A stretch of 64,000 nt of DNA from Enterobacteriaceae endosymbiont of Donacia vulgaris (GTDB taxonomy: Bacteria > Pseudomonadota > Gammaproteobacteria > Enterobacterales > Enterobacteriaceae). The stretch is taken from the NCBI RefSeq assembly GCF_012568445.1, contig NZ_CP046190.1, positions 188,293-252,292 on the forward strand, read 5' to 3'. The position numbers and the translations under genes were made by a program. Below, one piece after another: positions 1 to 64,000 of this stretch (position 1 is its first letter; each line of letters begins with the position of its first letter). The notes beneath the pieces are model-generated. The model ran no database searches. It was given only the letters and a program-made list of their open reading frames with translations, and was not told where the DNA came from.

Positions 1-523
1 AAAAATAATTTGTTTTTGTTGTAATGTTTTTGATTAAATTCAATCCTTGTAATCCATTATACTTATTAATTTTTTTAATAATATTTTCATAATTTACATA
101 TTGGTTAGTAACAATCAATGCTATTTTTTTTATTTTTTGATTACGTATTAATCTAGTTAAATATCGAGTATCTATTCCTTCAATAGCAACAATATTATTT
201 TTTTTAAGAAATACATCTAAATTTTCAGTGCTACGATAGTTACTTGATATTGTTGATAAATTATTAATGATAATTCCTTTTAAATAAATTTTTGATGATT
301 CATTATCTTCTATATTTGTACCTACATTACCTATATGAGGATAGGTAAAAGTTACAATTTGTTTATAATAAGAAGGATCAGTAATTATTTCTTGATAACC
401 AGTAATAGCAGTATTAAATACTATTTCTCCTATAACTATTCCATTAACGCCTACAGATTTTCCAAAAATTTTAGTTCCATCTTCCATTAATATTATGGCT
501 TTATTATTCAATTCATTCTCCAT
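1..523 (-). CDS. carA: Carbamoyl-phosphate synthase small subunit, N-terminal part (cut by window edge)
   Basis: Glutamine-hydrolysing subunit of carbamoyl-phosphate synthase, which feeds arginine and pyrimidine synthesis in the cytoplasm. About 174 codons are inside the window and the rest lies before base 1. The visible protein follows the E. coli CarA N-terminus closely: MEDGTKIFGKSVG, then GEIVFNTAITGYQEI, then TDPSYYKQIVTFTYPHIGN, then IDTRYLTRLIR. The glutaminase domain with the catalytic Cys is outside. The ATG at 523 has no clear Shine-Dalgarno sequence; an in-frame TTG four codons later is preceded by GGAG at good spacing and is a possible alternative start. The gene points away from ilvC, with 214 bases between them. 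carB is probably next downstream, outside the window. Confidence 0.93.
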   Translation of the reverse strand, partial: MENELNNKAIILMEDGTKIFGKSVGVNGIVIGEIVFNTAITGYQEIITDPSYYKQIVTFTYPHIGNVGTNIEDNESSKIYLKGIIINNLSTISSNYRSTENLDVFLKKNNIVAIEGIDTRYLTRLIRNQKIKKIALIVTNQYVNYENIIKKINKYNGLQGLNLIKNITTKTNYF

Positions 524-575
524 AATTAATATAAAAATACATTTAAATTCATTATGTATTATTTATATATTTATA

Positions 576-625
576 TTATTTTATTATATAAATATTCTAT
601 ATTAGAATATTATATAATAAAATAA
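576..625. repeat. Imperfect AT-rich inverted repeat upstream of carA
   Basis: The arms at 576-599 and 603-625 are complementary apart from one bulged base, with a 3-base loop. Each arm contains a single G or C. The repeat lies 53 to 102 bases upstream of the carA start, in the only place its promoter can be. It could be a cruciform, an operator or a leader hairpin. The half-sites are in the wrong orientation for the ArgR box known from enterobacterial carAB. Function unknown. Confidence 0.5.
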
Positions 626-701
626 AATTTATGATTAAATAATAATTTTTTTAAAATAAGAAAAAATAATTAATTATTTATTTTAAATATTATTAAAATA
701 A

Positions 702-733
702 ATTACTCTCTTTATTAAATAAAAGAGAGTAAT
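702..733 (-). terminator. Terminator hairpin behind ilvC
   Basis: A perfect 12-bp stem (ATTACTCTCTTT at 702-713 against its complement at 722-733) with an 8-base loop, starting 5 bases past the ilvC stop codon on the minus strand and followed by a T-rich stretch. With three G-C pairs it is one of the most GC-containing hairpins in the window. It fits an intrinsic terminator for the ilv genes and separates them from carA. Confidence 0.7.
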
Positions 734-737
734 TCTT

Positions 738-2225
738 TTATTTTTTAATATTATTTAAAGATTTCATATGAATCATATAATTTCTTAAAATATAACCTAC
801 TTTTTCAATAGGATGATTTCTAATATTAAAATTTAAATCACGTAAATATTTATTATTTATAAATTTATCTTTTATTTTTACTAAACCTAAATCTTCTGAT
901 GTAAGATTATTAATAAAATTTTTTAATAATGGAATAGCATTATTAGAAAATAGATAACTACCATATTCAGCTGTATTTGATATTACTTTATTCATTTCAT
1001 ATAATTTTTTTCTTGCAATAGTATTAGCTATTAAAGGTAACTCATGTAATGATTCATAATATGCTGATGCAGCAGATATACCTGATTCTATCATTAATTC
1101 AAAAGATAATTCGATACTACTTTTAATAATAGCAATAATGACAATTCCTTTATCAAAATATTCTTGTTCTTTTATATTATCGTTTTTAATATTTTTAGTT
1201 TTTTCAAAATTATTATTTTTATATATTTTTCTCCATTTTATTAAATTAATATTATTATTTTTCCAATCTTCCATAAGTTCTTTGGAAAATTTACCTGAAA
1301 TTATATTATCAATATGTAAAGAAAATAAAGGTTTTAATTTTTTTTTTAAAATTAGTGATAATTCATATGCACGTATTTTATTAACATTATTTAATCGATC
1401 CATCATTAAACTAATACCTCCTTGTTTTAAAGATTCTGTAATATATTCCCAACCAAATTGAATTAATTGTGAAGCATATAATGGATTAATATTTAATTTT
1501 AATAATTTATCAAATAATAAAACAGATGTTGTTTGTAACATTCCACATAATACTGTTTGCTCTCCCATTAAATCTGATTTTACTTCAGCCGAAAAAGATG
1601 ATTCTAATACCCCTGCTTTATGGCTTCCAAGCGCAAAAGCCCATGATTTTGCTATATCAAATCCATTTATATTATGATACGTACTGTTTTGATGAACAGC
1701 AATTAAAGTGGGTACCCCAAAATTTCTTTTAAATTCTTCTCTTACTTCAGTACCAGGACATTTAGGGGCTACCATAATTACAGTAATATCTTTAGGAATA
1801 TTTTCTCCTTCTTCAATAATATTAAAACCATGAGAATATCCTAATGTAGCTCCTTTTTTTATTAAAGATTTAATATTTTTTAAAACATTATGATGATTAT
1901 TATCAGGAGTTAAATTAATTATTAAATCTGCATCAGGTATTAAATCTTTATAAGAACCAATACGAAAATTATTTTTATATGCTCTTTGCCAAGATAAATT
2001 TTTATTTTTTATAGATTCTTGTTTTAATGCATAAGAAATATTTAAACCAGAATCTCTCATATTTAATCCTTGATTTAATCCTTGAGATCCACAACCTATA
2101 ATAACAATATTTTTATCTTTTAAATATTTTATACCTTCTGTAAATTCTTCAAATCTCATTAATCTACATTTTTGTAAATTTTTTAATTTTTTACGAAAAT
2201 TTAAATTATTAAAATAATTATTCAT
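738..2225 (-). CDS. ilvC: Ketol-acid reductoisomerase (class II)
   Basis: NADPH- and Mg-dependent isomerisation and reduction of acetolactate and acetohydroxybutyrate, the second common step of valine and isoleucine synthesis. The 495 residues match the long (class II) E. coli enzyme of 491: [10 protein letters not shown] start, nucleotide-binding [17 protein letters not shown] near residue 45, then [19 protein letters not shown] and [10 protein letters not shown] with the acidic metal ligands, and [16 protein letters not shown] in the second knotted domain. AAGGA lies 7 bases before the ATG. It follows ilvD on the same strand after 237 bases; the ilvA and ilvY genes that sit there in E. coli are gone. 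No sign of damage. Confidence 0.98.
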
Positions 2226-2271
2226 TTAGTAATCCTTGATTATAGTAAAAATCAAAATAATATTTAATTAG

Positions 2272-2304
2272 TTTAATAAATATTTTAATAAAATATTTAT
2301 TAAA
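2272..2304. repeat. Perfect AT-only palindrome between ilvD and ilvC
   Basis: Perfect 15-bp inverted repeat (TTTAATAAATATTTT and its complement) with a 3-base loop and no G or C. It lies 47 to 79 bases upstream of the ilvC start in the gap left by loss of ilvA and ilvY. It is not followed by a T-run on the minus strand, so a terminator role is less obvious. It could lie in the ilvC leader or shape its promoter. Confidence 0.45.
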
Positions 2305-2462
2305 TCTGAATAAATATTATTTAACTATTAAATTAAGTAATTTATATATTCTATATTAAAATTATTTTTTTATTTTTGTAATATATAATTAATTTTTTAG
2401 TCAAAAAATATTTTATTTTAAAGTCTAAATTTTAATAATTTCTTTTAATAAAAAAGAGTTTA

Positions 2463-4322
2463 TTATTGATTTAATTTATCTTTATCTCTTACTGCTCCTG
2501 TATCAGCGCTAGTCACTAAATAAGCATATGCTTTAAGTGCAAAAGAAATTTTTCTTTTTCTTTTTAATAAAGGTTTATATGCTAAGTTCCCTCTTTTTTT
2601 TTCTTCATTTATCCTGTTATTTAATTCATAAAATGAAATATCTAAATTTATAGATCTATTTGGAATATTAATTTTAATAATATCTCCATTTTTTACTAAA
2701 GCTATAATTCCTTTACTTGCTGCTTCAGGAGAAATATGTCCTATAGATAAACCAGAAGTACCTCCAGAAAATCTTCCATCAGTAATTAAAGCACAAGTAT
2801 TATTTAATTTCATTGATTTTAAGTAAGATGTAGGATATAACATTTCTTGCATACCTGGACCTCCTTTAGGTCCTTCATATCTTATGACAATAACATCTCC
2901 CGGAAAAATTTTTTTATTTAAAATTGCGTGTATTGCGGATTCTTGACTATCAAATACTTTTGCTTTTCCTTTAAAAATAAGTAATTTTTTATTTACACTA
3001 GCTGTTTTGACAACACATCCATCTTTAGCAAGATTACCATATAAAACAGCTAATCCTCCATCTTTACTAAATGCATATTTATATGAACGTATACAACCTT
3101 TTTTTCGATCAATATCTAAATTATTCCACATTTTATTTTGTGAAAAAGGATATATTGTTTTTATATTACCAGGAGCTGACTGATAAAATTTTTTTATTTT
3201 TATATTTTGTGTTGTTGTTATATCATATTTATTAATTGTTTCTTCTATTGTTAATCCTAATATATTTTTAATATCTTTATTTATTAATCCTATTTTATTT
3301 AATTCTCCTAAAATTCCGATTACTCCACCTGCTCTATGAAAATCTTCCATATAAAATTTATTTGTACTGGGAGAAACCATACATAACCATGGTGTTTGTC
3401 TTGATAATTGATCAATTTTTTTTAAATTAAATAATACTTTAGTTTCCTGTGATAAAGCTAACATATGTAGGATTGTATTTGTTGAACCTCCCATTGCAAT
3501 ATCTAACATTGTCGCATTTTCAAATGCTTTTTGATTAACAATATTTTGGGGTAAAAAATTAATTTTATTCTCTAAATAATATTTTTTTGTAATTTCTACA
3601 ATTTTTTGAGCAGATTTTATACATAATTTTTTACGATTAATATGGGTAGATATTAATGATCCATTTCCAGGTAATGCGAGACCTAAAGCTTCTACTATAC
3701 AATTCATAGAATTAGCTGTAAACATTCCAGAACAAGAACCACAAGTAGGACATGCATTTAATTCAATATTTTTTATATATTTTTTTGATTTTTCTGATAT
3801 TCCTGATTGGACCATAGCATCCACTAAATCAATTTTTTTAACTTTTGTAGTTCCTTTTATGTTAATTTTACCTGCTTCCATGGGACCACCAGAAATAAAT
3901 ACAGTAGGTATATTTAATCGTAAACTAGCCATTAACATTCCTGGAGTAATTTTATCACAATTAGATATACAAATCATAGAATCAACACAATGTGCATTTA
4001 TAACATATTCTATAGAATCTGCAATAAGTTCTCTAGAAGGTAAAGAATATAACATCCCATTATGTCCCATAGCAATACCATCATCTATTGCTATAGTATT
4101 AAATTCTTTTGGTACTCCTCCATTATGTTTAATTTCATTGGAAATAATTTTACTTAATGTTCGTAAATGTATATGTCCAGGTACAAATTCTGAAAAAGAA
4201 TTAACTATTGCAATAATAGGTTTATTAAAATCTTCATCATTCATACCTGTTGCTCGCCAAAGAGCTCTTGCGCCAGCCATATTACGGCCTTTTGTTGTAG
4301 TCAACGAACGGTAATTAGGCAT
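2463..4322 (-). CDS. ilvD: Dihydroxy-acid dehydratase
   Basis: Iron-sulfur enzyme that dehydrates dihydroxyisovalerate and dihydroxymethylvalerate, third common step of valine and isoleucine synthesis. At 619 residues it is full length (E. coli 616) and begins [20 protein letters not shown]. Cluster and metal ligands are visible: [10 protein letters not shown] near residue 122 and [19 protein letters not shown] near residue 193, and the C-terminal substrate region [20 protein letters not shown]. It lies 35 bases after ilvE, so probably in one transcript with ilvG, ilvM and ilvE. The cluster needs Fe-S assembly, to which the nearby nfuA and bolA products may contribute. Confidence 0.98.
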
Positions 4323-4357
4323 AATATTATTCTTCTTTTTAAATTAATATAAAATGA

Positions 4358-5287
4358 TTATTTTTTAATAAAATCTAACCAATTCCATTTATCTTTTATT
4401 TTTCCTTTTAGTAAATATAAAAATTCTTTTTGTATAATTTTTGTAATTTTCCCTCTTTTACCATTATTAATTAATATATTATCTATACTATAAACAGGAG
4501 TAATTTCAGCTGCTGTACCTGTTAAAAATATTTCATCAGCTAAATATAAAGATTCTCTTAATATTAAACATTCTTTTATTTTAAAATTTAAATTTTTTGC
4601 TATTTTTAAAACTGAATCTCTAGTAATTCCCGGAAGAATAGATGAAGTAATTGGAGGAGTAAATAAAATATTATTTTTAATTTTAAATATATTTTCTCCA
4701 GCTCCTTCTGCAACAAAGCCTAAACTATCTAATGCAATCCCTTCATCATATCCGTTTCGACGAGCTTCACTACCAATTAATAAAGAAGATAAATAATTAC
4801 CACCTGCTTTAGCTAAACTAGGTATAGTATTTGGTTTCATTCTATTCCAAGAAGATATCATAGTACGGATACCATTTTTTTTTGCATTATTACCAAGATA
4901 ATCTGTCCAGGGAAATGTACTAATCATTATATCTGTATAATAATTTTTAGGAGGAGTAATACCTAGTCCTACATCTCCTATAAATACTAAAATTCTAATA
5001 TAAGCTTCATTAAGATTATTAATATTAATTAATATATGGACAGCATTCATGATTTCTTTTATAGTAAATTTTAATGGAAAGCGATAAATTTTAGCAGAAT
5101 TATATAAACGTGTAATATGATCTTTATGACGAAAAATCGCAGGTCCTTTATATGATTTATAACATCTTATTCCTTCAAAAACAGATGTACCATAATGTAA
5201 TGCATGAGTCATAACACTAATTTTAGCATCTTCCCATTTTATAATATCACCATTTAGCCAAATAAAATTTGCCTTTTTTATAGACAT
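4358..5287 (-). CDS. ilvE: Branched-chain amino acid aminotransferase
   Basis: PLP-dependent transamination of the branched-chain 2-oxo acids with glutamate, the last step to Ile, Val and Leu. Its 309 residues equal the E. coli length. The start (FIWLNGDIIKWEDAKISVMT), the ALHYGTSVFEGIRCY block, the PLP lysine in SLAKAGGNYLSSLLIGSEA near residue 160 and the class IV signature (EGAGENIF, then SGTAAEITPV-like GTAAEITPVYSIDN) are intact. AAGGA lies upstream of the ATG. It is the third gene of the ilvG-M-E-D run. Many insect symbionts leave this step to the host, so an intact copy suggests the bacterium finishes the pathway itself. Confidence 0.97.
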   Translation of the reverse strand: MSIKKANFIWLNGDIIKWEDAKISVMTHALHYGTSVFEGIRCYKSYKGPAIFRHKDHITRLYNSAKIYRFPLKFTIKEIMNAVHILININNLNEAYIRILVFIGDVGLGITPPKNYYTDIMISTFPWTDYLGNNAKKNGIRTMISSWNRMKPNTIPSLAKAGGNYLSSLLIGSEARRNGYDEGIALDSLGFVAEGAGENIFKIKNNILFTPPITSSILPGITRDSVLKIAKNLNFKIKECLILRESLYLADEIFLTGTAAEITPVYSIDNILINNGKRGKITKIIQKEFLYLLKGKIKDKWNWLDFIKK

Positions 5288-5332
5288 TATTATATTTCCT
5301 TATTATATGTAAAAATAATGTTATCATAAAAT

Positions 5333-5566
5333 TTATGATATTATTACTATATCTAATACATCTACTAATTTTTTAATTTGATTAACTAAAAAATTAATAG
5401 ATTTATAACTTTTTACTATTAATTTAAAATTAATATTTTTCAATTTATTTACTACATCAATATTTATAGTTTTAATTAAGAATCCTCTATGACGAATAAT
5501 TCTTATTATTCTTTCACTAATTTCAGGACTAATATTTGTTTTAATAAATAATTGATATTTTTTCAT
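5333..5566 (-). CDS. ilvM: Acetolactate synthase II small (regulatory) subunit
   Basis: Small ACT-type partner of IlvG that stabilises and activates acetolactate synthase isozyme II. It has 77 residues (E. coli 87). The IRIIRHRGFLIKTINI block aligns with VLRVVRHRGFHVCSMNM of E. coli IlvM, and the end, VNQIKKLVDVLDIVII, with SQLNKLVDVAHVAI; the C-terminal tail is shorter. The ATG follows the ilvG stop codon directly and GGAG inside the end of ilvG is its ribosome site, which implies translational coupling and equal supply of both subunits. Small and diverged, but position plus these motifs make the call secure. Confidence 0.93.
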   Translation of the reverse strand: MKKYQLFIKTNISPEISERIIRIIRHRGFLIKTINIDVVNKLKNINFKLIVKSYKSINFLVNQIKKLVDVLDIVIIS

Positions 5567-7228
5567 TTAATCTTTCTCCATCATATTATCATTACTATAT
5601 CCTGGAGGAACTAATGGCCAAACATTATCATATTCATTAATAACAACATGTAATATATAAGATTTATTTATAAAAAAAATTTTTTTTAAACTTTCTTCAA
5701 TTTCATTCATATAACTAATACTATGACCTGATATTCCAAAAGATTGAGCTAACTTTATAAAATCGGGGTTATCATATAAAGTTGTTTCACTATATCTTTT
5801 ACTAAAAAAAAGTTGTTGCCATTGTCTTACCATACCTAATCTATTATTATCTAATAATATGATTTTTATAGGTAATTTTTTTCTTTTAATTGTACTTAAT
5901 TCTTGAATGTTCATTATAAATGAACCATCTCCTGTAATACATATTACATTATTACGAGGTTTAGCAATTTGTGCACCAATAGCAGCAGGTAATCCAAAAC
6001 CCATTGTTCCTAAACCGGCAGAAGTAATAAAATTTTTAGGATTAGTAAAAGTGATATGTTGAGCTACCCACATTTGATGTTGTCCCACATCAGTAGTAAT
6101 AATAGTATTTTTATTTTTAATATCTGATAATTTTTTAAGTAAAAAAGGAGCGTAAATTTTATTATTTTTTGTAAAAAAATTATATTTATAGGAATATTTT
6201 TTTTTAATTTTTTTTATATAATTTTGCCATTTTAATATATTTTGAGGTATTTCTAATAATGGAATTAAATTATTTAAATTTCCTAATAATTCTACTTGTA
6301 CTTTACAAATTTTATTAATTTCAGCAGGATCTATATCCATATGAATAATATTCGCAGAAGGAGCAAATTTTTTTATATTACCTGTTACTCTATCATCAAA
6401 TCTTGCTCCAATAGCTATTAATAAATCACATTTTTGTACGGTATAATTAGCAGCTTTACTTCCATGCATTCCTAACATTCCTAAATAATATGGATTATTA
6501 TTATCTATAGTTCCTAAACCTTTTAAAGTTACAACTGTAGGTATTTGAGAATTTTTAACAAATTTTCTTAATGTTTTAACTGCATTACCGATATTGACAC
6601 CACCGCCTATATATAATAGAGGCATATTAGAGTGTTTTAATAAGTAATTAGCTTTAATAATTTCTTTTTTTGAAAATTCTAATTTTTTAATAAAAAATTT
6701 TTTTTTATTTTTTGATTTAATAATTTTTGGTAAATTAGATAATTGTATATCTTTAGGTATATCTATTAATACAGGTCCAGGTCTATTAGATAATGCTATA
6801 TAAAATGCTTTTTGTATTGTTGAAGATAATTCTAGTGATGAAGTAATTAAAAAACTATGTTTAGTACATGATAAAGACATTCCTATAATATCTATTTCTT
6901 GAAAAGCATCAGTACCAATTAATGGGAGTGATACCTGTCCTGTAATAGCAATAATAGGTACAGAATCTACCATAGCATCAGCAATTCCTGTAATTAAATT
7001 AGTAGCACCCGGACCAGAAGTAGCAATACAAACTCCTACTTTACCTGTTACTCTAGCATATCCAATTGCAGCTATAGCTGCTCCTTGTTCATGTCTACAT
7101 AAGATATGTTCAATGCCTCCATCATATAATGCATCATAAAGAGGCATGATAGCTCCTCCAGGATATCCAAATACTGTTTTAACATTTTGTTTTTTTAATT
7201 CTTGAATTATACATTGTGCTCCATTCAT
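5567..7228 (-). CDS. ilvG: Acetolactate synthase II large (catalytic) subunit
   Basis: Thiamine-diphosphate enzyme that condenses pyruvate with pyruvate or 2-oxobutanoate, the first common step to Val/Leu and Ile. 553 residues (E. coli 548). Visible: [11 protein letters not shown] start, [19 protein letters not shown], the catalytic Glu in [19 protein letters not shown] near residue 47, and the ThDP motif [18 protein letters not shown] ending in [14 protein letters not shown]. Isozyme II is the valine-insensitive form in enterobacteria. AGAGG lies 7 bases before the ATG. In the 168 bases upstream I see no leader peptide rich in Ile, Val or Leu, so ilvL-type attenuation appears lost. Confidence 0.97.
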
Positions 7229-7396
7229 GTTTAAACCTCTTTCATTTTGTTAGATAATATGCATAATTCAACGTAATTTATTTAAGTTTTAAAAATATGG
7301 TTTTTATTTTATTTGATATGCTACAAATTTTTGGAAAATTATTTAAATTTTAATGTAAAATACATTTATATTTTACTATAAATTATTTTTTATTTT

Positions 7397-7469
7397 CAGG
7401 GGTGGAGGGATTTGAACCCTCAACCATTGGTTTTGGAGACCAATATTCTACCAATTAAACTACACCCCT
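7397..7469 (-). tRNA. trpT: tRNA-Trp (anticodon CCA)
   Basis: 73-nt cloverleaf on the minus strand. The 7-bp acceptor stem pairs AGGGGTG with CACCCCT, the anticodon arm reads TTGGT-CTCCAAA-ACCAA with anticodon CCA, and the T arm contains GGTTCAAATC. It resembles E. coli tRNA-Trp throughout. The discriminator G at 7397 is followed by AAA, so the 3' CCA is not encoded and must be added by the cca enzyme. In E. coli trpT also lies shortly upstream of the ilv operon, so the position is ancestral. Confidence 0.96.
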
Positions 7470-7733
7470 TTTAAATATTAATAAAAAAATATATTTCATA
7501 TTATCTAATAATAAATTATTACTATAATTGATTCAATTAAAATTTATATAAATAATTCTTTAAATTAATAATTTTTTTTATAAAAAAGATCAATATAAAA
7601 TTATATTTTACTAAAATTTTTTTTAAATTTAATAAAAAATTTTATTTATTAATTTTGTAATATAATATATATGATATATATTATTTATGATATATTTTTT
7701 TAAAATATTAATTGATTAAATTAAAGGGTAAAT

Positions 7734-8483
7734 ATGACAGAATGGAGTATTGGTAAAATAAAAAAAATAAAATACTGGACAGAAAATTTATTTAGTATCA
7801 TTGTAAATGCACAAGTTAATAATTTTTCTGCTGGCCAATTTACTAAGTTAGCATTAGATATTAATGGTAAAAAAATAAAAAGAGCATATTCTTATATTAA
7901 TCCTCCAAGTAATCAAAATTATGAATTTTATATATCTAATGTTCAAAAAGGAAAATTAAGCCCATATTTATATAATTTAAAAATTAATGATGAAATTTTT
8001 ATTTCTAAAGATGCATCAGGTACTTTCATACTAAATAATATACAATCTTGTGAAAATTTATGGATGTTGTCTACAGGTACAGGTATAGGCCCCTATCTTT
8101 CAATATTACAAGATAAAGTATGTTTTAAAAAATTTACAAAAATAATTTTAGTACATTCTATTAGATATATAGAAGATTTTAGTTATTTAAATTTAGTGAA
8201 AAATATAGAAAAACAACATTTTAATAAATTAATTGTTCAAATTATTTTAACTAGAAATATTAATAATAATAATTTTTTATATGGGTATATTCCTAATTTA
8301 ATAAAAAATGGACAATTAGAACAAAAAATTGGAATAAAAATTAGTTCTCAAAATAATCATATAATGTTATGTGGCCATCCAGAAATGATAAAACAAACAC
8401 AAAATTTTTTAGAAAAAAATAAAGGTTTTTCTAAAAATTTAAAAAATAAAAATGGTAATATAACATCTGAAAGATATTGGTAA
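7734..8483 (+). CDS. fpr: Ferredoxin/flavodoxin-NADP+ reductase
   Basis: FAD enzyme that passes electrons from NADPH to flavodoxin or ferredoxin, which in turn serve iron-sulfur enzymes such as IspG/IspH, and methionine synthase where present. 249 residues, as in E. coli (248). Flavin motif RAYSYINPP and NADP-binding LSTGTGIGPYLSIL are intact, as are LCGHPEMIKQT and the terminal SERYW with the aromatic residue that stacks on FAD. AAGGG precedes the ATG. A 23-base AT palindrome at 7662-7684 lies in the upstream gap. tpiA follows, an order left after loss of the genes between fpr and tpiA in E. coli. Confidence 0.96.
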   Translation: MTEWSIGKIKKIKYWTENLFSIIVNAQVNNFSAGQFTKLALDINGKKIKRAYSYINPPSNQNYEFYISNVQKGKLSPYLYNLKINDEIFISKDASGTFILNNIQSCENLWMLSTGTGIGPYLSILQDKVCFKKFTKIILVHSIRYIEDFSYLNLVKNIEKQHFNKLIVQIILTRNINNNNFLYGYIPNLIKNGQLEQKIGIKISSQNNHIMLCGHPEMIKQTQNFLEKNKGFSKNLKNKNGNITSERYW

Positions 8484-8514
8484 AAGATTATTTTTTATAT
8501 AGTAGAGGATAAAG

Positions 8515-9297
8515 ATGAAAAAATTTTTGATTATTGCTAATTGGAAATTAAATGGTAATTTAAAATTTATTAACAAAAACATTAATTTAATTAAAAAAAA
8601 TATAAATAATTCGTTATCTTTTTGTAATTTATCTATAGCTCCTCCTTATATTTACATAAATTATATAAATAATTTTTTAAAAAATACATCTATATCTTTA
8701 ACCGCACAAGATGTAGATATTCATATAAAAGGATCTTTTACAGGAGAAACATCAATTAAAATGTTAAAAGATGTTGGTGTTAAATATATTATAATTGGAC
8801 ATTCTGAAAGAAGATTATTCCATAATGAAAATAATAATTTAATATCTAAAAAATTTATTTTAATTAAAAATAATGGTCTAATTCCAATTTTATGTTTAGG
8901 GGAGACAAAAGAACAAAAAGCACAAAATCAAACAGAACAAGTTTGTATTCAACAAATTAATAATATAATTAAAAATAGTAATATTAATATTTTCAATAAA
9001 ACAATCATAGCTTATGAACCTGTTTGGGCTATTGGGTCAGGTAAAAGTGCTGATATTGATAAAATACAAAAAATTATTTTATTTATTAAAAAATACATAT
9101 CTTCATTAAATAATAAAGTAGCAAAAAATATATATTTTTTATATGGTGGTTCTGTTAATTATTCTAATATAGAAACTTTTTTTAAAACAAATATTATTAA
9201 TGGATTTTTAATAGGTAAAGCTTCTTTAGAAATACAAAATTTTATATCTTTAGTTAAAAAATCTGACAAATTAATAAGTTTATTAAATAGATCTTAA
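8515..9297 (+). CDS. tpiA: Triosephosphate isomerase
   Basis: Interconverts dihydroxyacetone phosphate and glyceraldehyde 3-phosphate in glycolysis. 260 residues (E. coli 255). Catalytic set visible: Lys in IIANWKLNG near residue 12, His in IIGHSERR near 97, Glu in IAYEPVWAIGSGKSA near 168, and phosphate loops YGGSV and GFLIGKASL. GAGGA before the ATG is a clear ribosome site. The last 15 bases overlap the end of lysS on the opposite strand, so the two genes end inside each other with no room for a terminator between them. Confidence 0.97.
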   Translation: MKKFLIIANWKLNGNLKFINKNINLIKKNINNSLSFCNLSIAPPYIYINYINNFLKNTSISLTAQDVDIHIKGSFTGETSIKMLKDVGVKYIIIGHSERRLFHNENNNLISKKFILIKNNGLIPILCLGETKEQKAQNQTEQVCIQQINNIIKNSNINIFNKTIIAYEPVWAIGSGKSADIDKIQKIILFIKKYISSLNNKVAKNIYFLYGGSVNYSNIETFFKTNIINGFLIGKASLEIQNFISLVKKSDKLISLLNRS

Positions 9298-10803
9298 CAT
9301 TGGAAATAAAATTACATCTCTAATTGATTGTGTATTAGTAAATAACATAATTAATCTATCTATACCTATACCTAACCCAGCTGTTGGAGGTAATCCATAT
9401 TCTAGTGCTTCTATATAATCTTGATCATAAAAATTTTTGTTAATGTTTTTATTATTATCGTTATCTTTTAAATTTTGTTGTTCTTGAAATCTTTTTTTTT
9501 GTTCTTCAGGGTCGTTAAGTTCAGAAAAACCATTAGCTATTTCCATACCACAAATAAAAAATTCAAATCTATCAGTAAATAAAGGATTTAAATTATTATT
9601 TCTTGATAATGGAGAAATTTCAATAGGATATTCTGTAATAAATGTTGGTTCAATAATTTTATTTGAAATTTTTTCTTCAAAAATTTCAGAAATAATTTTA
9701 CCTTGACTCCAATTTTTATTTATTTTAACTTTCAATAAATCAGCAATTTGTATTAGTTTTTTTATATTTTCTAAATTTTCTAAAGAAAATTGTGGATAAA
9801 AATATATAATAGACTCTTTCATAGTTAATTTATTAAATTTTTTATTTAAGTCAAAAATATAATTATTATATTTTAATAAATGTTTTTTAAATATTTTTTT
9901 ATATATTATTTTAAATAATTTTTCAAATAAAATCATTAAATCTTGATAATCAGCATATGTTATATATAATTCCATCATAGTAAATTCAGGATTATGTTGA
10001 GTTGAAATTCCTTCATTTCTAAAATTTCTATTAATTTCAAAAATTTTATTAAAACCACCGATTATAAGACGTTTTAAATAAAGTTCAGGAGCAATTCGTA
10101 AATATATATTTTTATTATAAGTATTATGATATGTTATAAATGGTTTTGCTAAAGCACCTCCAGGAATATTATGCATCATAGGTGTTTCTACTTCAGTAAA
10201 ATTTTGTTTATACATAAAATTGCGAATATTTAATATAATTTGAGATCTTTTTTGAAAGATATTACGTGTTTTTTTATTAACAATTAAATCTAAATATCTT
10301 TTTCTGTATTTTATCTCTTTATTTTGTAAACCATGATATTTATCAGGAAGTGGGCGCATAGCTTTTGTTAATAAATAGAGTTTTTGACAAAAAATAGATA
10401 AAATATTAGTTTTTGTTTTAAAAACATAACCAACTATACCAACAATATCTCCAAGATCATATTTTTCTAAAAATTTTTTATATTCTTTTAAAGAAATACT
10501 ATTTTGAGATATATAGATTTGTATTTTTCCATTATAATCTTGAATATTAATAAAGGAAGCTTTACCCATAATTCTTAAATTGACTATACGTCCTGCGATA
10601 TTAAGTAATGTTTTTTTTAACAAACAATCTTTGTGATCATACTTTTTATAGATTTCATTTAATGAGATATTAATTTTAAAATTATTAGGAAAAACTATAT
10701 TATTATCATTTCTTAATTCTTGTAATTTTTTATGTCGAAATTTTATTTCATTATTATCAATATTTTTAATATTATTATTAAAATTTTTTTTATTTTCAGA
10801 CAT
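9283..10803 (-). CDS. lysS: Lysyl-tRNA synthetase (class II)
   Basis: Charges tRNA-Lys. 506 residues (E. coli 505). An N-terminal OB-fold that binds the anticodon is followed by the class II core: motif 2 FEINRNFRNEGISTQHNPEF near residue 260 and motif 3 GLPPTAGLGIGIDRLIM near residue 475. TFITEYPIEISPL and NGFSELNDPEEQ bind substrate in the family. It starts 17 bases after prfB, the same prfB-lysS pair as in E. coli, so the two are probably co-transcribed. Its final codons overlap tpiA tail to tail by 15 bases. Confidence 0.97.
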   Translation of the reverse strand: MSENKKNFNNNIKNIDNNEIKFRHKKLQELRNDNNIVFPNNFKINISLNEIYKKYDHKDCLLKKTLLNIAGRIVNLRIMGKASFINIQDYNGKIQIYISQNSISLKEYKKFLEKYDLGDIVGIVGYVFKTKTNILSIFCQKLYLLTKAMRPLPDKYHGLQNKEIKYRKRYLDLIVNKKTRNIFQKRSQIILNIRNFMYKQNFTEVETPMMHNIPGGALAKPFITYHNTYNKNIYLRIAPELYLKRLIIGGFNKIFEINRNFRNEGISTQHNPEFTMMELYITYADYQDLMILFEKLFKIIYKKIFKKHLLKYNNYIFDLNKKFNKLTMKESIIYFYPQFSLENLENIKKLIQIADLLKVKINKNWSQGKIISEIFEEKISNKIIEPTFITEYPIEISPLSRNNNLNPLFTDRFEFFICGMEIANGFSELNDPEEQKKRFQEQQNLKDNDNNKNINKNFYDQDYIEALEYGLPPTAGLGIGIDRLIMLFTNTQSIRDVILFPMLRSI

Positions 10804-10820
10804 AATAAATAATCCTATAT

Positions 10821-11922
10821 TTATAAACCTAATTTTAAACTTGCTTGAATAAATTTATCTAAATTACCATCAAGAACAGATTGTATATCATTAATTTCAA
10901 TTCCTGTTCTTATATCTTTAATTCTTGAATGATCTAGAATATAAGAACGGATTTGATATCCCCAACTAATATTAAATTTTTTTTTTTCTATTTTTTTTTG
11001 TATTTTTTGCTTTTTTTTATTTTGTAATTCATATAATTTAAACTTTATTTGTTTCATAGCTTGATCTTTATTTTTATGCTGTGATCTATTATTTTGACAT
11101 TGTGTTACTAATCCAGTGGGAAGATGTGTAATACGTACAGCAGATTCAGTACGATTTACATGTTGTCCTCCTGCTCCAGATGATCGATATACATCAATAC
11201 GTAAATCTTCTACATTAATAGTTAAATTAATATTATCTTTAATTTCTGGATATATAAATGTTGAAACAAAAGAGGTATGTCTTCTATTTGATGAATTAAA
11301 AGGACTTTTTCTAACTAAACGGTGAATACCATTTTCTGTACGTAACCACCCAAAAGCATAATGACCTATAATATGTAATGTAGATGATTTTATGCTTCCT
11401 ATAATATCTCCAGAAGATTTATGTATTATATTTACTTGAAATTTTTTTTTTTCTGCCCATTTTATATACATTCTCATTACTATTCTAGCCCAATCTTGGG
11501 AATCTATCCCTCCAGAACCAGCTTGTATATCAATAAAACAATTTCTTTTATCATTTTTTTTTACAAAAATTTTTTTCAATTCTAAAATATTTATTTTATT
11601 TTCTATATTGTATAATATTTTTATAGATTCTTTTAATATTTTTTTATCATTAGTTTCAATAGCTAAATTAATTAATTCATTAATATCAATAATCTCTTGA
11701 TTAAGATTATCTAATGATGATAATAAATTTTCTATATTTGTTTTTTTTTTATTTAAAATAAGTATATGATAAAAATCATTCCAAATATTGGGATCATTAA
11801 GTTTATTTTTTATTATTAATAACTTTTTTTGATATTTTAAATAATTAAAGAAACCCCCTAATAAAAATGTTTTTTCTTTTAATTTCTTTTAATTTATTTA
11901 ATATTAAACGGATTTCTAACAT
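10821..11922 (-). CDS. prfB: Peptide chain release factor 2, with programmed +1 frameshift
   Basis: Releases the peptide at UGA and UAA codons. The gene is in two frames: codons 1-25 at 11922-11848 (MLEIRLILNKLKEIK, ending IRGFL), an in-frame TAA as codon 26, then a +1 shift at 11846 into a 341-residue frame ending at 10823. The product of 366 residues matches RF2 (E. coli 365). The SPF stop-codon recognition motif (RKSPFNSSNRR) and the GGQ catalytic loop (SSGAGGQHVNRTES) are intact, with Ser before SGAGGQ where E. coli K-12 has Thr246. AGG lies 8 bases before the ATG. Without the shift only a fragment would be made; this is the normal RF2 design, not a pseudogene. Confidence 0.93.
11845..11859 (-). 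promoter_or_regulatory. prfB: RF2 frameshift site (AGG GGG TTT CTT TAA)
   Basis: On the minus strand the site reads AGGGGGTTTCTTTAAT. Compared with E. coli AGGGGGTATCTTTGAC it keeps the internal Shine-Dalgarno AGGGGG, its 3-base distance to the slippery CTT codon and the stop as codon 26. The stop is TAA instead of TGA. In E. coli the UGA makes the shift depend on RF2 level; UAA is also read by RF1, so that feedback should be weakened or absent here. The sequence is seen directly; the regulatory consequence is inferred. Confidence 0.9.
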
Positions 11923-12042
11923 ATTTTACCTAATTTTAAAAATTAAATAAAAATTAATCTTAATTAAATTAAAAATTACGTTAAAATTAATATTAATTAA
12001 TTTAAAATTAACATGAATAAAAAAAATATATTTTAATAAAAC

Positions 12043-12115
12043 TGGCCCTTGTTGGATTTGAACCAACGACCTAACGATTATGAGTCGTTTGCTCTAACCA
12101 CTGAGCTAAAGGGCC
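12043..12115 (-). tRNA. ileX: tRNA-Ile2 (anticodon CAU, lysidine type)
   Basis: 73-nt cloverleaf: acceptor stem GGCCCTT with AAGGGCC, D arm TAGCTCAGTGGTTAGAGC, anticodon arm AACGA-CTCATAA-TCGTT with anticodon CAT. The body matches E. coli tRNA-Ile2 (acceptor GGCCCCTT, CAGTGGTTAGAGCA, GGTCGNTGGTTCAA) much better than elongator or initiator tRNA-Met. The CAU form reads AUA only after TilS turns C34 into lysidine, and tilS is in this window. The discriminator A is followed by GTT, so CCA is not encoded. Confidence 0.92.
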
Positions 12116-12181
12116 ATTATTATTCTAAGTAGTATGTTATATTTTAAAAATTATTTCAATCAAATTTATATTTTTTTTTAA

Positions 12182-13633
12182 TTAATTAACTAAATAAAAT
12201 CTTTCTCCATCTCTCATAATATATAAAAGAATTAATATTGGATGTTTATCTAAAATTTTTTGAACATCTTTTATATTTTTTGTACGTTGTTTGTTAATAG
12301 ATAATATTACATCACCTTCTTTTAAACCTATCATTGCTGCTGGAGAATTAGGAATTACTTTTTCAACTTTTACTGCATTTTTTTTAAATTTCTTAAAAAA
12401 GAAAATTTCTTTTTTTAAAATAACATTATTTAAATATCCTCCTTCTATTCCATAATACATCGCTTTATTTTGAGAATGATTATTACAATAATCATTTAAT
12501 TTTATATTTATTTTTTGAAAATGACCTTTTCTTATAATTCCTAATCGAATTATTGTACCTCTCATAAGGTTACTTATTTTTGCCTTTAATATAGTAAAAC
12601 TGTATATTTTTTTACCATTTAATGTAACAATAATATCTCCAGATTGGAGTTTATTATTTTTAAATGATTCAGTTTTTCGTATAAAAATACCTTTACTAAC
12701 ATTAGAAGCATGCATTGCTTTAGCTATATGAGGGTCAAGATCTATTCCATAAATTCCTAAAGAACCTCTTTTAACTTTACCAAACTTAATAAAATGTTTA
12801 ATTAAATTATTAACAGTATTACTAGGTATAGCAAAACCAATACCGATATTACCTTCATTAGGAGTTAAAATAGCAGTATTTATACCAATTAAATCTCCAT
12901 TTAAATTAACTAATGCCCCTCCAGAACTACCTCGATTAATTGCTGCATCTGTTTGAATAAAATTTTCAAAATTTTCAATATTTAGTCCTGTACGTCCTAA
13001 TCCAGATATAATTCCTGATGTAACAGTTTCTCCTAAACCATATGGATTACCTATTGCTATAGTATAATCACCGACTTTTAAATTATCAGAATTAGCTATT
13101 TTAATACTTTTTAAATTTTTTGTTTTATTTTTAATTTGTATTAAAGCTATATCTGTTTGTGGATCTTTCCCTATAACTTTAGCTTCATAAGTTTTTCCAT
13201 CATTTAATTCTATTAAAATATAATTAGCATGGTCAATAACATGATTATTAGTAATAATTAAACCTTTTTTAGAATTTATAATTACACCAGAACCAATTGA
13301 ATGAAATTTTTGTTCAAGAATATTATTATTATTGCCACAAATAGGAGTATTTTCGTATGGTGATCCTTCTTTACATAACGCAAAATGTTCGTTTAAATAT
13401 TCTTGTATTTTGGAAGGTAATTTAAATTGTGTTATAAAAGTACTTCCTTGAACATTAATACTAACAACAGAAGGTATTACTTTTGATAATATTTTTGATA
13501 AACTTGGTAATGATGGATTACCAGATTTTTTCATTACATTCAAAGGTAATAATTTAGCATTAATATTTTTATATGTTATAGTTAACATACTAATAAAAAA
13601 AAATATACAAAAAATTTTTTTTAATTTTCTCAT
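12182..13633 (-). CDS. degP: Periplasmic serine protease and chaperone DegP
   Basis: Degrades or refolds misfolded envelope proteins in the periplasm. About 483 residues from the chosen start (E. coli 474). A signal peptide (MRKLKKIFCIFFFISML...NA) is followed by the trypsin-like domain with His in TNNHVIDHA, Asp in KDPQTDIALIQI and Ser in NRGSSGGALVN, then two PDZ domains (about 290-370 and 410-480). The LA loop keeps two cysteines (LCKEGSPY, TPICGN), as in E. coli. I chose the ATG at 13633, which has GAGA 7 bases upstream and aligns with the E. coli start; an ATG at 13645 would add four residues. Together with skp, bamA and rseP it shows that outer-membrane protein quality control persists. 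Confidence 0.94.
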   Translation of the reverse strand: MRKLKKIFCIFFFISMLTITYKNINAKLLPLNVMKKSGNPSLPSLSKILSKVIPSVVSINVQGSTFITQFKLPSKIQEYLNEHFALCKEGSPYENTPICGNNNNILEQKFHSIGSGVIINSKKGLIITNNHVIDHANYILIELNDGKTYEAKVIGKDPQTDIALIQIKNKTKNLKSIKIANSDNLKVGDYTIAIGNPYGLGETVTSGIISGLGRTGLNIENFENFIQTDAAINRGSSGGALVNLNGDLIGINTAILTPNEGNIGIGFAIPSNTVNNLIKHFIKFGKVKRGSLGIYGIDLDPHIAKAMHASNVSKGIFIRKTESFKNNKLQSGDIIVTLNGKKIYSFTILKAKISNLMRGTIIRLGIIRKGHFQKINIKLNDYCNNHSQNKAMYYGIEGGYLNNVILKKEIFFFKKFKKNAVKVEKVIPNSPAAMIGLKEGDVILSINKQRTKNIKDVQKILDKHPILILLYIMRDGERFYLVN

Positions 13634-13870
13634 AAAAAATCTCATAATATGATTTATTAAATAAAATTTATATAAAATTAATGAATTTAAATAAATTATT
13701 ATTAATTATAATAAATTTATATGATTATATTAAATATTTTTATTAAAATAAAAAATTTATAAAAAATTTATATTTTAAAAAACTTTGAATAATGAAAATA
13801 TAATAATTTTTTACAAATTATTATACTTAATATAATATAGATCTTATCTTATATAAAGATATAAATATAC

Positions 13871-14536
13871 ATGTTTAATAAATTAAAAAATATTGCAGCT
13901 AAATTTGCAATAAAATATATTCAAAATAATAATATTATTGGTATTGGATCAGGAACTACAATATCCCATTTTATTGATCTTTTACCTACTGTAAAACATA
14001 ATATTAAAGGAGTAGTATCAGCTTCTGAAAATTCTACAAAAAAATTAAAAAAGTATAATTTTAACATTTTAAATATTAATGAAATAAAAAAAATTAGTAT
14101 GTATTTTGATAGTGCTGATGAAATTAATTATAAAATGCAAATGATAAAAGGAGGAGGAGCTGCATTAACTAACGAAAAAATTATATCAAATTTATCGGAA
14201 ACATTTGTTTGTATTATTGATGAATCTAAATATGTAAAATATCTAGGTATACATCCTGTTCCTATAGAAATTATACCTTTAGCAAAAAATTTCATTATTC
14301 AAAAATTATCTTACATAGGAGCTACAGCAAAACTTCGTATTAATACAATTACTGAACATGGTAATTTAATATTAGATATATATAATCTAGATTTAGATAA
14401 TCCAATTAAAATGGAAAAATATATAAATAATATTCCTGGAATTGTAACAGTTGGTTTATTTACACAAAAATGTGCAGATATAGTAATAATAGGAAATAAA
14501 AATTATACAGTATCTGTAATAGATAAAAAAAAATAA
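13871..14536 (+). CDS. rpiA: Ribose-5-phosphate isomerase A
   Basis: Interconverts ribose 5-phosphate and ribulose 5-phosphate in the non-oxidative pentose phosphate pathway, which supplies nucleotide precursors. 221 residues (E. coli 219). Substrate motifs are intact: GIGSGTTISHF near residue 25, FDSADEINYKMQMIKGGGAALTNEKI near residues 80-105 with the catalytic Asp and Glu, and IDESKYVKYLG. It is divergent from degP across 225 AT-rich bases, in which I see no convincing operator. No clear Shine-Dalgarno sequence lies before the ATG. Confidence 0.96.
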   Translation: MFNKLKNIAAKFAIKYIQNNNIIGIGSGTTISHFIDLLPTVKHNIKGVVSASENSTKKLKKYNFNILNINEIKKISMYFDSADEINYKMQMIKGGGAALTNEKIISNLSETFVCIIDESKYVKYLGIHPVPIEIIPLAKNFIIQKLSYIGATAKLRINTITEHGNLILDIYNLDLDNPIKMEKYINNIPGIVTVGLFTQKCADIVIIGNKNYTVSVIDKKK

Positions 14537-14599
14537 ATTTTAATATCAATTTATTTTTTCTTTTTTAAAAATTTAATTTTATAATTTATAATATATTAT

Positions 14600-15430
14600 A
14601 TGAAAATAAAATTTACTAAAATGCATGCATTAGGTAATGATTTTGTTATTATAAATAATATCAAAAAAAAATTTTTTTTAAAAAAAAAAATAATACAAAA
14701 ATTATCTAATAGATATTTAGGTATAGGATTTGATCAATTATTATTAGTAGAATTATCATTAAATAAAAATATTGATTTTCACTATAGAATTTTTAATGCT
14801 GATGGTCATGAAGTTGAACAATGTGGTAATGGGGCACGTTGTCTTGCTTTATATTTAAAAACAAAAAAATTAACATTAAAAAATAAAATATGTGTAAGTA
14901 CACAAAATCGTTTAATATATTTAAAATTTTTAAATGATAATATTATTTCTGTAAATATGGGTATTCCTTTATTTAATCCCAAAGAAATCCCGTTTATTAC
15001 CAATAGTATTAAAAATACTTATAAACTTTTTTTTAAAAATAAATTTATTTATTTTAGTATCGTTTCTTTAGGAAATCCACATTGTGTTATTCAAGTTCAA
15101 AATGTATCAAATACTTCAATATCATTAATAGGTTCATTTTTTCAAAATCATAAATTATTTCCAAAAAAAGTTAATGTAGGTTTTATGCAATATTTAAATA
15201 TTGATAATATTAAAATAAGAGTTTTTGAAAGAGGAGTTGGAGAAACTAAATCTTGTGGTTCAGGTGCTTGTGCCGCTGCCGCTGTAGGTATTAAAAAAAA
15301 TATTTTATTAAATAAAGTTTATGTTCATCTCCCAGGAGGAATTATAACTGTTCATTGGAAAGGAAAAAATAATAATTTATATATGGAAGGAATTGCTAAT
15401 TATGTTTATGATGGTCAAATAATATTATAA
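14600..15430 (+). CDS. dapF: Diaminopimelate epimerase
   Basis: Turns LL- into meso-diaminopimelate, the branch metabolite for lysine and for peptidoglycan. 276 residues (E. coli 274). The two catalytic cysteines are present: NADGHEVEQCGNGARC near residue 75 and ETKSCGSGACAAAAVG near residue 220. The N-terminus FTKMHALGNDFVIIN is typical. dapE, two steps earlier in the same pathway, lies at 33995-35152. In E. coli dapF is followed by yigA, xerC and yigB before uvrD; these three are deleted here and uvrD follows after 32 bases. Confidence 0.97.
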   Translation: MKIKFTKMHALGNDFVIINNIKKKFFLKKKIIQKLSNRYLGIGFDQLLLVELSLNKNIDFHYRIFNADGHEVEQCGNGARCLALYLKTKKLTLKNKICVSTQNRLIYLKFLNDNIISVNMGIPLFNPKEIPFITNSIKNTYKLFFKNKFIYFSIVSLGNPHCVIQVQNVSNTSISLIGSFFQNHKLFPKKVNVGFMQYLNIDNIKIRVFERGVGETKSCGSGACAAAAVGIKKNILLNKVYVHLPGGIITVHWKGKNNNLYMEGIANYVYDGQIIL

Positions 15431-15462
15431 TAAATTTTATTTTAATTACGGTATTCCCGTCA

Positions 15463-17664
15463 ATGAAAAACATTAATTTGTTAAAAAATTTAAATAGTAA
15501 ACAAAAAGAAGTTGTATCTGAAATTAGAAAAAATTTATTAATATTAGCTGGAGCTGGTAGCGGTAAAACACTTGTATTAATTCGTAGAATAGCATGGTTA
15601 ATTTATCAAGAACATTGTTCTCCTAAATCTATTTTAGCTGTAACTTTTACAAATAAAGCAGCATTAGAATTAAAAAATAGAATTACGTCATTAATAAAAG
15701 ATTATGAAAAAAATGATATTTGGATAGGAACATTCCATAGCTTCGCTTATTATATATTAAGAATTCATTATATAGAAGCGAAATTAACAAAAAATTTTCA
15801 AATTATAGATACTTCAGATCAAAAAATATTAATTAAAAAAATTTTAAAAAAATTATCTTTACAAGATAAAAATTACTCAATAGAGAGTATATTAAAAAAT
15901 ATAAATAATTTTAAAAATAATTTTTTTAATAAGAAAAAAAATTATATTTATGGAAATAATGTAAATAATATTTATTTATTAAAAATATATGATGAATATC
16001 AAAATTATTGTAAAAGTATAGAAGTTATTGATTTTAATGATTTAATATTGTGTTTATATAAATTATTTTTATATAATCCTCATATATTAAAAATATATCA
16101 AAAAAGATTTCAAAATATTTTAATTGATGAATTTCAGGATACAAACGATATACAATATAAGTTTATTTCTTTATTATATAATAAACATTATAATACTAAA
16201 ATACTTCTTGTAGGTGATGATGATCAATCTATTTATGGGTGGAGAGGTGCTCAAATTGAAAATATTAATCTTTTTTTAAAAGATTTTGATGATGTTAAAA
16301 CAATTTTATTAGAACAAAATTATCGCTCTACTTCAAATATTTTAAAAGCTGCAAATAAATTAATTTCTCATAATGATATAAGAGTAAAAAAAAAATTATG
16401 GACTCAAAAAGAAGATGGGAAACTTATTTCTATATATTTTGCATTAAATGAATTTGATGAAGCTCAATATATTGCGAAATATATAAATAAAAATTTTATA
16501 AAAAAAAATATAAAATTAGATAATTGTGCAATTCTTTATAGAAATAATGTTCAATCTCGTATTTTAGAAGAAATTATGTTAAAATTTTGTATTCCTTATA
16601 AAATTTACGGAGGAATACGTTTTTTTGAACGTCAAGAAATAAAAGATGTTTTATCTTATTTAAGATTCATATCTAATTATAATGATGATAATTCTTTTGA
16701 AAGGATTATAAATATTCCTAAAAGAGGAATTGGAGATAATACAATCAAGATAATAAAATATGTTTCTCAAAAATATTTTTTAACATTATGGGAATCTAGT
16801 CTTTATATTTTAAAAAAAAAAAAATATTTAAATACTACATCATTTAATGCATTAAAAAAATTTATTATTTTAATTAAATATTTAAAAAATAATTTAAAAA
16901 ATAAACCATTACCAATAATGATAAAAAAAACTATAAATGATTCTGGATTATTAAAAATGTATAACAAAAGTTGTTTTTCTGAAAACAATTTTAATAAAAT
17001 AAATAATTTAAAAGAATTAATTAATGCAGCTGATTATTTTACAAAAATTTCATTAAAACATACAAATAAAGTATTTTCGAAAAATCAAAATACTTTATTG
17101 GTAGATTTTCTTTCACAAACATTATTAACAACAGAAGATATTAATTTAAATAAAAAAAATAAAAATCAAAATACCAATAATTATATACAAATGATGACTA
17201 TTCATGCATCAAAAGGATTAGAATTTTCTGAAGTATTTATCGTAGGTATGGAAGAAGGTATATTTCCAAATAAAAGTACTTTTACAGATACTAATATAAA
17301 TGAAGAAAGACGTTTAGCTTATGTAGGTATTACTAGAGCAAAAAAAAAATTAACATTAACTTATACAAAAAAACGTTATTTATATGGTAAAGAAATTAAT
17401 TCTATACCATCAAGATTTATTAATGAATTACCAGAAAATTGTATCCAAAAAATTAGTTATTTAAAAAAAAATATTTTTTTTAAATCCCAAAATATTTTAA
17501 ATAAAAAAAAATATTTTATAGGACAAGTAGTTTATCATCAAATTTTCGGAAAAGGAATTATTTTAAAAATAGAAATTATTAAAAATAATAAAAAATTACA
17601 AATTAAATTTAATAATATGATAATAAAATGGATAATGTCTAATTATGTACAATCTTATATATAA
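15463..17664 (+). CDS. uvrD: DNA helicase II (UvrD)
   Basis: 3'-5' superfamily 1A helicase used in mismatch repair and nucleotide excision repair. 733 residues (E. coli 720). Motifs in order: Walker A LAGAGSGKTLVLIRRI near residue 30, GTFHSFAYYILR, Walker B LIDEFQDTND near 220, GDDDQSIYGWRGA near 250, QNYRSTSNILKAAN, MTIHASKGLEF near 580 and YVGITRAKKKLTLTY near 620. The C-terminal tail ends in a divergent Tudor-like region (VVYHQIFGKGIILKI). No Shine-Dalgarno sequence is evident. A DNA repair helicase is often lost from such small genomes, so an intact copy is notable. Confidence 0.96.
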   Translation: MKNINLLKNLNSKQKEVVSEIRKNLLILAGAGSGKTLVLIRRIAWLIYQEHCSPKSILAVTFTNKAALELKNRITSLIKDYEKNDIWIGTFHSFAYYILRIHYIEAKLTKNFQIIDTSDQKILIKKILKKLSLQDKNYSIESILKNINNFKNNFFNKKKNYIYGNNVNNIYLLKIYDEYQNYCKSIEVIDFNDLILCLYKLFLYNPHILKIYQKRFQNILIDEFQDTNDIQYKFISLLYNKHYNTKILLVGDDDQSIYGWRGAQIENINLFLKDFDDVKTILLEQNYRSTSNILKAANKLISHNDIRVKKKLWTQKEDGKLISIYFALNEFDEAQYIAKYINKNFIKKNIKLDNCAILYRNNVQSRILEEIMLKFCIPYKIYGGIRFFERQEIKDVLSYLRFISNYNDDNSFERIINIPKRGIGDNTIKIIKYVSQKYFLTLWESSLYILKKKKYLNTTSFNALKKFIILIKYLKNNLKNKPLPIMIKKTINDSGLLKMYNKSCFSENNFNKINNLKELINAADYFTKISLKHTNKVFSKNQNTLLVDFLSQTLLTTEDINLNKKNKNQNTNNYIQMMTIHASKGLEFSEVFIVGMEEGIFPNKSTFTDTNINEERRLAYVGITRAKKKLTLTYTKKRYLYGKEINSIPSRFINELPENCIQKISYLKKNIFFKSQNILNKKKYFIGQVVYHQIFGKGIILKIEIIKNNKKLQIKFNNMIIKWIMSNYVQSYI

Positions 17665-17753
17665 AAAAGTAAATGTATTTGTAAAATAATACTGAAAAAG
17701 TATATATATTTATTTAAATATTAATTTAAATAATATCCTAATTAGGAGTTATT

Positions 17754-18710
17754 ATGTTAAATGCGTATAAAATATATAATAAACATTTAATTTATTTAAA
17801 ATTAGATAATCATTATAATAATCTTTTAGATGCAATTTGGATTGATTTAATAAAACCCGAAAATATTGAAAGAAAAAAAATTTATTATTTATTAGGACAA
17901 AATCTAGCTACTAGACCAGAATTAGAAGATATAGAAGCATCAGCTAGATTTTTTGAAAATCAAGAAGGATTACATATTCATTCTTTCTTTTTTTATAAAA
18001 ATAAAGATGAACATGCTGGTACAACTACAGTTGCATTTACCATTAAAAATGGTAGATTATATACTTTACGAGAAAAAGAATTATCTGTTTTTCGTTTATA
18101 TAGAATACGTATGCATAAAAATAATACCATGATTTATGGTAATCCTTATGAATTATTATTAGATATATTAGATACTAAAATTGAACAGTTAGCTGATGAA
18201 ATAGAAAATATATATAGTCAATTAGAATCTCTTAGTTGTATCATTATGAAAGGACATAAAAATGATCAATTTGATAATGCACTTTCTACTTTAGCGGAAT
18301 TAGAAGATATTGGGTGGAAAGTAAGATTATGTTTAATGGATACACAAAGAGCTGTAAATTTTTTAATGAGAAAAACTAGGTTACCAGAAATTCAGATAGA
18401 ACAAGCTAGAGAAATTTCAAGAGATATTGAATCTCTATTACCCCATAATGAATCGTTATTTCAAAAAGTAAATTTTTTAGTACAAGCTGCAATGGGTTTT
18501 ATTAATATAGAACAAAATAGAATTATAAAAATTTTTTCATTAGTATCAGTTATTTTTTTACCTCCTACTTTAGTAGCATCTAATTATGGTATGAATTTTT
18601 CTATTTTACCAGAATTAAAATGGAAATATGGTTATTTATATGCCATCATTATAATGATAATATCAGCTTTAGCTCCTTATTTTTATTTTAAAAAAAAAAA
18701 ATGGTTATAA
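17754..18710 (+). CDS. corA: Magnesium/cobalt channel CorA
   Basis: Homopentameric inner-membrane Mg2+ channel. 318 residues (E. coli 316). A long cytoplasmic domain is followed by two C-terminal transmembrane segments. The channel signature YGMNF stands near residue 280 after the first segment ([20 protein letters not shown]), and the end, [20 protein letters not shown] followed by basic KKKKWL, follows E. coli closely. AGGAG lies 5 bases before the ATG. It lies after uvrD as in E. coli. It is the only obvious small-ion transporter in the window. Confidence 0.97.
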
Positions 18711-19302
18711 TATAAAAAATATTTTTTAATTTATATAATTTTAATAATTCAATACTATGAATATATAATAAAATATTCATTAAAATTATATAAAATATAA
18801 ATAATTATATTATTAATAAATATATTTTTCAAAAATTGAATTTTACTAGGTGAATTAATTATATTATAATTCACCTATATATTTTTTTTAAAATTATATA
18901 TAAAAAATAATATATTTATAAATAATAAAATTATAATTAATATTATTTTATCAAAAAATAAATAAAATTTAATTTTATAAATTATATTATTTTAATAAAA
19001 TTTAAAATTTTTATATCAATATAATAATTACTATAGATAATTATAAATAGATATGATGTACTAATTAAATATTAACATATATTTAATTAATTTAAATTAT
19101 AATATATATTATTAAATATATTTAATTAAAAATATTTTATTAATAAAAAAAATCAAAAATTGTTTTTTAAATAGAAAATTTATAAATTTTAAATATTTTA
19201 CAAAAATATTTTTATAAAATATATTGTTATATATTAATATATTATTTTTTTATATTACTTTAAAATAAAATAAATATTATTTTATTTTAATAAGAGATTA
19301 TA
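18711..19302. other. 592-base spacer between corA and sucA
   Basis: The longest stretch without a gene. It is almost entirely A and T. Apart from the terminator hairpin at 18847-18877 I find no tRNA, no open reading frame with a recognisable product, and no remnant I can assign. In E. coli the sdhCDAB genes precede sucA, but I see no residue of them here. The sucA promoter must lie in the right half; with this base composition -10-like hexamers occur by chance and I do not pick one. Confidence 0.6.
18847..18889 (+). terminator. Intrinsic terminator after corA
   Basis: A perfect 11-bp stem TAGGTGAATTA (18847-18857) with TAATTCACCTA (18867-18877), 9-base loop, followed by TATATTTTTTTT. It lies 137 bases past the corA stop and is the best classical rho-independent terminator in the window. 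It should end the dapF-uvrD-corA transcript. Confidence 0.8.
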
Positions 19303-22014
19303 ATGAATAATAATTATTTTAAAAAAAATATTTCATATGAAAATATTTTATATATTGAAAAATTGTATCAAAATTTTTTAATAAATCCTCATTCTGTAAA
19401 TAAAAATTGGTATAATATTTTTATAAATTTTCAAAAAAATAATAAAAATTTAAATACTAATAATATATTAAAAAATCAATTTTTTTATAAAAAAGAATTT
19501 TTAATAGAAAAAATTAATCAATTAATACATAATTTTAGAGAATTAGGACATTATTATGCAAATATTAATCCATTAATTTCAGATAAAAAAAAATTAAATA
19601 ATATTTTACAATTACAAAATTATCATTTTAACGAAAAAGATTTACAAAAAAAAATTACATTAAATAAGTTTTTTAAAAATAAAAAAATAATTAATATTTA
19701 TAATTTTTTTAAAAAAAAATATTGCGGTTCTATTGGTATAGAATACCAGCATTTATTAAATAAAGAAAAATATTGGATACAAAAAAATATAGAATATACA
19801 CAAAATAATTTAAATTATAAAGAAAAAAAAATATTTTTAGAAGAATTAATTGCAACTGAAATTTTTGAAAAAAATATAGGAAAAAAATTCCCAGGTGCTA
19901 AAAGATTTTCTTTAGAAGGATGTGATGTTTTAATTCCTTTAATAAAAGAAATAATACGTTATACAAGTATATTAAAAGAAAAAACAAAAAAAATAATTTT
20001 TAGTATGGCGCATAGAGGTAGATTAAACTTTTTAGTAAATATCATGGGTAAAAAAATTAAAGATATAACTAATGAATTTTCAAATATTTTACTAGAAGAA
20101 AATAAGATAGATGATGTAAAATATCATTTAGGTTATTCTTCTTTTATTGAAATAAATAAACAAAAAATAGAATTACAACTAGCATTTAATCCTTCTCATT
20201 TAGAAGTTATTAATAGTATTACTATGGGTATAGCTAGAGCTCAAAATGATATTTTAAAAAAAAAAAATATTTATATTTTACCAGTTAATATACATGGAGA
20301 TGCATCTTTTAGTGGCCAAGGGATAATACAAGAAATTTTAAATTTATCTCAAACTAGAGGATATGGAGTTAATGGTACTATTCATATTATTATTAACAAC
20401 CAAATTGGTTTTACTACATCAAAAATTACTGATATGAGATCTAGTTATTATTGTACTGATATAGCAAAAATGATTCAATGTCCTATTTTTCATGTAAATG
20501 CCGATGATCTAGATAATGTTATCTTAACAATAAGATTAGCATTAAATTATAGAAATATATTTCATAAAGATGTTTTCATTGATTTAATTTCATATAGAAG
20601 ACATGGTCATAATGAGATGGATGATCCATTTATTACACAACCATTAATGTATAATTATATTAAAAATCATAAAACAATACAATATTTATATTTCAATAAA
20701 TTGTTATTAGAAAATATTATAAATAATCAAAAAAAAATAGATTTATATAAAAAATATCAAAATTTATTTGATAAAAATCAATATTTTATAAAAACATATC
20801 AATATCTTTATCCTATTAAAAAAAAATATAAAAAAAAAATATATAAAAATATAAAAATTGATAAATTAAAAAAATTACTTTTTCAAATTAGTTATTTACC
20901 TAAAAAATTTAATATTCATCCTAGAGTAAAAAAAATTTATTTAGATAGAATTAGTATGAGTAAAGAAGAAAAAAAATTAGATTGGGGTACAGCAGAAAAT
21001 TTAGCATATGCAAATATTTTAACTCAAGGAATATCTTGTCGTTTATCTGGTGAAGATGTAAAAAGAGGTACATTTTCTCATAGACATGCTGTTATATACG
21101 ATCAACAAAGTGGACTTTCATATACACCTTTAAAAAATATTACCTTACAACAAGGTAATTTTTATATTTATAATTCTATTTTATCTGAAGAAGCAGTTTT
21201 AGGTTTTGAATATGGATATTCTTTAAATAATATGAATCATGTTATCACAATATGGGAAGCACAATTTGGAGATTTTATTAATGGGGCTCAAATTATTATA
21301 GATCAATTTATTAGCTCTGGAGAAAAAAAATGGAATTATAAGAGTGGATTAATAATTATGCTTCCACATGGACATGAAGGTCAAGGACCAGAACATTCTT
21401 CATCAAGAATAGAAAGATTTTTACAATTATGTGCTGAAGATAATATGAGAATTTGTATTCCTTCTAATGCATCTCAAATTTATCATTTATTATGTGAACA
21501 TGCATTTAATTCTATAAAAAAACCACTTATTATAATTTCTCCTAAATCTCTTTTAAGATATCCATTAGCTTGTTCTTCATTAAAAAATTTTGTAAATAAT
21601 TATTTTAAATTAATTATAGATGACATAGATATAAACATTAATATTAAAAATATTCAACATATTATTTTTTGTTCTGGAAAAATATATTATGATTTATTAG
21701 AACATAGAAAAAATATAAAAAATAATAATATAATTATTATTAGAGTAGAACAATTATATCCATTTCCAAAAAAAAAATTACAAAAAATAATTACAAAATA
21801 TGTAATAATAAAAAATTTTTTTTGGTGTCAAGAAGAACCAAAAAATCAAGGAGCATGGATATATATTCAAGACTGTTTTAAAAATCAATTAAATTGTAAT
21901 ATTCACTACATTGGAAGAAATAATTCTGCTTCAACTGCAACAGGATATTTTACTATTTATAAAAAACAACAAAACAAAATAATAAATTCTGTTTTTAATA
22001 TCGATATAAAATAA
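19303..22014 (+). CDS. sucA: 2-oxoglutarate dehydrogenase E1 component
   Basis: Thiamine-diphosphate decarboxylase of the 2-oxoglutarate dehydrogenase complex. 903 residues (E. coli 933), the shortening being mostly in the N-terminal part. Conserved blocks: GAKRFSLEGCDVLIPL near residue 200, MAHRGRLNFLVNIMGKK, the ThDP region HGDASFSGQGIIQEILNLS near 345, NNQIGFTTS, DLISYRRHGHNEMDDP near 425, SGEDVKRGTFSHRHAV and the C-terminal GRNNSASTATG. AAGAGA before the ATG is a weak ribosome site. It works with SucB and with Lpd from 32483-33895. sucC and sucD are not downstream. Confidence 0.97.
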   Translation: MNNNYFKKNISYENILYIEKLYQNFLINPHSVNKNWYNIFINFQKNNKNLNTNNILKNQFFYKKEFLIEKINQLIHNFRELGHYYANINPLISDKKKLNNILQLQNYHFNEKDLQKKITLNKFFKNKKIINIYNFFKKKYCGSIGIEYQHLLNKEKYWIQKNIEYTQNNLNYKEKKIFLEELIATEIFEKNIGKKFPGAKRFSLEGCDVLIPLIKEIIRYTSILKEKTKKIIFSMAHRGRLNFLVNIMGKKIKDITNEFSNILLEENKIDDVKYHLGYSSFIEINKQKIELQLAFNPSHLEVINSITMGIARAQNDILKKKNIYILPVNIHGDASFSGQGIIQEILNLSQTRGYGVNGTIHIIINNQIGFTTSKITDMRSSYYCTDIAKMIQCPIFHVNADDLDNVILTIRLALNYRNIFHKDVFIDLISYRRHGHNEMDDPFITQPLMYNYIKNHKTIQYLYFNKLLLENIINNQKKIDLYKKYQNLFDKNQYFIKTYQYLYPIKKKYKKKIYKNIKIDKLKKLLFQISYLPKKFNIHPRVKKIYLDRISMSKEEKKLDWGTAENLAYANILTQGISCRLSGEDVKRGTFSHRHAVIYDQQSGLSYTPLKNITLQQGNFYIYNSILSEEAVLGFEYGYSLNNMNHVITIWEAQFGDFINGAQIIIDQFISSGEKKWNYKSGLIIMLPHGHEGQGPEHSSSRIERFLQLCAEDNMRICIPSNASQIYHLLCEHAFNSIKKPLIIISPKSLLRYPLACSSLKNFVNNYFKLIIDDIDININIKNIQHIIFCSGKIYYDLLEHRKNIKNNNIIIIRVEQLYPFPKKKLQKIITKYVIIKNFFWCQEEPKNQGAWIYIQDCFKNQLNCNIHYIGRNNSASTATGYFTIYKKQQNKIINSVFNIDIK

Positions 22015-22037
22015 AAATTAATTTATAAGGATAAAAA

Positions 22038-23213
22038 ATGGATAATATTAATATTATTGTTCCTGAATTACCTGAATCTATCAATAATGCAATTATAATT
22101 AAATGGTTTAAACAACCAGGAGAAAAAGTAAAAAATGATGATATTCTTCTAGAATTAGAAACAGATAAAGTAGTATTAGAAATACCATCAACTATTGATG
22201 GTATTTTAGAAAAAATTTTAGTAAAACAAGGAGAAAAAGTAAAATCACAACAAATTATTGGTATTTTAAAAAAAGTAAAATTTTTTAAGAAAAAAGAAGA
22301 TAATAATAAAAATATTATTAAATATACAGAATTTTTTAATTCTATTAAAAATCAAAAAAAAATTTTAGAAAAATTAAATAATTTTAGCCCTTCAATAAGA
22401 AGGAACATGAAAAAAAAAATATTTTCAATTAAAAAATTAAATAATTTTGATAATAAAACTAATTTCAATTCTGAAAATTTAAATAATATAACAACAAATA
22501 AAAAAAAAATTTTAAAAAATAATAGTTTTGAAAAAAAACAAATGAGTCCAATAAGAAAATATATTTCCAAAAAATTAATGGATTCTAAAAATAATACAGT
22601 TATGTTAACCACTTTTAATGAAGTTAATATGCAAAAAATTATTGACATAAAAAATAAATATAAAAACTTTATTTATGAAAATTATAATATAAAATTAGGT
22701 TTTACTTCTTTTCATATTAAAGCTATTACACAAGCACTAAAATCTTTTAAAAAAATTAATGCATTTATTGATGGTGAAAATATTATTTATAATAATTATT
22801 ATAATATTAATATTGCAATAGCAACAGAAAGAGGTTTAATAACACCTATTATTTATAATACAAATAAATTATCATTAATAGATATTGAAAAAAAAATTAA
22901 AGAATTAATTATAAAAAGTAATAAAAATCAATTATCTATTGACGATTTAGTTAGTGGAACATTTACTATTACTAATGGAGGAGTATTTGGTTCTTTAATG
23001 TCAACACCTATTATTAATCCCCCACAAAGTGCTATATTAGGAATGCATGTTATTAAAGATAGACCAGTTGTTATTAATAATAAAATATGTATTATGCCTA
23101 TGATGTATTTAGCTTTATCTTATGATCATCGATTAATAGATGGAAAAGATGCTATAGGTTTTCTTATTTTAGTAAAAACATTATTAGAAGATCCTATAAA
23201 ATTATTTTTATAA
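22038..23213 (+). CDS. sucB: Dihydrolipoyl succinyltransferase (E2 of 2-oxoglutarate dehydrogenase)
   Basis: Core subunit that carries the lipoyl arm and transfers the succinyl group to CoA. 391 residues (E. coli 405). One N-terminal lipoyl domain (residues about 1-78, lipoyl Lys in [13 protein letters not shown]), a low-complexity Asn/Lys-rich linker, a peripheral-subunit-binding segment ([12 protein letters not shown] near 120), and the catalytic domain from about 165 with the active-site His and Asp in [12 protein letters not shown] near 365. It starts 24 bases after sucA with AAGG upstream. An AT-only hairpin follows its stop. Confidence 0.97.
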
Positions 23214-23236
23214 ATTTTATTTCGTTATTTATTATT

Positions 23237-23259
23237 AAAATTTTTTTATAAAAAATTTT
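23237..23259 (+). terminator. Terminator-like AT-only hairpin after sucB
   Basis: A perfect 10-bp stem (AAAATTTTTT at 23237-23246 with its complement at 23250-23259), 3-base loop, no G or C, followed by TATTTT. It begins 24 bases past the sucB stop and would separate sucAB from cydAB. Stability is low compared with GC-containing terminators, so the call rests on position and repetition of the pattern elsewhere in the window. Confidence 0.4.
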
Positions 23260-23340
23260 TATTTTAAGAAAAATAATTAAAATAATTATAAATTGTTTTA
23301 AAAAATATTATAAATATTTTAAAATATATAAGGATTTATA

Positions 23341-24909
23341 ATGTTAAATGTTATTGATTTATCAAGATTGCAATTCGCATTAACAGCAATGTACCATTTT
23401 ATATTTGTACCGCTAACATTAGGACTTTCTTTTTTATTAGCTATAATGGAAACAATATATATTATTTCTAAAAATAAAATATATAGAGATATGACTCAAT
23501 TTTGGGGTAAATTATTTGGAATTAATTTTGCTTTAGGAATAGTAACAGGTATAACTATGGAATTTCAATTTGGAACAAATTGGTCATATTATTCTCATTA
23601 TGTAGGTGATATTTTCGGTGCTCCATTAGCGATAGAAGGTTTAGTTGCATTTTTTTTAGAATCAACTTTTGTAGGTTTATTTTTTTTAGGATGGAATCGT
23701 TTAAATAAACTACAACATTTATTTGTAACATGGTTAGTTGCTATAGGATCTAATCTTTCTGCTATTTGGATTTTAATTGCTAATGGATGGATGCAAAATC
23801 CTATTGCTTCTTCCTTTAATTATCAAAATATGCGAATGGAAATGAATAATTTTTGGAAATTAATTTTTAATCCTATAGCACAAGTAAAATTTGTTCATAC
23901 TATAACAGCTGGATATACAACTGGTTCAATATTTATTATTGGAATTAGTGCATATTATCTTTTAAATAAAAGAGATATAGATTTTTCTAAAAAATCTATA
24001 ATTATATCTTCTTGTTTTGGGTTATTTTCTATTCTTTCTGTAATAATATTAGGAGACGAATCCGGTTATCAGTTAAAAAATACACAACAAACTAAATTAG
24101 CAGCTATTGAAGCTGAATGGGAAACACAAAAACCTCCAGCAGCTTTTAATATTATATGTTTACCTAATCAGAAAAAAGAATTAAATAAATATTCTATAAA
24201 AATTCCATATTTATTAGGTATAATTGCTACAAGATCTTCCCATATACCAATTTTAGGTATAAAAGATGTAATTAAAAATAATGAATTAAAAATTAAAAAG
24301 GGACTAAAAGCATTAACTGCTCTTAAAAAAATGAAAAATGGAGATTTAAAAAAAAATAACATAAAAATATTTAATCAAAACAAAAAATATTTAGGATATG
24401 GATTTTTATTTCAACAATACTATAAAAATATTTATAATATAAATAATATACAGATAAAAAAAGTTGCTAAAATGTCAATTCCGATGATATTTCCTTTATT
24501 TTTTTCTTTTAGAATTATGGTTTTATCAAGTTTAATTTTATTTATTATATTAATTTTAGTTTTTTATTATAGTATTATTAAAAATAATATTGAAAAAAAA
24601 AAATATTTATTAAAAATTTGTTTATATTCAATGCCTTTACCATGGATTGCTTCTGAATCAGGATGGTTTGTTGCAGAATATGGTAGACAACCATGGGCTA
24701 TAAAAGATATATTACCTACATATATGGCAGGATCTTCTTTACAATTTTTAGAAGTATTATTTTCACTAATAATAATTTTTATTTTTTATACAATTTTATT
24801 AATAATAGAATTATATTTAATGTATAAAATCTCTAGTATAGGTCCAAGTATTTTAAGAACTGGTAAATATTTTTTTGAAAAAAATATTAAAAAAGAAAAA
24901 ATTAATTAG
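23341..24909 (+). CDS. cydA: Cytochrome bd-I ubiquinol oxidase subunit I
   Basis: Inner-membrane subunit with haems b558, b595 and d; oxidises ubiquinol and reduces oxygen with high affinity. 522 residues, E. coli length. Haem ligands are in place: His in TAMYHFIFVPLTLGL near residue 19, His in VKFVHTITAGYTTG near 186, and Met in FSFRIMVLSS near 393. The quinol-binding Q-loop begins SGYQLKNTQQTKLAAIEAEW and has the long form of E. coli. GRQPWAIKDILPT is conserved. AAGGA lies 7 bases before the ATG. The gene ends in TAG and cydB starts 9 bases later. Confidence 0.98.
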   Translation: MLNVIDLSRLQFALTAMYHFIFVPLTLGLSFLLAIMETIYIISKNKIYRDMTQFWGKLFGINFALGIVTGITMEFQFGTNWSYYSHYVGDIFGAPLAIEGLVAFFLESTFVGLFFLGWNRLNKLQHLFVTWLVAIGSNLSAIWILIANGWMQNPIASSFNYQNMRMEMNNFWKLIFNPIAQVKFVHTITAGYTTGSIFIIGISAYYLLNKRDIDFSKKSIIISSCFGLFSILSVIILGDESGYQLKNTQQTKLAAIEAEWETQKPPAAFNIICLPNQKKELNKYSIKIPYLLGIIATRSSHIPILGIKDVIKNNELKIKKGLKALTALKKMKNGDLKKNNIKIFNQNKKYLGYGFLFQQYYKNIYNINNIQIKKVAKMSIPMIFPLFFSFRIMVLSSLILFIILILVFYYSIIKNNIEKKKYLLKICLYSMPLPWIASESGWFVAEYGRQPWAIKDILPTYMAGSSLQFLEVLFSLIIIFIFYTILLIIELYLMYKISSIGPSILRTGKYFFEKNIKKEKIN

Positions 24910-24918
24910 GTTATTTTA

Positions 24919-26061
24919 ATGTTAAATTATAAATTTTTATGTTTAATTTGGTCAATAATAATTGGTATTCTAATTACAGGATTTATGATTACTGATGGAT
25001 TAGATATGGGAGTCGGTATTTTATTATTTATAATAGGTAAAAATAATCTTGAACGAAGAGTTATAATAAATACTATTGCACCTCATTGGGATGGTAATCA
25101 GGTATGGTTAATTACAACTGGAGGAGCATTATTTGCAGCATGGCCTATTGTTTATGCAACCATGTTTTCTCATTTTTATATAGCCATGATATTATTATTA
25201 ATATCATTATTTTTACGTCCTATAGGTTTTGAATATCGATCTAAAATTAAACATCCAATGTGGCAAAAAATGTGTGATATCTTTATTACAATAGGTAGTA
25301 TCATACCTCCAGCAATAATAGGGATAGTATTAGGTAATATATTGAAAGGTCTCCCTTTTTATTTTGATAAATATTATAATCTTTATTCCAAAGAAAATTT
25401 TTTAAAATTATTTAATTTATCTAGTATAATGATTAGTATTACAACTATAATCCTAGTTATAAATCATGCTGTCACTTATTTACAAATCAGAATAAAAGAT
25501 TTTATTATGAATCGTAGATTAAATTTAATTTTAAAAATATCTTCCATATTATTAATGATTTTTTTTACTTTATCATTTTTTAATATTTTATTTTTTATAA
25601 AAGGATATAAAATTAATACTCATATATTTCAAAAAACAAATATAATGTATAAAACTAATAGTGTCCTACATAAACAAACAGCATGGATGAATAATTTTCA
25701 AAATTTTAAATATTTATATTTATTACCTTTATTAAGTGTAACTTTACCATTTTTAATAATTTTAACATCTATATATAAAAAAAAAATAATAACATTTATT
25801 TTTTCTATTTTTACTATTATAAGTATGATATCAACTATAGGCATTATAATGTTCCCTTTTATTCTTCCTTCAAATATAAAATATTATCAAAGTTTAACTA
25901 TTTGGAATTCTACATCAAGTCAACTAACATTAAATATAATGTTATATGTAGTAATAATATTTATGCCTATTATTTTAACTTATACTTTTTGGTGTTATAA
26001 AAAAATGTTTTTTTATATTAATAAAAAAGAAATTAAAAAAAAATCTGATTTTTATTATTAG
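24919..26061 (+). CDS. cydB: Cytochrome bd-I ubiquinol oxidase subunit II
   Basis: Second large inner-membrane subunit of the bd oxidase, paired with CydA. 380 residues (E. coli 379), eight to nine predicted membrane helices. Family blocks visible: GFMITDGLDMGVGILL near residue 25, IAPHWDGNQVWLITTGGALFAAWP near 55, and RPIGFEYRSK. The C-terminal half is more diverged but ends LTYTFWCYKKMF as the E. coli protein does. It ends in TAG. cydX follows 35 bases later. It is probably translated from one cydA-cydB-cydX message. Confidence 0.97.
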   Translation: MLNYKFLCLIWSIIIGILITGFMITDGLDMGVGILLFIIGKNNLERRVIINTIAPHWDGNQVWLITTGGALFAAWPIVYATMFSHFYIAMILLLISLFLRPIGFEYRSKIKHPMWQKMCDIFITIGSIIPPAIIGIVLGNILKGLPFYFDKYYNLYSKENFLKLFNLSSIMISITTIILVINHAVTYLQIRIKDFIMNRRLNLILKISSILLMIFFTLSFFNILFFIKGYKINTHIFQKTNIMYKTNSVLHKQTAWMNNFQNFKYLYLLPLLSVTLPFLIILTSIYKKKIITFIFSIFTIISMISTIGIIMFPFILPSNIKYYQSLTIWNSTSSQLTLNIMLYVVIIFMPIILTYTFWCYKKMFFYINKKEIKKKSDFYY

Positions 26062-26096
26062 AATTATTATAAATTAAAAAAAATGGATATAAATTA

Positions 26097-26192
26097 ATGT
26101 GGTACTTAATATGGTTTTTAATGATATTCTTTTCATGTAGTTTTACTATTTTAATATCTTTAAAAAAGCATTATCAGAAATATAAAAAATAA
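26097..26192 (+). CDS. cydX: Cytochrome bd-I oxidase small subunit CydX
   Basis: A 31-codon gene directly behind cydB. The product begins MWYLIWFLMIFFSCSF, against MWYFAWILGTLLACSF in E. coli CydX (37 residues), and consists of one membrane helix with a short basic tail (LKKHYQKYKK). In E. coli CydX stabilises the haems of the CydAB oxidase. The tail is six residues shorter and lacks the acidic residues of E. coli. GGA lies about 10 bases before the ATG. Location, start and helix sequence together make the call firm despite the size. Confidence 0.88.
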   Translation: MWYLIWFLMIFFSCSFTILISLKKHYQKYKK

Positions 26193-26358
26193 ATATTTTA
26201 AAAGTATTTATTATTAAAATAACAAAAAATAGGTTATATTTTTTTAAAAAAAAATATGTTATAATAAACAATATTGAGTTTTTACTTTATATTTTAAAAA
26301 TAATATAATAAATAATATCAAATTATTTATTTATATAATAAATATCTATTAAAATTAA

Positions 26359-26386
26359 TTGACTTAAAATGGATTTTTTTTATATT
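26359..26386 (+). promoter_or_regulatory. Putative sigma-70 promoter of parE
   Basis: TTGACT at 26359-26364 and TATATT at 26381-26386 are separated by 16 bases and lie 32 bases upstream of the parE ATG. The -35 hexamer matches the consensus at five of six positions, which is worth noting in a region with so little G and C. A -10 choice two bases later is also possible. Confidence 0.5.
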
Positions 26387-26417
26387 TTAAATATAAAATT
26401 ATTATATACTTAATAAA

Positions 26418-28337
26418 ATGAATCATTTAAATCAATATAATGCTGATTCTATAGAAGTTTTAGAAGGTTTAGATCCTGTACGACGTAGACCAGGAATGTA
26501 TACTGATCTTACTAGACCTAATCATTTAGCTCAAGAAGTAATAGATAATAGTGTAGATGAAGCATTAGCAGGTTATGCTAAAAATATTTTTGTTACTTTA
26601 TATAAAGATCAATCATTAGAGGTTATTGATGACGGTAGAGGAATGCCTACTGATATACATTCTCAAGAAGGTATACCTGCTATTGAACTTATTTTATGTC
26701 GATTACATGCTGGTGGAAAATTTTCTAATAAAAATTATAATTTTTCTGGAGGTTTACATGGTGTAGGTATTTCTGTTGTTAATGCTTTATCAAAAAGGTT
26801 AGAAGTCAGTATTTTCCATGAAAAAAAAATTTATACAATAATTTTTGAAAATGGATATAAAATACAGGACTTAAATTCTTATAAAAACGTAGATAGTCAA
26901 AAACATGGAACAAAAATTAGATTTTGGCCAAATGAAAAATTTTTCGAACATCATACTTTTTTAGTTTCGAGTTTAATTAATTTATTAAAAGCAAAAGCAG
27001 TTTTATGTTCAAAATTAACGGTATATTTTACTAATAAAAATACTAAAGACAAGTATCGTTGGAATTATAAAAATGGATTATCCGAATATTTAATTAATTC
27101 ATTAAAAAATATAATTACTATACCAAATTCACCTTTTATAGGTGAATATTTTAATGATATTAAACATGTAAATTGGGCTTTATTTTGGATTACAGGCAAT
27201 AATCATAATATTATTACTGAAAGTTATGTTAATTTAATTCCTACTACTTATGGAGGTACACATGTTAATGGACTACGTTTAGGGTTATTAGATGCAATAC
27301 GTCATTTTTGTAATTTTCATAATTTATTACCTAGAAATATAAAATTATTAGGAGAAGATATTTGGAATCAATGTTCTTATGTTTTATCTATTAAAATACA
27401 AGATCCTCAATTTACTGGACAAACAAAAGAACGTTTATCTTCTAGACAATGTACTGTATTTGTTGCAAATATAGTCAGAGATTCTTTCATTTTATGGCTA
27501 AATCAAAATTTTAAAATAGGTACAGTTTTAGTTGATATTTTTATTACAAATGCACAAAAACGTATTCGAGAATCTAAAAAATTTATAAAAAAAAAAAATT
27601 ATAATACAAATTCAATTTTACCTAGTAAATTATCTGATTGTATTATCCATGATAAAAAAAAAACAGAACTTTTTTTAGTAGAAGGTGATTCTGCTGGAGG
27701 ATCAGCAAAACAAGCAAGAAATAAAAATTTTCAAGCAGTTATGCCGTTAAAAGGAAAAATTTTAAATACATGGGAAATAAATTCTGAAGAAATTTTATCT
27801 TCACAAGAAATATATGATATTTCTTTAGCAATAGGAATATATCCTAATAATGAAGATTTAAAAAAATTAAGATATAATAAAATTTGTATTCTTGCTGATG
27901 CTGATTCAGATGGATTACATATTGCTACTTTATTATGTGCTTTATTTGCAAAACATTTTTTAGCATTAGTAAAAAAAGGACATATTTATGTTGCAATGCC
28001 TCCTTTATACCGGATAGATATAGGAAAAAAAACTTTTTATGCTTTAGATGAAAATGAAAAAATTAAAATTTTAAAACAAAATTATAATAAGAATAATAGT
28101 CAACAAACAAATGTACAGAGATTTAAAGGATTAGGTGAAATGAATCCAACTCAATTAAGAGAAACAACTTTTAATCCCATTAGTCGCAGATTAATACAAT
28201 TAATAATAAATAATACTGAAAAAGAAATAAAAAAAACATTTTCTATTATGGATATGTTATTAGCAAAAAAAAGAGCAGAAGATCGTCGTAAATGGTTACA
28301 AAAAAAAGGTGATATTACAACAATAATAAATATTTAA
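26418..28337 (+). CDS. parE: DNA topoisomerase IV subunit B
   Basis: ATPase subunit of topoisomerase IV, which unlinks daughter chromosomes. 639 residues, close to E. coli ParE (630) and much shorter than GyrB (804). The GHKL ATPase part is intact (YNADSIEVLEGLDPVRRRPG, EVIDNSVDEALAG, VIDDGRGMP, FSGGLHGVGISVVNAL), as are the TOPRIM motifs (FLVEGDSAGGSA near residue 420, ILADADSDGLH near 500) and the C-terminal RFKGLGEMNPTQLRE. Many of these blocks follow ParE rather than GyrB, for example TDLTRPNHL. A good promoter-like sequence lies upstream. parC is not in the window. Confidence 0.97.
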   Translation: MNHLNQYNADSIEVLEGLDPVRRRPGMYTDLTRPNHLAQEVIDNSVDEALAGYAKNIFVTLYKDQSLEVIDDGRGMPTDIHSQEGIPAIELILCRLHAGGKFSNKNYNFSGGLHGVGISVVNALSKRLEVSIFHEKKIYTIIFENGYKIQDLNSYKNVDSQKHGTKIRFWPNEKFFEHHTFLVSSLINLLKAKAVLCSKLTVYFTNKNTKDKYRWNYKNGLSEYLINSLKNIITIPNSPFIGEYFNDIKHVNWALFWITGNNHNIITESYVNLIPTTYGGTHVNGLRLGLLDAIRHFCNFHNLLPRNIKLLGEDIWNQCSYVLSIKIQDPQFTGQTKERLSSRQCTVFVANIVRDSFILWLNQNFKIGTVLVDIFITNAQKRIRESKKFIKKKNYNTNSILPSKLSDCIIHDKKKTELFLVEGDSAGGSAKQARNKNFQAVMPLKGKILNTWEINSEEILSSQEIYDISLAIGIYPNNEDLKKLRYNKICILADADSDGLHIATLLCALFAKHFLALVKKGHIYVAMPPLYRIDIGKKTFYALDENEKIKILKQNYNKNNSQQTNVQRFKGLGEMNPTQLRETTFNPISRRLIQLIINNTEKEIKKTFSIMDMLLAKKRAEDRRKWLQKKGDITTIINI

Positions 28338-28346
28338 AAAATATAA

Positions 28347-28375
28347 TATTTATAAATTTATAAATAATATTTTTT
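28347..28375 (+). terminator. Terminator-like AT-only hairpin after parE
   Basis: TATTTATA (28347-28354) pairs with TATAAATA (28359-28366) around a 4-base loop, and TTTTTT follows at 28370-28375. It starts 10 bases past the parE stop. The position and the T-run suit a rho-independent terminator, although the stem has no G-C pair. Confidence 0.45.
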
Positions 28376-28459
28376 CAAAAATTAATTATAAAAATAAAAT
28401 GAATAAATAAAATGTAAGTATATGTTATTTAATTTTTATTAAAATAAGGAATAATAACC

Positions 28460-31123
28460 ATGTCAGATAACTATATATTTTATAATGACGTGGATCCAAT
28501 TGAAACAAATGATTGGATACAATCAATAGATTCTGTAATAAAAGAGGAAGGAATTGAAAGAGCTAAATTTTTATTAAAAAAAACTATATTACATCTTAAA
28601 AATAAAGGAATTATTTTTGATGTACAAGATAATAATTATGTAAATTCTATTTCTAGAGAACAGGATAATATATATCCTGGAAATTTAATTTTAGAAGATA
28701 AAATCAGGTCATTTATTAGATGGAATGCAATAATGATAGTTTTAAGAGCTTCCAAAAAAAATCTAGATTTAGGTGGTCATATTTCTTCTTATCAATCATC
28801 TTCACATATTTATGAAGTTTGTTTTAATCATTTTTTTAAAGCATCTAATCATACAAACAATGGAGATATTATTTACTTTCAAGGACATATATCACCTGGA
28901 ATATATGCTAGATCATTTTTAGAAGGACGTATTAGTATTGATTATTTAAATAATTTTCGGCAAGAAGTATTAGGAAAAGGTTTATCATCATATCCACATC
29001 CTAAGTTAATGCCTAATTTTTGGCAATTTCCAACTGTATCTATGGGATTAGGAGCAATATCTGCAATATATCAAGCTAAATTTATTAAATATTTGGAAAA
29101 TAGAGAATTAAAAAAAAAAACAAATAATAAAGTTTTTGCATTTTTAGGTGATGGTGAAATGGATGAACCAGAATCTAAAGGAGTTTTAAATATAGCTTCA
29201 AGAGAAAAATTAAATAATTTAATTTTTGTAATAAATTGTAATTTACAAAGATTAGATGGTCCTGTATATGGAAATGGTAAAATTATTAATGAATTAGCTA
29301 ATCTCTTTAAAGGAGCCGGATGGGAAGTTATTAAGGTTATTTGGGGCCATACTTGGGAAAATTTATTATATAAAGATAAAACTGGTAAATTAATTAAATT
29401 AATGAATGATACTTTAGATGGAGATTTTCAAAATTTAAATTCCAAAAATGGGGCTTATATTAGAAAAAATTTTTTTGGAAAATTTTCAGAAACATTAAAA
29501 CTTGTTAAACATTTAACTGATCGAGAAATAGAATTATTAAATTATGGAGGTCATGATCCTGAAAAGATTTATACAGCTTTTAAAAAAGCTTATAAAATTA
29601 AAAATAAGCCTATTGTCATATTATTTCATACAATAAAAGGATTTGGTTTAGGTAAAATAGCTGAAAGCAAAAATATTGCACATCAAATTAAACAAATTGA
29701 TATTAATACGATTAAATATATACGTAATAATTTAAATATTCCTATAAATGATAAAGATTTATATAAATTACCTTATATTACTTTTAAAAAAAAATCTTTA
29801 GAATATCAATATTTACACAAACAACGTAAAAAATTAGGAGGTTATATTCCTTTTAGGAGAATAAATTTTACGGAAAAATTAATATTACCTAAATTAAAAG
29901 ATTTTAATTCTTTATTTAAAGAACAATATAAAATATCTACAACAATTACATTTGTACGTGTATTAAATATTTTACTTAGAAATAAAAATATTAATACTAG
30001 AATAGTTCCAATTATAGCTGATGAAGCTCGTACTTTTGGTATGGAAGGTTTATTTAGACAAATCGGTATATATAATTCAAATGGATTAAAATATACACCT
30101 CAAGATAAATCATTATTAACATATTATAAAGAAGATATTAAAGGACAAATTTTACAAGAAGGTATTAATGAATCTGGAGCTTTTGCATCATGGTTAGCTG
30201 CTGCTACTTCTTATTCAACCAATAATTTACCAATGATACCATTTTATATTTATTATTCTATTTTTGGTTTTCAAAGAATTGGAGATTTTTGTTGGGCTGC
30301 GGGAGATCAACAAGCAAGGGGATTTTTAATTGGAGCTACTTCTGGACGTACTACTTTAAATGGAGAAGGATTACAACATGAAGATGGACATAGTCATATT
30401 CATTCTTTAACAATTCCTAATTGTATATCATATGATCCTACATATGGATATGAATTAGCAGTTATTATATATGATGGTTTAAAAAGAATGTATAAAAAAC
30501 AAGAAAATATATATTATTATATAACTACTATGAATGAATATTATAATATGCCAGCAATGAATGTAAAAGATAAATATGGTATTTGTAAAGGAATATATAA
30601 AATTATTTCAGTTAAAGATAATATAAATAAGATGACTGTACAATTATTAGGTTCTGGATCAATTTTAAGAAATATGATTAAAGCTGCAGATATATTATAT
30701 AATCAGTATGATATTAATTCAGATATTTTTAGTGTAACTTCTTTTACTGAAGTTGCTAGAGAGGGACAAGATTGTGATCATTGGAATTTATTACATCCTT
30801 CTGAAAAACGTCGTATTCCTTATATTACTAGTATAATGAAAAATTATCCAACAGTAGCAGCAACAGATTATATGAAACTTTTTGCAGAACAAATTCGTAA
30901 ATATATACCAACAAATGACTATTTTGTATTAGGCACTGATGGTTATGGTAGATCTGATAGTAGAAATAATTTACGTGATTTCTTTGAAATTAATGAATTA
31001 TACGTAGTACTTGCTGTATTAAATATCTTTTTAGATTTAAATCTAATTAGTTTGAAAAAAATTTTACATTTTATCAAAAAATATAAAATTAATGTAAATA
31101 AACATAATCCTAGAATTTCATAG
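28460..31123 (+). CDS. aceE: Pyruvate dehydrogenase E1 component
   Basis: Homodimeric ThDP-dependent decarboxylase of the pyruvate dehydrogenase complex. 887 residues, identical in length to E. coli AceE. Blocks visible: DVDPIETNDWIQSIDSVI start, GGHISSYQSSSHIYEVCFNHFF near 105, QGHISPGIYARSFLEGR, the ThDP motif GDGEMDEPESKGVLNIA near residue 230, ADEARTFGMEGLFRQIGIY near 520, GEGLQHEDGHSHI near 635 and TDGYGRSDSR. AAGGA lies upstream. It ends in TAG, with aceF 13 bases on. The pdhR regulator that precedes aceE in E. coli is missing; parE is the neighbour instead. Confidence 0.98.
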   Translation: MSDNYIFYNDVDPIETNDWIQSIDSVIKEEGIERAKFLLKKTILHLKNKGIIFDVQDNNYVNSISREQDNIYPGNLILEDKIRSFIRWNAIMIVLRASKKNLDLGGHISSYQSSSHIYEVCFNHFFKASNHTNNGDIIYFQGHISPGIYARSFLEGRISIDYLNNFRQEVLGKGLSSYPHPKLMPNFWQFPTVSMGLGAISAIYQAKFIKYLENRELKKKTNNKVFAFLGDGEMDEPESKGVLNIASREKLNNLIFVINCNLQRLDGPVYGNGKIINELANLFKGAGWEVIKVIWGHTWENLLYKDKTGKLIKLMNDTLDGDFQNLNSKNGAYIRKNFFGKFSETLKLVKHLTDREIELLNYGGHDPEKIYTAFKKAYKIKNKPIVILFHTIKGFGLGKIAESKNIAHQIKQIDINTIKYIRNNLNIPINDKDLYKLPYITFKKKSLEYQYLHKQRKKLGGYIPFRRINFTEKLILPKLKDFNSLFKEQYKISTTITFVRVLNILLRNKNINTRIVPIIADEARTFGMEGLFRQIGIYNSNGLKYTPQDKSLLTYYKEDIKGQILQEGINESGAFASWLAAATSYSTNNLPMIPFYIYYSIFGFQRIGDFCWAAGDQQARGFLIGATSGRTTLNGEGLQHEDGHSHIHSLTIPNCISYDPTYGYELAVIIYDGLKRMYKKQENIYYYITTMNEYYNMPAMNVKDKYGICKGIYKIISVKDNINKMTVQLLGSGSILRNMIKAADILYNQYDINSDIFSVTSFTEVAREGQDCDHWNLLHPSEKRRIPYITSIMKNYPTVAATDYMKLFAEQIRKYIPTNDYFVLGTDGYGRSDSRNNLRDFFEINELYVVLAVLNIFLDLNLISLKKILHFIKKYKINVNKHNPRIS

Positions 31124-31136
31124 CAAAAGAGATAAT

Positions 31137-32429
31137 ATGTATAAAAAAATAATACTTCCTGATACAGGAATAGAGGAGATGAAAATTACTGATATTTTAG
31201 TAAAGGAAGGAGACAAAATTTTAAAAGAACAGCCTATAATTACAGTAGAAAGTGATAAAACATCTATGGAAATACCTTCTAATCACAATGGAGTAATTAA
31301 AAAAATTTTAATATCAATAGGTGATAAAATACATAAAGGAGATGCAATACTAGAAATATTAAATAATGAAATAAATAATTTAGTTAAAAACTCTAAAAAA
31401 ATATTAGAAAAAAATCAAATAAAATTCAAGGAATTACCAATTTCTAATATAGAAAATAAAGAAATGACAGTTCCTGATATTTTGATAGAAGAAAACAATA
31501 CAATAAAAAATCAAAATTTTAAAAAAAAAAATATTTTAAATATTGAAACATATATACATGCTTCACCTGTTATACGTAAGATTGCAAGACAATTAAATAT
31601 AAATTTAGTAAATATAAAAGGTAGTGGTTTAAAAAATAGAATTACTAAAGAAGATTTATTAAAATATCATAAAAATAATATACAAAAAAATTATTTTAAG
31701 AAATCTATTTCAATTTATGAAAAATTTGGTCCTTGTGAAAAAATTATATTAAATAATATACAAAAAATTTCTAGTAAAAATTTATCCAATAATTGGAAAA
31801 ATATTCCGCATGTTACTCAACATATTGAAACTGATATTACTGAATTAGAAAAATTTAGAATTAAAAAAAATAATGAATATAATAAAAAACAAAAAAATAT
31901 TAAATTAACTTTACTAAATTTTATAATTAAAATATGTGCACATGCTTTACAAAAATATCCTATTTTTAATTCTTCTTTATCTGTATCTAATAAAAGTTTA
32001 ATAATAAAAAAATATTTTAATATTGGCATAGCTATTAATACAAAAAAAGGTTTATTTGTTCCAGTAATATTTGATGTCTTAAATAAAAATATTAATAATT
32101 TATCTGAAATACTACGTAATTTAGTAAATAAAGCAAAAAATAATAAATTACATCCTCTTGATATGCAAGGTGGTTGTTTTACAATATCTAATTTAGGGCA
32201 ATTTAAAGGTAGTTTTTTTACACCTATAATTAATGCACCAGAAGTAGCAATTTTAGGTATATCTCAATCAACCATTAAACCAATATGGAAAAATAATAAA
32301 TTTATACCAAGACTTATGTTACCATTATCATTATCTTATGATCATAGAGTAATTAATGGTGTTGAAGCTGTTAATTTTTTAAATTATATTTGTATTTTAA
32401 TGTCTGATATTAGAAATATATTAATATAA
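31137..32429 (+). CDS. aceF: Dihydrolipoyl acetyltransferase (E2 of pyruvate dehydrogenase), single lipoyl domain
   Basis: Core of the pyruvate dehydrogenase complex. It has 430 residues against 630 in E. coli. Only one lipoyl domain is present (residues about 1-78, Lys in TVESDKTSMEIPS near 41), where E. coli has three in tandem. Then come an Asn/Lys-rich linker, the peripheral-subunit-binding domain (SPVIRKIARQLNINLVNIKG near 143) and the catalytic domain from about 190, with SYDHRVINGVEAVNFL near 402 carrying the active His and Asp. One lipoyl domain is enough for activity in other bacteria, so this looks like trimming, not decay. lpd follows after 53 bases. Confidence 0.97.
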   Translation: MYKKIILPDTGIEEMKITDILVKEGDKILKEQPIITVESDKTSMEIPSNHNGVIKKILISIGDKIHKGDAILEILNNEINNLVKNSKKILEKNQIKFKELPISNIENKEMTVPDILIEENNTIKNQNFKKKNILNIETYIHASPVIRKIARQLNINLVNIKGSGLKNRITKEDLLKYHKNNIQKNYFKKSISIYEKFGPCEKIILNNIQKISSKNLSNNWKNIPHVTQHIETDITELEKFRIKKNNEYNKKQKNIKLTLLNFIIKICAHALQKYPIFNSSLSVSNKSLIIKKYFNIGIAINTKKGLFVPVIFDVLNKNINNLSEILRNLVNKAKNNKLHPLDMQGGCFTISNLGQFKGSFFTPIINAPEVAILGISQSTIKPIWKNNKFIPRLMLPLSLSYDHRVINGVEAVNFLNYICILMSDIRNILI

Positions 32430-32482
32430 TTTCTTTTAATTACAATTTACTCTTATTATCTATACCTAATAGAGGTTAATTT

Positions 32483-33895
32483 ATGAATAATACAATAAAA
32501 ACTCAAGTTGTTGTAATAGGAGGCGGACCAGCAGGATATTCTGCTGCTTTTCGTTGTAGTGATTTAGGATTAAAAACAATAATAGTAGAAAATTATCCAA
32601 ATTTAGGAGGAGTTTGTTTAAATGTAGGATGTATCCCATCTAAAACATTATTACATATAGCAAAAATTATTAAAGAAAATGAAAATCTTTTTAATCAAGG
32701 AATATTTAATATTCAACCAGAAATTAATCGAAATAATATTATTAAATTTAAACAAAATATTATTAATAAATTAACTAACGGTTTAAGTTTTCTTGCTAAA
32801 AAACGTAATGTAAATATTATAAATGGTCTAAGTTTTTTTGAAACAGAAAATTGTTTAAATGTTATTAGTAAAGATAAAATACAAATTATTTTTGAAAATG
32901 CTATTATAGCTACTGGTTCTCAGCCTATTAAATTCCCATTGATTCCTTATCAAGATAATAGAATTTGGAATTCTACAGATGCATTATTGTTAAAACAAAT
33001 TCCTGAAAAAATGATGATTTTAGGAAGTGGTATTATTGGTTTAGAAATGGCAACAATATATCAATCTTTTGGTTCTAAAATAGATATAGTTGATATTTCA
33101 AATAATTTTTTATCAGAAGTTGATGATGATATTATTAATGTTTATAAAAAAAGTATCAAAAAGAAATTTAATTTTATATTAGGAACTAAAGTTTTATCAA
33201 TAGATAATACAGAAGAATTACTTCAAGTACATATGACTAGTGACAATAATAAATCAATATATTCTAAAGAATATAATAATATTCTTATAGCTATAGGAAG
33301 AAAACCTAATTCTCATTATATTAATAAAAAATTTAATAAAATTTCAATTAATGACTTTGGTTTTATTAATGTAGATAGTCAAATGAGAACAAATATTCCA
33401 AATATATTTGCAATAGGAGATGTTACTGGGAATCCTATGCTTGCACATAAAGGTATTCATGAAGGTCATTTAGCAGCAGAAGTTATTGCAGGGAAAAATC
33501 ATTATTTTGTTCCTAAAATAATCCCATCTATAGCATATACTAATCCAGAAATAGCTTGGGTAGGCATGACTGAAAAACATGCTATAAAAGATAATATAAA
33601 ATATAGAACTGCTTCTTTTTCTTGGAATTCATTAGGAAGAGCCGTTTCTTCTAATGAAGAAGATGGATTAACTAAATTAGTTATAGAGAAAGATTCTAAT
33701 AGGATTATAGGCGGTAGTATTGTTGGTTATAATGCTGGAGAATTATTAGGAGAAATAAGTTTAGCTATTGAAATGGGATGTGATATAGAAGATGTTGCAT
33801 TAACTGTTCATGCACATCCTACTTTTTATGAATCTATTGGGATAGCTGCAGAAATATACACAGGGTCTGTAACAGATATTATCAATAACAAATAA
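32483..33895 (+). CDS. lpd: Dihydrolipoyl dehydrogenase (shared E3)
   Basis: FAD enzyme that reoxidises the lipoyl groups of both the pyruvate and the 2-oxoglutarate complexes, giving NADH. 470 residues (E. coli 474). FAD motif VVVIGGGPAGYSAAFRCSDL at the start, the redox disulfide in GGVCLNVGCIPSKTLLH near residues 44-49, NAD motif MILGSGIIGLEMATIYQSFG near 180, IFAIGDVTGNPMLAHKG near 312, and catalytic HAHPTFYE near 444. GAGG precedes the ATG. It closes the aceE-aceF-lpd operon, and no other lpd is present in the window. Confidence 0.98.
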   Translation: MNNTIKTQVVVIGGGPAGYSAAFRCSDLGLKTIIVENYPNLGGVCLNVGCIPSKTLLHIAKIIKENENLFNQGIFNIQPEINRNNIIKFKQNIINKLTNGLSFLAKKRNVNIINGLSFFETENCLNVISKDKIQIIFENAIIATGSQPIKFPLIPYQDNRIWNSTDALLLKQIPEKMMILGSGIIGLEMATIYQSFGSKIDIVDISNNFLSEVDDDIINVYKKSIKKKFNFILGTKVLSIDNTEELLQVHMTSDNNKSIYSKEYNNILIAIGRKPNSHYINKKFNKISINDFGFINVDSQMRTNIPNIFAIGDVTGNPMLAHKGIHEGHLAAEVIAGKNHYFVPKIIPSIAYTNPEIAWVGMTEKHAIKDNIKYRTASFSWNSLGRAVSSNEEDGLTKLVIEKDSNRIIGGSIVGYNAGELLGEISLAIEMGCDIEDVALTVHAHPTFYESIGIAAEIYTGSVTDIINNK

Positions 33896-33945
33896 TTTTT
33901 GATAAAAAAGTAATAAATTTATATTCTTAATTTTTATATCAAAAA
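33896..33945. terminator. Possible bidirectional hairpin between lpd and dapE
   Basis: TTTTTGATA directly after the lpd stop (33896-33904) pairs with TATCAAAAA at 33937-33945 across a 32-base loop in which further weak AT pairing is possible. lpd and dapE converge here with 99 bases between them, and this is the only inverted repeat I find there. The long loop makes the call weak. Confidence 0.3.
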
Positions 33946-33994
33946 TATTTATTTTAATAAGTATTTTTAAACTTTTAAATTAATTTTCGTAATT

Positions 33995-35152
33995 TTAAAA
34001 AAGAAAAATATTTTTTATTATTTGATAATAAATTTTATATAAAATATATAAATCATTTATCTTAACACATTCATTAACTTTATGAATCGTTGAATTAATT
34101 AAACCTAATTCAACAATTTGTGCTTTTGTTTTTATTATAAAACGTCCATCAGAAGTACCTCCATCATTAATTAAAGTGGGATATATATTATTAATTGAAT
34201 AAATACTTTTTTTAACGATTTCTACTAAATTTTTTTCTATTATACAATTTTGATTAGTACTTAAAAAAGGTAATCCAGATAATTGCCATGTTATTTTATA
34301 GTTAGTAATATATTTTTTTATAATATTATTTAAAATTTTTAATATATTTTTATAATATATTTCATTATTAAAACGAAAATTTATATTAATAATAATATTT
34401 CCTGGTATTATATTATTATTTTTTATCTCTGAACTAATTTTTGTTATTTGCATGCTAGTTTCTGGAAATAAATCATTTTTTTTACTCCATTCTATTAATA
34501 ATAATTTATTAAGTAAGGGTATAACTATATGAATTGGATTTATAGCTAATTTATGATAAGCTACATGTCCTTGAATACCTATTATTTTTAATTGAATATT
34601 TAATGAACCTCTTCTCCCATTTTTAATATTATCTCCAACAAATTTATTACTTGTAGGTTCTCCCAAAATACAAAAATTTAATTTTTCTTTTTTTTTTAAT
34701 AAATTATTAATAACTTTAATAGTTCCATTTGTTGCTTTCCCTTCTTCATCTGAAGTAATAAGAAAAGCTATACGACCATTATAATTATGATATTTTTTAA
34801 TAAATTTTTTAGCCGCAAAAATCATTGCGGCTAGAGAGCCTTTCATATCACAAACACCTCTACCATATAAAATTTCATTATCTAAAATAGCTTTGAAAGG
34901 ATTAAATTTCCATTTTTTAATATCTCCAGGTGGAACTACATCTGTATGACCTGCAAAAACTAAAGTATTAGTAATAAATTTATTATTATGTACTGCCCAA
35001 AAATTCTTTGTATCTTTAATATTTATTAATTGAATATTAAAATCTATTTTTTTTAAAATTTTTATTAAAATATCTTGACATCCTGAATCTAAAGGACTAA
35101 TAGAATGACATTCTACAAGTTTTTTTGTTAAATTAATTATTTTTTCTAACAT
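33995..35152 (-). CDS. dapE: Succinyl-diaminopimelate desuccinylase
   Basis: Di-zinc hydrolase that removes succinate from N-succinyl-LL-diaminopimelate in the succinylase branch of lysine and meso-DAP synthesis. 385 residues (E. coli 375). Metal and catalytic motifs: FAGHTDVVPPGD near residue 68, GRGVCDMKGSLAAMI near 98, the catalytic Glu in LITSDEEGKATNG near 135, EPTSNKFVGDNIKNGRRGSL and NDGGTSDGRFI near 345. Its substrate is made with succinyl-CoA by DapD (not in the window), which links it to SucAB. It is 25 bases behind lon on the same strand and so may share the lon transcript. Confidence 0.96.
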   Translation of the reverse strand: MLEKIINLTKKLVECHSISPLDSGCQDILIKILKKIDFNIQLINIKDTKNFWAVHNNKFITNTLVFAGHTDVVPPGDIKKWKFNPFKAILDNEILYGRGVCDMKGSLAAMIFAAKKFIKKYHNYNGRIAFLITSDEEGKATNGTIKVINNLLKKKEKLNFCILGEPTSNKFVGDNIKNGRRGSLNIQLKIIGIQGHVAYHKLAINPIHIVIPLLNKLLLIEWSKKNDLFPETSMQITKISSEIKNNNIIPGNIIININFRFNNEIYYKNILKILNNIIKKYITNYKITWQLSGLPFLSTNQNCIIEKNLVEIVKKSIYSINNIYPTLINDGGTSDGRFIIKTKAQIVELGLINSTIHKVNECVKINDLYILYKIYYQIIKNIFLF

Positions 35153-35177
35153 ATAATTTTTATTTTAAGTTCTTTTA

Positions 35178-37511
35178 TTAAAAGGGTTTATTTTGTAAAG
35201 CTATTAATAAGACTTCTTCGATATTTTTTACTGTTAAAATTTGTAAATCTGTAATGATATTTTTTGGTATATCTTCTAAATTTCTTTTATTTTGTTCAGG
35301 AATTAAAACAATATTAATACCACCTCTATGTGCAGCTAATAATTTTTCTTTTAATCCTCCAATAGCTAAAACTTGCCCTCTTAATGTAATTTCTCCAGTC
35401 ATTGCTACATTTGCTTTTACAGGGTTTTTAGTTAAACTAGATACTAAAGCAGTACACATTGATATACCAGCACTTGGTCCATCTTTTGGTGTAGCTCCTT
35501 CTGGAACATGTACATGAATATCTATATTTTTATAAAATTCAGTATTAATATTTAATTTTTTAGTTCTTGCTTTTACTACAGTTAAAGCAGTTTGTATTGA
35601 TTCTTGCATAACTTCACCTAAAGACCCTGTATATGTTAATTTACCTTTCCCAGGTATACATACAGTTTCAATAGTTAATAATTCTCCGCCTACTTCTGTC
35701 CATGCTAATCCAGTAACTTGACCTATTAAATTTTCATTTTCTGCTTTACCATAATCAAATTTTTTTACACCTAAATATTTTTTTAGATTTAAATGATCTA
35801 TTTTAATAGATTTAATATCTTTTTCTATTAAGATAGCTTTAACAGTTTTTCTACATAATGTAGATAATTCTCTTTCTAAACCTCTAACACCAGATTCTCT
35901 GGTATAATATCTAATAATATCTATAATTGCTTCATTATTAATAATTAATTCTTCTTTTTTTAAAGCATTTCGAATAAATTGCTTGGGTAATAAATATTTT
36001 TTTGCTATATTTAATTTTTCATCTTCTGTATAACCAGTAATTTTAATAACTTCCATTCTATCTAAAAGAGGTAATGGTATATGTACAGAAGAATTTGAAG
36101 TTGCTACAAACATAACATTTGATAAATCATAATCAATTTCAAGATAATGATCATTAAAGGCAATATTTTGTTCTGGGTCTAACACTTCTAGTAAAGCTGC
36201 CGCAGGATCACCTCTCATATCATATGAAATTTTATCTATTTCATCTAATAGTAATAATGGGTTTTGTACTTTTACTTTTGCCATTTTTTGAATAATTTTA
36301 CCAGGCATAGAACCAATATATGTTCTCCGATGTCCTCTTATTTCTCCCTCATCTCTTATTCCACCTAATGCTATTTTAATAAATTTTCTTCCTGTAGCTC
36401 TTGCAATAGATTTACCTAATGAAGTTTTTCCTACACCAGGAGGACCGACTAAACATAAAATAGGGCCTCTAATTTTATTAGATCTATTTTGTACAGCTAA
36501 ATATTCTAAAATATGTTCTTTTACGGATTCTAAACCAAAATGATCTTGATCTAATATTTTTTTTGCTTTACATAAATTTTTTTTTAATCGACTTTTTATA
36601 TTCCAGGGAATTTGTATCATCCATTCAATATATCCTCTAACAACAGTTGCTTCTGCTGACATAGGAGACATCATTTTTAATTTTCTTAATTCAGCAAAGG
36701 TTTTTTCTTTTGCTTCTTTTGGCATTTTTGCTAATTTTATTTTTTTTTTTAAAATTTCATTTTCATCAGGATTTTCATCTATTTCTCCTAATTCTTTTTG
36801 AATAGCTTTTATTTGTTCATTTAAATAATATTCTTTTTGACTTTTTTCCATTTGTTTTTTAACTCTATTTCGAATTTTTTTTTCTACCTGTAGTAAGTCA
36901 ATTTCAGATTCCATTAAAGCCATTAAATATTCTAATCTTTTATCAATGTTAGACATTTCTAATATTAATTGTTTATTAGATAATTTTAACGGCATATGAG
37001 CAGCTATAGTATCTGCTAATTTAGCTGCATCATGAATATTATTTAATGAATTTAATACTTCTGGAGGAATTTTTTTATTTAGTTTTGTATATCCTTCAAA
37101 TTGATTAATAGCTGTTCTTATTAAAACTTCTTGTTCTTTTACTTTAAGTATGGGAGAAGATAAATATTCTATTTGTGCTGTAAAATAATTATCATTATCT
37201 ATTAGATTAGTTAATTTTGCTCGTTGTAATCCTTCTACTAAAATTTTAACAGTACCATCAGGTAATTTTAACATTTGTAAAATAGAAGTAATTGTCCCTA
37301 CAGTAAATAAATCTTTGATACTAGGATTATCGTTAGAAGCTTCTTTTTGTGCTACTAACATAACTTTTTTATCATTATTCATAGCTGCTTCTAAACAACG
37401 AATAGATTTATTTCTTCCAATAAATAAAGGGATTACCATATAGGGATATACAACTACATCACGTAATGGTAACACAGGTATTATAATATGTTCTGAATTC
37501 TCAGAATTCAT
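35178..37511 (-). CDS. lon: ATP-dependent protease Lon
   Basis: Hexameric AAA+ serine protease of the cytoplasm that removes misfolded and unstable proteins. 777 residues (E. coli 784). The N-terminal substrate domain (IIPVLPLRDVVVYPYMVIPL) is followed by a coiled helix region near 190-240, the AAA+ module with Walker A GPPGVGKTSLGKSI near 356 and Walker B LLLLDEIDKIS near 420, and the protease domain with Ser in PKDGPSAGISMCTAL near 678 and Lys in IGGLKEKLLAAHRGG near 721. AGAGAG lies upstream. It is the third gene of clpP-clpX-lon; hupB and ppiD, next in E. coli, are missing. Confidence 0.98.
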   Translation of the reverse strand: MNSENSEHIIIPVLPLRDVVVYPYMVIPLFIGRNKSIRCLEAAMNNDKKVMLVAQKEASNDNPSIKDLFTVGTITSILQMLKLPDGTVKILVEGLQRAKLTNLIDNDNYFTAQIEYLSSPILKVKEQEVLIRTAINQFEGYTKLNKKIPPEVLNSLNNIHDAAKLADTIAAHMPLKLSNKQLILEMSNIDKRLEYLMALMESEIDLLQVEKKIRNRVKKQMEKSQKEYYLNEQIKAIQKELGEIDENPDENEILKKKIKLAKMPKEAKEKTFAELRKLKMMSPMSAEATVVRGYIEWMIQIPWNIKSRLKKNLCKAKKILDQDHFGLESVKEHILEYLAVQNRSNKIRGPILCLVGPPGVGKTSLGKSIARATGRKFIKIALGGIRDEGEIRGHRRTYIGSMPGKIIQKMAKVKVQNPLLLLDEIDKISYDMRGDPAAALLEVLDPEQNIAFNDHYLEIDYDLSNVMFVATSNSSVHIPLPLLDRMEVIKITGYTEDEKLNIAKKYLLPKQFIRNALKKEELIINNEAIIDIIRYYTRESGVRGLERELSTLCRKTVKAILIEKDIKSIKIDHLNLKKYLGVKKFDYGKAENENLIGQVTGLAWTEVGGELLTIETVCIPGKGKLTYTGSLGEVMQESIQTALTVVKARTKKLNINTEFYKNIDIHVHVPEGATPKDGPSAGISMCTALVSSLTKNPVKANVAMTGEITLRGQVLAIGGLKEKLLAAHRGGINIVLIPEQNKRNLEDIPKNIITDLQILTVKNIEEVLLIALQNKPF

Positions 37512-37588
37512 AAATTACTCTCTTTTTTATTATGACATGTTAAAAAATATATTTTTATATATAAAAATGGTTAATATTATTTAAATAA

Positions 37589-38848
37589 TTAATTTTTTTT
37601 ATATTTTATAATAGGTTCAGATAAATTATTTATAACCTTATTATCAATTTTAATTTTATAAATATTTTTTTTTGACGGTATATCATACATTATATTTAAT
37701 AATACTCTTTCTAAAATAGATCTTAATCCTCTAGCACCAATATTTAATAAAAATGCTTGTTTAGCGATTTCTTTAATAGCATTATTATCAAATTCTAATT
37801 TAATATTTTCATATTCAAATAAAATTTGATATTGTTTAATAAGAGAATTTTTAGGTTTTAATAAAATTTGTGTTAATTTATTTTCATCTAATTGATTTAA
37901 TGAAACAACAATAGGTAAACGTCCTACAAATTCTGGTATTAATCCAAATTTAATTAAATCTTCAGGAAGTACTTGTTGTAATAACTTATCTCTATTAGTA
38001 ATGCTGTTAATATTTTTTTTTATTTTTGAATGAAATCCTATATTATTAGAAGTATTAATTCTATTAGAGATAATATCTTCTAGTCCATAAAAAGATCCGG
38101 CACAAATAAATAAAATATTTTTAGTGTTTACTTGTATAAAATCTTGTTGTGGATGTTTACGTCCTCCTTTTGGAGGTATAGAAGCAATAGTACCTTCAAT
38201 TAATTTTAATAAAGATTGTTGGACTCCTTCACCTGAAACATCTCTAGTTATAGAAACATTTTCTGATTTTCTTGCAATTTTATCAATTTCATCAATGTAT
38301 ATTATACCATACTGTGCTTTTTTTATATCATAACTAGCATTTTGTAATAATTTTTGTATAATATTTTCTACATCTTCCCCTACATATCCAGCTTCTGTTA
38401 ATGTAGTAGCATCTGTAATTGCGAATGGTACGTTAAGAAAACGTGCTAGTGTTTCAGCTAATAATGTTTTTCCACTTCCTGACGGTCCTAGTAAAAGGAT
38501 ATTACTTTTTTCAAGTATGTTGTTTTTTTTATTATAATTATGTAATTTTTTATAATGATTATATACAGAAACTGCAAGTATTTTTTTAGCTTGCGATTGA
38601 CTAATAATATAATTATTTAAATAATTAAAAATTTTATGTGGTGTAAGTAATTTAAAATTTTCATGATTAAAAAAATTATTATATTTATTTATATTTTTTT
38701 TTTCTAAAATATTATTATATAATTTAACACATTTATCACAAATAAAAATTGATTTATCACCTGAAATTAATTGATTTACTTCATTTTGTTTTTTTTTACA
38801 AAAAGAACAACAAAATACTGTATTTAAATATTCCTTTTTATCTATCAT
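37589..38848 (-). CDS. clpX: ClpXP protease ATPase subunit ClpX
   Basis: AAA+ unfoldase that feeds tagged proteins to ClpP. 419 residues (E. coli 424). Zinc finger with four cysteines at the N-terminus ([18 protein letters not shown]), Walker [18 protein letters not shown] near 120, pore loop [15 protein letters not shown], Walker [12 protein letters not shown], the RKH loop ([13 protein letters not shown]) near 227, the IGF loop that docks on ClpP (NIGFHSKIK near 270) and sensor 2 [13 protein letters not shown] near 372. All parts needed for a working ClpXP pair are present. It starts 65 bases after clpP. Confidence 0.98.
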
Positions 38849-38913
38849 TAAAAAACCTCATTTAAATAAATAAAATAATAAATTTTTCAAAAATATTTTT
38901 ATAAATTTAAATA

Positions 38914-39546
38914 TTAATATTTTTTTTTATTAAAAATAATATTATCTACTAATCCATATTCTATCGCTTCTTTAGCAGATAAAAATCTATCTCTATTTGT
39001 ATCTTTTTCAATATTTTCAATAGATTTTCCTGTATGTAATGACATAAGCTTATTTATAAAATTTTTAATTCTTAAAATTTCTTGAGTTTGAATTTCTATA
39101 TCTGTTACCTGTCCTTGATAACCACCCATAGGTTGATGTATCATTACTCTAGCATGGGGTAAGCAAAATCTTTTTTTCTTTTTTCCAGAAGCTAATAAAA
39201 AAGCAGCCATAGAACATGCTTGTCCTATACAAAGTGTACTAACATCTGCATTAACAAATTGAATTGTGTCATAAATAGACATTCCTGATGTAATTATACC
39301 TCCAGGACTATTAATATAAATAAAGATATCTTTATTTGAATCTTCTGAGTCTAAAAATAAAATTTGAGCAACTATTAAATTTGCCATATTATCTTCAATA
39401 GGCCCTGTTAAAAAAATAATACGTTCTTTTAAAAGTCTAGAATAAATATCATATGATCTTTCGCCTCTAGAGGTATTTTCAATTACAATAGGAATTGTAT
39501 GATTTTGATTTTTTGTAATATTTTTATTTTTTTTGGTGTATAACAT
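38914..39546 (-). CDS. clpP: ATP-dependent Clp protease proteolytic subunit
   Basis: Tetradecameric serine protease barrel that pairs with ClpX. 210 residues (E. coli 207). Catalytic triad: Ser in [15 protein letters not shown] near residue 101, His in [11 protein letters not shown] near 126, Asp in [15 protein letters not shown] near 175. [14 protein letters not shown] near the N-terminus is conserved; the start is diverged, as expected for a removed propeptide. It leads clpP-clpX-lon. The tig gene (trigger factor) that lies between bolA and clpP in E. coli is absent, so bolA is the direct upstream neighbour. Confidence 0.98.
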
Positions 39547-39590
39547 TATAGTCCTTTAATAAGATTTTATAATTTTAATATTAAATTTTT

Positions 39591-39872
39591 TTATATATTT
39601 TTTAATTTTTTCCATTCAGATAATGTGTAAGTATTTAATGATAATGAATGAATATTTTTAAATTTATTTCCTATAATATGATATATTAATCTATGACGAG
39701 TAATTAATGATTTATTAATAAATAAATTACTTACAATAATAATTTCTAAGTGAGTTATTAATGAATTATTTTTATTATTTTGATAATCATGATCTTGACT
39801 AGTATCATGTATTTTAAAATATATAGGTTGTAATTTAGATATTATTTTATTTTCTATTTTTTTTATAATCAT
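39591..39872 (-). CDS. bolA: BolA family protein
   Basis: Small protein that, with monothiol glutaredoxin, is tied to iron-sulfur handling; in E. coli BolA also affects cell shape genes. About 93 residues from the chosen start (E. coli 105). The core ITRHRLIYHIIGNKFKNIHS and LNTYTLSEWKKL match E. coli [22 protein letters not shown] and LHTYTIKEWEGL, including the conserved His residue of RHR. I prefer the ATG at 39872, which aligns with E. coli; an ATG at 39884 adds four residues. A poly-Asn insertion follows the first helix, and the poorly conserved tail is lost. It lies upstream of clpP, the E. coli order minus tig. Confidence 0.85.
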   Translation of the reverse strand: MIIKKIENKIISKLQPIYFKIHDTSQDHDYQNNKNNSLITHLEIIIVSNLFINKSLITRHRLIYHIIGNKFKNIHSLSLNTYTLSEWKKLKNI

Positions 39873-39918
39873 TATTTTATACATCCGAAAATTTATTTTT
39901 TATATTAAAAATAAAATA

Positions 39919-40704
39919 TTATAAAATATTTTCAGTATTAGAAATTACTAACTTTATAATATGAGAATTACCAGCTAACATATTTGCAGAATTTTTATAA
40001 TTATAATGTCCAATAAAATTTGTTATTAATCCTCCTGCTTCTTTTATAATTAATTCTCCAGCAAGTAAATAGTTAAAATTTTGTACATTATTATTAATAT
40101 AACAATCAATTTTATTTGCAGCTAAATAAGCTAAATCTAAAGATGTAGAACCACTTATTCTTATTGAAATAAATTTTTTTTTAAATAATTCTAATAAATT
40201 AATATTTTGTGATTTAAAAAAAATATAATTAGTATTTAATGCAAATATTAAAAATTTTTTTTTATATGTATCACAACGTAATTTATATCCATTTAATTGA
40301 GCGTTTTGTCCTCTTATTGCAGTAAATAAATCATTTTTTAATGGATCATATATTAAAGATATTTCTGTTTTTCCTTTTATACAAATAGCCATTGAAATTG
40401 AAAAATGAGGTAATTTTTTTAAAAAGTTTAAAATTCCGTCTATAGGATTAATAATCCATATAGTATTTTTATATTTGAAGATAAAAAAATTTTCTTTATT
40501 TAAAATAACAATATTTTTAGAATATATATTATAAAATGTTTTAGTAATGATATTAATTAAGTTTTTATTAATTTTTTTTATTAAAATATTACTATCATAG
40601 TTATTATTATATATATTTGCATTCTGCATTTCATAATTTTTTATAATAATATTACCAATATTACGTATTATACGTATAGCGATATTAAGCATTGGAGAAC
40701 GCAT
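39919..40704 (-). CDS. suhB: SuhB-like protein with a degraded inositol-monophosphatase site
   Basis: 261 residues (E. coli SuhB 267) that align almost without gaps: PMLNIAIRIIRNIG start, LPHFSISMAICIKGKTEISL, YDPLKNDLFTAIRGQNAQLNGY, SGSTSLDLAYLAANKID and AGELIIKEAGG. Yet the phosphatase metal ligands are mostly gone. By ungapped alignment E. coli Glu67 is Asn69, Asp84 is Asn86, Asp44 is Asn46, and the Asp of WDFAAGEL (Asp212) is replaced; only Asp87 (Asp89 here) stays, and the DGTT motif reads DGIL. In E. coli SuhB also acts in rRNA antitermination with Nus factors, independent of catalysis. I infer that only that role was kept. Confidence 0.88.
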   Translation of the reverse strand: MRSPMLNIAIRIIRNIGNIIIKNYEMQNANIYNNNYDSNILIKKINKNLINIITKTFYNIYSKNIVILNKENFFIFKYKNTIWIINPIDGILNFLKKLPHFSISMAICIKGKTEISLIYDPLKNDLFTAIRGQNAQLNGYKLRCDTYKKKFLIFALNTNYIFFKSQNINLLELFKKKFISIRISGSTSLDLAYLAANKIDCYINNNVQNFNYLLAGELIIKEAGGLITNFIGHYNYKNSANMLAGNSHIIKLVISNTENIL

Positions 40705-40771
40705 ATATTATTTCTCATTTATATTCATTCTTATATTATAAACTAAATAATTAAATAATATTTTTATTTTA

Positions 40772-40873
40772 TAATAAAAAAATAATATTTAAAATATTTA
40801 TTTAAATAATATTGTTTTTTAAAAAAAAACATTTATTATTTAAATAAATATTTTAAATATTATTTTTTTATTA
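40772..40873. repeat. 102-nt near-perfect AT palindrome between suhB and nfuA
   Basis: Two 40-base arms, 40772-40811 and 40834-40873, are exact reverse complements without a single G or C. Inside them a second hairpin (GTTTTTT at 40814-40820 with AAAAAAC at 40824-40830) closes on a 3-base loop, so all but five unpaired junction bases and the loop are paired. The right arm ends 3 bases before the nfuA ATG and covers the place of its ribosome site; the left arm begins 67 bases before the suhB start on the other strand. As RNA it would bury the nfuA start; as DNA it could form a cruciform. Function unknown. Confidence 0.9.
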
Positions 40874-40876
40874 ATT

Positions 40877-41452
40877 ATGTTAAAAATTACAAAATTAGCT
40901 CAAGAATATTTTTTAAAATTATTATCTAAAAAAAAAGAAAATACATGTATTAGAATTTCTGTTTTTGTAAAAAATAATATATTTAAAGGTAATGTTGCTT
41001 TTTGTGATATACAAAAAATTAAAGATAATGATATTAAATTAAATTTTAATAAATTAAATATATTTATAGAATTTAATAGTTTAAAATTTTTAGAAGATAT
41101 TAAAATAGATCTTATAAAAAAAAAATTATCTAAAAAATTAAAATTTATAGTTTTAAGTACAAATAATATTACAATTAAAAAAAATATACAAGATTTAAAA
41201 AAAAATATTAAAGATTTTTTAAAAAATACAATTAATCCTAAATTATTAAATCATGGTGGTTTTATAAGATTAAAAAATATAACAATTAATAATATTGTAT
41301 TAGTAGAATTTCATGGTGGTTGTCAAGGATGTGCAATGAGTAATTATACTCTACAAAATTGGATTAAAAAAGAAATATTACATCATTTTCCAGAAATTAA
41401 AGAAGTACATGATGTGACTTTACATAAAAAAAATGAATTATCTTATTATTAA
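40877..41452 (+). CDS. nfuA: Fe-S biogenesis protein NfuA
   Basis: Carrier that receives 4Fe-4S clusters and hands them to target enzymes. 191 residues, exactly the E. coli length. An N-terminal degenerate A-type domain (residues 1-95, no paired cysteines) is followed by the Nfu domain (about 105-191) with NHGGFIRLKNI and the cluster-binding CxxC in FHGGCQGCAMSNYTLQN near 150. Possible clients here are IlvD and lipoyl synthase, which serves AceF and SucB. No Shine-Dalgarno sequence is visible: the upstream region is the long palindrome described at 40772-40873. Confidence 0.96.
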   Translation: MLKITKLAQEYFLKLLSKKKENTCIRISVFVKNNIFKGNVAFCDIQKIKDNDIKLNFNKLNIFIEFNSLKFLEDIKIDLIKKKLSKKLKFIVLSTNNITIKKNIQDLKKNIKDFLKNTINPKLLNHGGFIRLKNITINNIVLVEFHGGCQGCAMSNYTLQNWIKKEILHHFPEIKEVHDVTLHKKNELSYY

Positions 41453-41572
41453 GTAAATAAATATATCATTTTTTATTTAAATATTTTATTCTTTTTAAGA
41501 ATATATATTAAGTAATTTAATAATTTAAAAAATATTTATACATTTAAATATTTAAATAAGGAATAAAGATAT

Positions 41573-42463
41573 ATGCCTGTAATAGTTCCCCAAAAATTAC
41601 CTGCTATTAATTTTTTAAAAAAAGAGAACATATTTTTATTAACAAAATCTAAAAAATATAAAAAAAACTCAAATACATTAAAAATTCTTTTTTTAAATTT
41701 AATGTTTAAAAAAATTGAAACAGAAAATCAAATTATTAGATTATTATCAAATTCATCTCTATTAATAGAGTTATCATTATTATCTGTACGTGATAATGAA
41801 TCATCTAATAATGTATCTATTGATCATATTAATAAATATTATCTTAATTTAGATCAAATATATAATAAATATTATGATGGTTTAATTATTACGGGTGCTC
41901 CTTTAGGATTAATTAACTTTACAGATATAAGATATTGGAAAGAATTTGTAAAAATTATACATTGGGCAGAAGATCATGTAAATTCTATTTTCTCAATATG
42001 CTGGTCTGTACAAGCAATACTTAATATATTATATAATATTCCTAAAAAGATTAATCAATCAAAATTATTAGGTATATTTAAACATAAAATATTATTAAAA
42101 AATAATTTTTTAGTACAAGGATTTGATGATTATTTTTTTGTTCCTCATTCCAGATATTCTGATTTTTCTTTACAATTTATACAATATTATACTGATTTAA
42201 AAATTATTTCTTATTCAGAAAAAGCAGGTGTATATATTTTTTCAAGTAATAAAAATAAATATATATTTATTACTGGTCATCCAGAATATGATGCATTAAC
42301 AATAAATAAAGAATATTTAAATGATGTAAAAAATAACTTACATGTTCATATACCTTATAATTATTATCCTCTAAATAATAGGAAATTAATACCTAAAATA
42401 ACTTGGAGAAGTCATGGTAATTTATTATTTTTAAATTGGTTAAATTATTTATTTTATAAATAA
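41573..42463 (+). CDS. metA: Homoserine O-succinyltransferase
   Basis: Transfers succinyl from succinyl-CoA to homoserine, the committed step of methionine synthesis. 296 residues (E. coli 309, the loss being at the C-terminal tail). MPVIVPQKLPAINFLKKENI start, LMFKKIETENQIIRLLSNS, GLIITGAPLGL, the catalytic Cys in FSICWSVQAILNIL near residue 143, VPHSRYSDF, and catalytic His and Glu in ITGHPEYDALT near 235. AAGGA precedes the ATG. I see no MetJ-box repeats upstream. An intact copy suggests methionine is made from homoserine for the host, and it is a sink for the succinyl-CoA made by SucAB. Confidence 0.97.
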   Translation: MPVIVPQKLPAINFLKKENIFLLTKSKKYKKNSNTLKILFLNLMFKKIETENQIIRLLSNSSLLIELSLLSVRDNESSNNVSIDHINKYYLNLDQIYNKYYDGLIITGAPLGLINFTDIRYWKEFVKIIHWAEDHVNSIFSICWSVQAILNILYNIPKKINQSKLLGIFKHKILLKNNFLVQGFDDYFFVPHSRYSDFSLQFIQYYTDLKIISYSEKAGVYIFSSNKNKYIFITGHPEYDALTINKEYLNDVKNNLHVHIPYNYYPLNNRKLIPKITWRSHGNLLFLNWLNYLFYK

Positions 42464-42514
42464 AAAATATTTTTTATAAATTTTTGAAAATATTTAATTT
42501 TAAAAGGAGTTTTA

Positions 42515-44269
42515 ATGTTAACTACTAAATATTTATTTTTTACATCTAAAAACAAAATATATGTTAATAATCTCAACAGTTATTTTTTAATGGTTAAGTC
42601 AGGAATGGTAAGAAAATTATCTTCAGGAATATATACTTGGTTACCTACAGGGTTAAGAGTAATTAATAACTTTAAAAAAATAATACGTTATTTTATGACA
42701 GATATAGGAGCAATAGAATTATTATTACCTATTTTACATCCCAGTAATATATGGGAAAAAAGTGGACGTATAAATGAGTATGGTGAAGAATTATTAAAAA
42801 TTTTAGATCGGAAAAAAAAGAATTTAATTTTAGCACCCACTCATGAGGAAGTTATTACTTACTTAATAAATAATGAAATAAAATCATATAAATCTATACC
42901 TATTCACTTATATCAAATACAAACAAAATTTAGAGATGAAATAAGATCTCGTTTAGGTGTTATTCGTGCTAAAGAATTTTTAATGAAAGATAGTTATTCT
43001 TTTCATATAAATAATATTTCTTTAAAAGAAACTTATAATATTGTATTAAAAACTTATAAAAAAATATTTAATTTTATGAATATAAAATATTTAATTATAA
43101 AAGCTGATAATAATATTATTGGTGGTGATATTTCTCATGAATTTCATATTTTATCCAAAAATGGAGAAAATTCAATTGTTTTATCTAAAGATAAAAAATT
43201 TATTTCTAATAAAAAATTAGAAGAATATTTTTTTAATAAACAATATAATTTAAATAAAAAAAAATTTCTTAAAAGAAAAATATTAATTTATAAAAATTGT
43301 TTAAATTATAAAAAATTAGCTAAAAATTTTAATTTATCTCTAAAAAATATTATTAAAACAATTATTGTTAAAACATTAGATAAAAAAAATCCTTTTATTG
43401 CTTTATTAATTAGAGCAGATTATGAATTAAATTTTCATAAAATTAAGAAAATTGATAATAAAATAACAAGAATTTTATCAAATATAGAAATAGAAAAAAT
43501 TTTTAAAATGAATATACATTCAATAGGCCCTTTTCATTTAAAAATACCTGTTATAGGAGATTATTCTATAATTAATATGTATAATTTTGTTATAGGAGCT
43601 AATATTAAAGATAAATATTTTATTAATACAAATTGGAAAATAAATTTATCTATCCCTCATAATATTCAAGATATTCGTTATATTACTAATGATGATTTAA
43701 CTCCAATTAAAAAAAATTTAATAAAGATTAAACGTAGTATAGAAATAGCTCATATTTTTCAAATTGGTAAAAAATATTCAAAAATCATGAATACTTATAT
43801 ATATGATCAAAATAAACTTAAAAAATTTATATATATGGGATGTTACGGAATTGGTATATCAAGATTAATTGCAGCTATAATAGAACAAAATTACGATTCA
43901 AAAGGAATTGTATGGCCTAACCCTTTTTTAGCACCTTTTTTGGTAGCTATTATTCCAATTAATATGTATAAATATTCTTTAGTTGAAAAATATTCTTTTT
44001 TAATTTATAAAAAATTTAAATTATTAGGTATAAATATTATTTTTGATAATCGTAATGAAACTCCTGGAGTTATGTTTGCTGATATAGATTTAATTGGAGT
44101 ACCATATGTAATTATAATTAATAATAACAATATAATTAATAAGAATGTTGAATATAAAAATAGAACAACAGGATTAAAAAGTATTATTTCTGTAGATGTA
44201 ATTGTTGATTTTATTTTTCATAAAATTAAATTAAATAAATTTTTTAACATATTTTATTCCAAAAGATAA
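42515..44269 (+). CDS. proS: Prolyl-tRNA synthetase
   Basis: Charges tRNA-Pro. 584 residues (E. coli 572). Class II core: LSSGIYTWLPTGLRVINN near residue 35, HPSNIWEKSGR, APTHEEVITYLI near 107, motif 2 TKFRDEIRSRLGVIRAKEFLMKDSYSFH near 140, the inserted editing domain (about 220-390) and motif 3 MGCYGIGISRLIAAIIEQ near 448, then the anticodon domain. AAGGAG 6 bases before the ATG is the strongest ribosome site in the window. Its last 26 bases overlap the end of tilS on the other strand. Confidence 0.97.
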   Translation: MLTTKYLFFTSKNKIYVNNLNSYFLMVKSGMVRKLSSGIYTWLPTGLRVINNFKKIIRYFMTDIGAIELLLPILHPSNIWEKSGRINEYGEELLKILDRKKKNLILAPTHEEVITYLINNEIKSYKSIPIHLYQIQTKFRDEIRSRLGVIRAKEFLMKDSYSFHINNISLKETYNIVLKTYKKIFNFMNIKYLIIKADNNIIGGDISHEFHILSKNGENSIVLSKDKKFISNKKLEEYFFNKQYNLNKKKFLKRKILIYKNCLNYKKLAKNFNLSLKNIIKTIIVKTLDKKNPFIALLIRADYELNFHKIKKIDNKITRILSNIEIEKIFKMNIHSIGPFHLKIPVIGDYSIINMYNFVIGANIKDKYFINTNWKINLSIPHNIQDIRYITNDDLTPIKKNLIKIKRSIEIAHIFQIGKKYSKIMNTYIYDQNKLKKFIYMGCYGIGISRLIAAIIEQNYDSKGIVWPNPFLAPFLVAIIPINMYKYSLVEKYSFLIYKKFKLLGINIIFDNRNETPGVMFADIDLIGVPYVIIINNNNIINKNVEYKNRTTGLKSIISVDVIVDFIFHKIKLNKFFNIFYSKR

Positions 44270-45575
44270 AAAAATTATCTTTTTTAGATAATTTTGCTTT
44301 ACCTTCTCTAGTAATTAATTTATTTTCTAGATCAGCAATTAATGTTTTATTATAAAATAATAATGGAATTTGTTCTCTTTTCCATTTAGGAATAGATAAT
44401 TTTTTCCATATATTATTCATATTTATTGAACTTTTAATATTATTAAAATAAAATTTTCCTAAAATATTAAATTTGACATATATAATTTCATTAGATTTAG
44501 GTTTTCTAATATATATTGATTCTTTTTTATAATTAAAATTTATATATAATATTATTAATTTTCCTAATTTATGAGGTAATAGAAGAGGAATATTAAAATT
44601 ATTCCAAGTTAAAATGATATTTTTTAGATAAGGGAAATATTTTATACAAAATAAATAATTTTTATGTTTTCGAATAATATATTTTCCTATTTTAACTTGA
44701 GGATTATTATTATTTTTACAACAAATAATTTCATTCCATATAATAAGTAATGTTTTTCTAGAAGGCATATAATAATATTTATTATATTCTATCCATTTTC
44801 TAATAATAAAATTTCTTTTTGCAAAACTATAGTTATGTAAAGGTTTAATAAATAAACTATTATCTTTCTGTATTAATTTTATTAATATCGGATTTATTAA
44901 ATCCGTTAATAATTCTTCTTGTTCTTTATAATTTGTTATAGCTTTAATAATTGAATTTTTAAAAAAAGGCCATCTTTTAGTTATTTGTGGTAAAATAATA
45001 TTACGTAAAAAATTACGATCATATTTTATATTTTTATTACTAGAATCTTCTATCCATTTTAATTTTTCTTGTATAGCATAATCAATTATTTTTTTTTTAC
45101 TTATATTAAGTAATGGTCGAAATAATATGATTTTATTAAAAATCTTAATTTTAGCTATGCCTGATAAACCTTTTGGACCACTACCTCTTTTTAAAAATAA
45201 AAAAAAATTTTCACATTGATCATCCAAATGATGAGCAGTTACTAATATTTCATTTTTTTGAATAATATTTTGAAAAATCTGATATCTTTTTTTACGAGCA
45301 TATTTTTCTATATTACTTTTTATTTTAATATTTATTTTTTTATAAATAAATGGTATGTTCCATTTTTTACAATGGAAAAAACAATTTTTCATCCAATTAT
45401 GTGATTCATAATTCAAATTATGATTAATATAAATAGCTCTTAATAAAAGAGGATATTTTTTTCTTAATTTAAATAAATTATACAATAAGACTGTAGAATC
45501 TATTCCTCCACTATATGCTATTAATATTTTTTTAAATTTTTTAAATATTAATTGTATTTTTTTTTCTATTAACAT
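44244..45575 (-). CDS. tilS: tRNA(Ile)-lysidine synthetase
   Basis: Attaches lysine to C34 of tRNA-Ile2(CAU), so that it reads AUA and is charged with Ile rather than Met. 443 residues (E. coli 432). The ATP loop AYSGGIDSTVLLYNLFKL near residue 20, NHNLNYESHNW, TAHHLDDQCENFFLFLKRGSGP near 113 and KGLSGIAKI are intact; the C-terminal domain is diverged and Lys/Asn rich. Its substrate tRNA is at 12043-12115. AUA is a frequent Ile codon in this AT-rich genome, so the enzyme must be essential. It overlaps proS tail to tail and lies 39 bases from dnaE, from which rnhB and accA are missing. Confidence 0.95.
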   Translation of the reverse strand: MLIEKKIQLIFKKFKKILIAYSGGIDSTVLLYNLFKLRKKYPLLLRAIYINHNLNYESHNWMKNCFFHCKKWNIPFIYKKINIKIKSNIEKYARKKRYQIFQNIIQKNEILVTAHHLDDQCENFFLFLKRGSGPKGLSGIAKIKIFNKIILFRPLLNISKKKIIDYAIQEKLKWIEDSSNKNIKYDRNFLRNIILPQITKRWPFFKNSIIKAITNYKEQEELLTDLINPILIKLIQKDNSLFIKPLHNYSFAKRNFIIRKWIEYNKYYYMPSRKTLLIIWNEIICCKNNNNPQVKIGKYIIRKHKNYLFCIKYFPYLKNIILTWNNFNIPLLLPHKLGKLIILYINFNYKKESIYIRKPKSNEIIYVKFNILGKFYFNNIKSSINMNNIWKKLSIPKWKREQIPLLFYNKTLIADLENKLITREGKAKLSKKDNFFIFWNKIC

Positions 45576-45613
45576 ATTTAAATAGTTATTATATTAAAAT
45601 TAAGATAATAAGA

Positions 45614-48600
45614 TTATTCATTAAATTCTAATTTAATAAAATTATTATCTAATAAATCAATAAATTTATCAAAATTACTTGTATGAATAGAAATAAAATA
45701 AGATTTAGTAAAATAAATTTTATTTTTAAAATCTGAATTTTTATAAAAAAAATATATTTGTATATTTTTTTCATCTTTTTTCTTTTTAAAAAATAAAAAA
45801 GTTTTTAAAAATTTAAAAAAAAATTTATTTTTTAAAATTTTCTTATTTATAAAAATAATATTTATACTATTTAAATATTTTTCTCTATAAGTTATAATAT
45901 CCATTATACGATTAACATCACATACAAATAATTTTAATCGGTTATTAAAATATAATACTCCATTTATTATAACAATATTATTTATTATAATAATATCTTT
46001 TTTGTTATTTAAAAGCTCTAAAGCTAAATGTATTTCAATAATATTTGAACTATCATCTAAATTAAAACATAAAAATTTTTGTTTTTTATAGGTATAAAAA
46101 GTCCGTATATTGCTAATAATACCACCTATAGTTATATTAATAGGTAATTTATAATTTTTTTTATATTTTATGAGTATATTATGTATATTCTTCATTTTTG
46201 TATAGAATAAAATTTCTTTTAAATATACACTTATTGGATGTCCTGTTAAATAACAACCTAAGATATTTTTTTCTTTTATCAAAATATCTTTTTTAGTCCA
46301 CATTAAATTTATATCATTACGAATATATTTTTTATCTTGTAGTAATATTTTATTATCTTTATTAAAAAAATCTATTTGACCTGTTTTCTGTTCTTCTAAA
46401 TATGTATTAATAATTTTTATAATTTTTTCTAAATTATTTATTAATAATCCTCTATTAAAATTAAAATAATCTAATGATCCAGATAAGATTAATATTTCTA
46501 TAATTTTTTTATTTATTTTTTTAAAATTAATTTCAGTAAAAAAAGTAAATATAGATTTAAAAAATCCTATTTTCTCCCTAGTTTTCAATATATTATTAGC
46601 TTGTTGTTCACCAATACCTTTAATAGCTCCTAATCCATATACAATATTATTATCTTTATTAACATGAAATTTATATAAACTATGATTAATACTAGGTGGT
46701 AAAATATTAATTTTCATATTTTTACATTCATTTATTAAATGAATAATTTTATTTGTATTATCCATTTCTGATGTTAAAACAGCAGCCATAAATTCTGCAG
46801 GATAATATTTTTTTAACCATAAAGTTTGATAAGTTATTAAAGCATATCCAGCTGAATGAGATTTATTAAATCCATAAGAAGCAAATTTTTCAAGATAATC
46901 AAAAATTTTCATAGATAAAGTATTATTAATTTTTAATTTTTTTGCACCATGTAAAAAACGTTTTCTTTGTTCTGCCATTTCCTTATGTTGTTTTTTACTT
47001 ATTACTCTTCTTAAAATATCTGCTTCTCCTAAACTATAGCCTGCTAAGACTTGAGCTATTTTCATAACTTGTTCTTGATATAGAATAATTCCATATGTAG
47101 GTTGTAAAATTGATTTTAATTTTTTATGTTGCCAATTTTTATCAGGATATGAAATATTTTCTCTACCATGTTTTCGATTAATAAAATTTTCAACCATACC
47201 TGATTGCAAAGGTCCTGGTCTAAATAAGGCTAGTAATGCTATTAAGTCTTCAAAATTATCTGGTTTTAATTGTTTAATTAATTCTTTAATACCTTTAGAT
47301 TCTAATTGGAAAATACCTGTAGTTTTTGCTGTTTTTAAAAAATTAAAAATTAGTTTATCATTTAAATTAATATTATTAATATTAATTAATTTTTTATTAT
47401 TTTTAATAGATTTTTTATTAATCATATTTAAAGCATGATGTATAACAGTTAAAGTTCTCAAACCTAAAAAATCAAATTTAACTAAACCAATATCTTCAAT
47501 ATCATTTTTATCAAATTGAGTAACTATGTTTTCTCCATTATTATCACAATATATCGTTGTATATTTAATAATATTGTTAGGTGCTATAACAACTCCTCCT
47601 GCATGTTTCCCAATATTTTTTATTGTTCCTTCTAATTTTAAAGAAGTAAGTACTAATTCTTTAATATTAATATCTGATTTATATAAATCAGATAATTTTT
47701 TATTATTCATAAATGCTTTTTTTAAATTAATACCTAAATCAAAAGGAATTAATTTTGAAATACGATTAATAAAATCATATGGATAACCTAAAACTCTTCC
47801 TACATCTCTTATTACAGATTTTGCGGTCATAGTTCCAAATGTTATAATTTGAAATACTGATTCTTGTCCATATATTTTTTTTATATGATTAATTACTAAA
47901 TCACGTTTTTCCATACAAAAATCAATATCAAAATCTGGCAATGATATTCTTTCTATATTTAGAAATCTTTCAAAAATTAAATCAAATTTAATAGGATCTA
48001 GATTAGTAATATCTAAAACATAAGCTACTAAAGAACCAGCCCCTGAACCTCTTCCTGGACCTACAGGAATATTATTATTCTTTGCCCATTTAACAAATTC
48101 CATAACTATAAGGAAATAACTAGGAAAACCCATTTTATTAATAATATATAATTCTTGATCTAATCTTTTTTTGTATATTTTTTTTTTTATTTTAAATAAA
48201 TTTGATTTTGGATATAAATTTTTTAATTTTTTTTCTAAATTTATATAAGATTTTTTAATAATATATTGTTCTGGCGTGATATTTTTTTTTATATAAAATT
48301 TAGGTAAAAAATGTTTATTAAATAATAAAAAAATATTACATCTTTTTGCAATTTCTACACTATTAGATAGTGCTTCAGGTATATCTTTAAATAAAAAACA
48401 CATTTCTTTTGTATTTTTTAAAAATTGTTCTTTACTATAATTAGATTTTTTATAACTTTTATTTAAATGATATCCTTTATTAATTGCTACTCGAATCTCA
48501 TGTGTATAAAAATCATTTTTATTTAAAAAACGTACATTATTTGTAGCTACAACAGGAAGAGCAAAATAATTAGATAGATTTAATATTGAATTTATATAAG

Positions 48601-49147
48601 TTTCTTCATAAATAGAGTTAGTTCTAGTAATTTCGAAATAAAAACAATTATGAAAATATTTTTTAAAAAAAAAAATTATTTCTTTAACTGAAAAAAGGTT
48701 TTTTTGTAAGATATTCTTACCAATTTCACCTTGTAATCCACCAGATAATATAATTAATCCTTTATTATATTTTTTTAATAAATTATAAGTAATAACAGGA
48801 CCTATATTATCATCATATCCATTTTTATACGCATAAAAAATTAATAATTTAATATTTTTTAAACCAGTATTATTCATAGCTAATATCGTTAAAATAGAAT
48901 ATTTATTAGAATTAATATTATTTAAATTTTCTATTTGTACATCTACACCAATTATAGGTTTTAAGCCAAATTTATAAGATATTTTATAAAATTTCACTAA
49001 ACTAAATATATTATTAAGATCAGTAATAGCTATTGCTGGCATATTCAATAATACACTTTTTTTTACAAGTTGTGTGATTTTCGCAAGACCATCTTTAATA
49101 GAATAATCACTATGGACATGTAAATGAATAAATTTTGGATCATTCAT
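45614..49147 (-). CDS. dnaE: DNA polymerase III alpha subunit
   Basis: Replicative polymerase. About 1177 residues from the chosen start (E. coli 1160). N-terminal PHP domain (HLHVHSDYSIKDGLAKI), polymerase catalytic acids in LPDFDIDFCMEKRD near residue 410 and VKFDFLGLRTLTVI near 560, GPGRGSGAGSLVAYVLDIT near 370, RPGPLQSGMVENFI, ASYGFNKSHSAGYALI near 770, an HhH region with YGLGAIKGIGEQQ, and an OB domain; the last 150 residues are eroded and rich in Lys and Asn. The ATG at 49147 aligns with E. coli (MNDPKFIHL) and lies 5 bases past the fabZ stop; an ATG at 49174 would overlap fabZ. lpxA, lpxB and rnhB, between fabZ and dnaE in E. coli, are deleted. Confidence 0.97.
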   Translation of the reverse strand: MNDPKFIHLHVHSDYSIKDGLAKITQLVKKSVLLNMPAIAITDLNNIFSLVKFYKISYKFGLKPIIGVDVQIENLNNINSNKYSILTILAMNNTGLKNIKLLIFYAYKNGYDDNIGPVITYNLLKKYNKGLIILSGGLQGEIGKNILQKNLFSVKEIIFFFKKYFHNCFYFEITRTNSIYEETYINSILNLSNYFALPVVATNNVRFLNKNDFYTHEIRVAINKGYHLNKSYKKSNYSKEQFLKNTKEMCFLFKDIPEALSNSVEIAKRCNIFLLFNKHFLPKFYIKKNITPEQYIIKKSYINLEKKLKNLYPKSNLFKIKKKIYKKRLDQELYIINKMGFPSYFLIVMEFVKWAKNNNIPVGPGRGSGAGSLVAYVLDITNLDPIKFDLIFERFLNIERISLPDFDIDFCMEKRDLVINHIKKIYGQESVFQIITFGTMTAKSVIRDVGRVLGYPYDFINRISKLIPFDLGINLKKAFMNNKKLSDLYKSDINIKELVLTSLKLEGTIKNIGKHAGGVVIAPNNIIKYTTIYCDNNGENIVTQFDKNDIEDIGLVKFDFLGLRTLTVIHHALNMINKKSIKNNKKLININNINLNDKLIFNFLKTAKTTGIFQLESKGIKELIKQLKPDNFEDLIALLALFRPGPLQSGMVENFINRKHGRENISYPDKNWQHKKLKSILQPTYGIILYQEQVMKIAQVLAGYSLGEADILRRVISKKQHKEMAEQRKRFLHGAKKLKINNTLSMKIFDYLEKFASYGFNKSHSAGYALITYQTLWLKKYYPAEFMAAVLTSEMDNTNKIIHLINECKNMKINILPPSINHSLYKFHVNKDNNIVYGLGAIKGIGEQQANNILKTREKIGFFKSIFTFFTEINFKKINKKIIEILILSGSLDYFNFNRGLLINNLEKIIKIINTYLEEQKTGQIDFFNKDNKILLQDKKYIRNDINLMWTKKDILIKEKNILGCYLTGHPISVYLKEILFYTKMKNIHNILIKYKKNYKLPINITIGGIISNIRTFYTYKKQKFLCFNLDDSSNIIEIHLALELLNNKKDIIIINNIVIINGVLYFNNRLKLFVCDVNRIMDIITYREKYLNSINIIFINKKILKNKFFFKFLKTFLFFKKKKDEKNIQIYFFYKNSDFKNKIYFTKSYFISIHTSNFDKFIDLLDNNFIKLEFNE

Positions 49148-49152
49148 ATTTT

Positions 49153-49593
49153 TTATATTAAAACTTTCATACACATAATTTTTGATTTACAAATAATTTT
49201 ATTATTAATAATGGCTATACTATTAAAACAAAGTAAAGAATTTTTTTGTTTTTTTAAAATACTTTTTATTATTATTTGATCTCCTGGAAAAGCTGGTTTC
49301 TTAAAACGAGTTTTATCAATACCAACAAGATAATAAAATATTTTTTTTTCTAATTTTTTATTATTTATACTTTTATATATTAAAATACCTGTAGTTTGTA
49401 TCATAGATTCTAATAATAATACTCCAGGATAAATTGGATTTTTAGGGAAATGACCTTGAAAATAAGGTTCATTCATAGAAATATTTTTTATAGCATTTAA
49501 AAACTTAAACTTTTTAAATGCTATAACTTTATCTACTAAAATAAATGGATATCTATGAGGTAAAATAGATAAAATTTTATTTATATTTAACAT
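49153..49593 (-). CDS. fabZ: 3-hydroxyacyl-[acyl-carrier-protein] dehydratase FabZ
   Basis: Dehydrates 3-hydroxyacyl-ACP in fatty acid elongation. 146 residues (E. coli 151). Hot-dog fold with LPHRYPFILVDKV near residue 12, the active His in EPYFQGHFPKNPIYPGVLLLESM near 48 and the Glu of that same block near 62, and GIDKTRFKKPAFPGDQ. It is the only survivor of the E. coli lpxD-fabZ-lpxA-lpxB group. The survivor acts in membrane lipid synthesis, while the three lost genes act only in lipid A synthesis. Confidence 0.97.
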   Translation of the reverse strand: MLNINKILSILPHRYPFILVDKVIAFKKFKFLNAIKNISMNEPYFQGHFPKNPIYPGVLLLESMIQTTGILIYKSINNKKLEKKIFYYLVGIDKTRFKKPAFPGDQIIIKSILKKQKNSLLCFNSIAIINNKIICKSKIMCMKVLI

Positions 49594-49665
49594 ATAATTT
49601 TATATTCTAAAAAATAAATTTATTATACGATTTTAAAAACCATTAATTAATCTAAAATTTATTTA

Positions 49666-50184
49666 TTATATAAATAAAATATTATCTTGTTGTATTGCTA
49701 AATCAATAACATCATTTGTTATATCTTTAACATTTTTTATATAAGCTATAGTAGAAACATCTAAAACAAGATTATAATGTCCTTTTTCTGCAATAATATT
49801 AATTAATTTACTTATGAAAAATAATATTTTATTACGTGCTTGTTCTTGTCTTTGATTATTTTTTTGTGTAAAATACTCTATTTTTTGTAATAATATTTTT
49901 TTTTCATATATAATTTCTTTTTGTATTTCTTCTTTAGCTTTTTTTGATAATTTTTTATTTTTTAATTTTTTTATTTTAGATAAAAATGATTTTTTCATTT
50001 TTTCTATTACTAAAAAATCAGCATGTAATTCTTGTTCTAATTTTTTAGCTATTTTTTCTTTTTGAGGTATTGCATTAAAAATTTTTGCAATATTCATTAC
50101 TACTATTTTGGGACAACAATAAGCATTATTAAATGGTACGATAAATACCATTATTAATAATGTTATTTTAAAAATATGTTTCAT
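49666..50184 (-). CDS. skp: Periplasmic chaperone Skp
   Basis: Holds unfolded outer-membrane proteins in the periplasm on their way to BamA. About 172 residues with the chosen start (E. coli 161). A signal peptide (MKHIFKITLLIMVFIVPFNN, cleavage near AYC) is followed by KIVVMNIAKIF, a long Lys/Glu-rich coiled coil (about 50-125) that forms the tentacles, and VVDANAVAY-like NLVLDVSTIAYIKNVKDITNDV at the end. An ATG at 50202 would add six residues; the one at 50184 fits the E. coli start better. It follows bamA after 21 bases, as in E. coli. Confidence 0.9.
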   Translation of the reverse strand: MKHIFKITLLIMVFIVPFNNAYCCPKIVVMNIAKIFNAIPQKEKIAKKLEQELHADFLVIEKMKKSFLSKIKKLKNKKLSKKAKEEIQKEIIYEKKILLQKIEYFTQKNNQRQEQARNKILFFISKLINIIAEKGHYNLVLDVSTIAYIKNVKDITNDVIDLAIQQDNILFI

Positions 50185-50223
50185 ATTAAATATATTCCTC
50201 ATGTTTATTTAAATTTTATAAAA

Positions 50224-52713
50224 TTACCATTCTTTTAAAAAACTAAATTGTAAAAATTGAATTTTATCTGTTTTATATGTTTTAAACGGGTATGCAAAAG
50301 ATATAATAATATTTCCAAATGGAGTATGAAATTGAAAAGATAAACCTATAGAAGACCTTATTTGTGAAAAAATATTAAAATTAGGAATTTTATATAATTT
50401 AAATAAATAATTATTTTTCCATGAAGTATCTATCAAATTTCCAATATCTAAAAAAATCGAAGAGCTTATTTGTTTGATATAATTATTATCTAAAAATGGG
50501 AGAGGAAAAATTAATTCATTATTTATATTAAATAAAATATTACCTCCAATTGGATTATCAGATAAACAAATAGTTTTTCCATTATTACAATGATAATTTT
50601 TTGAATTATAATAAATTCCTTTAGGACCAATACTATTATTTTTAAAACCTCTAATTGTATTAGAACCTCCTAAATAAAAATTTTTATAAAAAGGATATTT
50701 ACCACCTAAAAAACCATTACCATAACCAAAATGACTTTTAAATAAAAATATTGGAGAATTTTGTAAAAAATTTTTAAATATTTGCAAATTTATAGGGAAA
50801 TATCTTGAATAATGAAAATTAATCTTATAATTACGATTTTTACTATACCAGGGAATAGAAAAATATGTATTTAAAGAACTAAAAATACCATTTGATGGAA
50901 TATTTAAATCATTTAAATTATTAAATATAAAAGTATAATTAATTATAAATTCATCTAATAAATAACTATTATATGATTTACTATACATTTTATATCCTAT
51001 GTATCGAAGATAATTCCATAAAGACAATTGTGGTTCAATATTACTAATTTGGTTTTGTATAAATCCAATACTATTAGTAATAATAAAATTATTATTAATA
51101 GGTAATTTTAAAATTCCAAAAATACCTTTATTTTTATTTATATAATTATAAAAAAAATTATTCTCTTCGTCATTTATTGTATTTAAAAATATTTTTATAC
51201 CAGCATTAATTTTTTTAAAAAAAACATGATTTTTCATTATAAAAAATTCTAAATAAGAATGATAAAAATTTTTACTAAAATTTAAATCTATATCATAACC
51301 AGTACCTATAAAATTATTTTGTTGTAGAACAGTATTAAATCCTAATAAACCTCCTTGAATCATTCCTAATCCTGATTTTAAAGATCCTTCATTTTTTTCA
51401 TCAACTTCATAGGTAATATCTAATGTATGATTTAAATCATTATTTTTATGTAAAAATATTTCTACTTTATTAAAGTATCCTAAAGAATATAATCTTTCTT
51501 TAGTTTTTTTAATTGATTCAATATTAAGAGGTGCCCCTTCTATTTGTAGTAATTCATTTCTTAAAATATAATCTTGAGTTAAATTATTTCCTAAAAAATT
51601 TATTTTTCTTACATAATATTGTTCATTAGTTTTGATATTGAAAATTATATTTATTTTATTATTTTTTTCATCCAAAATTGTTTTTATTTTAATGATAGGA
51701 TTTAAAAATCCATTTTTTCCTAAATCTTTTTTAATTTTTTTTCTTAAGTTAATAATTTTATCGTTTTGGTAAATTGAACCAGGAATAATATTAATTATAT
51801 TTTTAATATATTGAAAATATTTTTTTTTATCAATATTTATTATTATTTTATTATAAAAAAATTTTTTATTTTCTTCAATTTTTATTATTAAATAGATATT
51901 TTTTTTATTAAATGACAAAGTTTGTGTAACGTTTTTAATTTTAAAATTTATATATCCTTTATTTATATAAAAATTTTTTAAATTATTTAAAATTTTATGA
52001 ATGAAATTAATTTCATATTTATTTTTTTTTGAAAAAATAAATAAAAAATTATTGTTTATTTTTAAATAGTTCAATAAAAAATTTGTTGTATAAACGTTAT
52101 TTCCTATAATATTAATTTGTTTAATATTGGTAAAACCATCTTCTTTAAAAAATATTAAAATATTTACTTTATTATTTACATCTTTTACTATTTTGATTTT
52201 AATAAATGAAGAAAACATTGCATATTTTAAAAAAACAAATTCTATATTTTTTCTTAAAAAAAATAATGAATAACTATTTAATATTTCACCTTTTTTAATA
52301 TTTAATTTATTTAATAAAAAATCAAGAACATCATTATTAATAAATTTATTTCCTTTAATTACTATATTATTAATAATTGGTTTTTCGATAACCTCTACAA
52401 AAAAATAATCTTTCTTTTGATAAACATTAATAACATTAACTATATCAGTATTATATAATAAATGTATAATATTAGATATTTCTTTTAGAGAAAAACAATT
52501 TTTTTTATTTGTATATAAAAATTCATTCAAATATTGTAAGTTAATTTTATTAAGTCCAAAAAATATTATATTTTTAATACAATAATTTTTTTTTTTTAAA
52601 AGATTGGCATGACAAATAATATTTATATGAAAAATTAATAAAAAAATAAATATATATTTAAGATATTTAATACTTTTTATAAAATATTTTTTTTTAAAAC
52701 TGTTTGAAATCAT
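50224..52713 (-). CDS. bamA: Outer membrane protein assembly factor BamA
   Basis: Omp85 barrel that inserts beta-barrel proteins into the outer membrane. 829 residues (E. coli 810). A signal peptide (about 1-36, ending ICHA) is followed by five POTRA repeats (about 40-425, for example IVIKGNKFINNDVL and INFLGNNLTQDYILRNELL) and the barrel (about 430-829) with the IRGF form of the conserved VRGF motif (GGSNTIRGFKNN near 685) and a terminal aromatic residue (FSFLKEW). The ATG lies 20 bases inside the end of rseP, so the two are translationally coupled. No lpx gene is left in this cluster. Confidence 0.96.
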   Translation of the reverse strand: MISNSFKKKYFIKSIKYLKYIFIFLLIFHINIICHANLLKKKNYCIKNIIFFGLNKINLQYLNEFLYTNKKNCFSLKEISNIIHLLYNTDIVNVINVYQKKDYFFVEVIEKPIINNIVIKGNKFINNDVLDFLLNKLNIKKGEILNSYSLFFLRKNIEFVFLKYAMFSSFIKIKIVKDVNNKVNILIFFKEDGFTNIKQINIIGNNVYTTNFLLNYLKINNNFLFIFSKKNKYEINFIHKILNNLKNFYINKGYINFKIKNVTQTLSFNKKNIYLIIKIEENKKFFYNKIIINIDKKKYFQYIKNIINIIPGSIYQNDKIINLRKKIKKDLGKNGFLNPIIKIKTILDEKNNKINIIFNIKTNEQYYVRKINFLGNNLTQDYILRNELLQIEGAPLNIESIKKTKERLYSLGYFNKVEIFLHKNNDLNHTLDITYEVDEKNEGSLKSGLGMIQGGLLGFNTVLQQNNFIGTGYDIDLNFSKNFYHSYLEFFIMKNHVFFKKINAGIKIFLNTINDEENNFFYNYINKNKGIFGILKLPINNNFIITNSIGFIQNQISNIEPQLSLWNYLRYIGYKMYSKSYNSYLLDEFIINYTFIFNNLNDLNIPSNGIFSSLNTYFSIPWYSKNRNYKINFHYSRYFPINLQIFKNFLQNSPIFLFKSHFGYGNGFLGGKYPFYKNFYLGGSNTIRGFKNNSIGPKGIYYNSKNYHCNNGKTICLSDNPIGGNILFNINNELIFPLPFLDNNYIKQISSSIFLDIGNLIDTSWKNNYLFKLYKIPNFNIFSQIRSSIGLSFQFHTPFGNIIISFAYPFKTYKTDKIQFLQFSFLKEW

Positions 52714-54055
52714 TTATTAATGTAAACCCCATAATTGTAATTAAAATAATGATACTAATAATATATATTAGTTGTTGAATTTTATATGATAATTTTCTAC
52801 CAATAATTTTTTCAAAAATTAAAAATAATAATTGCCCACCGTCTAAAATTGGAATTGGAAATAAATTAATTATACTTAAATTAATATTGATTAAAGCTAA
52901 AAACATCAAATAATAAATGAAATTATTACGAACTAATATACTTGCAATATGACCTATTGAAAGAGGACCATTTAATTTATAAATGTTTTTTTTATTATTT
53001 AATAAATAAATAAATGATTTTAAAATTAATTTAATTGATTTTAAAGTTTCACTTATTGATTTTTTAAATGATTTTATAAAACTTAATCGATATATAATTT
53101 TTGAAGTATCTTTAGTATTTATTATTTGTGGTAAAAAACCTAAAAACCCTATTTTTTTTGATTTTCTAAAAGAACTTAAAATTTGAATATTTATTTTTTT
53201 TTGATTCCTTTGTATATTTATATGAATATTTTTATTTGGATTACTATAGATAAATTTTTGAAAATGATACCAATTAATAAATTTTTTCCCTTCTACATTT
53301 AGAATTTTATCGCCAATATGTAATTTTGCTTTTTCTGCAGGTGATCCAGGAATTATATATGAAATAATAGGATAAATTTTTAATCCTTTAGGTAAAATAC
53401 CTAACATTAATATTAAATTTTTTTCTTTTGAAAATTTTAAAAAATTATAATGAATATTGAATCTTTTATTTTTAATAAAATTAGAATTTATTTTATTTAT
53501 TTCTAAATTAATTTTATGATGTATATTAATATTTTTAATTAATGCTATATTTAAAAAATTCCAATTATTAATATTTATATCATTAATTTTTTTAATTTCA
53601 AAATTAGGTTTTAATCCAATTAAATTAGCAACTGAGATATAATTAATTTCATTAATAATATTTTTTTTTATAGGTAAACCTATAAAAAAAATAATCCAAT
53701 AAATTAATATTGCAAAAATAATATTTGCAATTGGGCCACCTAAAATAATTAATATTTGTTTTAATAAATTTATTTGATTAAAAAATAACAATTTAAATTT
53801 TTTTATATATTGAATATTATTATTTTGAACACGTTCAGGAAATTTAACGTAACCTCCAAATGGTATTAATCTTAATATATAATTAGTTCCATATTTATCA
53901 CGATATTGAAAAATTTTTTTACCAAAACCTAAAGAAAAACATTCTATATAAATATTAAATAATCTTGCTATATAAAAATGTCCATATTCATGTACTATAA
54001 CTAAACTACTTATAGTTATAAAAAATATTATTATATCATATAAAATATTCAACAA
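52694..54055 (-). CDS. rseP: Site-2 protease RseP
   Basis: Intramembrane zinc protease; in E. coli it cleaves RseA to release sigma-E and clears signal-peptide remnants. 453 residues (E. coli 450). Zinc motif HEYGHFYIARLF near residue 22, GFGKKIFQYRDKYGT, the glycine-rich loop IPFGGYVKFPE, two PDZ domains (about 110-310) and the second metal motif NLFPIPILDGGQLLFLIFE near 400, with four membrane helices. The start codon is TTG with AGGAG 8 bases upstream. cdsA and ispC, next to it in E. coli, are absent. Whether the RseA/RpoE pathway survives cannot be told here. Confidence 0.96.
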   Translation of the reverse strand: MLNILYDIIIFFITISSLVIVHEYGHFYIARLFNIYIECFSLGFGKKIFQYRDKYGTNYILRLIPFGGYVKFPERVQNNNIQYIKKFKLLFFNQINLLKQILIILGGPIANIIFAILIYWIIFFIGLPIKKNIINEINYISVANLIGLKPNFEIKKINDININNWNFLNIALIKNINIHHKINLEINKINSNFIKNKRFNIHYNFLKFSKEKNLILMLGILPKGLKIYPIISYIIPGSPAEKAKLHIGDKILNVEGKKFINWYHFQKFIYSNPNKNIHINIQRNQKKINIQILSSFRKSKKIGFLGFLPQIINTKDTSKIIYRLSFIKSFKKSISETLKSIKLILKSFIYLLNNKKNIYKLNGPLSIGHIASILVRNNFIYYLMFLALININLSIINLFPIPILDGGQLLFLIFEKIIGRKLSYKIQQLIYIISIIILITIMGFTLINDFKQF

Positions 54056-54128
54056 AATTTTAACTCCTAAAATTATTATTAATTAATATAAATAATATTT
54101 AATTAAAATTTATCTATAAAATATATTA

Positions 54129-54195
54129 TTTTTTATTTAAAAACTTTTTTTTAAATAAAAAAAATTAAATAAATTTTTATTAAAATTTATTTAAT
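54129..54195 (-). terminator. Double AT-only hairpin behind uppS
   Basis: Two perfect stem-loops lie head to tail. The first has a 14-bp stem (54164-54177 with 54182-54195) that includes the uppS stop codon and is followed on the minus strand by seven T; the second has a 15-bp stem (54129-54143 with 54148-54162). Neither stem has a G-C pair. The first, with its T-run, is shaped like an intrinsic terminator and would split the long rpsB-to-tilS run between uppS and rseP. The second then sits in the rseP leader. Confidence 0.6.
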
Positions 54196-54928
54196 CTCCA
54201 CCAAAACGACGATTTCTTTTTGTAAAAGAATATAATGCTTTTTGAAAATCTTTTTTATTAAAATCAGGCCATAATTTTTTAGTAAAATATAATTCTGAAT
54301 ATGCAATTTGCCAAATTAAAAAATTACTTATACGATATTCTCCCCCTGTTCTTATTACTAAATCTACAGGAAAAACATCATTTAAGCAAATATGATTATT
54401 TACAATATTTTCATTAATATCTTTAGGATTTAATAATCCTTTATAAACTTTTAAAGCAATTTTTTTTATACTATTTACAATATCCCAACGACCACCATAA
54501 TTAGCTGCTATATTTAATAATAATTTATTATTATTTTTTGTTAAATTTTCTGCTTTAATAATAGCTTTTTGTAAAGAAAAATTAAATTTATTTTTATTAC
54601 CAATAATTTTTAAACGTATTTTTTTTTTTTTTAAATTTATTATTTCAATATCTAAAATTTTTTTAAATAATTCCATTAAAAATTTTATTTCATCACTAGA
54701 TCTTTTCCAATTTTCACTACTAAAAGTATATAAAGTTAATACTTTAATATTATATTTTAATGATAAGTCAATTATTTTTTTTACAGTTTTTACACCTTCT
54801 TTATGACCTAAAAATTTTAATTTTTTATTTTTTTTTGCCCATCTTCTATTACCATCCATAATTATGGCAATATGATTAGGTTTTATAGTAATATTATTTT
54901 TTTTTTTACTAATTTTATTTAAGTTCAT
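54191..54928 (-). CDS. uppS: Undecaprenyl diphosphate synthase
   Basis: cis-Prenyltransferase that makes the C55 lipid carrier for peptidoglycan. 245 residues (E. coli 253). Active site IIMDGNRRWAKK near residue 25 with the catalytic Asp, FLGHKEGVKT, LTLYTFSSENWKRS near 75, NYGGRWDIVNS near 148, and the C-terminal VIRTGGEYRISNFLIWQIAYSE near 195. Together with dapE and dapF it shows that peptidoglycan precursors can still be made. In E. coli ispC lies between frr and uppS and cdsA follows; both are missing here. Confidence 0.97.
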   Translation of the reverse strand: MNLNKISKKKNNITIKPNHIAIIMDGNRRWAKKNKKLKFLGHKEGVKTVKKIIDLSLKYNIKVLTLYTFSSENWKRSSDEIKFLMELFKKILDIEIINLKKKKIRLKIIGNKNKFNFSLQKAIIKAENLTKNNNKLLLNIAANYGGRWDIVNSIKKIALKVYKGLLNPKDINENIVNNHICLNDVFPVDLVIRTGGEYRISNFLIWQIAYSELYFTKKLWPDFNKKDFQKALYSFTKRNRRFGGD

Positions 54929-55007
54929 TTTTTAAAATTTAAATTTTATATTTTAACTAAAAAATTAATAATATAAAAAAATTTTATATTTATTTAAAAC
55001 TAATTAT

Positions 55008-55562
55008 TTAATTAAATAATTCTTTTTCTTTTTTTTTTAAAAAATCTTTTATATAATTAATATATAATATTGTTTGTTTTTGAATAAGATTATACAATTT
55101 TTTTTCTTGATCTTCATTTATTTGTTTTTTTTTTAAAAAAAATTTAATTTTGTTATTTGTTTTTCTACGTATATTTCGAATATTAATTTTATTTAATTCT
55201 GCTTCTATTTTTAGATTTTTTAAAATTTTTATTTTCCTAAATTCTGTCATAGGTGGGATATTTACATAAATACTATGACCTATTATTTTGGTGGTTACAT
55301 CTAAATTTGAACATACAATACTTTTTTCTATATTTTTTAATATTGTAGAATCAAATGGAGTAACTTTTAGAGTAGAAAAATTTTCTAAAATTATAGAAGA
55401 TATATGATGAACTAATACTGATTTATTATTTAATTTTAAAAAAATATTATTTAACAAATAGGGGGACAATCTATTATTTGATAAAATATTAATTTTTTCA
55501 GTAAAAACATCTAAACATTTTTGCATACTTTTTTTATTACTATCTATAATACTATTATACAT
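55008..55562 (-). CDS. frr: Ribosome recycling factor
   Basis: Splits the post-termination ribosome together with EF-G. 184 residues (E. coli 185). Three-helix-bundle sequence with SIDSNKKSMQKCLDVF start, LVKVTPFDSTI-like TLKVTPFDSTILKNIEKSI near 80, and the IPPMTEFRKIKILKN block near 112, then NIRRKTNNKIKF. It follows pyrH after 29 bases. Its stop codon sits in a perfect 20-base AT palindrome at 55002-55021. Confidence 0.95.
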   Translation of the reverse strand: MYNSIIDSNKKSMQKCLDVFTEKINILSNNRLSPYLLNNIFLKLNNKSVLVHHISSIILENFSTLKVTPFDSTILKNIEKSIVCSNLDVTTKIIGHSIYVNIPPMTEFRKIKILKNLKIEAELNKINIRNIRRKTNNKIKFFLKKKQINEDQEKKLYNLIQKQTILYINYIKDFLKKKEKELFN

Positions 55563-55591
55563 ATAAATATCCTTAAATTATATTATTATAT

Positions 55592-56320
55592 TTAATTATT
55601 TTTAATTATTGTTCCTTCAATTTTACCTGTTAAAATTCTATAAAGTGATCCTGGTTTTTGAATATTAAAAATATGTATAGGTATATTATAATCACGTGCT
55701 AAAATAAAAGCTGTATTATCCATAATTCTAATTTTTTTTTTTATTACATAATCATAATTTATTTTATTAAAAAATTCAGCATCAGAATAATTTACAGGAT
55801 CTTTTGAATATACTCCATTCACTTTTGTAGCTTTCAATATAGCATTAGCTTCTAATTCAATTCCTCTTAAACATGCTGTAGTATCTGTAGTAAATAAAGG
55901 ATTACCTATCCCTCCCGTTAGGATAATTATATTATTTTTAATTAAATCAATTGCTTTAAAAGCATTATATTCTTGACAGATTCCCTGAATTGGAATAGAT
56001 GACATTAAATAAACATTAATTAATTTATTTTTAACTGATTGATATAATAATAAACCATTAATTATAGTTGATAACATACCAATTTGATCACCTAATACTC
56101 TTTTTAAATTATTATTATCCTTACAATATTTACCTCTAAATAAATTACCTCCTCCTATTACTATAGCTAATTCAATACCTAAGGGTAAAATACTTTTTAT
56201 TTCTTGTATAAGATAATCTAATAATTTATTATCTACACCAGAGAAATTTTTACCTTGTAAAAATTCTCCACTAATTTTTAATATAATACGATTATAAATT
56301 ATTTTGGATTTAATATTCAT
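55592..56320 (-). CDS. pyrH: Uridylate kinase
   Basis: Phosphorylates UMP to UDP, the step to UTP and CTP. About 242 residues from the chosen start (E. coli 241). YNRIILKISGEFLQG near the start aligns with YKRILLKLSGEALQG; VIGGGNLFRGK near 60, DQIGMLSTIINGLLL, RGIELEANAILKATKVNGVYSKDP near 155 and MDNTAFILARDYNIPIHIFNI complete the family pattern. The same frame is open for another 20 codons up to the tsf stop at 56381, but that part has no counterpart in the family, and I take the ATG at 56320 (AAGTG upstream) as the start. Confidence 0.95.
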   Translation of the reverse strand: MNIKSKIIYNRIILKISGEFLQGKNFSGVDNKLLDYLIQEIKSILPLGIELAIVIGGGNLFRGKYCKDNNNLKRVLGDQIGMLSTIINGLLLYQSVKNKLINVYLMSSIPIQGICQEYNAFKAIDLIKNNIIILTGGIGNPLFTTDTTACLRGIELEANAILKATKVNGVYSKDPVNYSDAEFFNKINYDYVIKKKIRIMDNTAFILARDYNIPIHIFNIQKPGSLYRILTGKIEGTIIKNN

Positions 56321-56380
56321 ATAACACTTATCATATTTTTTCTGTAAAATATATTTTATTAAAAAATATAAATAAAACAA

Positions 56381-57187
56381 TTAATTTTTAATAATATTTG
56401 TACCTAATTCTAAACATATAAATTTAAAAATTTGCATATTGTTTTCATTTAGAAACTGTAATACCGTTTTATTATTATCTAATAAAAATTTTTGATTATG
56501 TAAAGTAATATTATTTATAAATTTTTGTAAACGTCCTTCTATTATTTTTTTTATAATTACTTTAGATTTATTATTTTGTAATGCAATATTTTTTTGTAAT
56601 TGATATTCATGATTTATAATATTTTTTGGAATATCTTTTTCATTTATATAATCAGGTTTTAACATTGCTATATGCATCGCAATTTGTTTCATTAATAAAT
56701 TATTATCGAGATTAGATTGAATCATTACACCAATACGATTATTATGATGTATATATTTTCCTATAAATTTTCCTTTAATATAACTTAAACGGTTAATAGA
56801 TATATTTTCTTTTAATATTCCAATTAATTTAATCCTATCTTTATTAAAAAGTTTTCTTATTATAGATATATCTGTTTGATTATTTTTAAATATATATTTT
56901 AAAATTTTGTTTCCAAAATTTATAATTTGTATTGATTTAGCTACAAAATCAGTTTGACAATTTATTTCGAGTAATATTCCAAAATCTTTAATAACATTAT
57001 CTATAATAATCCCCTCTTTTGTTTGATTTTTAGATTTTTTAATAGATTCTATTTTTTCATATTTTCTAATATAATCTATAGCTTGGTTAATATCACCTTT
57101 TGTTTTTATTAATGCTTTTTTACATTCGATAATACTAATGTTTGTTATATTTCTTAGTTTTTTAATTTTATTAATATCAATTTTCAA
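56381..57187 (-). CDS. tsf: Translation elongation factor Ts
   Basis: Exchanges GDP for GTP on EF-Tu. 268 residues (E. coli 283). N-terminal UBA-like part (IKKLRNITNISIIECKKALI), the signature ILLEINCQTDFVAKS near residue 75 that contacts EF-Tu, and HIAMLKPDYINEKDIP near 175; the C-terminal segment is shortened. The initiation codon is TTG with AGGAG 6 bases upstream, an unusual choice for so highly used a gene. It follows rpsB after 13 bases, the conserved ribosomal pair. Confidence 0.95.
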   Translation of the reverse strand: MKIDINKIKKLRNITNISIIECKKALIKTKGDINQAIDYIRKYEKIESIKKSKNQTKEGIIIDNVIKDFGILLEINCQTDFVAKSIQIINFGNKILKYIFKNNQTDISIIRKLFNKDRIKLIGILKENISINRLSYIKGKFIGKYIHHNNRIGVMIQSNLDNNLLMKQIAMHIAMLKPDYINEKDIPKNIINHEYQLQKNIALQNNKSKVIIKKIIEGRLQKFINNITLHNQKFLLDNNKTVLQFLNENNMQIFKFICLELGTNIIKN

Positions 57188-57200
57188 TATTATCTCCTAA

Positions 57201-57908
57201 TTAATTTTTTAAATTGTTTTTATTATTGATATTTATATTTTTATTAAAAATAGCTTCAGTTACATAGTATAAATATAATTTTATTGCACGTATAGCATCA
57301 TCATTAGCGGGAATAACAAAGTTGATTCCTTCAGGATTAGAATTAGTATCTACTATAGCAAAAATAGGAATATTTAATTTTTTAGCTTCTTTTATAGCAA
57401 TTTTTTCATGATTTACATCAATAACAAATATTGCATCAGGTAATCCTCCCATATTTTTTATACCACCTAAACTTCTTTCTAAATTTAATAATTCTCTATT
57501 TCTGGTTAAAATTTCTTTTTTTATTAATTGTTTAAAAATCCCATTTTTTTTTTGTAATTCTAATTCTTTTAATTTTTTAATAGACTGTTTTACAGTTTTC
57601 CAATTAGTTAACATACCTCCTAACCAACGATGATTTACAAAAAATTGATTACAATTCATTGCTGTTTTTTTTATAAGTTCAGATGCTGCTTTTTTAGTTC
57701 CAATAAATAAAATTTTACCTTTACGGGAACTTATTTTTTTTAATTCTTGTAAAGCATTATTAAACATAATAATAGTTTTATCTAAATTAATAATATGTAT
57801 GTTATTTTGATATTTAAAAATGAATTTTTTCATTTTTGGATTCCAATAACGAGTTTGATGACCAAAATGCGCACCTACTTCAAACATTTTATTAATAGAA
57901 ATAGACAT
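57201..57908 (-). CDS. rpsB: 30S ribosomal protein S2
   Basis: Structural protein of the small ribosomal subunit. 235 residues (E. coli 241). [21 protein letters not shown] near the start, [13 protein letters not shown] near 67, [19 protein letters not shown] near 90, [20 protein letters not shown] near 155 and [30 protein letters not shown] near 180 are all typical. It leads a minus-strand run to tsf, pyrH, frr and uppS. It is divergent from map across 166 bases, as in E. coli. Confidence 0.97.
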
Positions 57909-58074
57909 AATTTATTTATCCTTATTTTATATATTATAGAAATAATATTATATAATAAATATATATACAAAAAATTATTTGATTAGTTATCTTAAATATT
58001 ATTTAAATTTTATTTAATTATTTATAATATAACATTTATTATTATATAATTAATAAATTTATAAAAAGAAAATA

Positions 58075-58854
58075 ATGAAAATTATAATTAAAAATTCTGA
58101 AGAAATAAAAAAAATTTATAAATCTTGTCAATTAGCTGTAAATGTATTAGAAATGATTGAAAAATATGTAGTACCTGGAGTTAGTACTGAAGAAATAAAT
58201 AATATATGTCATAATTATATTACAAAAATTCAAAAAGCTAAACCTGCTACTTTAGGATATAATGGTTTTCCAAAATCTGTATGTATTTCTAAAAATGATA
58301 TTGTATGTCATGGAATTTCAAATAAAAATGATATATTGCAAAATGGGGATATTGTTAATATTGATGTAACAATTTTATATAATAATTATTATGGTGACAC
58401 ATCAAAAATGTTTTTTGTAGGCAATAAAATTTCTGAAAAATCTAAATTATTATGTTTAACGACTCAAAAAAGTTTATATAAAGCAATTAATATTTTAAAA
58501 CCAGGTGTTAGATTATATAAAATTGGGCAAGTAATTCAAAATTATGTAGAATCAAAAAATTTTTCTGTTGTAAGAAATTACTGTGGACATGGTATAGGTA
58601 AAAATTTTCATGAAGATCCTCAAATTTTACATTATAAATCATATGATTATGGAATATTACTAAAACCTGGCATGATATTTACTATTGAACCTATGATAAA
58701 TATAGGACATCATAGTGTATATTTAACAAAAGATAATTGGACAGTAAAAACTAAAGATAAAACAAATTCTGCTCAGTACGAGCATACAGTACTTATTACT
58801 AATTTTGGAAGTAAAATTTTAACTTTAAGAAAAGAAGAAAAAATATATTTATAA
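58075..58854 (+). CDS. map: Methionine aminopeptidase
   Basis: Removes the initiator methionine from nascent proteins. 259 residues (E. coli 264). The dinuclear metal ligands are intact: Asp in NIDVTILYN near residue 98, Asp in GDTSKMFF near 109, His in NYCGHGIGKNFHEDPQ near 172, Glu in MIFTIEPMINIG near 205 and Glu in AQYEHTVLIT near 236; the substrate His is in IVCHGISNK near 80. The ribosome site is weak. The gene stands alone on the plus strand between two minus-strand operons and ends at a 50-base palindrome. Confidence 0.97.
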   Translation: MKIIIKNSEEIKKIYKSCQLAVNVLEMIEKYVVPGVSTEEINNICHNYITKIQKAKPATLGYNGFPKSVCISKNDIVCHGISNKNDILQNGDIVNIDVTILYNNYYGDTSKMFFVGNKISEKSKLLCLTTQKSLYKAINILKPGVRLYKIGQVIQNYVESKNFSVVRNYCGHGIGKNFHEDPQILHYKSYDYGILLKPGMIFTIEPMINIGHHSVYLTKDNWTVKTKDKTNSAQYEHTVLITNFGSKILTLRKEEKIYL

Positions 58855-58863
58855 ATATAGGTA

Positions 58864-58913
58864 TTTGATATAGTTAAGTAATTAAAAATTTTTAATTACT
58901 TAACTATATCAAA
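58864..58913. terminator. Perfect 50-nt palindrome between convergent map and rpoD
   Basis: The 25 bases from 58864 are followed without a spacer by their exact reverse complement, ending at 58913, only three G-C pairs among them. It fills most of the 71 bases between the map stop (58854) and the rpoD stop (58926). A perfect dyad at this place suits a terminator acting in both directions, but no clean T-run follows on either strand outside the stem, so the mechanism may be RNA end protection rather than classical termination. Confidence 0.7.
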
Positions 58914-58925
58914 ACTTATGAATAT

Positions 58926-60728
58926 TTAATTATCTAAAAAACTTTTTAATATTTCTGATCGGCTAGGATGTCTTAGTTTTCTTAACGCTTTGGCTTCTAT
59001 TTGTCTAATTCGTTCCCTAGTTACATCAAATTGTTTACCTACTTCTTCTAAAGTATGATCAGAATTCATGTCAATACCAAATCTCATTCTTAATACTTTA
59101 GCTTCTCTTGGAGTTAAACTAGATAAAATATTATATGTTGCTGTTTTTAAACTTTCTGAAGTAGCTGAATCTAATGGTAATTCTAAAGTATTATCTTCTA
59201 TAAAATCACTTAGATGTGATTCTTCATCATCACCTATAGGTGTTTCCATTGAAATAGGTTCTTTAGCTATTTTTAAAACTTTTCTAATTTTATCTTCAGG
59301 AAGAAGCATATATTCAGATAATTCTTCTGGTGTAGGTTCTCTACCTAATTCTTGTAAAATTTTTCTAGAAACTCTATTAAGTTTATTTATAGTTTCAATC
59401 ATATGTACAGGTATTCTTATAGTTCTAGCTTGATCTGCAATAGATCTTGTAATTGCTTGTCTAATCCACCATGTGGCATATGTAGAAAATTTATAACCTC
59501 TCCTATATTCAAATTTATCAACTGCTTTCATTAAACCGATATTTCCTTCTTGTATCAAATCAAGAAACTGTAATCCTCTATTTGTATATTTTTTTGCAAT
59601 AGAAATAACTAATCTTAAATTAGCTTCAATCATTTCTTTTTTTGCTTTTTGAGTTTTAATTTCACCAATAGAAATATTTTTATTAATATTTCTAATCTTT
59701 TTTATTGTTAATCCTGTTTTTTTTTCAATATCAATTAATTTTAGAATACTTTTATTTATTTTATTTAAAAAAATTTCATCATTATATAAATGATATTTAT
59801 TTTTTAATTTAAAATGTTTTAATTTTTTTAAAAACAAATTTTTATTTGTTTCATTATTATAAAATATATATGTAAATTTTTTTTTTGATATATTGTATTT
59901 TTTAGTACATATTTTGAATATATTATATTCTTCTATACGTATACAAGACATAATAAAACGCATTTTAGATACTAAATAATTAAATTCTTTAGATACTAAC
60001 CGAAATTGTTTAAAAATATCTGTAAGATTTTTGAAATTAATTAAAGATTGATGATGATTTCTACCTTTTTTTTTAATAAAAATTGATGTTATATAATACT
60101 GTTTTTTTAATTCTAAAAATTTTTCTTTTGCTAAATTATCATCTATAATATTTTCATTATGTTCTGTCTGAATATGATTAGATAATTCTTGCTGATTAGA
60201 AAATATAATTTCTTCTTTTATATTCGAATTAATAACCCCATGTATTAATTCTGATAAACGAATATGTCCAGATTGAACTTCATCATATTTTTTTAATAAA
60301 TATTTAATAGAATTAGGATATTCTGCTATTGAAGATTGTACTTGATTAATACCTTCTTCTATACGTTTAGCTATATTAATTTCTCCTTCTCTTGTTAGAA
60401 GTTCAACAGTTCCCATTTCTCTCATATATATACGTACTGGATCTGTAGTTCTGCCCATTTCTGATTCTACATTAGATAATACTTGTACTTCATCTTCTGC
60501 TTCTGTTAAATTATTTGTGTTATTATTTAATATTAAATCATCATTATCAGGAGCTTCTTCCATTACTTGAATACCCATATCATTTATTATTTGAATAATA
60601 TTTTTTATTTGATCTGAATTTATAATATTATCAGGTAAATGATCATTAATTTCTGAATAAGTTAAATAACCCTTTTCTTTTCCACGTTTTATAAGAAGTT
60701 TAATTTGTGATTTTGAGTTATGATCCAT
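58926..60728 (-). CDS. rpoD: RNA polymerase sigma-70 factor
   Basis: Main sigma factor. About 600 residues from the chosen start (E. coli 613). Region 1.1 ([20 protein letters not shown]), region 1.2 ([20 protein letters not shown] near 90), regions 2.1-2.4 ([37 protein letters not shown] near 430), region 3 ([14 protein letters not shown]) and region 4.2 ([20 protein letters not shown] near 575) are all conserved. The variable region between 1.2 and 2 is eroded: the Asp/Glu-rich insert of E. coli is gone. The ATG at 60728 with GGAA 7 bases upstream aligns with E. coli; an ATG at 60740 adds four residues. It is the last gene of rpsU-dnaG-rpoD. Confidence 0.98.
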
Positions 60729-60870
60729 AAACAGTTCCATACTTTTATTTATTAATATTTAAATAAATTTTAACTAAATAACATTTAAAACAAATTATTT
60801 ATTAAATAAATAAAATTTTACATATATATTAGTAATAATATTTTAAATATATTTTATCAAATTTTTCAAA

Positions 60871-62601
60871 TTATTTTTTTTTATGTAATATTTTATTTAA
60901 AGACCATAATTCTTGTTTTTTTTTATAATTTAATCCTTCTTTTCTATCTAAAGATATTAAATATTCTATTCTATTTTCTAAAATATTTATTTTTAATTTT
61001 TTTATTAAATTTATAAAAAATTTTTCTATTTTATGATCAGGAATCATATGATTCCATGTTACTAAAATTTCAAGAATCTTTTTTATTTTTGTTCCTCTAT
61101 ATTGTTCTAATATTTTTACTGTCGTCATATTTTTATTTTTATAAAAACTTACAAATTTTATAAAAAAAAATAAACCATATATATTAGAACTTTTAAAAAA
61201 TTTTAATTTTGGAACAAATTTTATTAATTTTGGATATTGTATTAATAAACTTAATAATATACGAATAGTAGTTTTTTTGAAATTATTTTTTATAATAGTT
61301 TTATTTTTATATTTTATTGGATTATATATATTAATAAAATTAATAATACCTATTTTTTCTCCTAATTGTTGAATTAAATTTATTTTAAAAAAATAATCAG
61401 GAATTAATTTAATATAAGATAAAGCCGTATAAATAAAATGAGTTTTTTCTTCACAAGAAGAAAATAAATTTTTTAAAAATAATTGTTTAAAAAAGAATTT
61501 TGAAAATGATAAAGAATTATTAATTCTTTTTTCGAAAAAAATTTTTCCTTCTTTTCTTATTAAACTATCTGGATCTTCTTTATCAGGTAAAATCATAAAT
61601 TTTATTTCTTTTCCATTAACTAAATAAGGTAAACTCATTTTTAAAGACTTCCATTGGGCCTTTATACCTGCTTTATCCCCATCATAACAATAAATAATTT
61701 TATTTGTTATGTTAAACAATTTTTTTATCTGATTATTAGTAATAGTAGTACCTAATATAGCTACTGCATATTTTATATTAAACTGAAATAAACTAATTAC
61801 ATCAATATATCCTTCTACTATTAATATTTTTTTTATAATATTATTTTCTTTTTTTGTTTCATATAATCCATATAATTCATTTCCTTTATGAAAAATATTA
61901 TTTTCTGAAGAATTTAAATATTTAGGATTTTTATTTTTTAATACTCTACCACCAAAACCAACTATTAAACCTTTTATATTTTTAATTGGAAATATAACTC
62001 TATTATAAAAAACATCATAAAAATTATTATTTTTTTTATCTACTTTTAAAATACCTAATTTTTCATGTAAAATTTTTATAGTTTTAATATTATTTAAAAT
62101 ATTATTTACCCAAAATAAAGGAGAAAAACCAATAGAAAAATATTTTATAATATATAAATTAAATCCTCTCTTTAATAAATATTTATAAGTTTTTTCACCT
62201 GAAATACTAAATAAAGAATTTTTATAAAAAAAACTTAAATTTAAAATTATTTTATAATAAATATTATTTTTTTTATATATTTTTTTAAAATTATTTGATT
62301 TATTATCTGGAATAGGTATACTAAATATGTTCGATAATGATTCTATACTTTCAAGAAAAGATAAATTTTCATAATACATAATAAAATCAATAATATTACC
62401 ATGCACACCACATCCAAAACAATGATATAATTGTTTTTCAGAATTAACTACAAAAGAAGGATTTTTTTCTAAATGAAAAGGACAAATTCCAAAAAAATTT
62501 TTTCCTTTTTTTTTTAACTGAATTTTATTTTTAATTAAACATACAATATCTGTTTGATCTAATAAATTGTTAATAAATACACGAGAAACATATTTAATCA
62601 T
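60871..62601 (-). CDS. dnaG: DNA primase
   Basis: Makes RNA primers at the replication fork. 576 residues (E. coli 581). Zinc-binding domain with CPFHLEKNPSF near residue 40 and YHCFGCGVHGN near 60, the core with GRVLKNKNPKYLNS near 220, the TOPRIM acids in ILIVEGYIDVISL near 263 and CYDGDKAGIKA near 307, and a C-terminal DnaB-binding part that is strongly diverged and Lys/Ile rich. It lies between rpsU and rpoD as in the macromolecular synthesis operon of E. coli, with 50 and 142 bases of spacer. Confidence 0.97.
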   Translation of the reverse strand: MIKYVSRVFINNLLDQTDIVCLIKNKIQLKKKGKNFFGICPFHLEKNPSFVVNSEKQLYHCFGCGVHGNIIDFIMYYENLSFLESIESLSNIFSIPIPDNKSNNFKKIYKKNNIYYKIILNLSFFYKNSLFSISGEKTYKYLLKRGFNLYIIKYFSIGFSPLFWVNNILNNIKTIKILHEKLGILKVDKKNNNFYDVFYNRVIFPIKNIKGLIVGFGGRVLKNKNPKYLNSSENNIFHKGNELYGLYETKKENNIIKKILIVEGYIDVISLFQFNIKYAVAILGTTITNNQIKKLFNITNKIIYCYDGDKAGIKAQWKSLKMSLPYLVNGKEIKFMILPDKEDPDSLIRKEGKIFFEKRINNSLSFSKFFFKQLFLKNLFSSCEEKTHFIYTALSYIKLIPDYFFKINLIQQLGEKIGIINFINIYNPIKYKNKTIIKNNFKKTTIRILLSLLIQYPKLIKFVPKLKFFKSSNIYGLFFFIKFVSFYKNKNMTTVKILEQYRGTKIKKILEILVTWNHMIPDHKIEKFFINLIKKLKINILENRIEYLISLDRKEGLNYKKKQELWSLNKILHKKK

Positions 62602-62618
62602 AAAAATAATTTTTCATA

Positions 62619-62641
62619 ATTTATTATTTTTTATAATAAAT
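62619..62641 (-). terminator. Weak hairpin between rpsU and dnaG
   Basis: A perfect 9-bp AT-only stem (62619-62627 with 62633-62641) and 5-base loop in the 50-base rpsU-dnaG spacer. In E. coli an internal terminator at this place lowers dnaG expression relative to rpsU. The position agrees, but the stem has no G-C pair and the T-run is poor, so this may be chance in AT-rich DNA. Confidence 0.3.
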
Positions 62642-62651
62642 AATAATTTTT

Positions 62652-62867
62652 TTAATATAAACGTATTCTTTTAGCATTTTCTCTAGATATTTTTTTAGCA
62701 TGTCTCTTAATTGCAGAAGCTTTAGCTCTTTTCCTCTCTGTTGTTGGTTTTTCATAAAATTCTCTACGTCTTACTTCTGCTAAAATTCCTGCTTTTTCAC
62801 ATGCACGTTTAAAACGTCTTAAAGCTAAATCAAACGGTTCATTATCACGTACTTTTATAATAGGCAT
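62652..62867 (-). CDS. rpsU: 30S ribosomal protein S21
   Basis: Small ribosomal subunit protein needed for initiation. 71 residues, the E. coli length, with the well kept sequence [19 protein letters not shown] and, near the middle, [19 protein letters not shown]. It is one of the least diverged and relatively GC-richest genes in the window. It is first in the rpsU-dnaG-rpoD operon and divergent from tsaD across 134 bases, as in E. coli. Confidence 0.98.
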
Positions 62868-63001
62868 AATATATTTTTTCCTATTGTCATTTATTTATTT
62901 TTTAATACTAATTTTTATATTATAATATATAATGAAAAATATATAAATAAATTTTTTTATATCAATTTATATAAAAAATAATTAATTGTTTAAGGTTAAA
63001 T

Positions 63002-64000
63002 ATGTTGTTTATGGGAATAGAAACATCATGTGATGATACTTCAGTAGCAATTTATGATAATAATTTAGGAGTATTATGTAATAATATTTATACTCAAAAA
63101 ATACATTCTAAATATGGAGGAGTAGTACCTGAATTAGCAGCTCGTAATCATTTAAAAAAAATTATTCCTTTAATTAAAAAGTCTTTATTTAAAATAAAAA
63201 AAAAATTAAATGATATTACTGCAATAGCTTATACTTCAGGACCAGGACAGATAAATTCTTTAATAATAGGTGCAATGATTGCACATACATTAGCTTTTTC
63301 TCTAAATATTCCTATTATTCCAGTAAATCATATGGAAGGACATTTATTATCAGTAATGTTACAAAAAAAACAACCTTCTTATCCTTTTATAGGTTTATTA
63401 ATTTCTGGTGGACATACTCAGTTAGTTTATACTTCTAAATTTAGAAAATATAAAATATTAGGAACCAATATAGATGATGCCGTAGGTGAAATTTTAGATA
63501 AAATATCTAAATTATTAGGATTAAATTATCCTGGTGGTAAAAATTTATTTAAATTATCTAAATATGGTACTCCAAAAAAATTTATATTTCCTAGACCTAT
63601 GATATTAAAAAAAAATAATTTAAATTTTAGTTTTTCTGGATTAAAAACTTTTGTAATAAATTTTATAAAAAAACAAGATTTAAAAAATTTTAACATTAAA
63701 GCAGATATTGCATGTGCATTAGAAGATGCAGTTATAGAAACATTATATATTAAAAGTTTAAGAGCTTTAAAAAAATATAATATTAATCAATTAGTAATTG
63801 CAGGAGGAGTGAGTGCTAATATAAAATTAAGGAGATTTTTATACAAAAAATTAAAAAAAAACAATATTCAATTATTTTATAGTAATAAAAAATTATGTAC
63901 TGATAATGCAGCTATGATTGCTTATATTGGATCAAAACACTTTTCTTCAAAAAATAAAAAATATATATTAAAAAATATTTATATAAATTCTAAATTATCC
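63002..64000 (+). CDS. tsaD: tRNA N6-threonylcarbamoyladenosine synthase TsaD (cut by window edge)
   Basis: Transfers the threonylcarbamoyl group to A37 of tRNAs that read ANN codons. 333 codons are inside the window with no stop yet; E. coli TsaD has 337 residues, so only a few are missing. MGIETSCDDTSVAIYDNN start, YGGVVPELAARNH near 40, the metal-binding HMEGHLLSVML near 113, LLISGGHTQLVY, SFSGLKTFVINF, and GGVSANIKLRRF and DNAAMIAYIGSKHF near 315. AAGG lies 7 bases before the ATG at 63002; an in-frame ATG three codons later is closer to the E. coli start. TsaB, TsaC and TsaE partners are not in the window. Confidence 0.96.
   Translation, partial: MLFMGIETSCDDTSVAIYDNNLGVLCNNIYTQKIHSKYGGVVPELAARNHLKKIIPLIKKSLFKIKKKLNDITAIAYTSGPGQINSLIIGAMIAHTLAFSLNIPIIPVNHMEGHLLSVMLQKKQPSYPFIGLLISGGHTQLVYTSKFRKYKILGTNIDDAVGEILDKISKLLGLNYPGGKNLFKLSKYGTPKKFIFPRPMILKKNNLNFSFSGLKTFVINFIKKQDLKNFNIKADIACALEDAVIETLYIKSLRALKKYNINQLVIAGGVSANIKLRRFLYKKLKKNNIQLFYSNKKLCTDNAAMIAYIGSKHFSSKNKKYILKNIYINSKLS

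Follow-up and report, generated by a model that had tools for sequence, protein, structure and literature searches.

The prfB locus and its frameshift site

The window, i.e. the whole 64,000-nt stretch of DNA that was analysed, comes from the Donacia vulgaris symbiont, for which Reis et al. 2020 (PMC7289800) report a chromosome of 460,480 bases and a plasmid of 5,262 bases. The total assembly comprises 465,742 bases and the genome is 99.6% complete. Within the window, prfB starts with ATG at 11922 on the minus strand and contains the cassette AGGGGG TTT CTT TAA T (11859-11844), which interrupts its reading frame (Table 1).

Table 1. Features at and around prfB, in window coordinates
Feature	Position	Strand	Remarks
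tRNA gene, anticodon CAT	12043..12115	-	upstream of prfB
prfB ORF1, zero frame	11845..11922	-	25 codons, ends with TAA
Shine-Dalgarno (SD)-like AGGGGG inside prfB	11854..11859	-	computed duplex energy -10.0 kcal/mol
Spacer codon TTT	11851..11853	-	TAT in E. coli
Slippery CTT (CTT T with the next base)	11848..11850	-	
In-frame stop TAA, prfB codon 26	11845..11847	-	replaces TGA
T as fourth base, 3' of the stop	11844	-	C in E. coli
prfB ORF2, +1 frame	10821..11846	-	RF2 residues 26-366, stop TAA 10823-10821; TIGR00020 434.8 bits
RF2 SPF motif, stop-codon recognition	11298..11306	-	residues 206-208
RF2 GGQ motif, peptide release	11163..11171	-	residues 251-253
Lysyl-tRNA synthetase gene	9283..10803	-	directly 3' of prfB; named from the prfB-lysS order and a reading of the translation

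Skipping T11847 yields an RF2 of 366 residues, 191 of whose 365 aligned residues are identical to those of E. coli K-12 RF2. The original prediction of a TAA at codon 26 (11847-11845) and a full-length RF2 with SPF and GGQ motifs in the +1 frame is borne out on both points. The RF2 frame is open only 3' of a stop at 11891, and from that stop to the site it contains no ATG, GTG or TTG. The first candidate start in this frame is TTG 11579 (residue 115), which means that the shift cannot be avoided by way of such a start codon; a frame change is needed within the 44-base box that holds the cassette. Full-length RF2 is thus reachable only via the +1 frame, and prfB is single-copy. As in known frameshift motifs, the SD-like sequence lies 3 bases before the P-site codon and an RF2-readable in-frame stop adjoins the slippery codon; the site is not a canonical UGA-C site, as its stop is not UGA and the base after the stop is not C. 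The motif RGGRGGNNNCTTTRA occurs once in the 64,000-nt window, against 0.05 occurrences expected, and at least once in 5 of 100 shuffles. The minus-strand lysS-like ORF (end at 9283) meets a plus-strand ORF (end at 9297) in a tail-to-tail arrangement, with 15 bases common to both.

The rest of the translation machinery was searched across the whole genome. One prfB match exceeded the TIGR00020 cut-off, and the only other match to that model was RF1, so the 99.6%-complete genome yielded none of the second intact prfB copies that would have undone the prediction. RF1, on which the argument about UAA depends, is encoded by a single-copy prfA (464.7 bits vs the RF1 model), and PrmC is present and adjoins it. 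For RF3, no match in the genome exceeded the cut-off; the best one was a 709-residue open frame, which we read as probable EF-G. The anti-SD sequence at the 16S tail is intact (GGATCACCTCCTT), and an exact search for GGNTCACCTCCTTA missed it because the tail reads CCTCCTTT. Two inverted rRNA copies are present (L127 and L128; G000:C1:1002-2174 + and 352175-353347 -), in line with the two copies described by Reis et al. 2020 (PMC7289800), who copied the operon during assembly in every symbiont except that of Macroplea mutica.

A tRNA-Leu(GAG), which reads the slippery CUU, is encoded, and the 30 tRNA matches include a single tRNA-Trp, with anticodon CCA. Window ORFs of at least 100 aa (n=43) end with TAA in 40 cases, TAG in three and TGA in none; with three more stretches added, and under ORF rules slightly unlike those of the first count, the 82 terminal stops were 75 UAA, 5 UAG and 2 UGA. 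Reassignment of UGA to Trp is unsupported: RF2 is present, the lone tRNA-Trp has the anticodon CCA, and TGA-ended ORFs, while rare, do occur (2/82). In the window ORFs, AGG makes up 3.4% of Arg, GGG 5.5% of Gly and CTT 7.5% of Leu codons.

Distribution and conservation of the UAA form

We compared the prfB site in 24 genomes of the genus; the 26 species in the table of Reis et al. 2020 are these 24 plus D. versicolorea and D. semicuprea. The site has TAA in 17 (16 Donacia symbionts and the Neohaemonia nigricornis symbiont) and TGA in all five Plateumaris symbionts, and in both Macroplea symbionts prfB is in-frame and the shift has been lost. These sister-symbiont sites confirm the base, and a TAA common to 17 of 24 genomes leads us to reject sequencing error as its source. 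In the Plateumaris pusilla symbiont (L185), a second interruption of the RF2 frame follows 9 codons past the UGA shift site; it may be a real break, a point of slippage or an assembly error.

An RF2 tree was built from 23 genus and 5 outgroup rows, with the residues just past the site trimmed; the protein trees exclude G002, which has a broken RF2 frame. The 19 species outside Plateumaris fall into one clade (98/95 support), and 17 of them have UAA. Stop identity requires 2 state changes within the genus, or 3 in all with the outgroup branch, and none of 200 shuffles required as few. Plateumaris rows group with only 82/61 support. The Neohaemonia row is long-branched, and in a wider quick tree it is left unjoined to the other UAA rows of the genus, at an open fork. 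At the old shift point, Macroplea has Asn, as at UAA sites (AAT), and UGA sites have Asp (GAT), which fits a change to UAA first and the Macroplea loss later. The simplest history for this single gene would be one UGA-to-UAA change after the split from Plateumaris, followed by one loss of the shift in Macroplea. For scale, the beetle subfamily as a whole diversified over 75-100 million years according to sources cited by Reis et al. 2020 (PMC7289800).

The cassette is nearly uniform among the 17 UAA species. Its first codon is AGG in 17/17, its second is GGG in 15 and AGG in 2, CTT and TAA are invariant, and the SD is thus always AGGGGG or AGGAGG. For codon use in the rest of prfB we counted 16 of the 17 species, leaving out G014 (masked bases). 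There, a single codon is kept in only 2 of 24 invariant Arg/Gly columns and in 47 of 149 invariant columns for all amino acids, and CTT accounts for 13 of the 224 Leu codons in invariant Leu columns. Since the cassette codons are fixed while silent positions elsewhere vary, the cassette is conserved as a nucleotide sequence. The UGA-type Plateumaris symbionts have AGGAGG in two cases, AGGAGT in one and AGGAAT in two, so the SD is broken in 3/5 UGA species vs 0/17 UAA species, although these tips are not independent. Judged from sequence, the UAA form appears to be retained by its clade rather than decaying, and the Macroplea loss is one clear decay event.

In the wider family sample, the strict motif was found in 112 of 198 genomes, and the following counts refer to these 112. 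A TGA match is present in 106, of which 105 are genomes of at least 2 Mb, and TAA is the sole strict match in six, all below 2 Mb. One 5.2-Mb genome (G160) has an extra TAA match that lies off its prfB, whose own site is TGA; motif and prfB places were compared for some rows only. A set of 76 genomes that are reduced or belong to the genus yielded 42 tabulated sites; G021 and G022 are in-frame, and the other 32 are in-frame, degenerate, truncated or prfB-less. Counting the window's genus once per side, the 32 reduced-genome lineages with a tabulated site divide into 13 TAA and 19 TGA. A 43-protein RF2 tree gave 10 state changes, 3 of them forced by starred branches; its poor resolution and the unjoined Neohaemonia row make the number of independent UAA origins unsure. 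A pattern scan of 84,980 genomes returned 55 stretches, of which tblastn placed 20 at prfB, including UAA sites in the GC-rich free-living Thiocapsa imhoffii and Thiobacillus denitrificans RG (fetched stretch GC 0.61).

Several candidate drivers of the change were tried and rejected. In the 41 reduced genomes with a site, stop identity was associated neither with GC (p 0.42) nor with terminal TGA use (p 0.96). Within the genus, terminal TGA use differed (2/147 vs 10/144, Fisher p 0.019), but the difference was unrepeated at chromosome 60000-79999 in 24 genomes (7/246 for UAA-site and 1/75 for UGA-site genomes), so this difference was dropped and low TGA use is unsupported as the reason. RF3 was tested in 13 reed-beetle symbionts of both the UGA and the UAA type and exceeded the cut-off in none, and since the UGA sisters also have no RF3 match, its loss was rejected as the driver; by hand count, RF3 was over the cut-off in 4/13 UAA and 9/19 UGA lineages. 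The fourth base T does not explain the change either, because Plateumaris UGA sites have it too.

Other departures from the usual site were seen along the way. In G209 (L072, L210), neither the SD nor CTT remains, ATT TGA closes the zero frame and a 12-A run lies upstream, making frame correction through slippage on the A run possible. G143 (L046) has GTT for CTT as its shift codon and keeps AGGAGG and TGA, and G030 (L212) retains CTT TGA C with no SD-like sequence. In G100 and G124 (200-300 kb), the prfB cut-off was unmet and the only matches were weaker and RF1-like, so RF2 may have been lost there.

What the UAA site may sense

We consider this to be, more likely than not, a working and obligatory +1 programmed frameshift site of the sole prfB, in a UAA form whose shift would track a weighted sum of RF1 and RF2. 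By analogy with E. coli, the ribosome would pause on UAA with tRNA-Leu on CUU, and the tRNA would slip from CUU to UUU, aided by SD pairing, with peptide release as the competing outcome. As UAA is a release signal for RF1 too, the rate of shifting should track not RF2 alone but RF1 + RF2, with each factor counted in proportion to the part of UAA reading that it does. Simple competition, in our own derivation, gives a log-sensitivity of the shift fraction F to RF2 of -(1-F) at UGA and of -(1-F) multiplied by RF2's share of UAA release at UAA. The loop would therefore not be destroyed, and its RF2-specific part would be set by RF2's share at UAA.

Stop identity at prfB is a main argument for viewing the frameshift as an RF2 sensor, and this is why the substitution matters. 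The original prediction held that a UAA site is partly blind to RF2. With UAA read by both factors and prfA present, RF2-specific sensing would indeed be weakened as far as RF1 reads UAA. An engineered analogue points the same way: at the B. subtilis rsbV stop, Lalanne 2021 (PMC8073009) report that changing UGA to UAA abolished the response to depletion of RF1 or of RF2. This result favours the blindness argument and speaks against the view that nothing has changed, making a loss of RF2-specific sensing plausible. The absence of RF3 could offset the stronger UAA stop, and the same would hold in the UGA sisters.

Almost as credible as its negation, though falling short of it, is the explanation that the site is still an RF2 sensor, with RF2 doing most of the release at UAA and the G-to-A change being neutral under AT mutation pressure. 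Prince, Lin and Feaga 2025 (PMC12421855) argue that UAA sites remain RF2-controlled. The family survey fits as well: TAA in 13 of 32 reduced lineages, vs TGA in the 105 strict-motif genomes of at least 2 Mb (where the lone TAA match lies off prfB), points to mutation pressure or relaxed selection. However, TAA is not tied to lower GC among the reduced genomes (p 0.42, as above), and its presence at prfB in the GC-rich Thiocapsa imhoffii and Thiobacillus denitrificans RG means that AT drift is not the sole source of UAA. The B. subtilis swap, which abolished the response to RF2 knock-down (PMC8073009), also counts against it.

Tentatively, and with a good deal less than even confidence, one can go further and suppose that a single substitution rewired the RF2 loop into a total class-I (RF1 + RF2) sensor on UAA that was kept through the Donacia/Neohaemonia radiation. 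UAA may be tolerated because these genomes close almost every gene with it and hardly any with UGA, and a sensor based on UAA would then track the termination demand that matters, but association tests across lineages gave no support to stop usage as the reason for UAA. If a total-release-factor sensor is the true reading, the Plateumaris symbionts provide its UGA control.

It is unlikely, if conceivable, that the circuit is a compensated one, in which UAA is a stronger stop, selection holds a strong SD to match, and UGA sites can afford to lose theirs. The genus fits this pattern, with a strong SD in 17/17 species with UAA vs 2/5 with UGA (Fisher p 0.0065 on tips), but the tips are not independent and reflect one or two losses of the SD. 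Between lineages the contrast is not significant (strong SD in 10/13 vs 9/19, p 0.15), and duplex energy does not separate the groups (p 0.66 for all lineages; 0.13 two-sided in low-GC lineages), so the strong SD as compensation for UAA is suggestive only.

The original prediction also saw a circuit caught while decaying, i.e. one whose shift has become constitutive and is heading for loss, and this now looks improbable. An in-frame prfB does occur in the two Macroplea symbionts, which sit inside the UAA clade, and the SD is broken in three of the five UGA-type Plateumaris symbionts. Against this, 17 of the 19 clade species retain UAA and every frameshift element while silent positions elsewhere in prfB are free to change, and the SD erosion sits in the UGA clade and not in the UAA clade (with the same caveat on tips), which leaves the decay claim unsupported.

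Production of RF2 with no ribosomal shift, via transcriptional slippage or an internal start, is very improbable: an A6 run does lie inside the frame box (11875-11870), but such a run is short for transcriptional slippage, the first internal start (TTG 11579) would remove the first 114 residues, and the cassette is conserved at the nucleotide level.

If the site is the obligatory UAA frameshift that we favour, the retained UAA clade, its UGA sister and the nested lineage with no shift offer a natural three-way comparison between altered sensing, sensing and no sensing.

Comparison with known systems

Our literature search found no paper on stop identity in reed-beetle symbionts, and neither "prfB" nor "release factor" appears in the main texts of Reis 2020 (PMC7289800) and a 2025 EMBO Reports paper. 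The UAA variant as such is already in print. Among 8,164 motif-bearing genomes, Prince, Lin and Feaga 2025 (PMC12421855) report 98.6% TGA, 1.4% TAA and no TAG, and describe UAA as not broadly fixed in clades. Their CTTTAA motifs are the same variant as the one in the window, and its clade-wide retention in the reed-beetle genus, in 17 of 24 genomes, qualifies the statement that it is not broadly fixed.

Published work bears on how such a site might behave. In one study, described in a review (PMC5009743), 32 CUU-site variants carried UAG instead of UGA, and the 6 in common with a UGA study gave consistent values, which indicates that the shift does not need UGA. For E. coli, Baggett 2017 (PMC5373646) report that UAA is mainly RF1-read when RF2 has Thr246 and is read by both factors with Ala246, and that RF3 loss in K-12 raises prfB frameshifting from ~28% to 47%, with a smaller rise when RF2 has Ala246. 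The matching residue in the Donacia vulgaris symbiont is Ser, i.e. neither of the two.

The engineered rsbV variant (PMC8073009) is alike in that UAA replaces UGA in a cis element that responds to release factors and that sensitivity to RF2 is lost, and unlike in that it is artificial, at a gene-end stop and has no frameshift. Natural parallels exist in Serratia symbiotica (L153, L178) and other reduced enterobacterial symbionts, where TAA likewise replaces TGA; 9 of the 13 UAA lineages have C as the fourth base, whereas the Donacia vulgaris symbiont has T. Another close known system is E. coli prfB itself, which the original prediction took the site to match exactly apart from its stop. That description holds for AGGGGG three bases before CTT, for the stop at codon 26 and for the +1-frame RF2, and the prfB-lysS order is shared too. 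It fails for the spacer codon (TAT in E. coli, TTT here) and the fourth base (C in E. coli, T here), which differ along with the stop itself (TGA in E. coli, TAA here).
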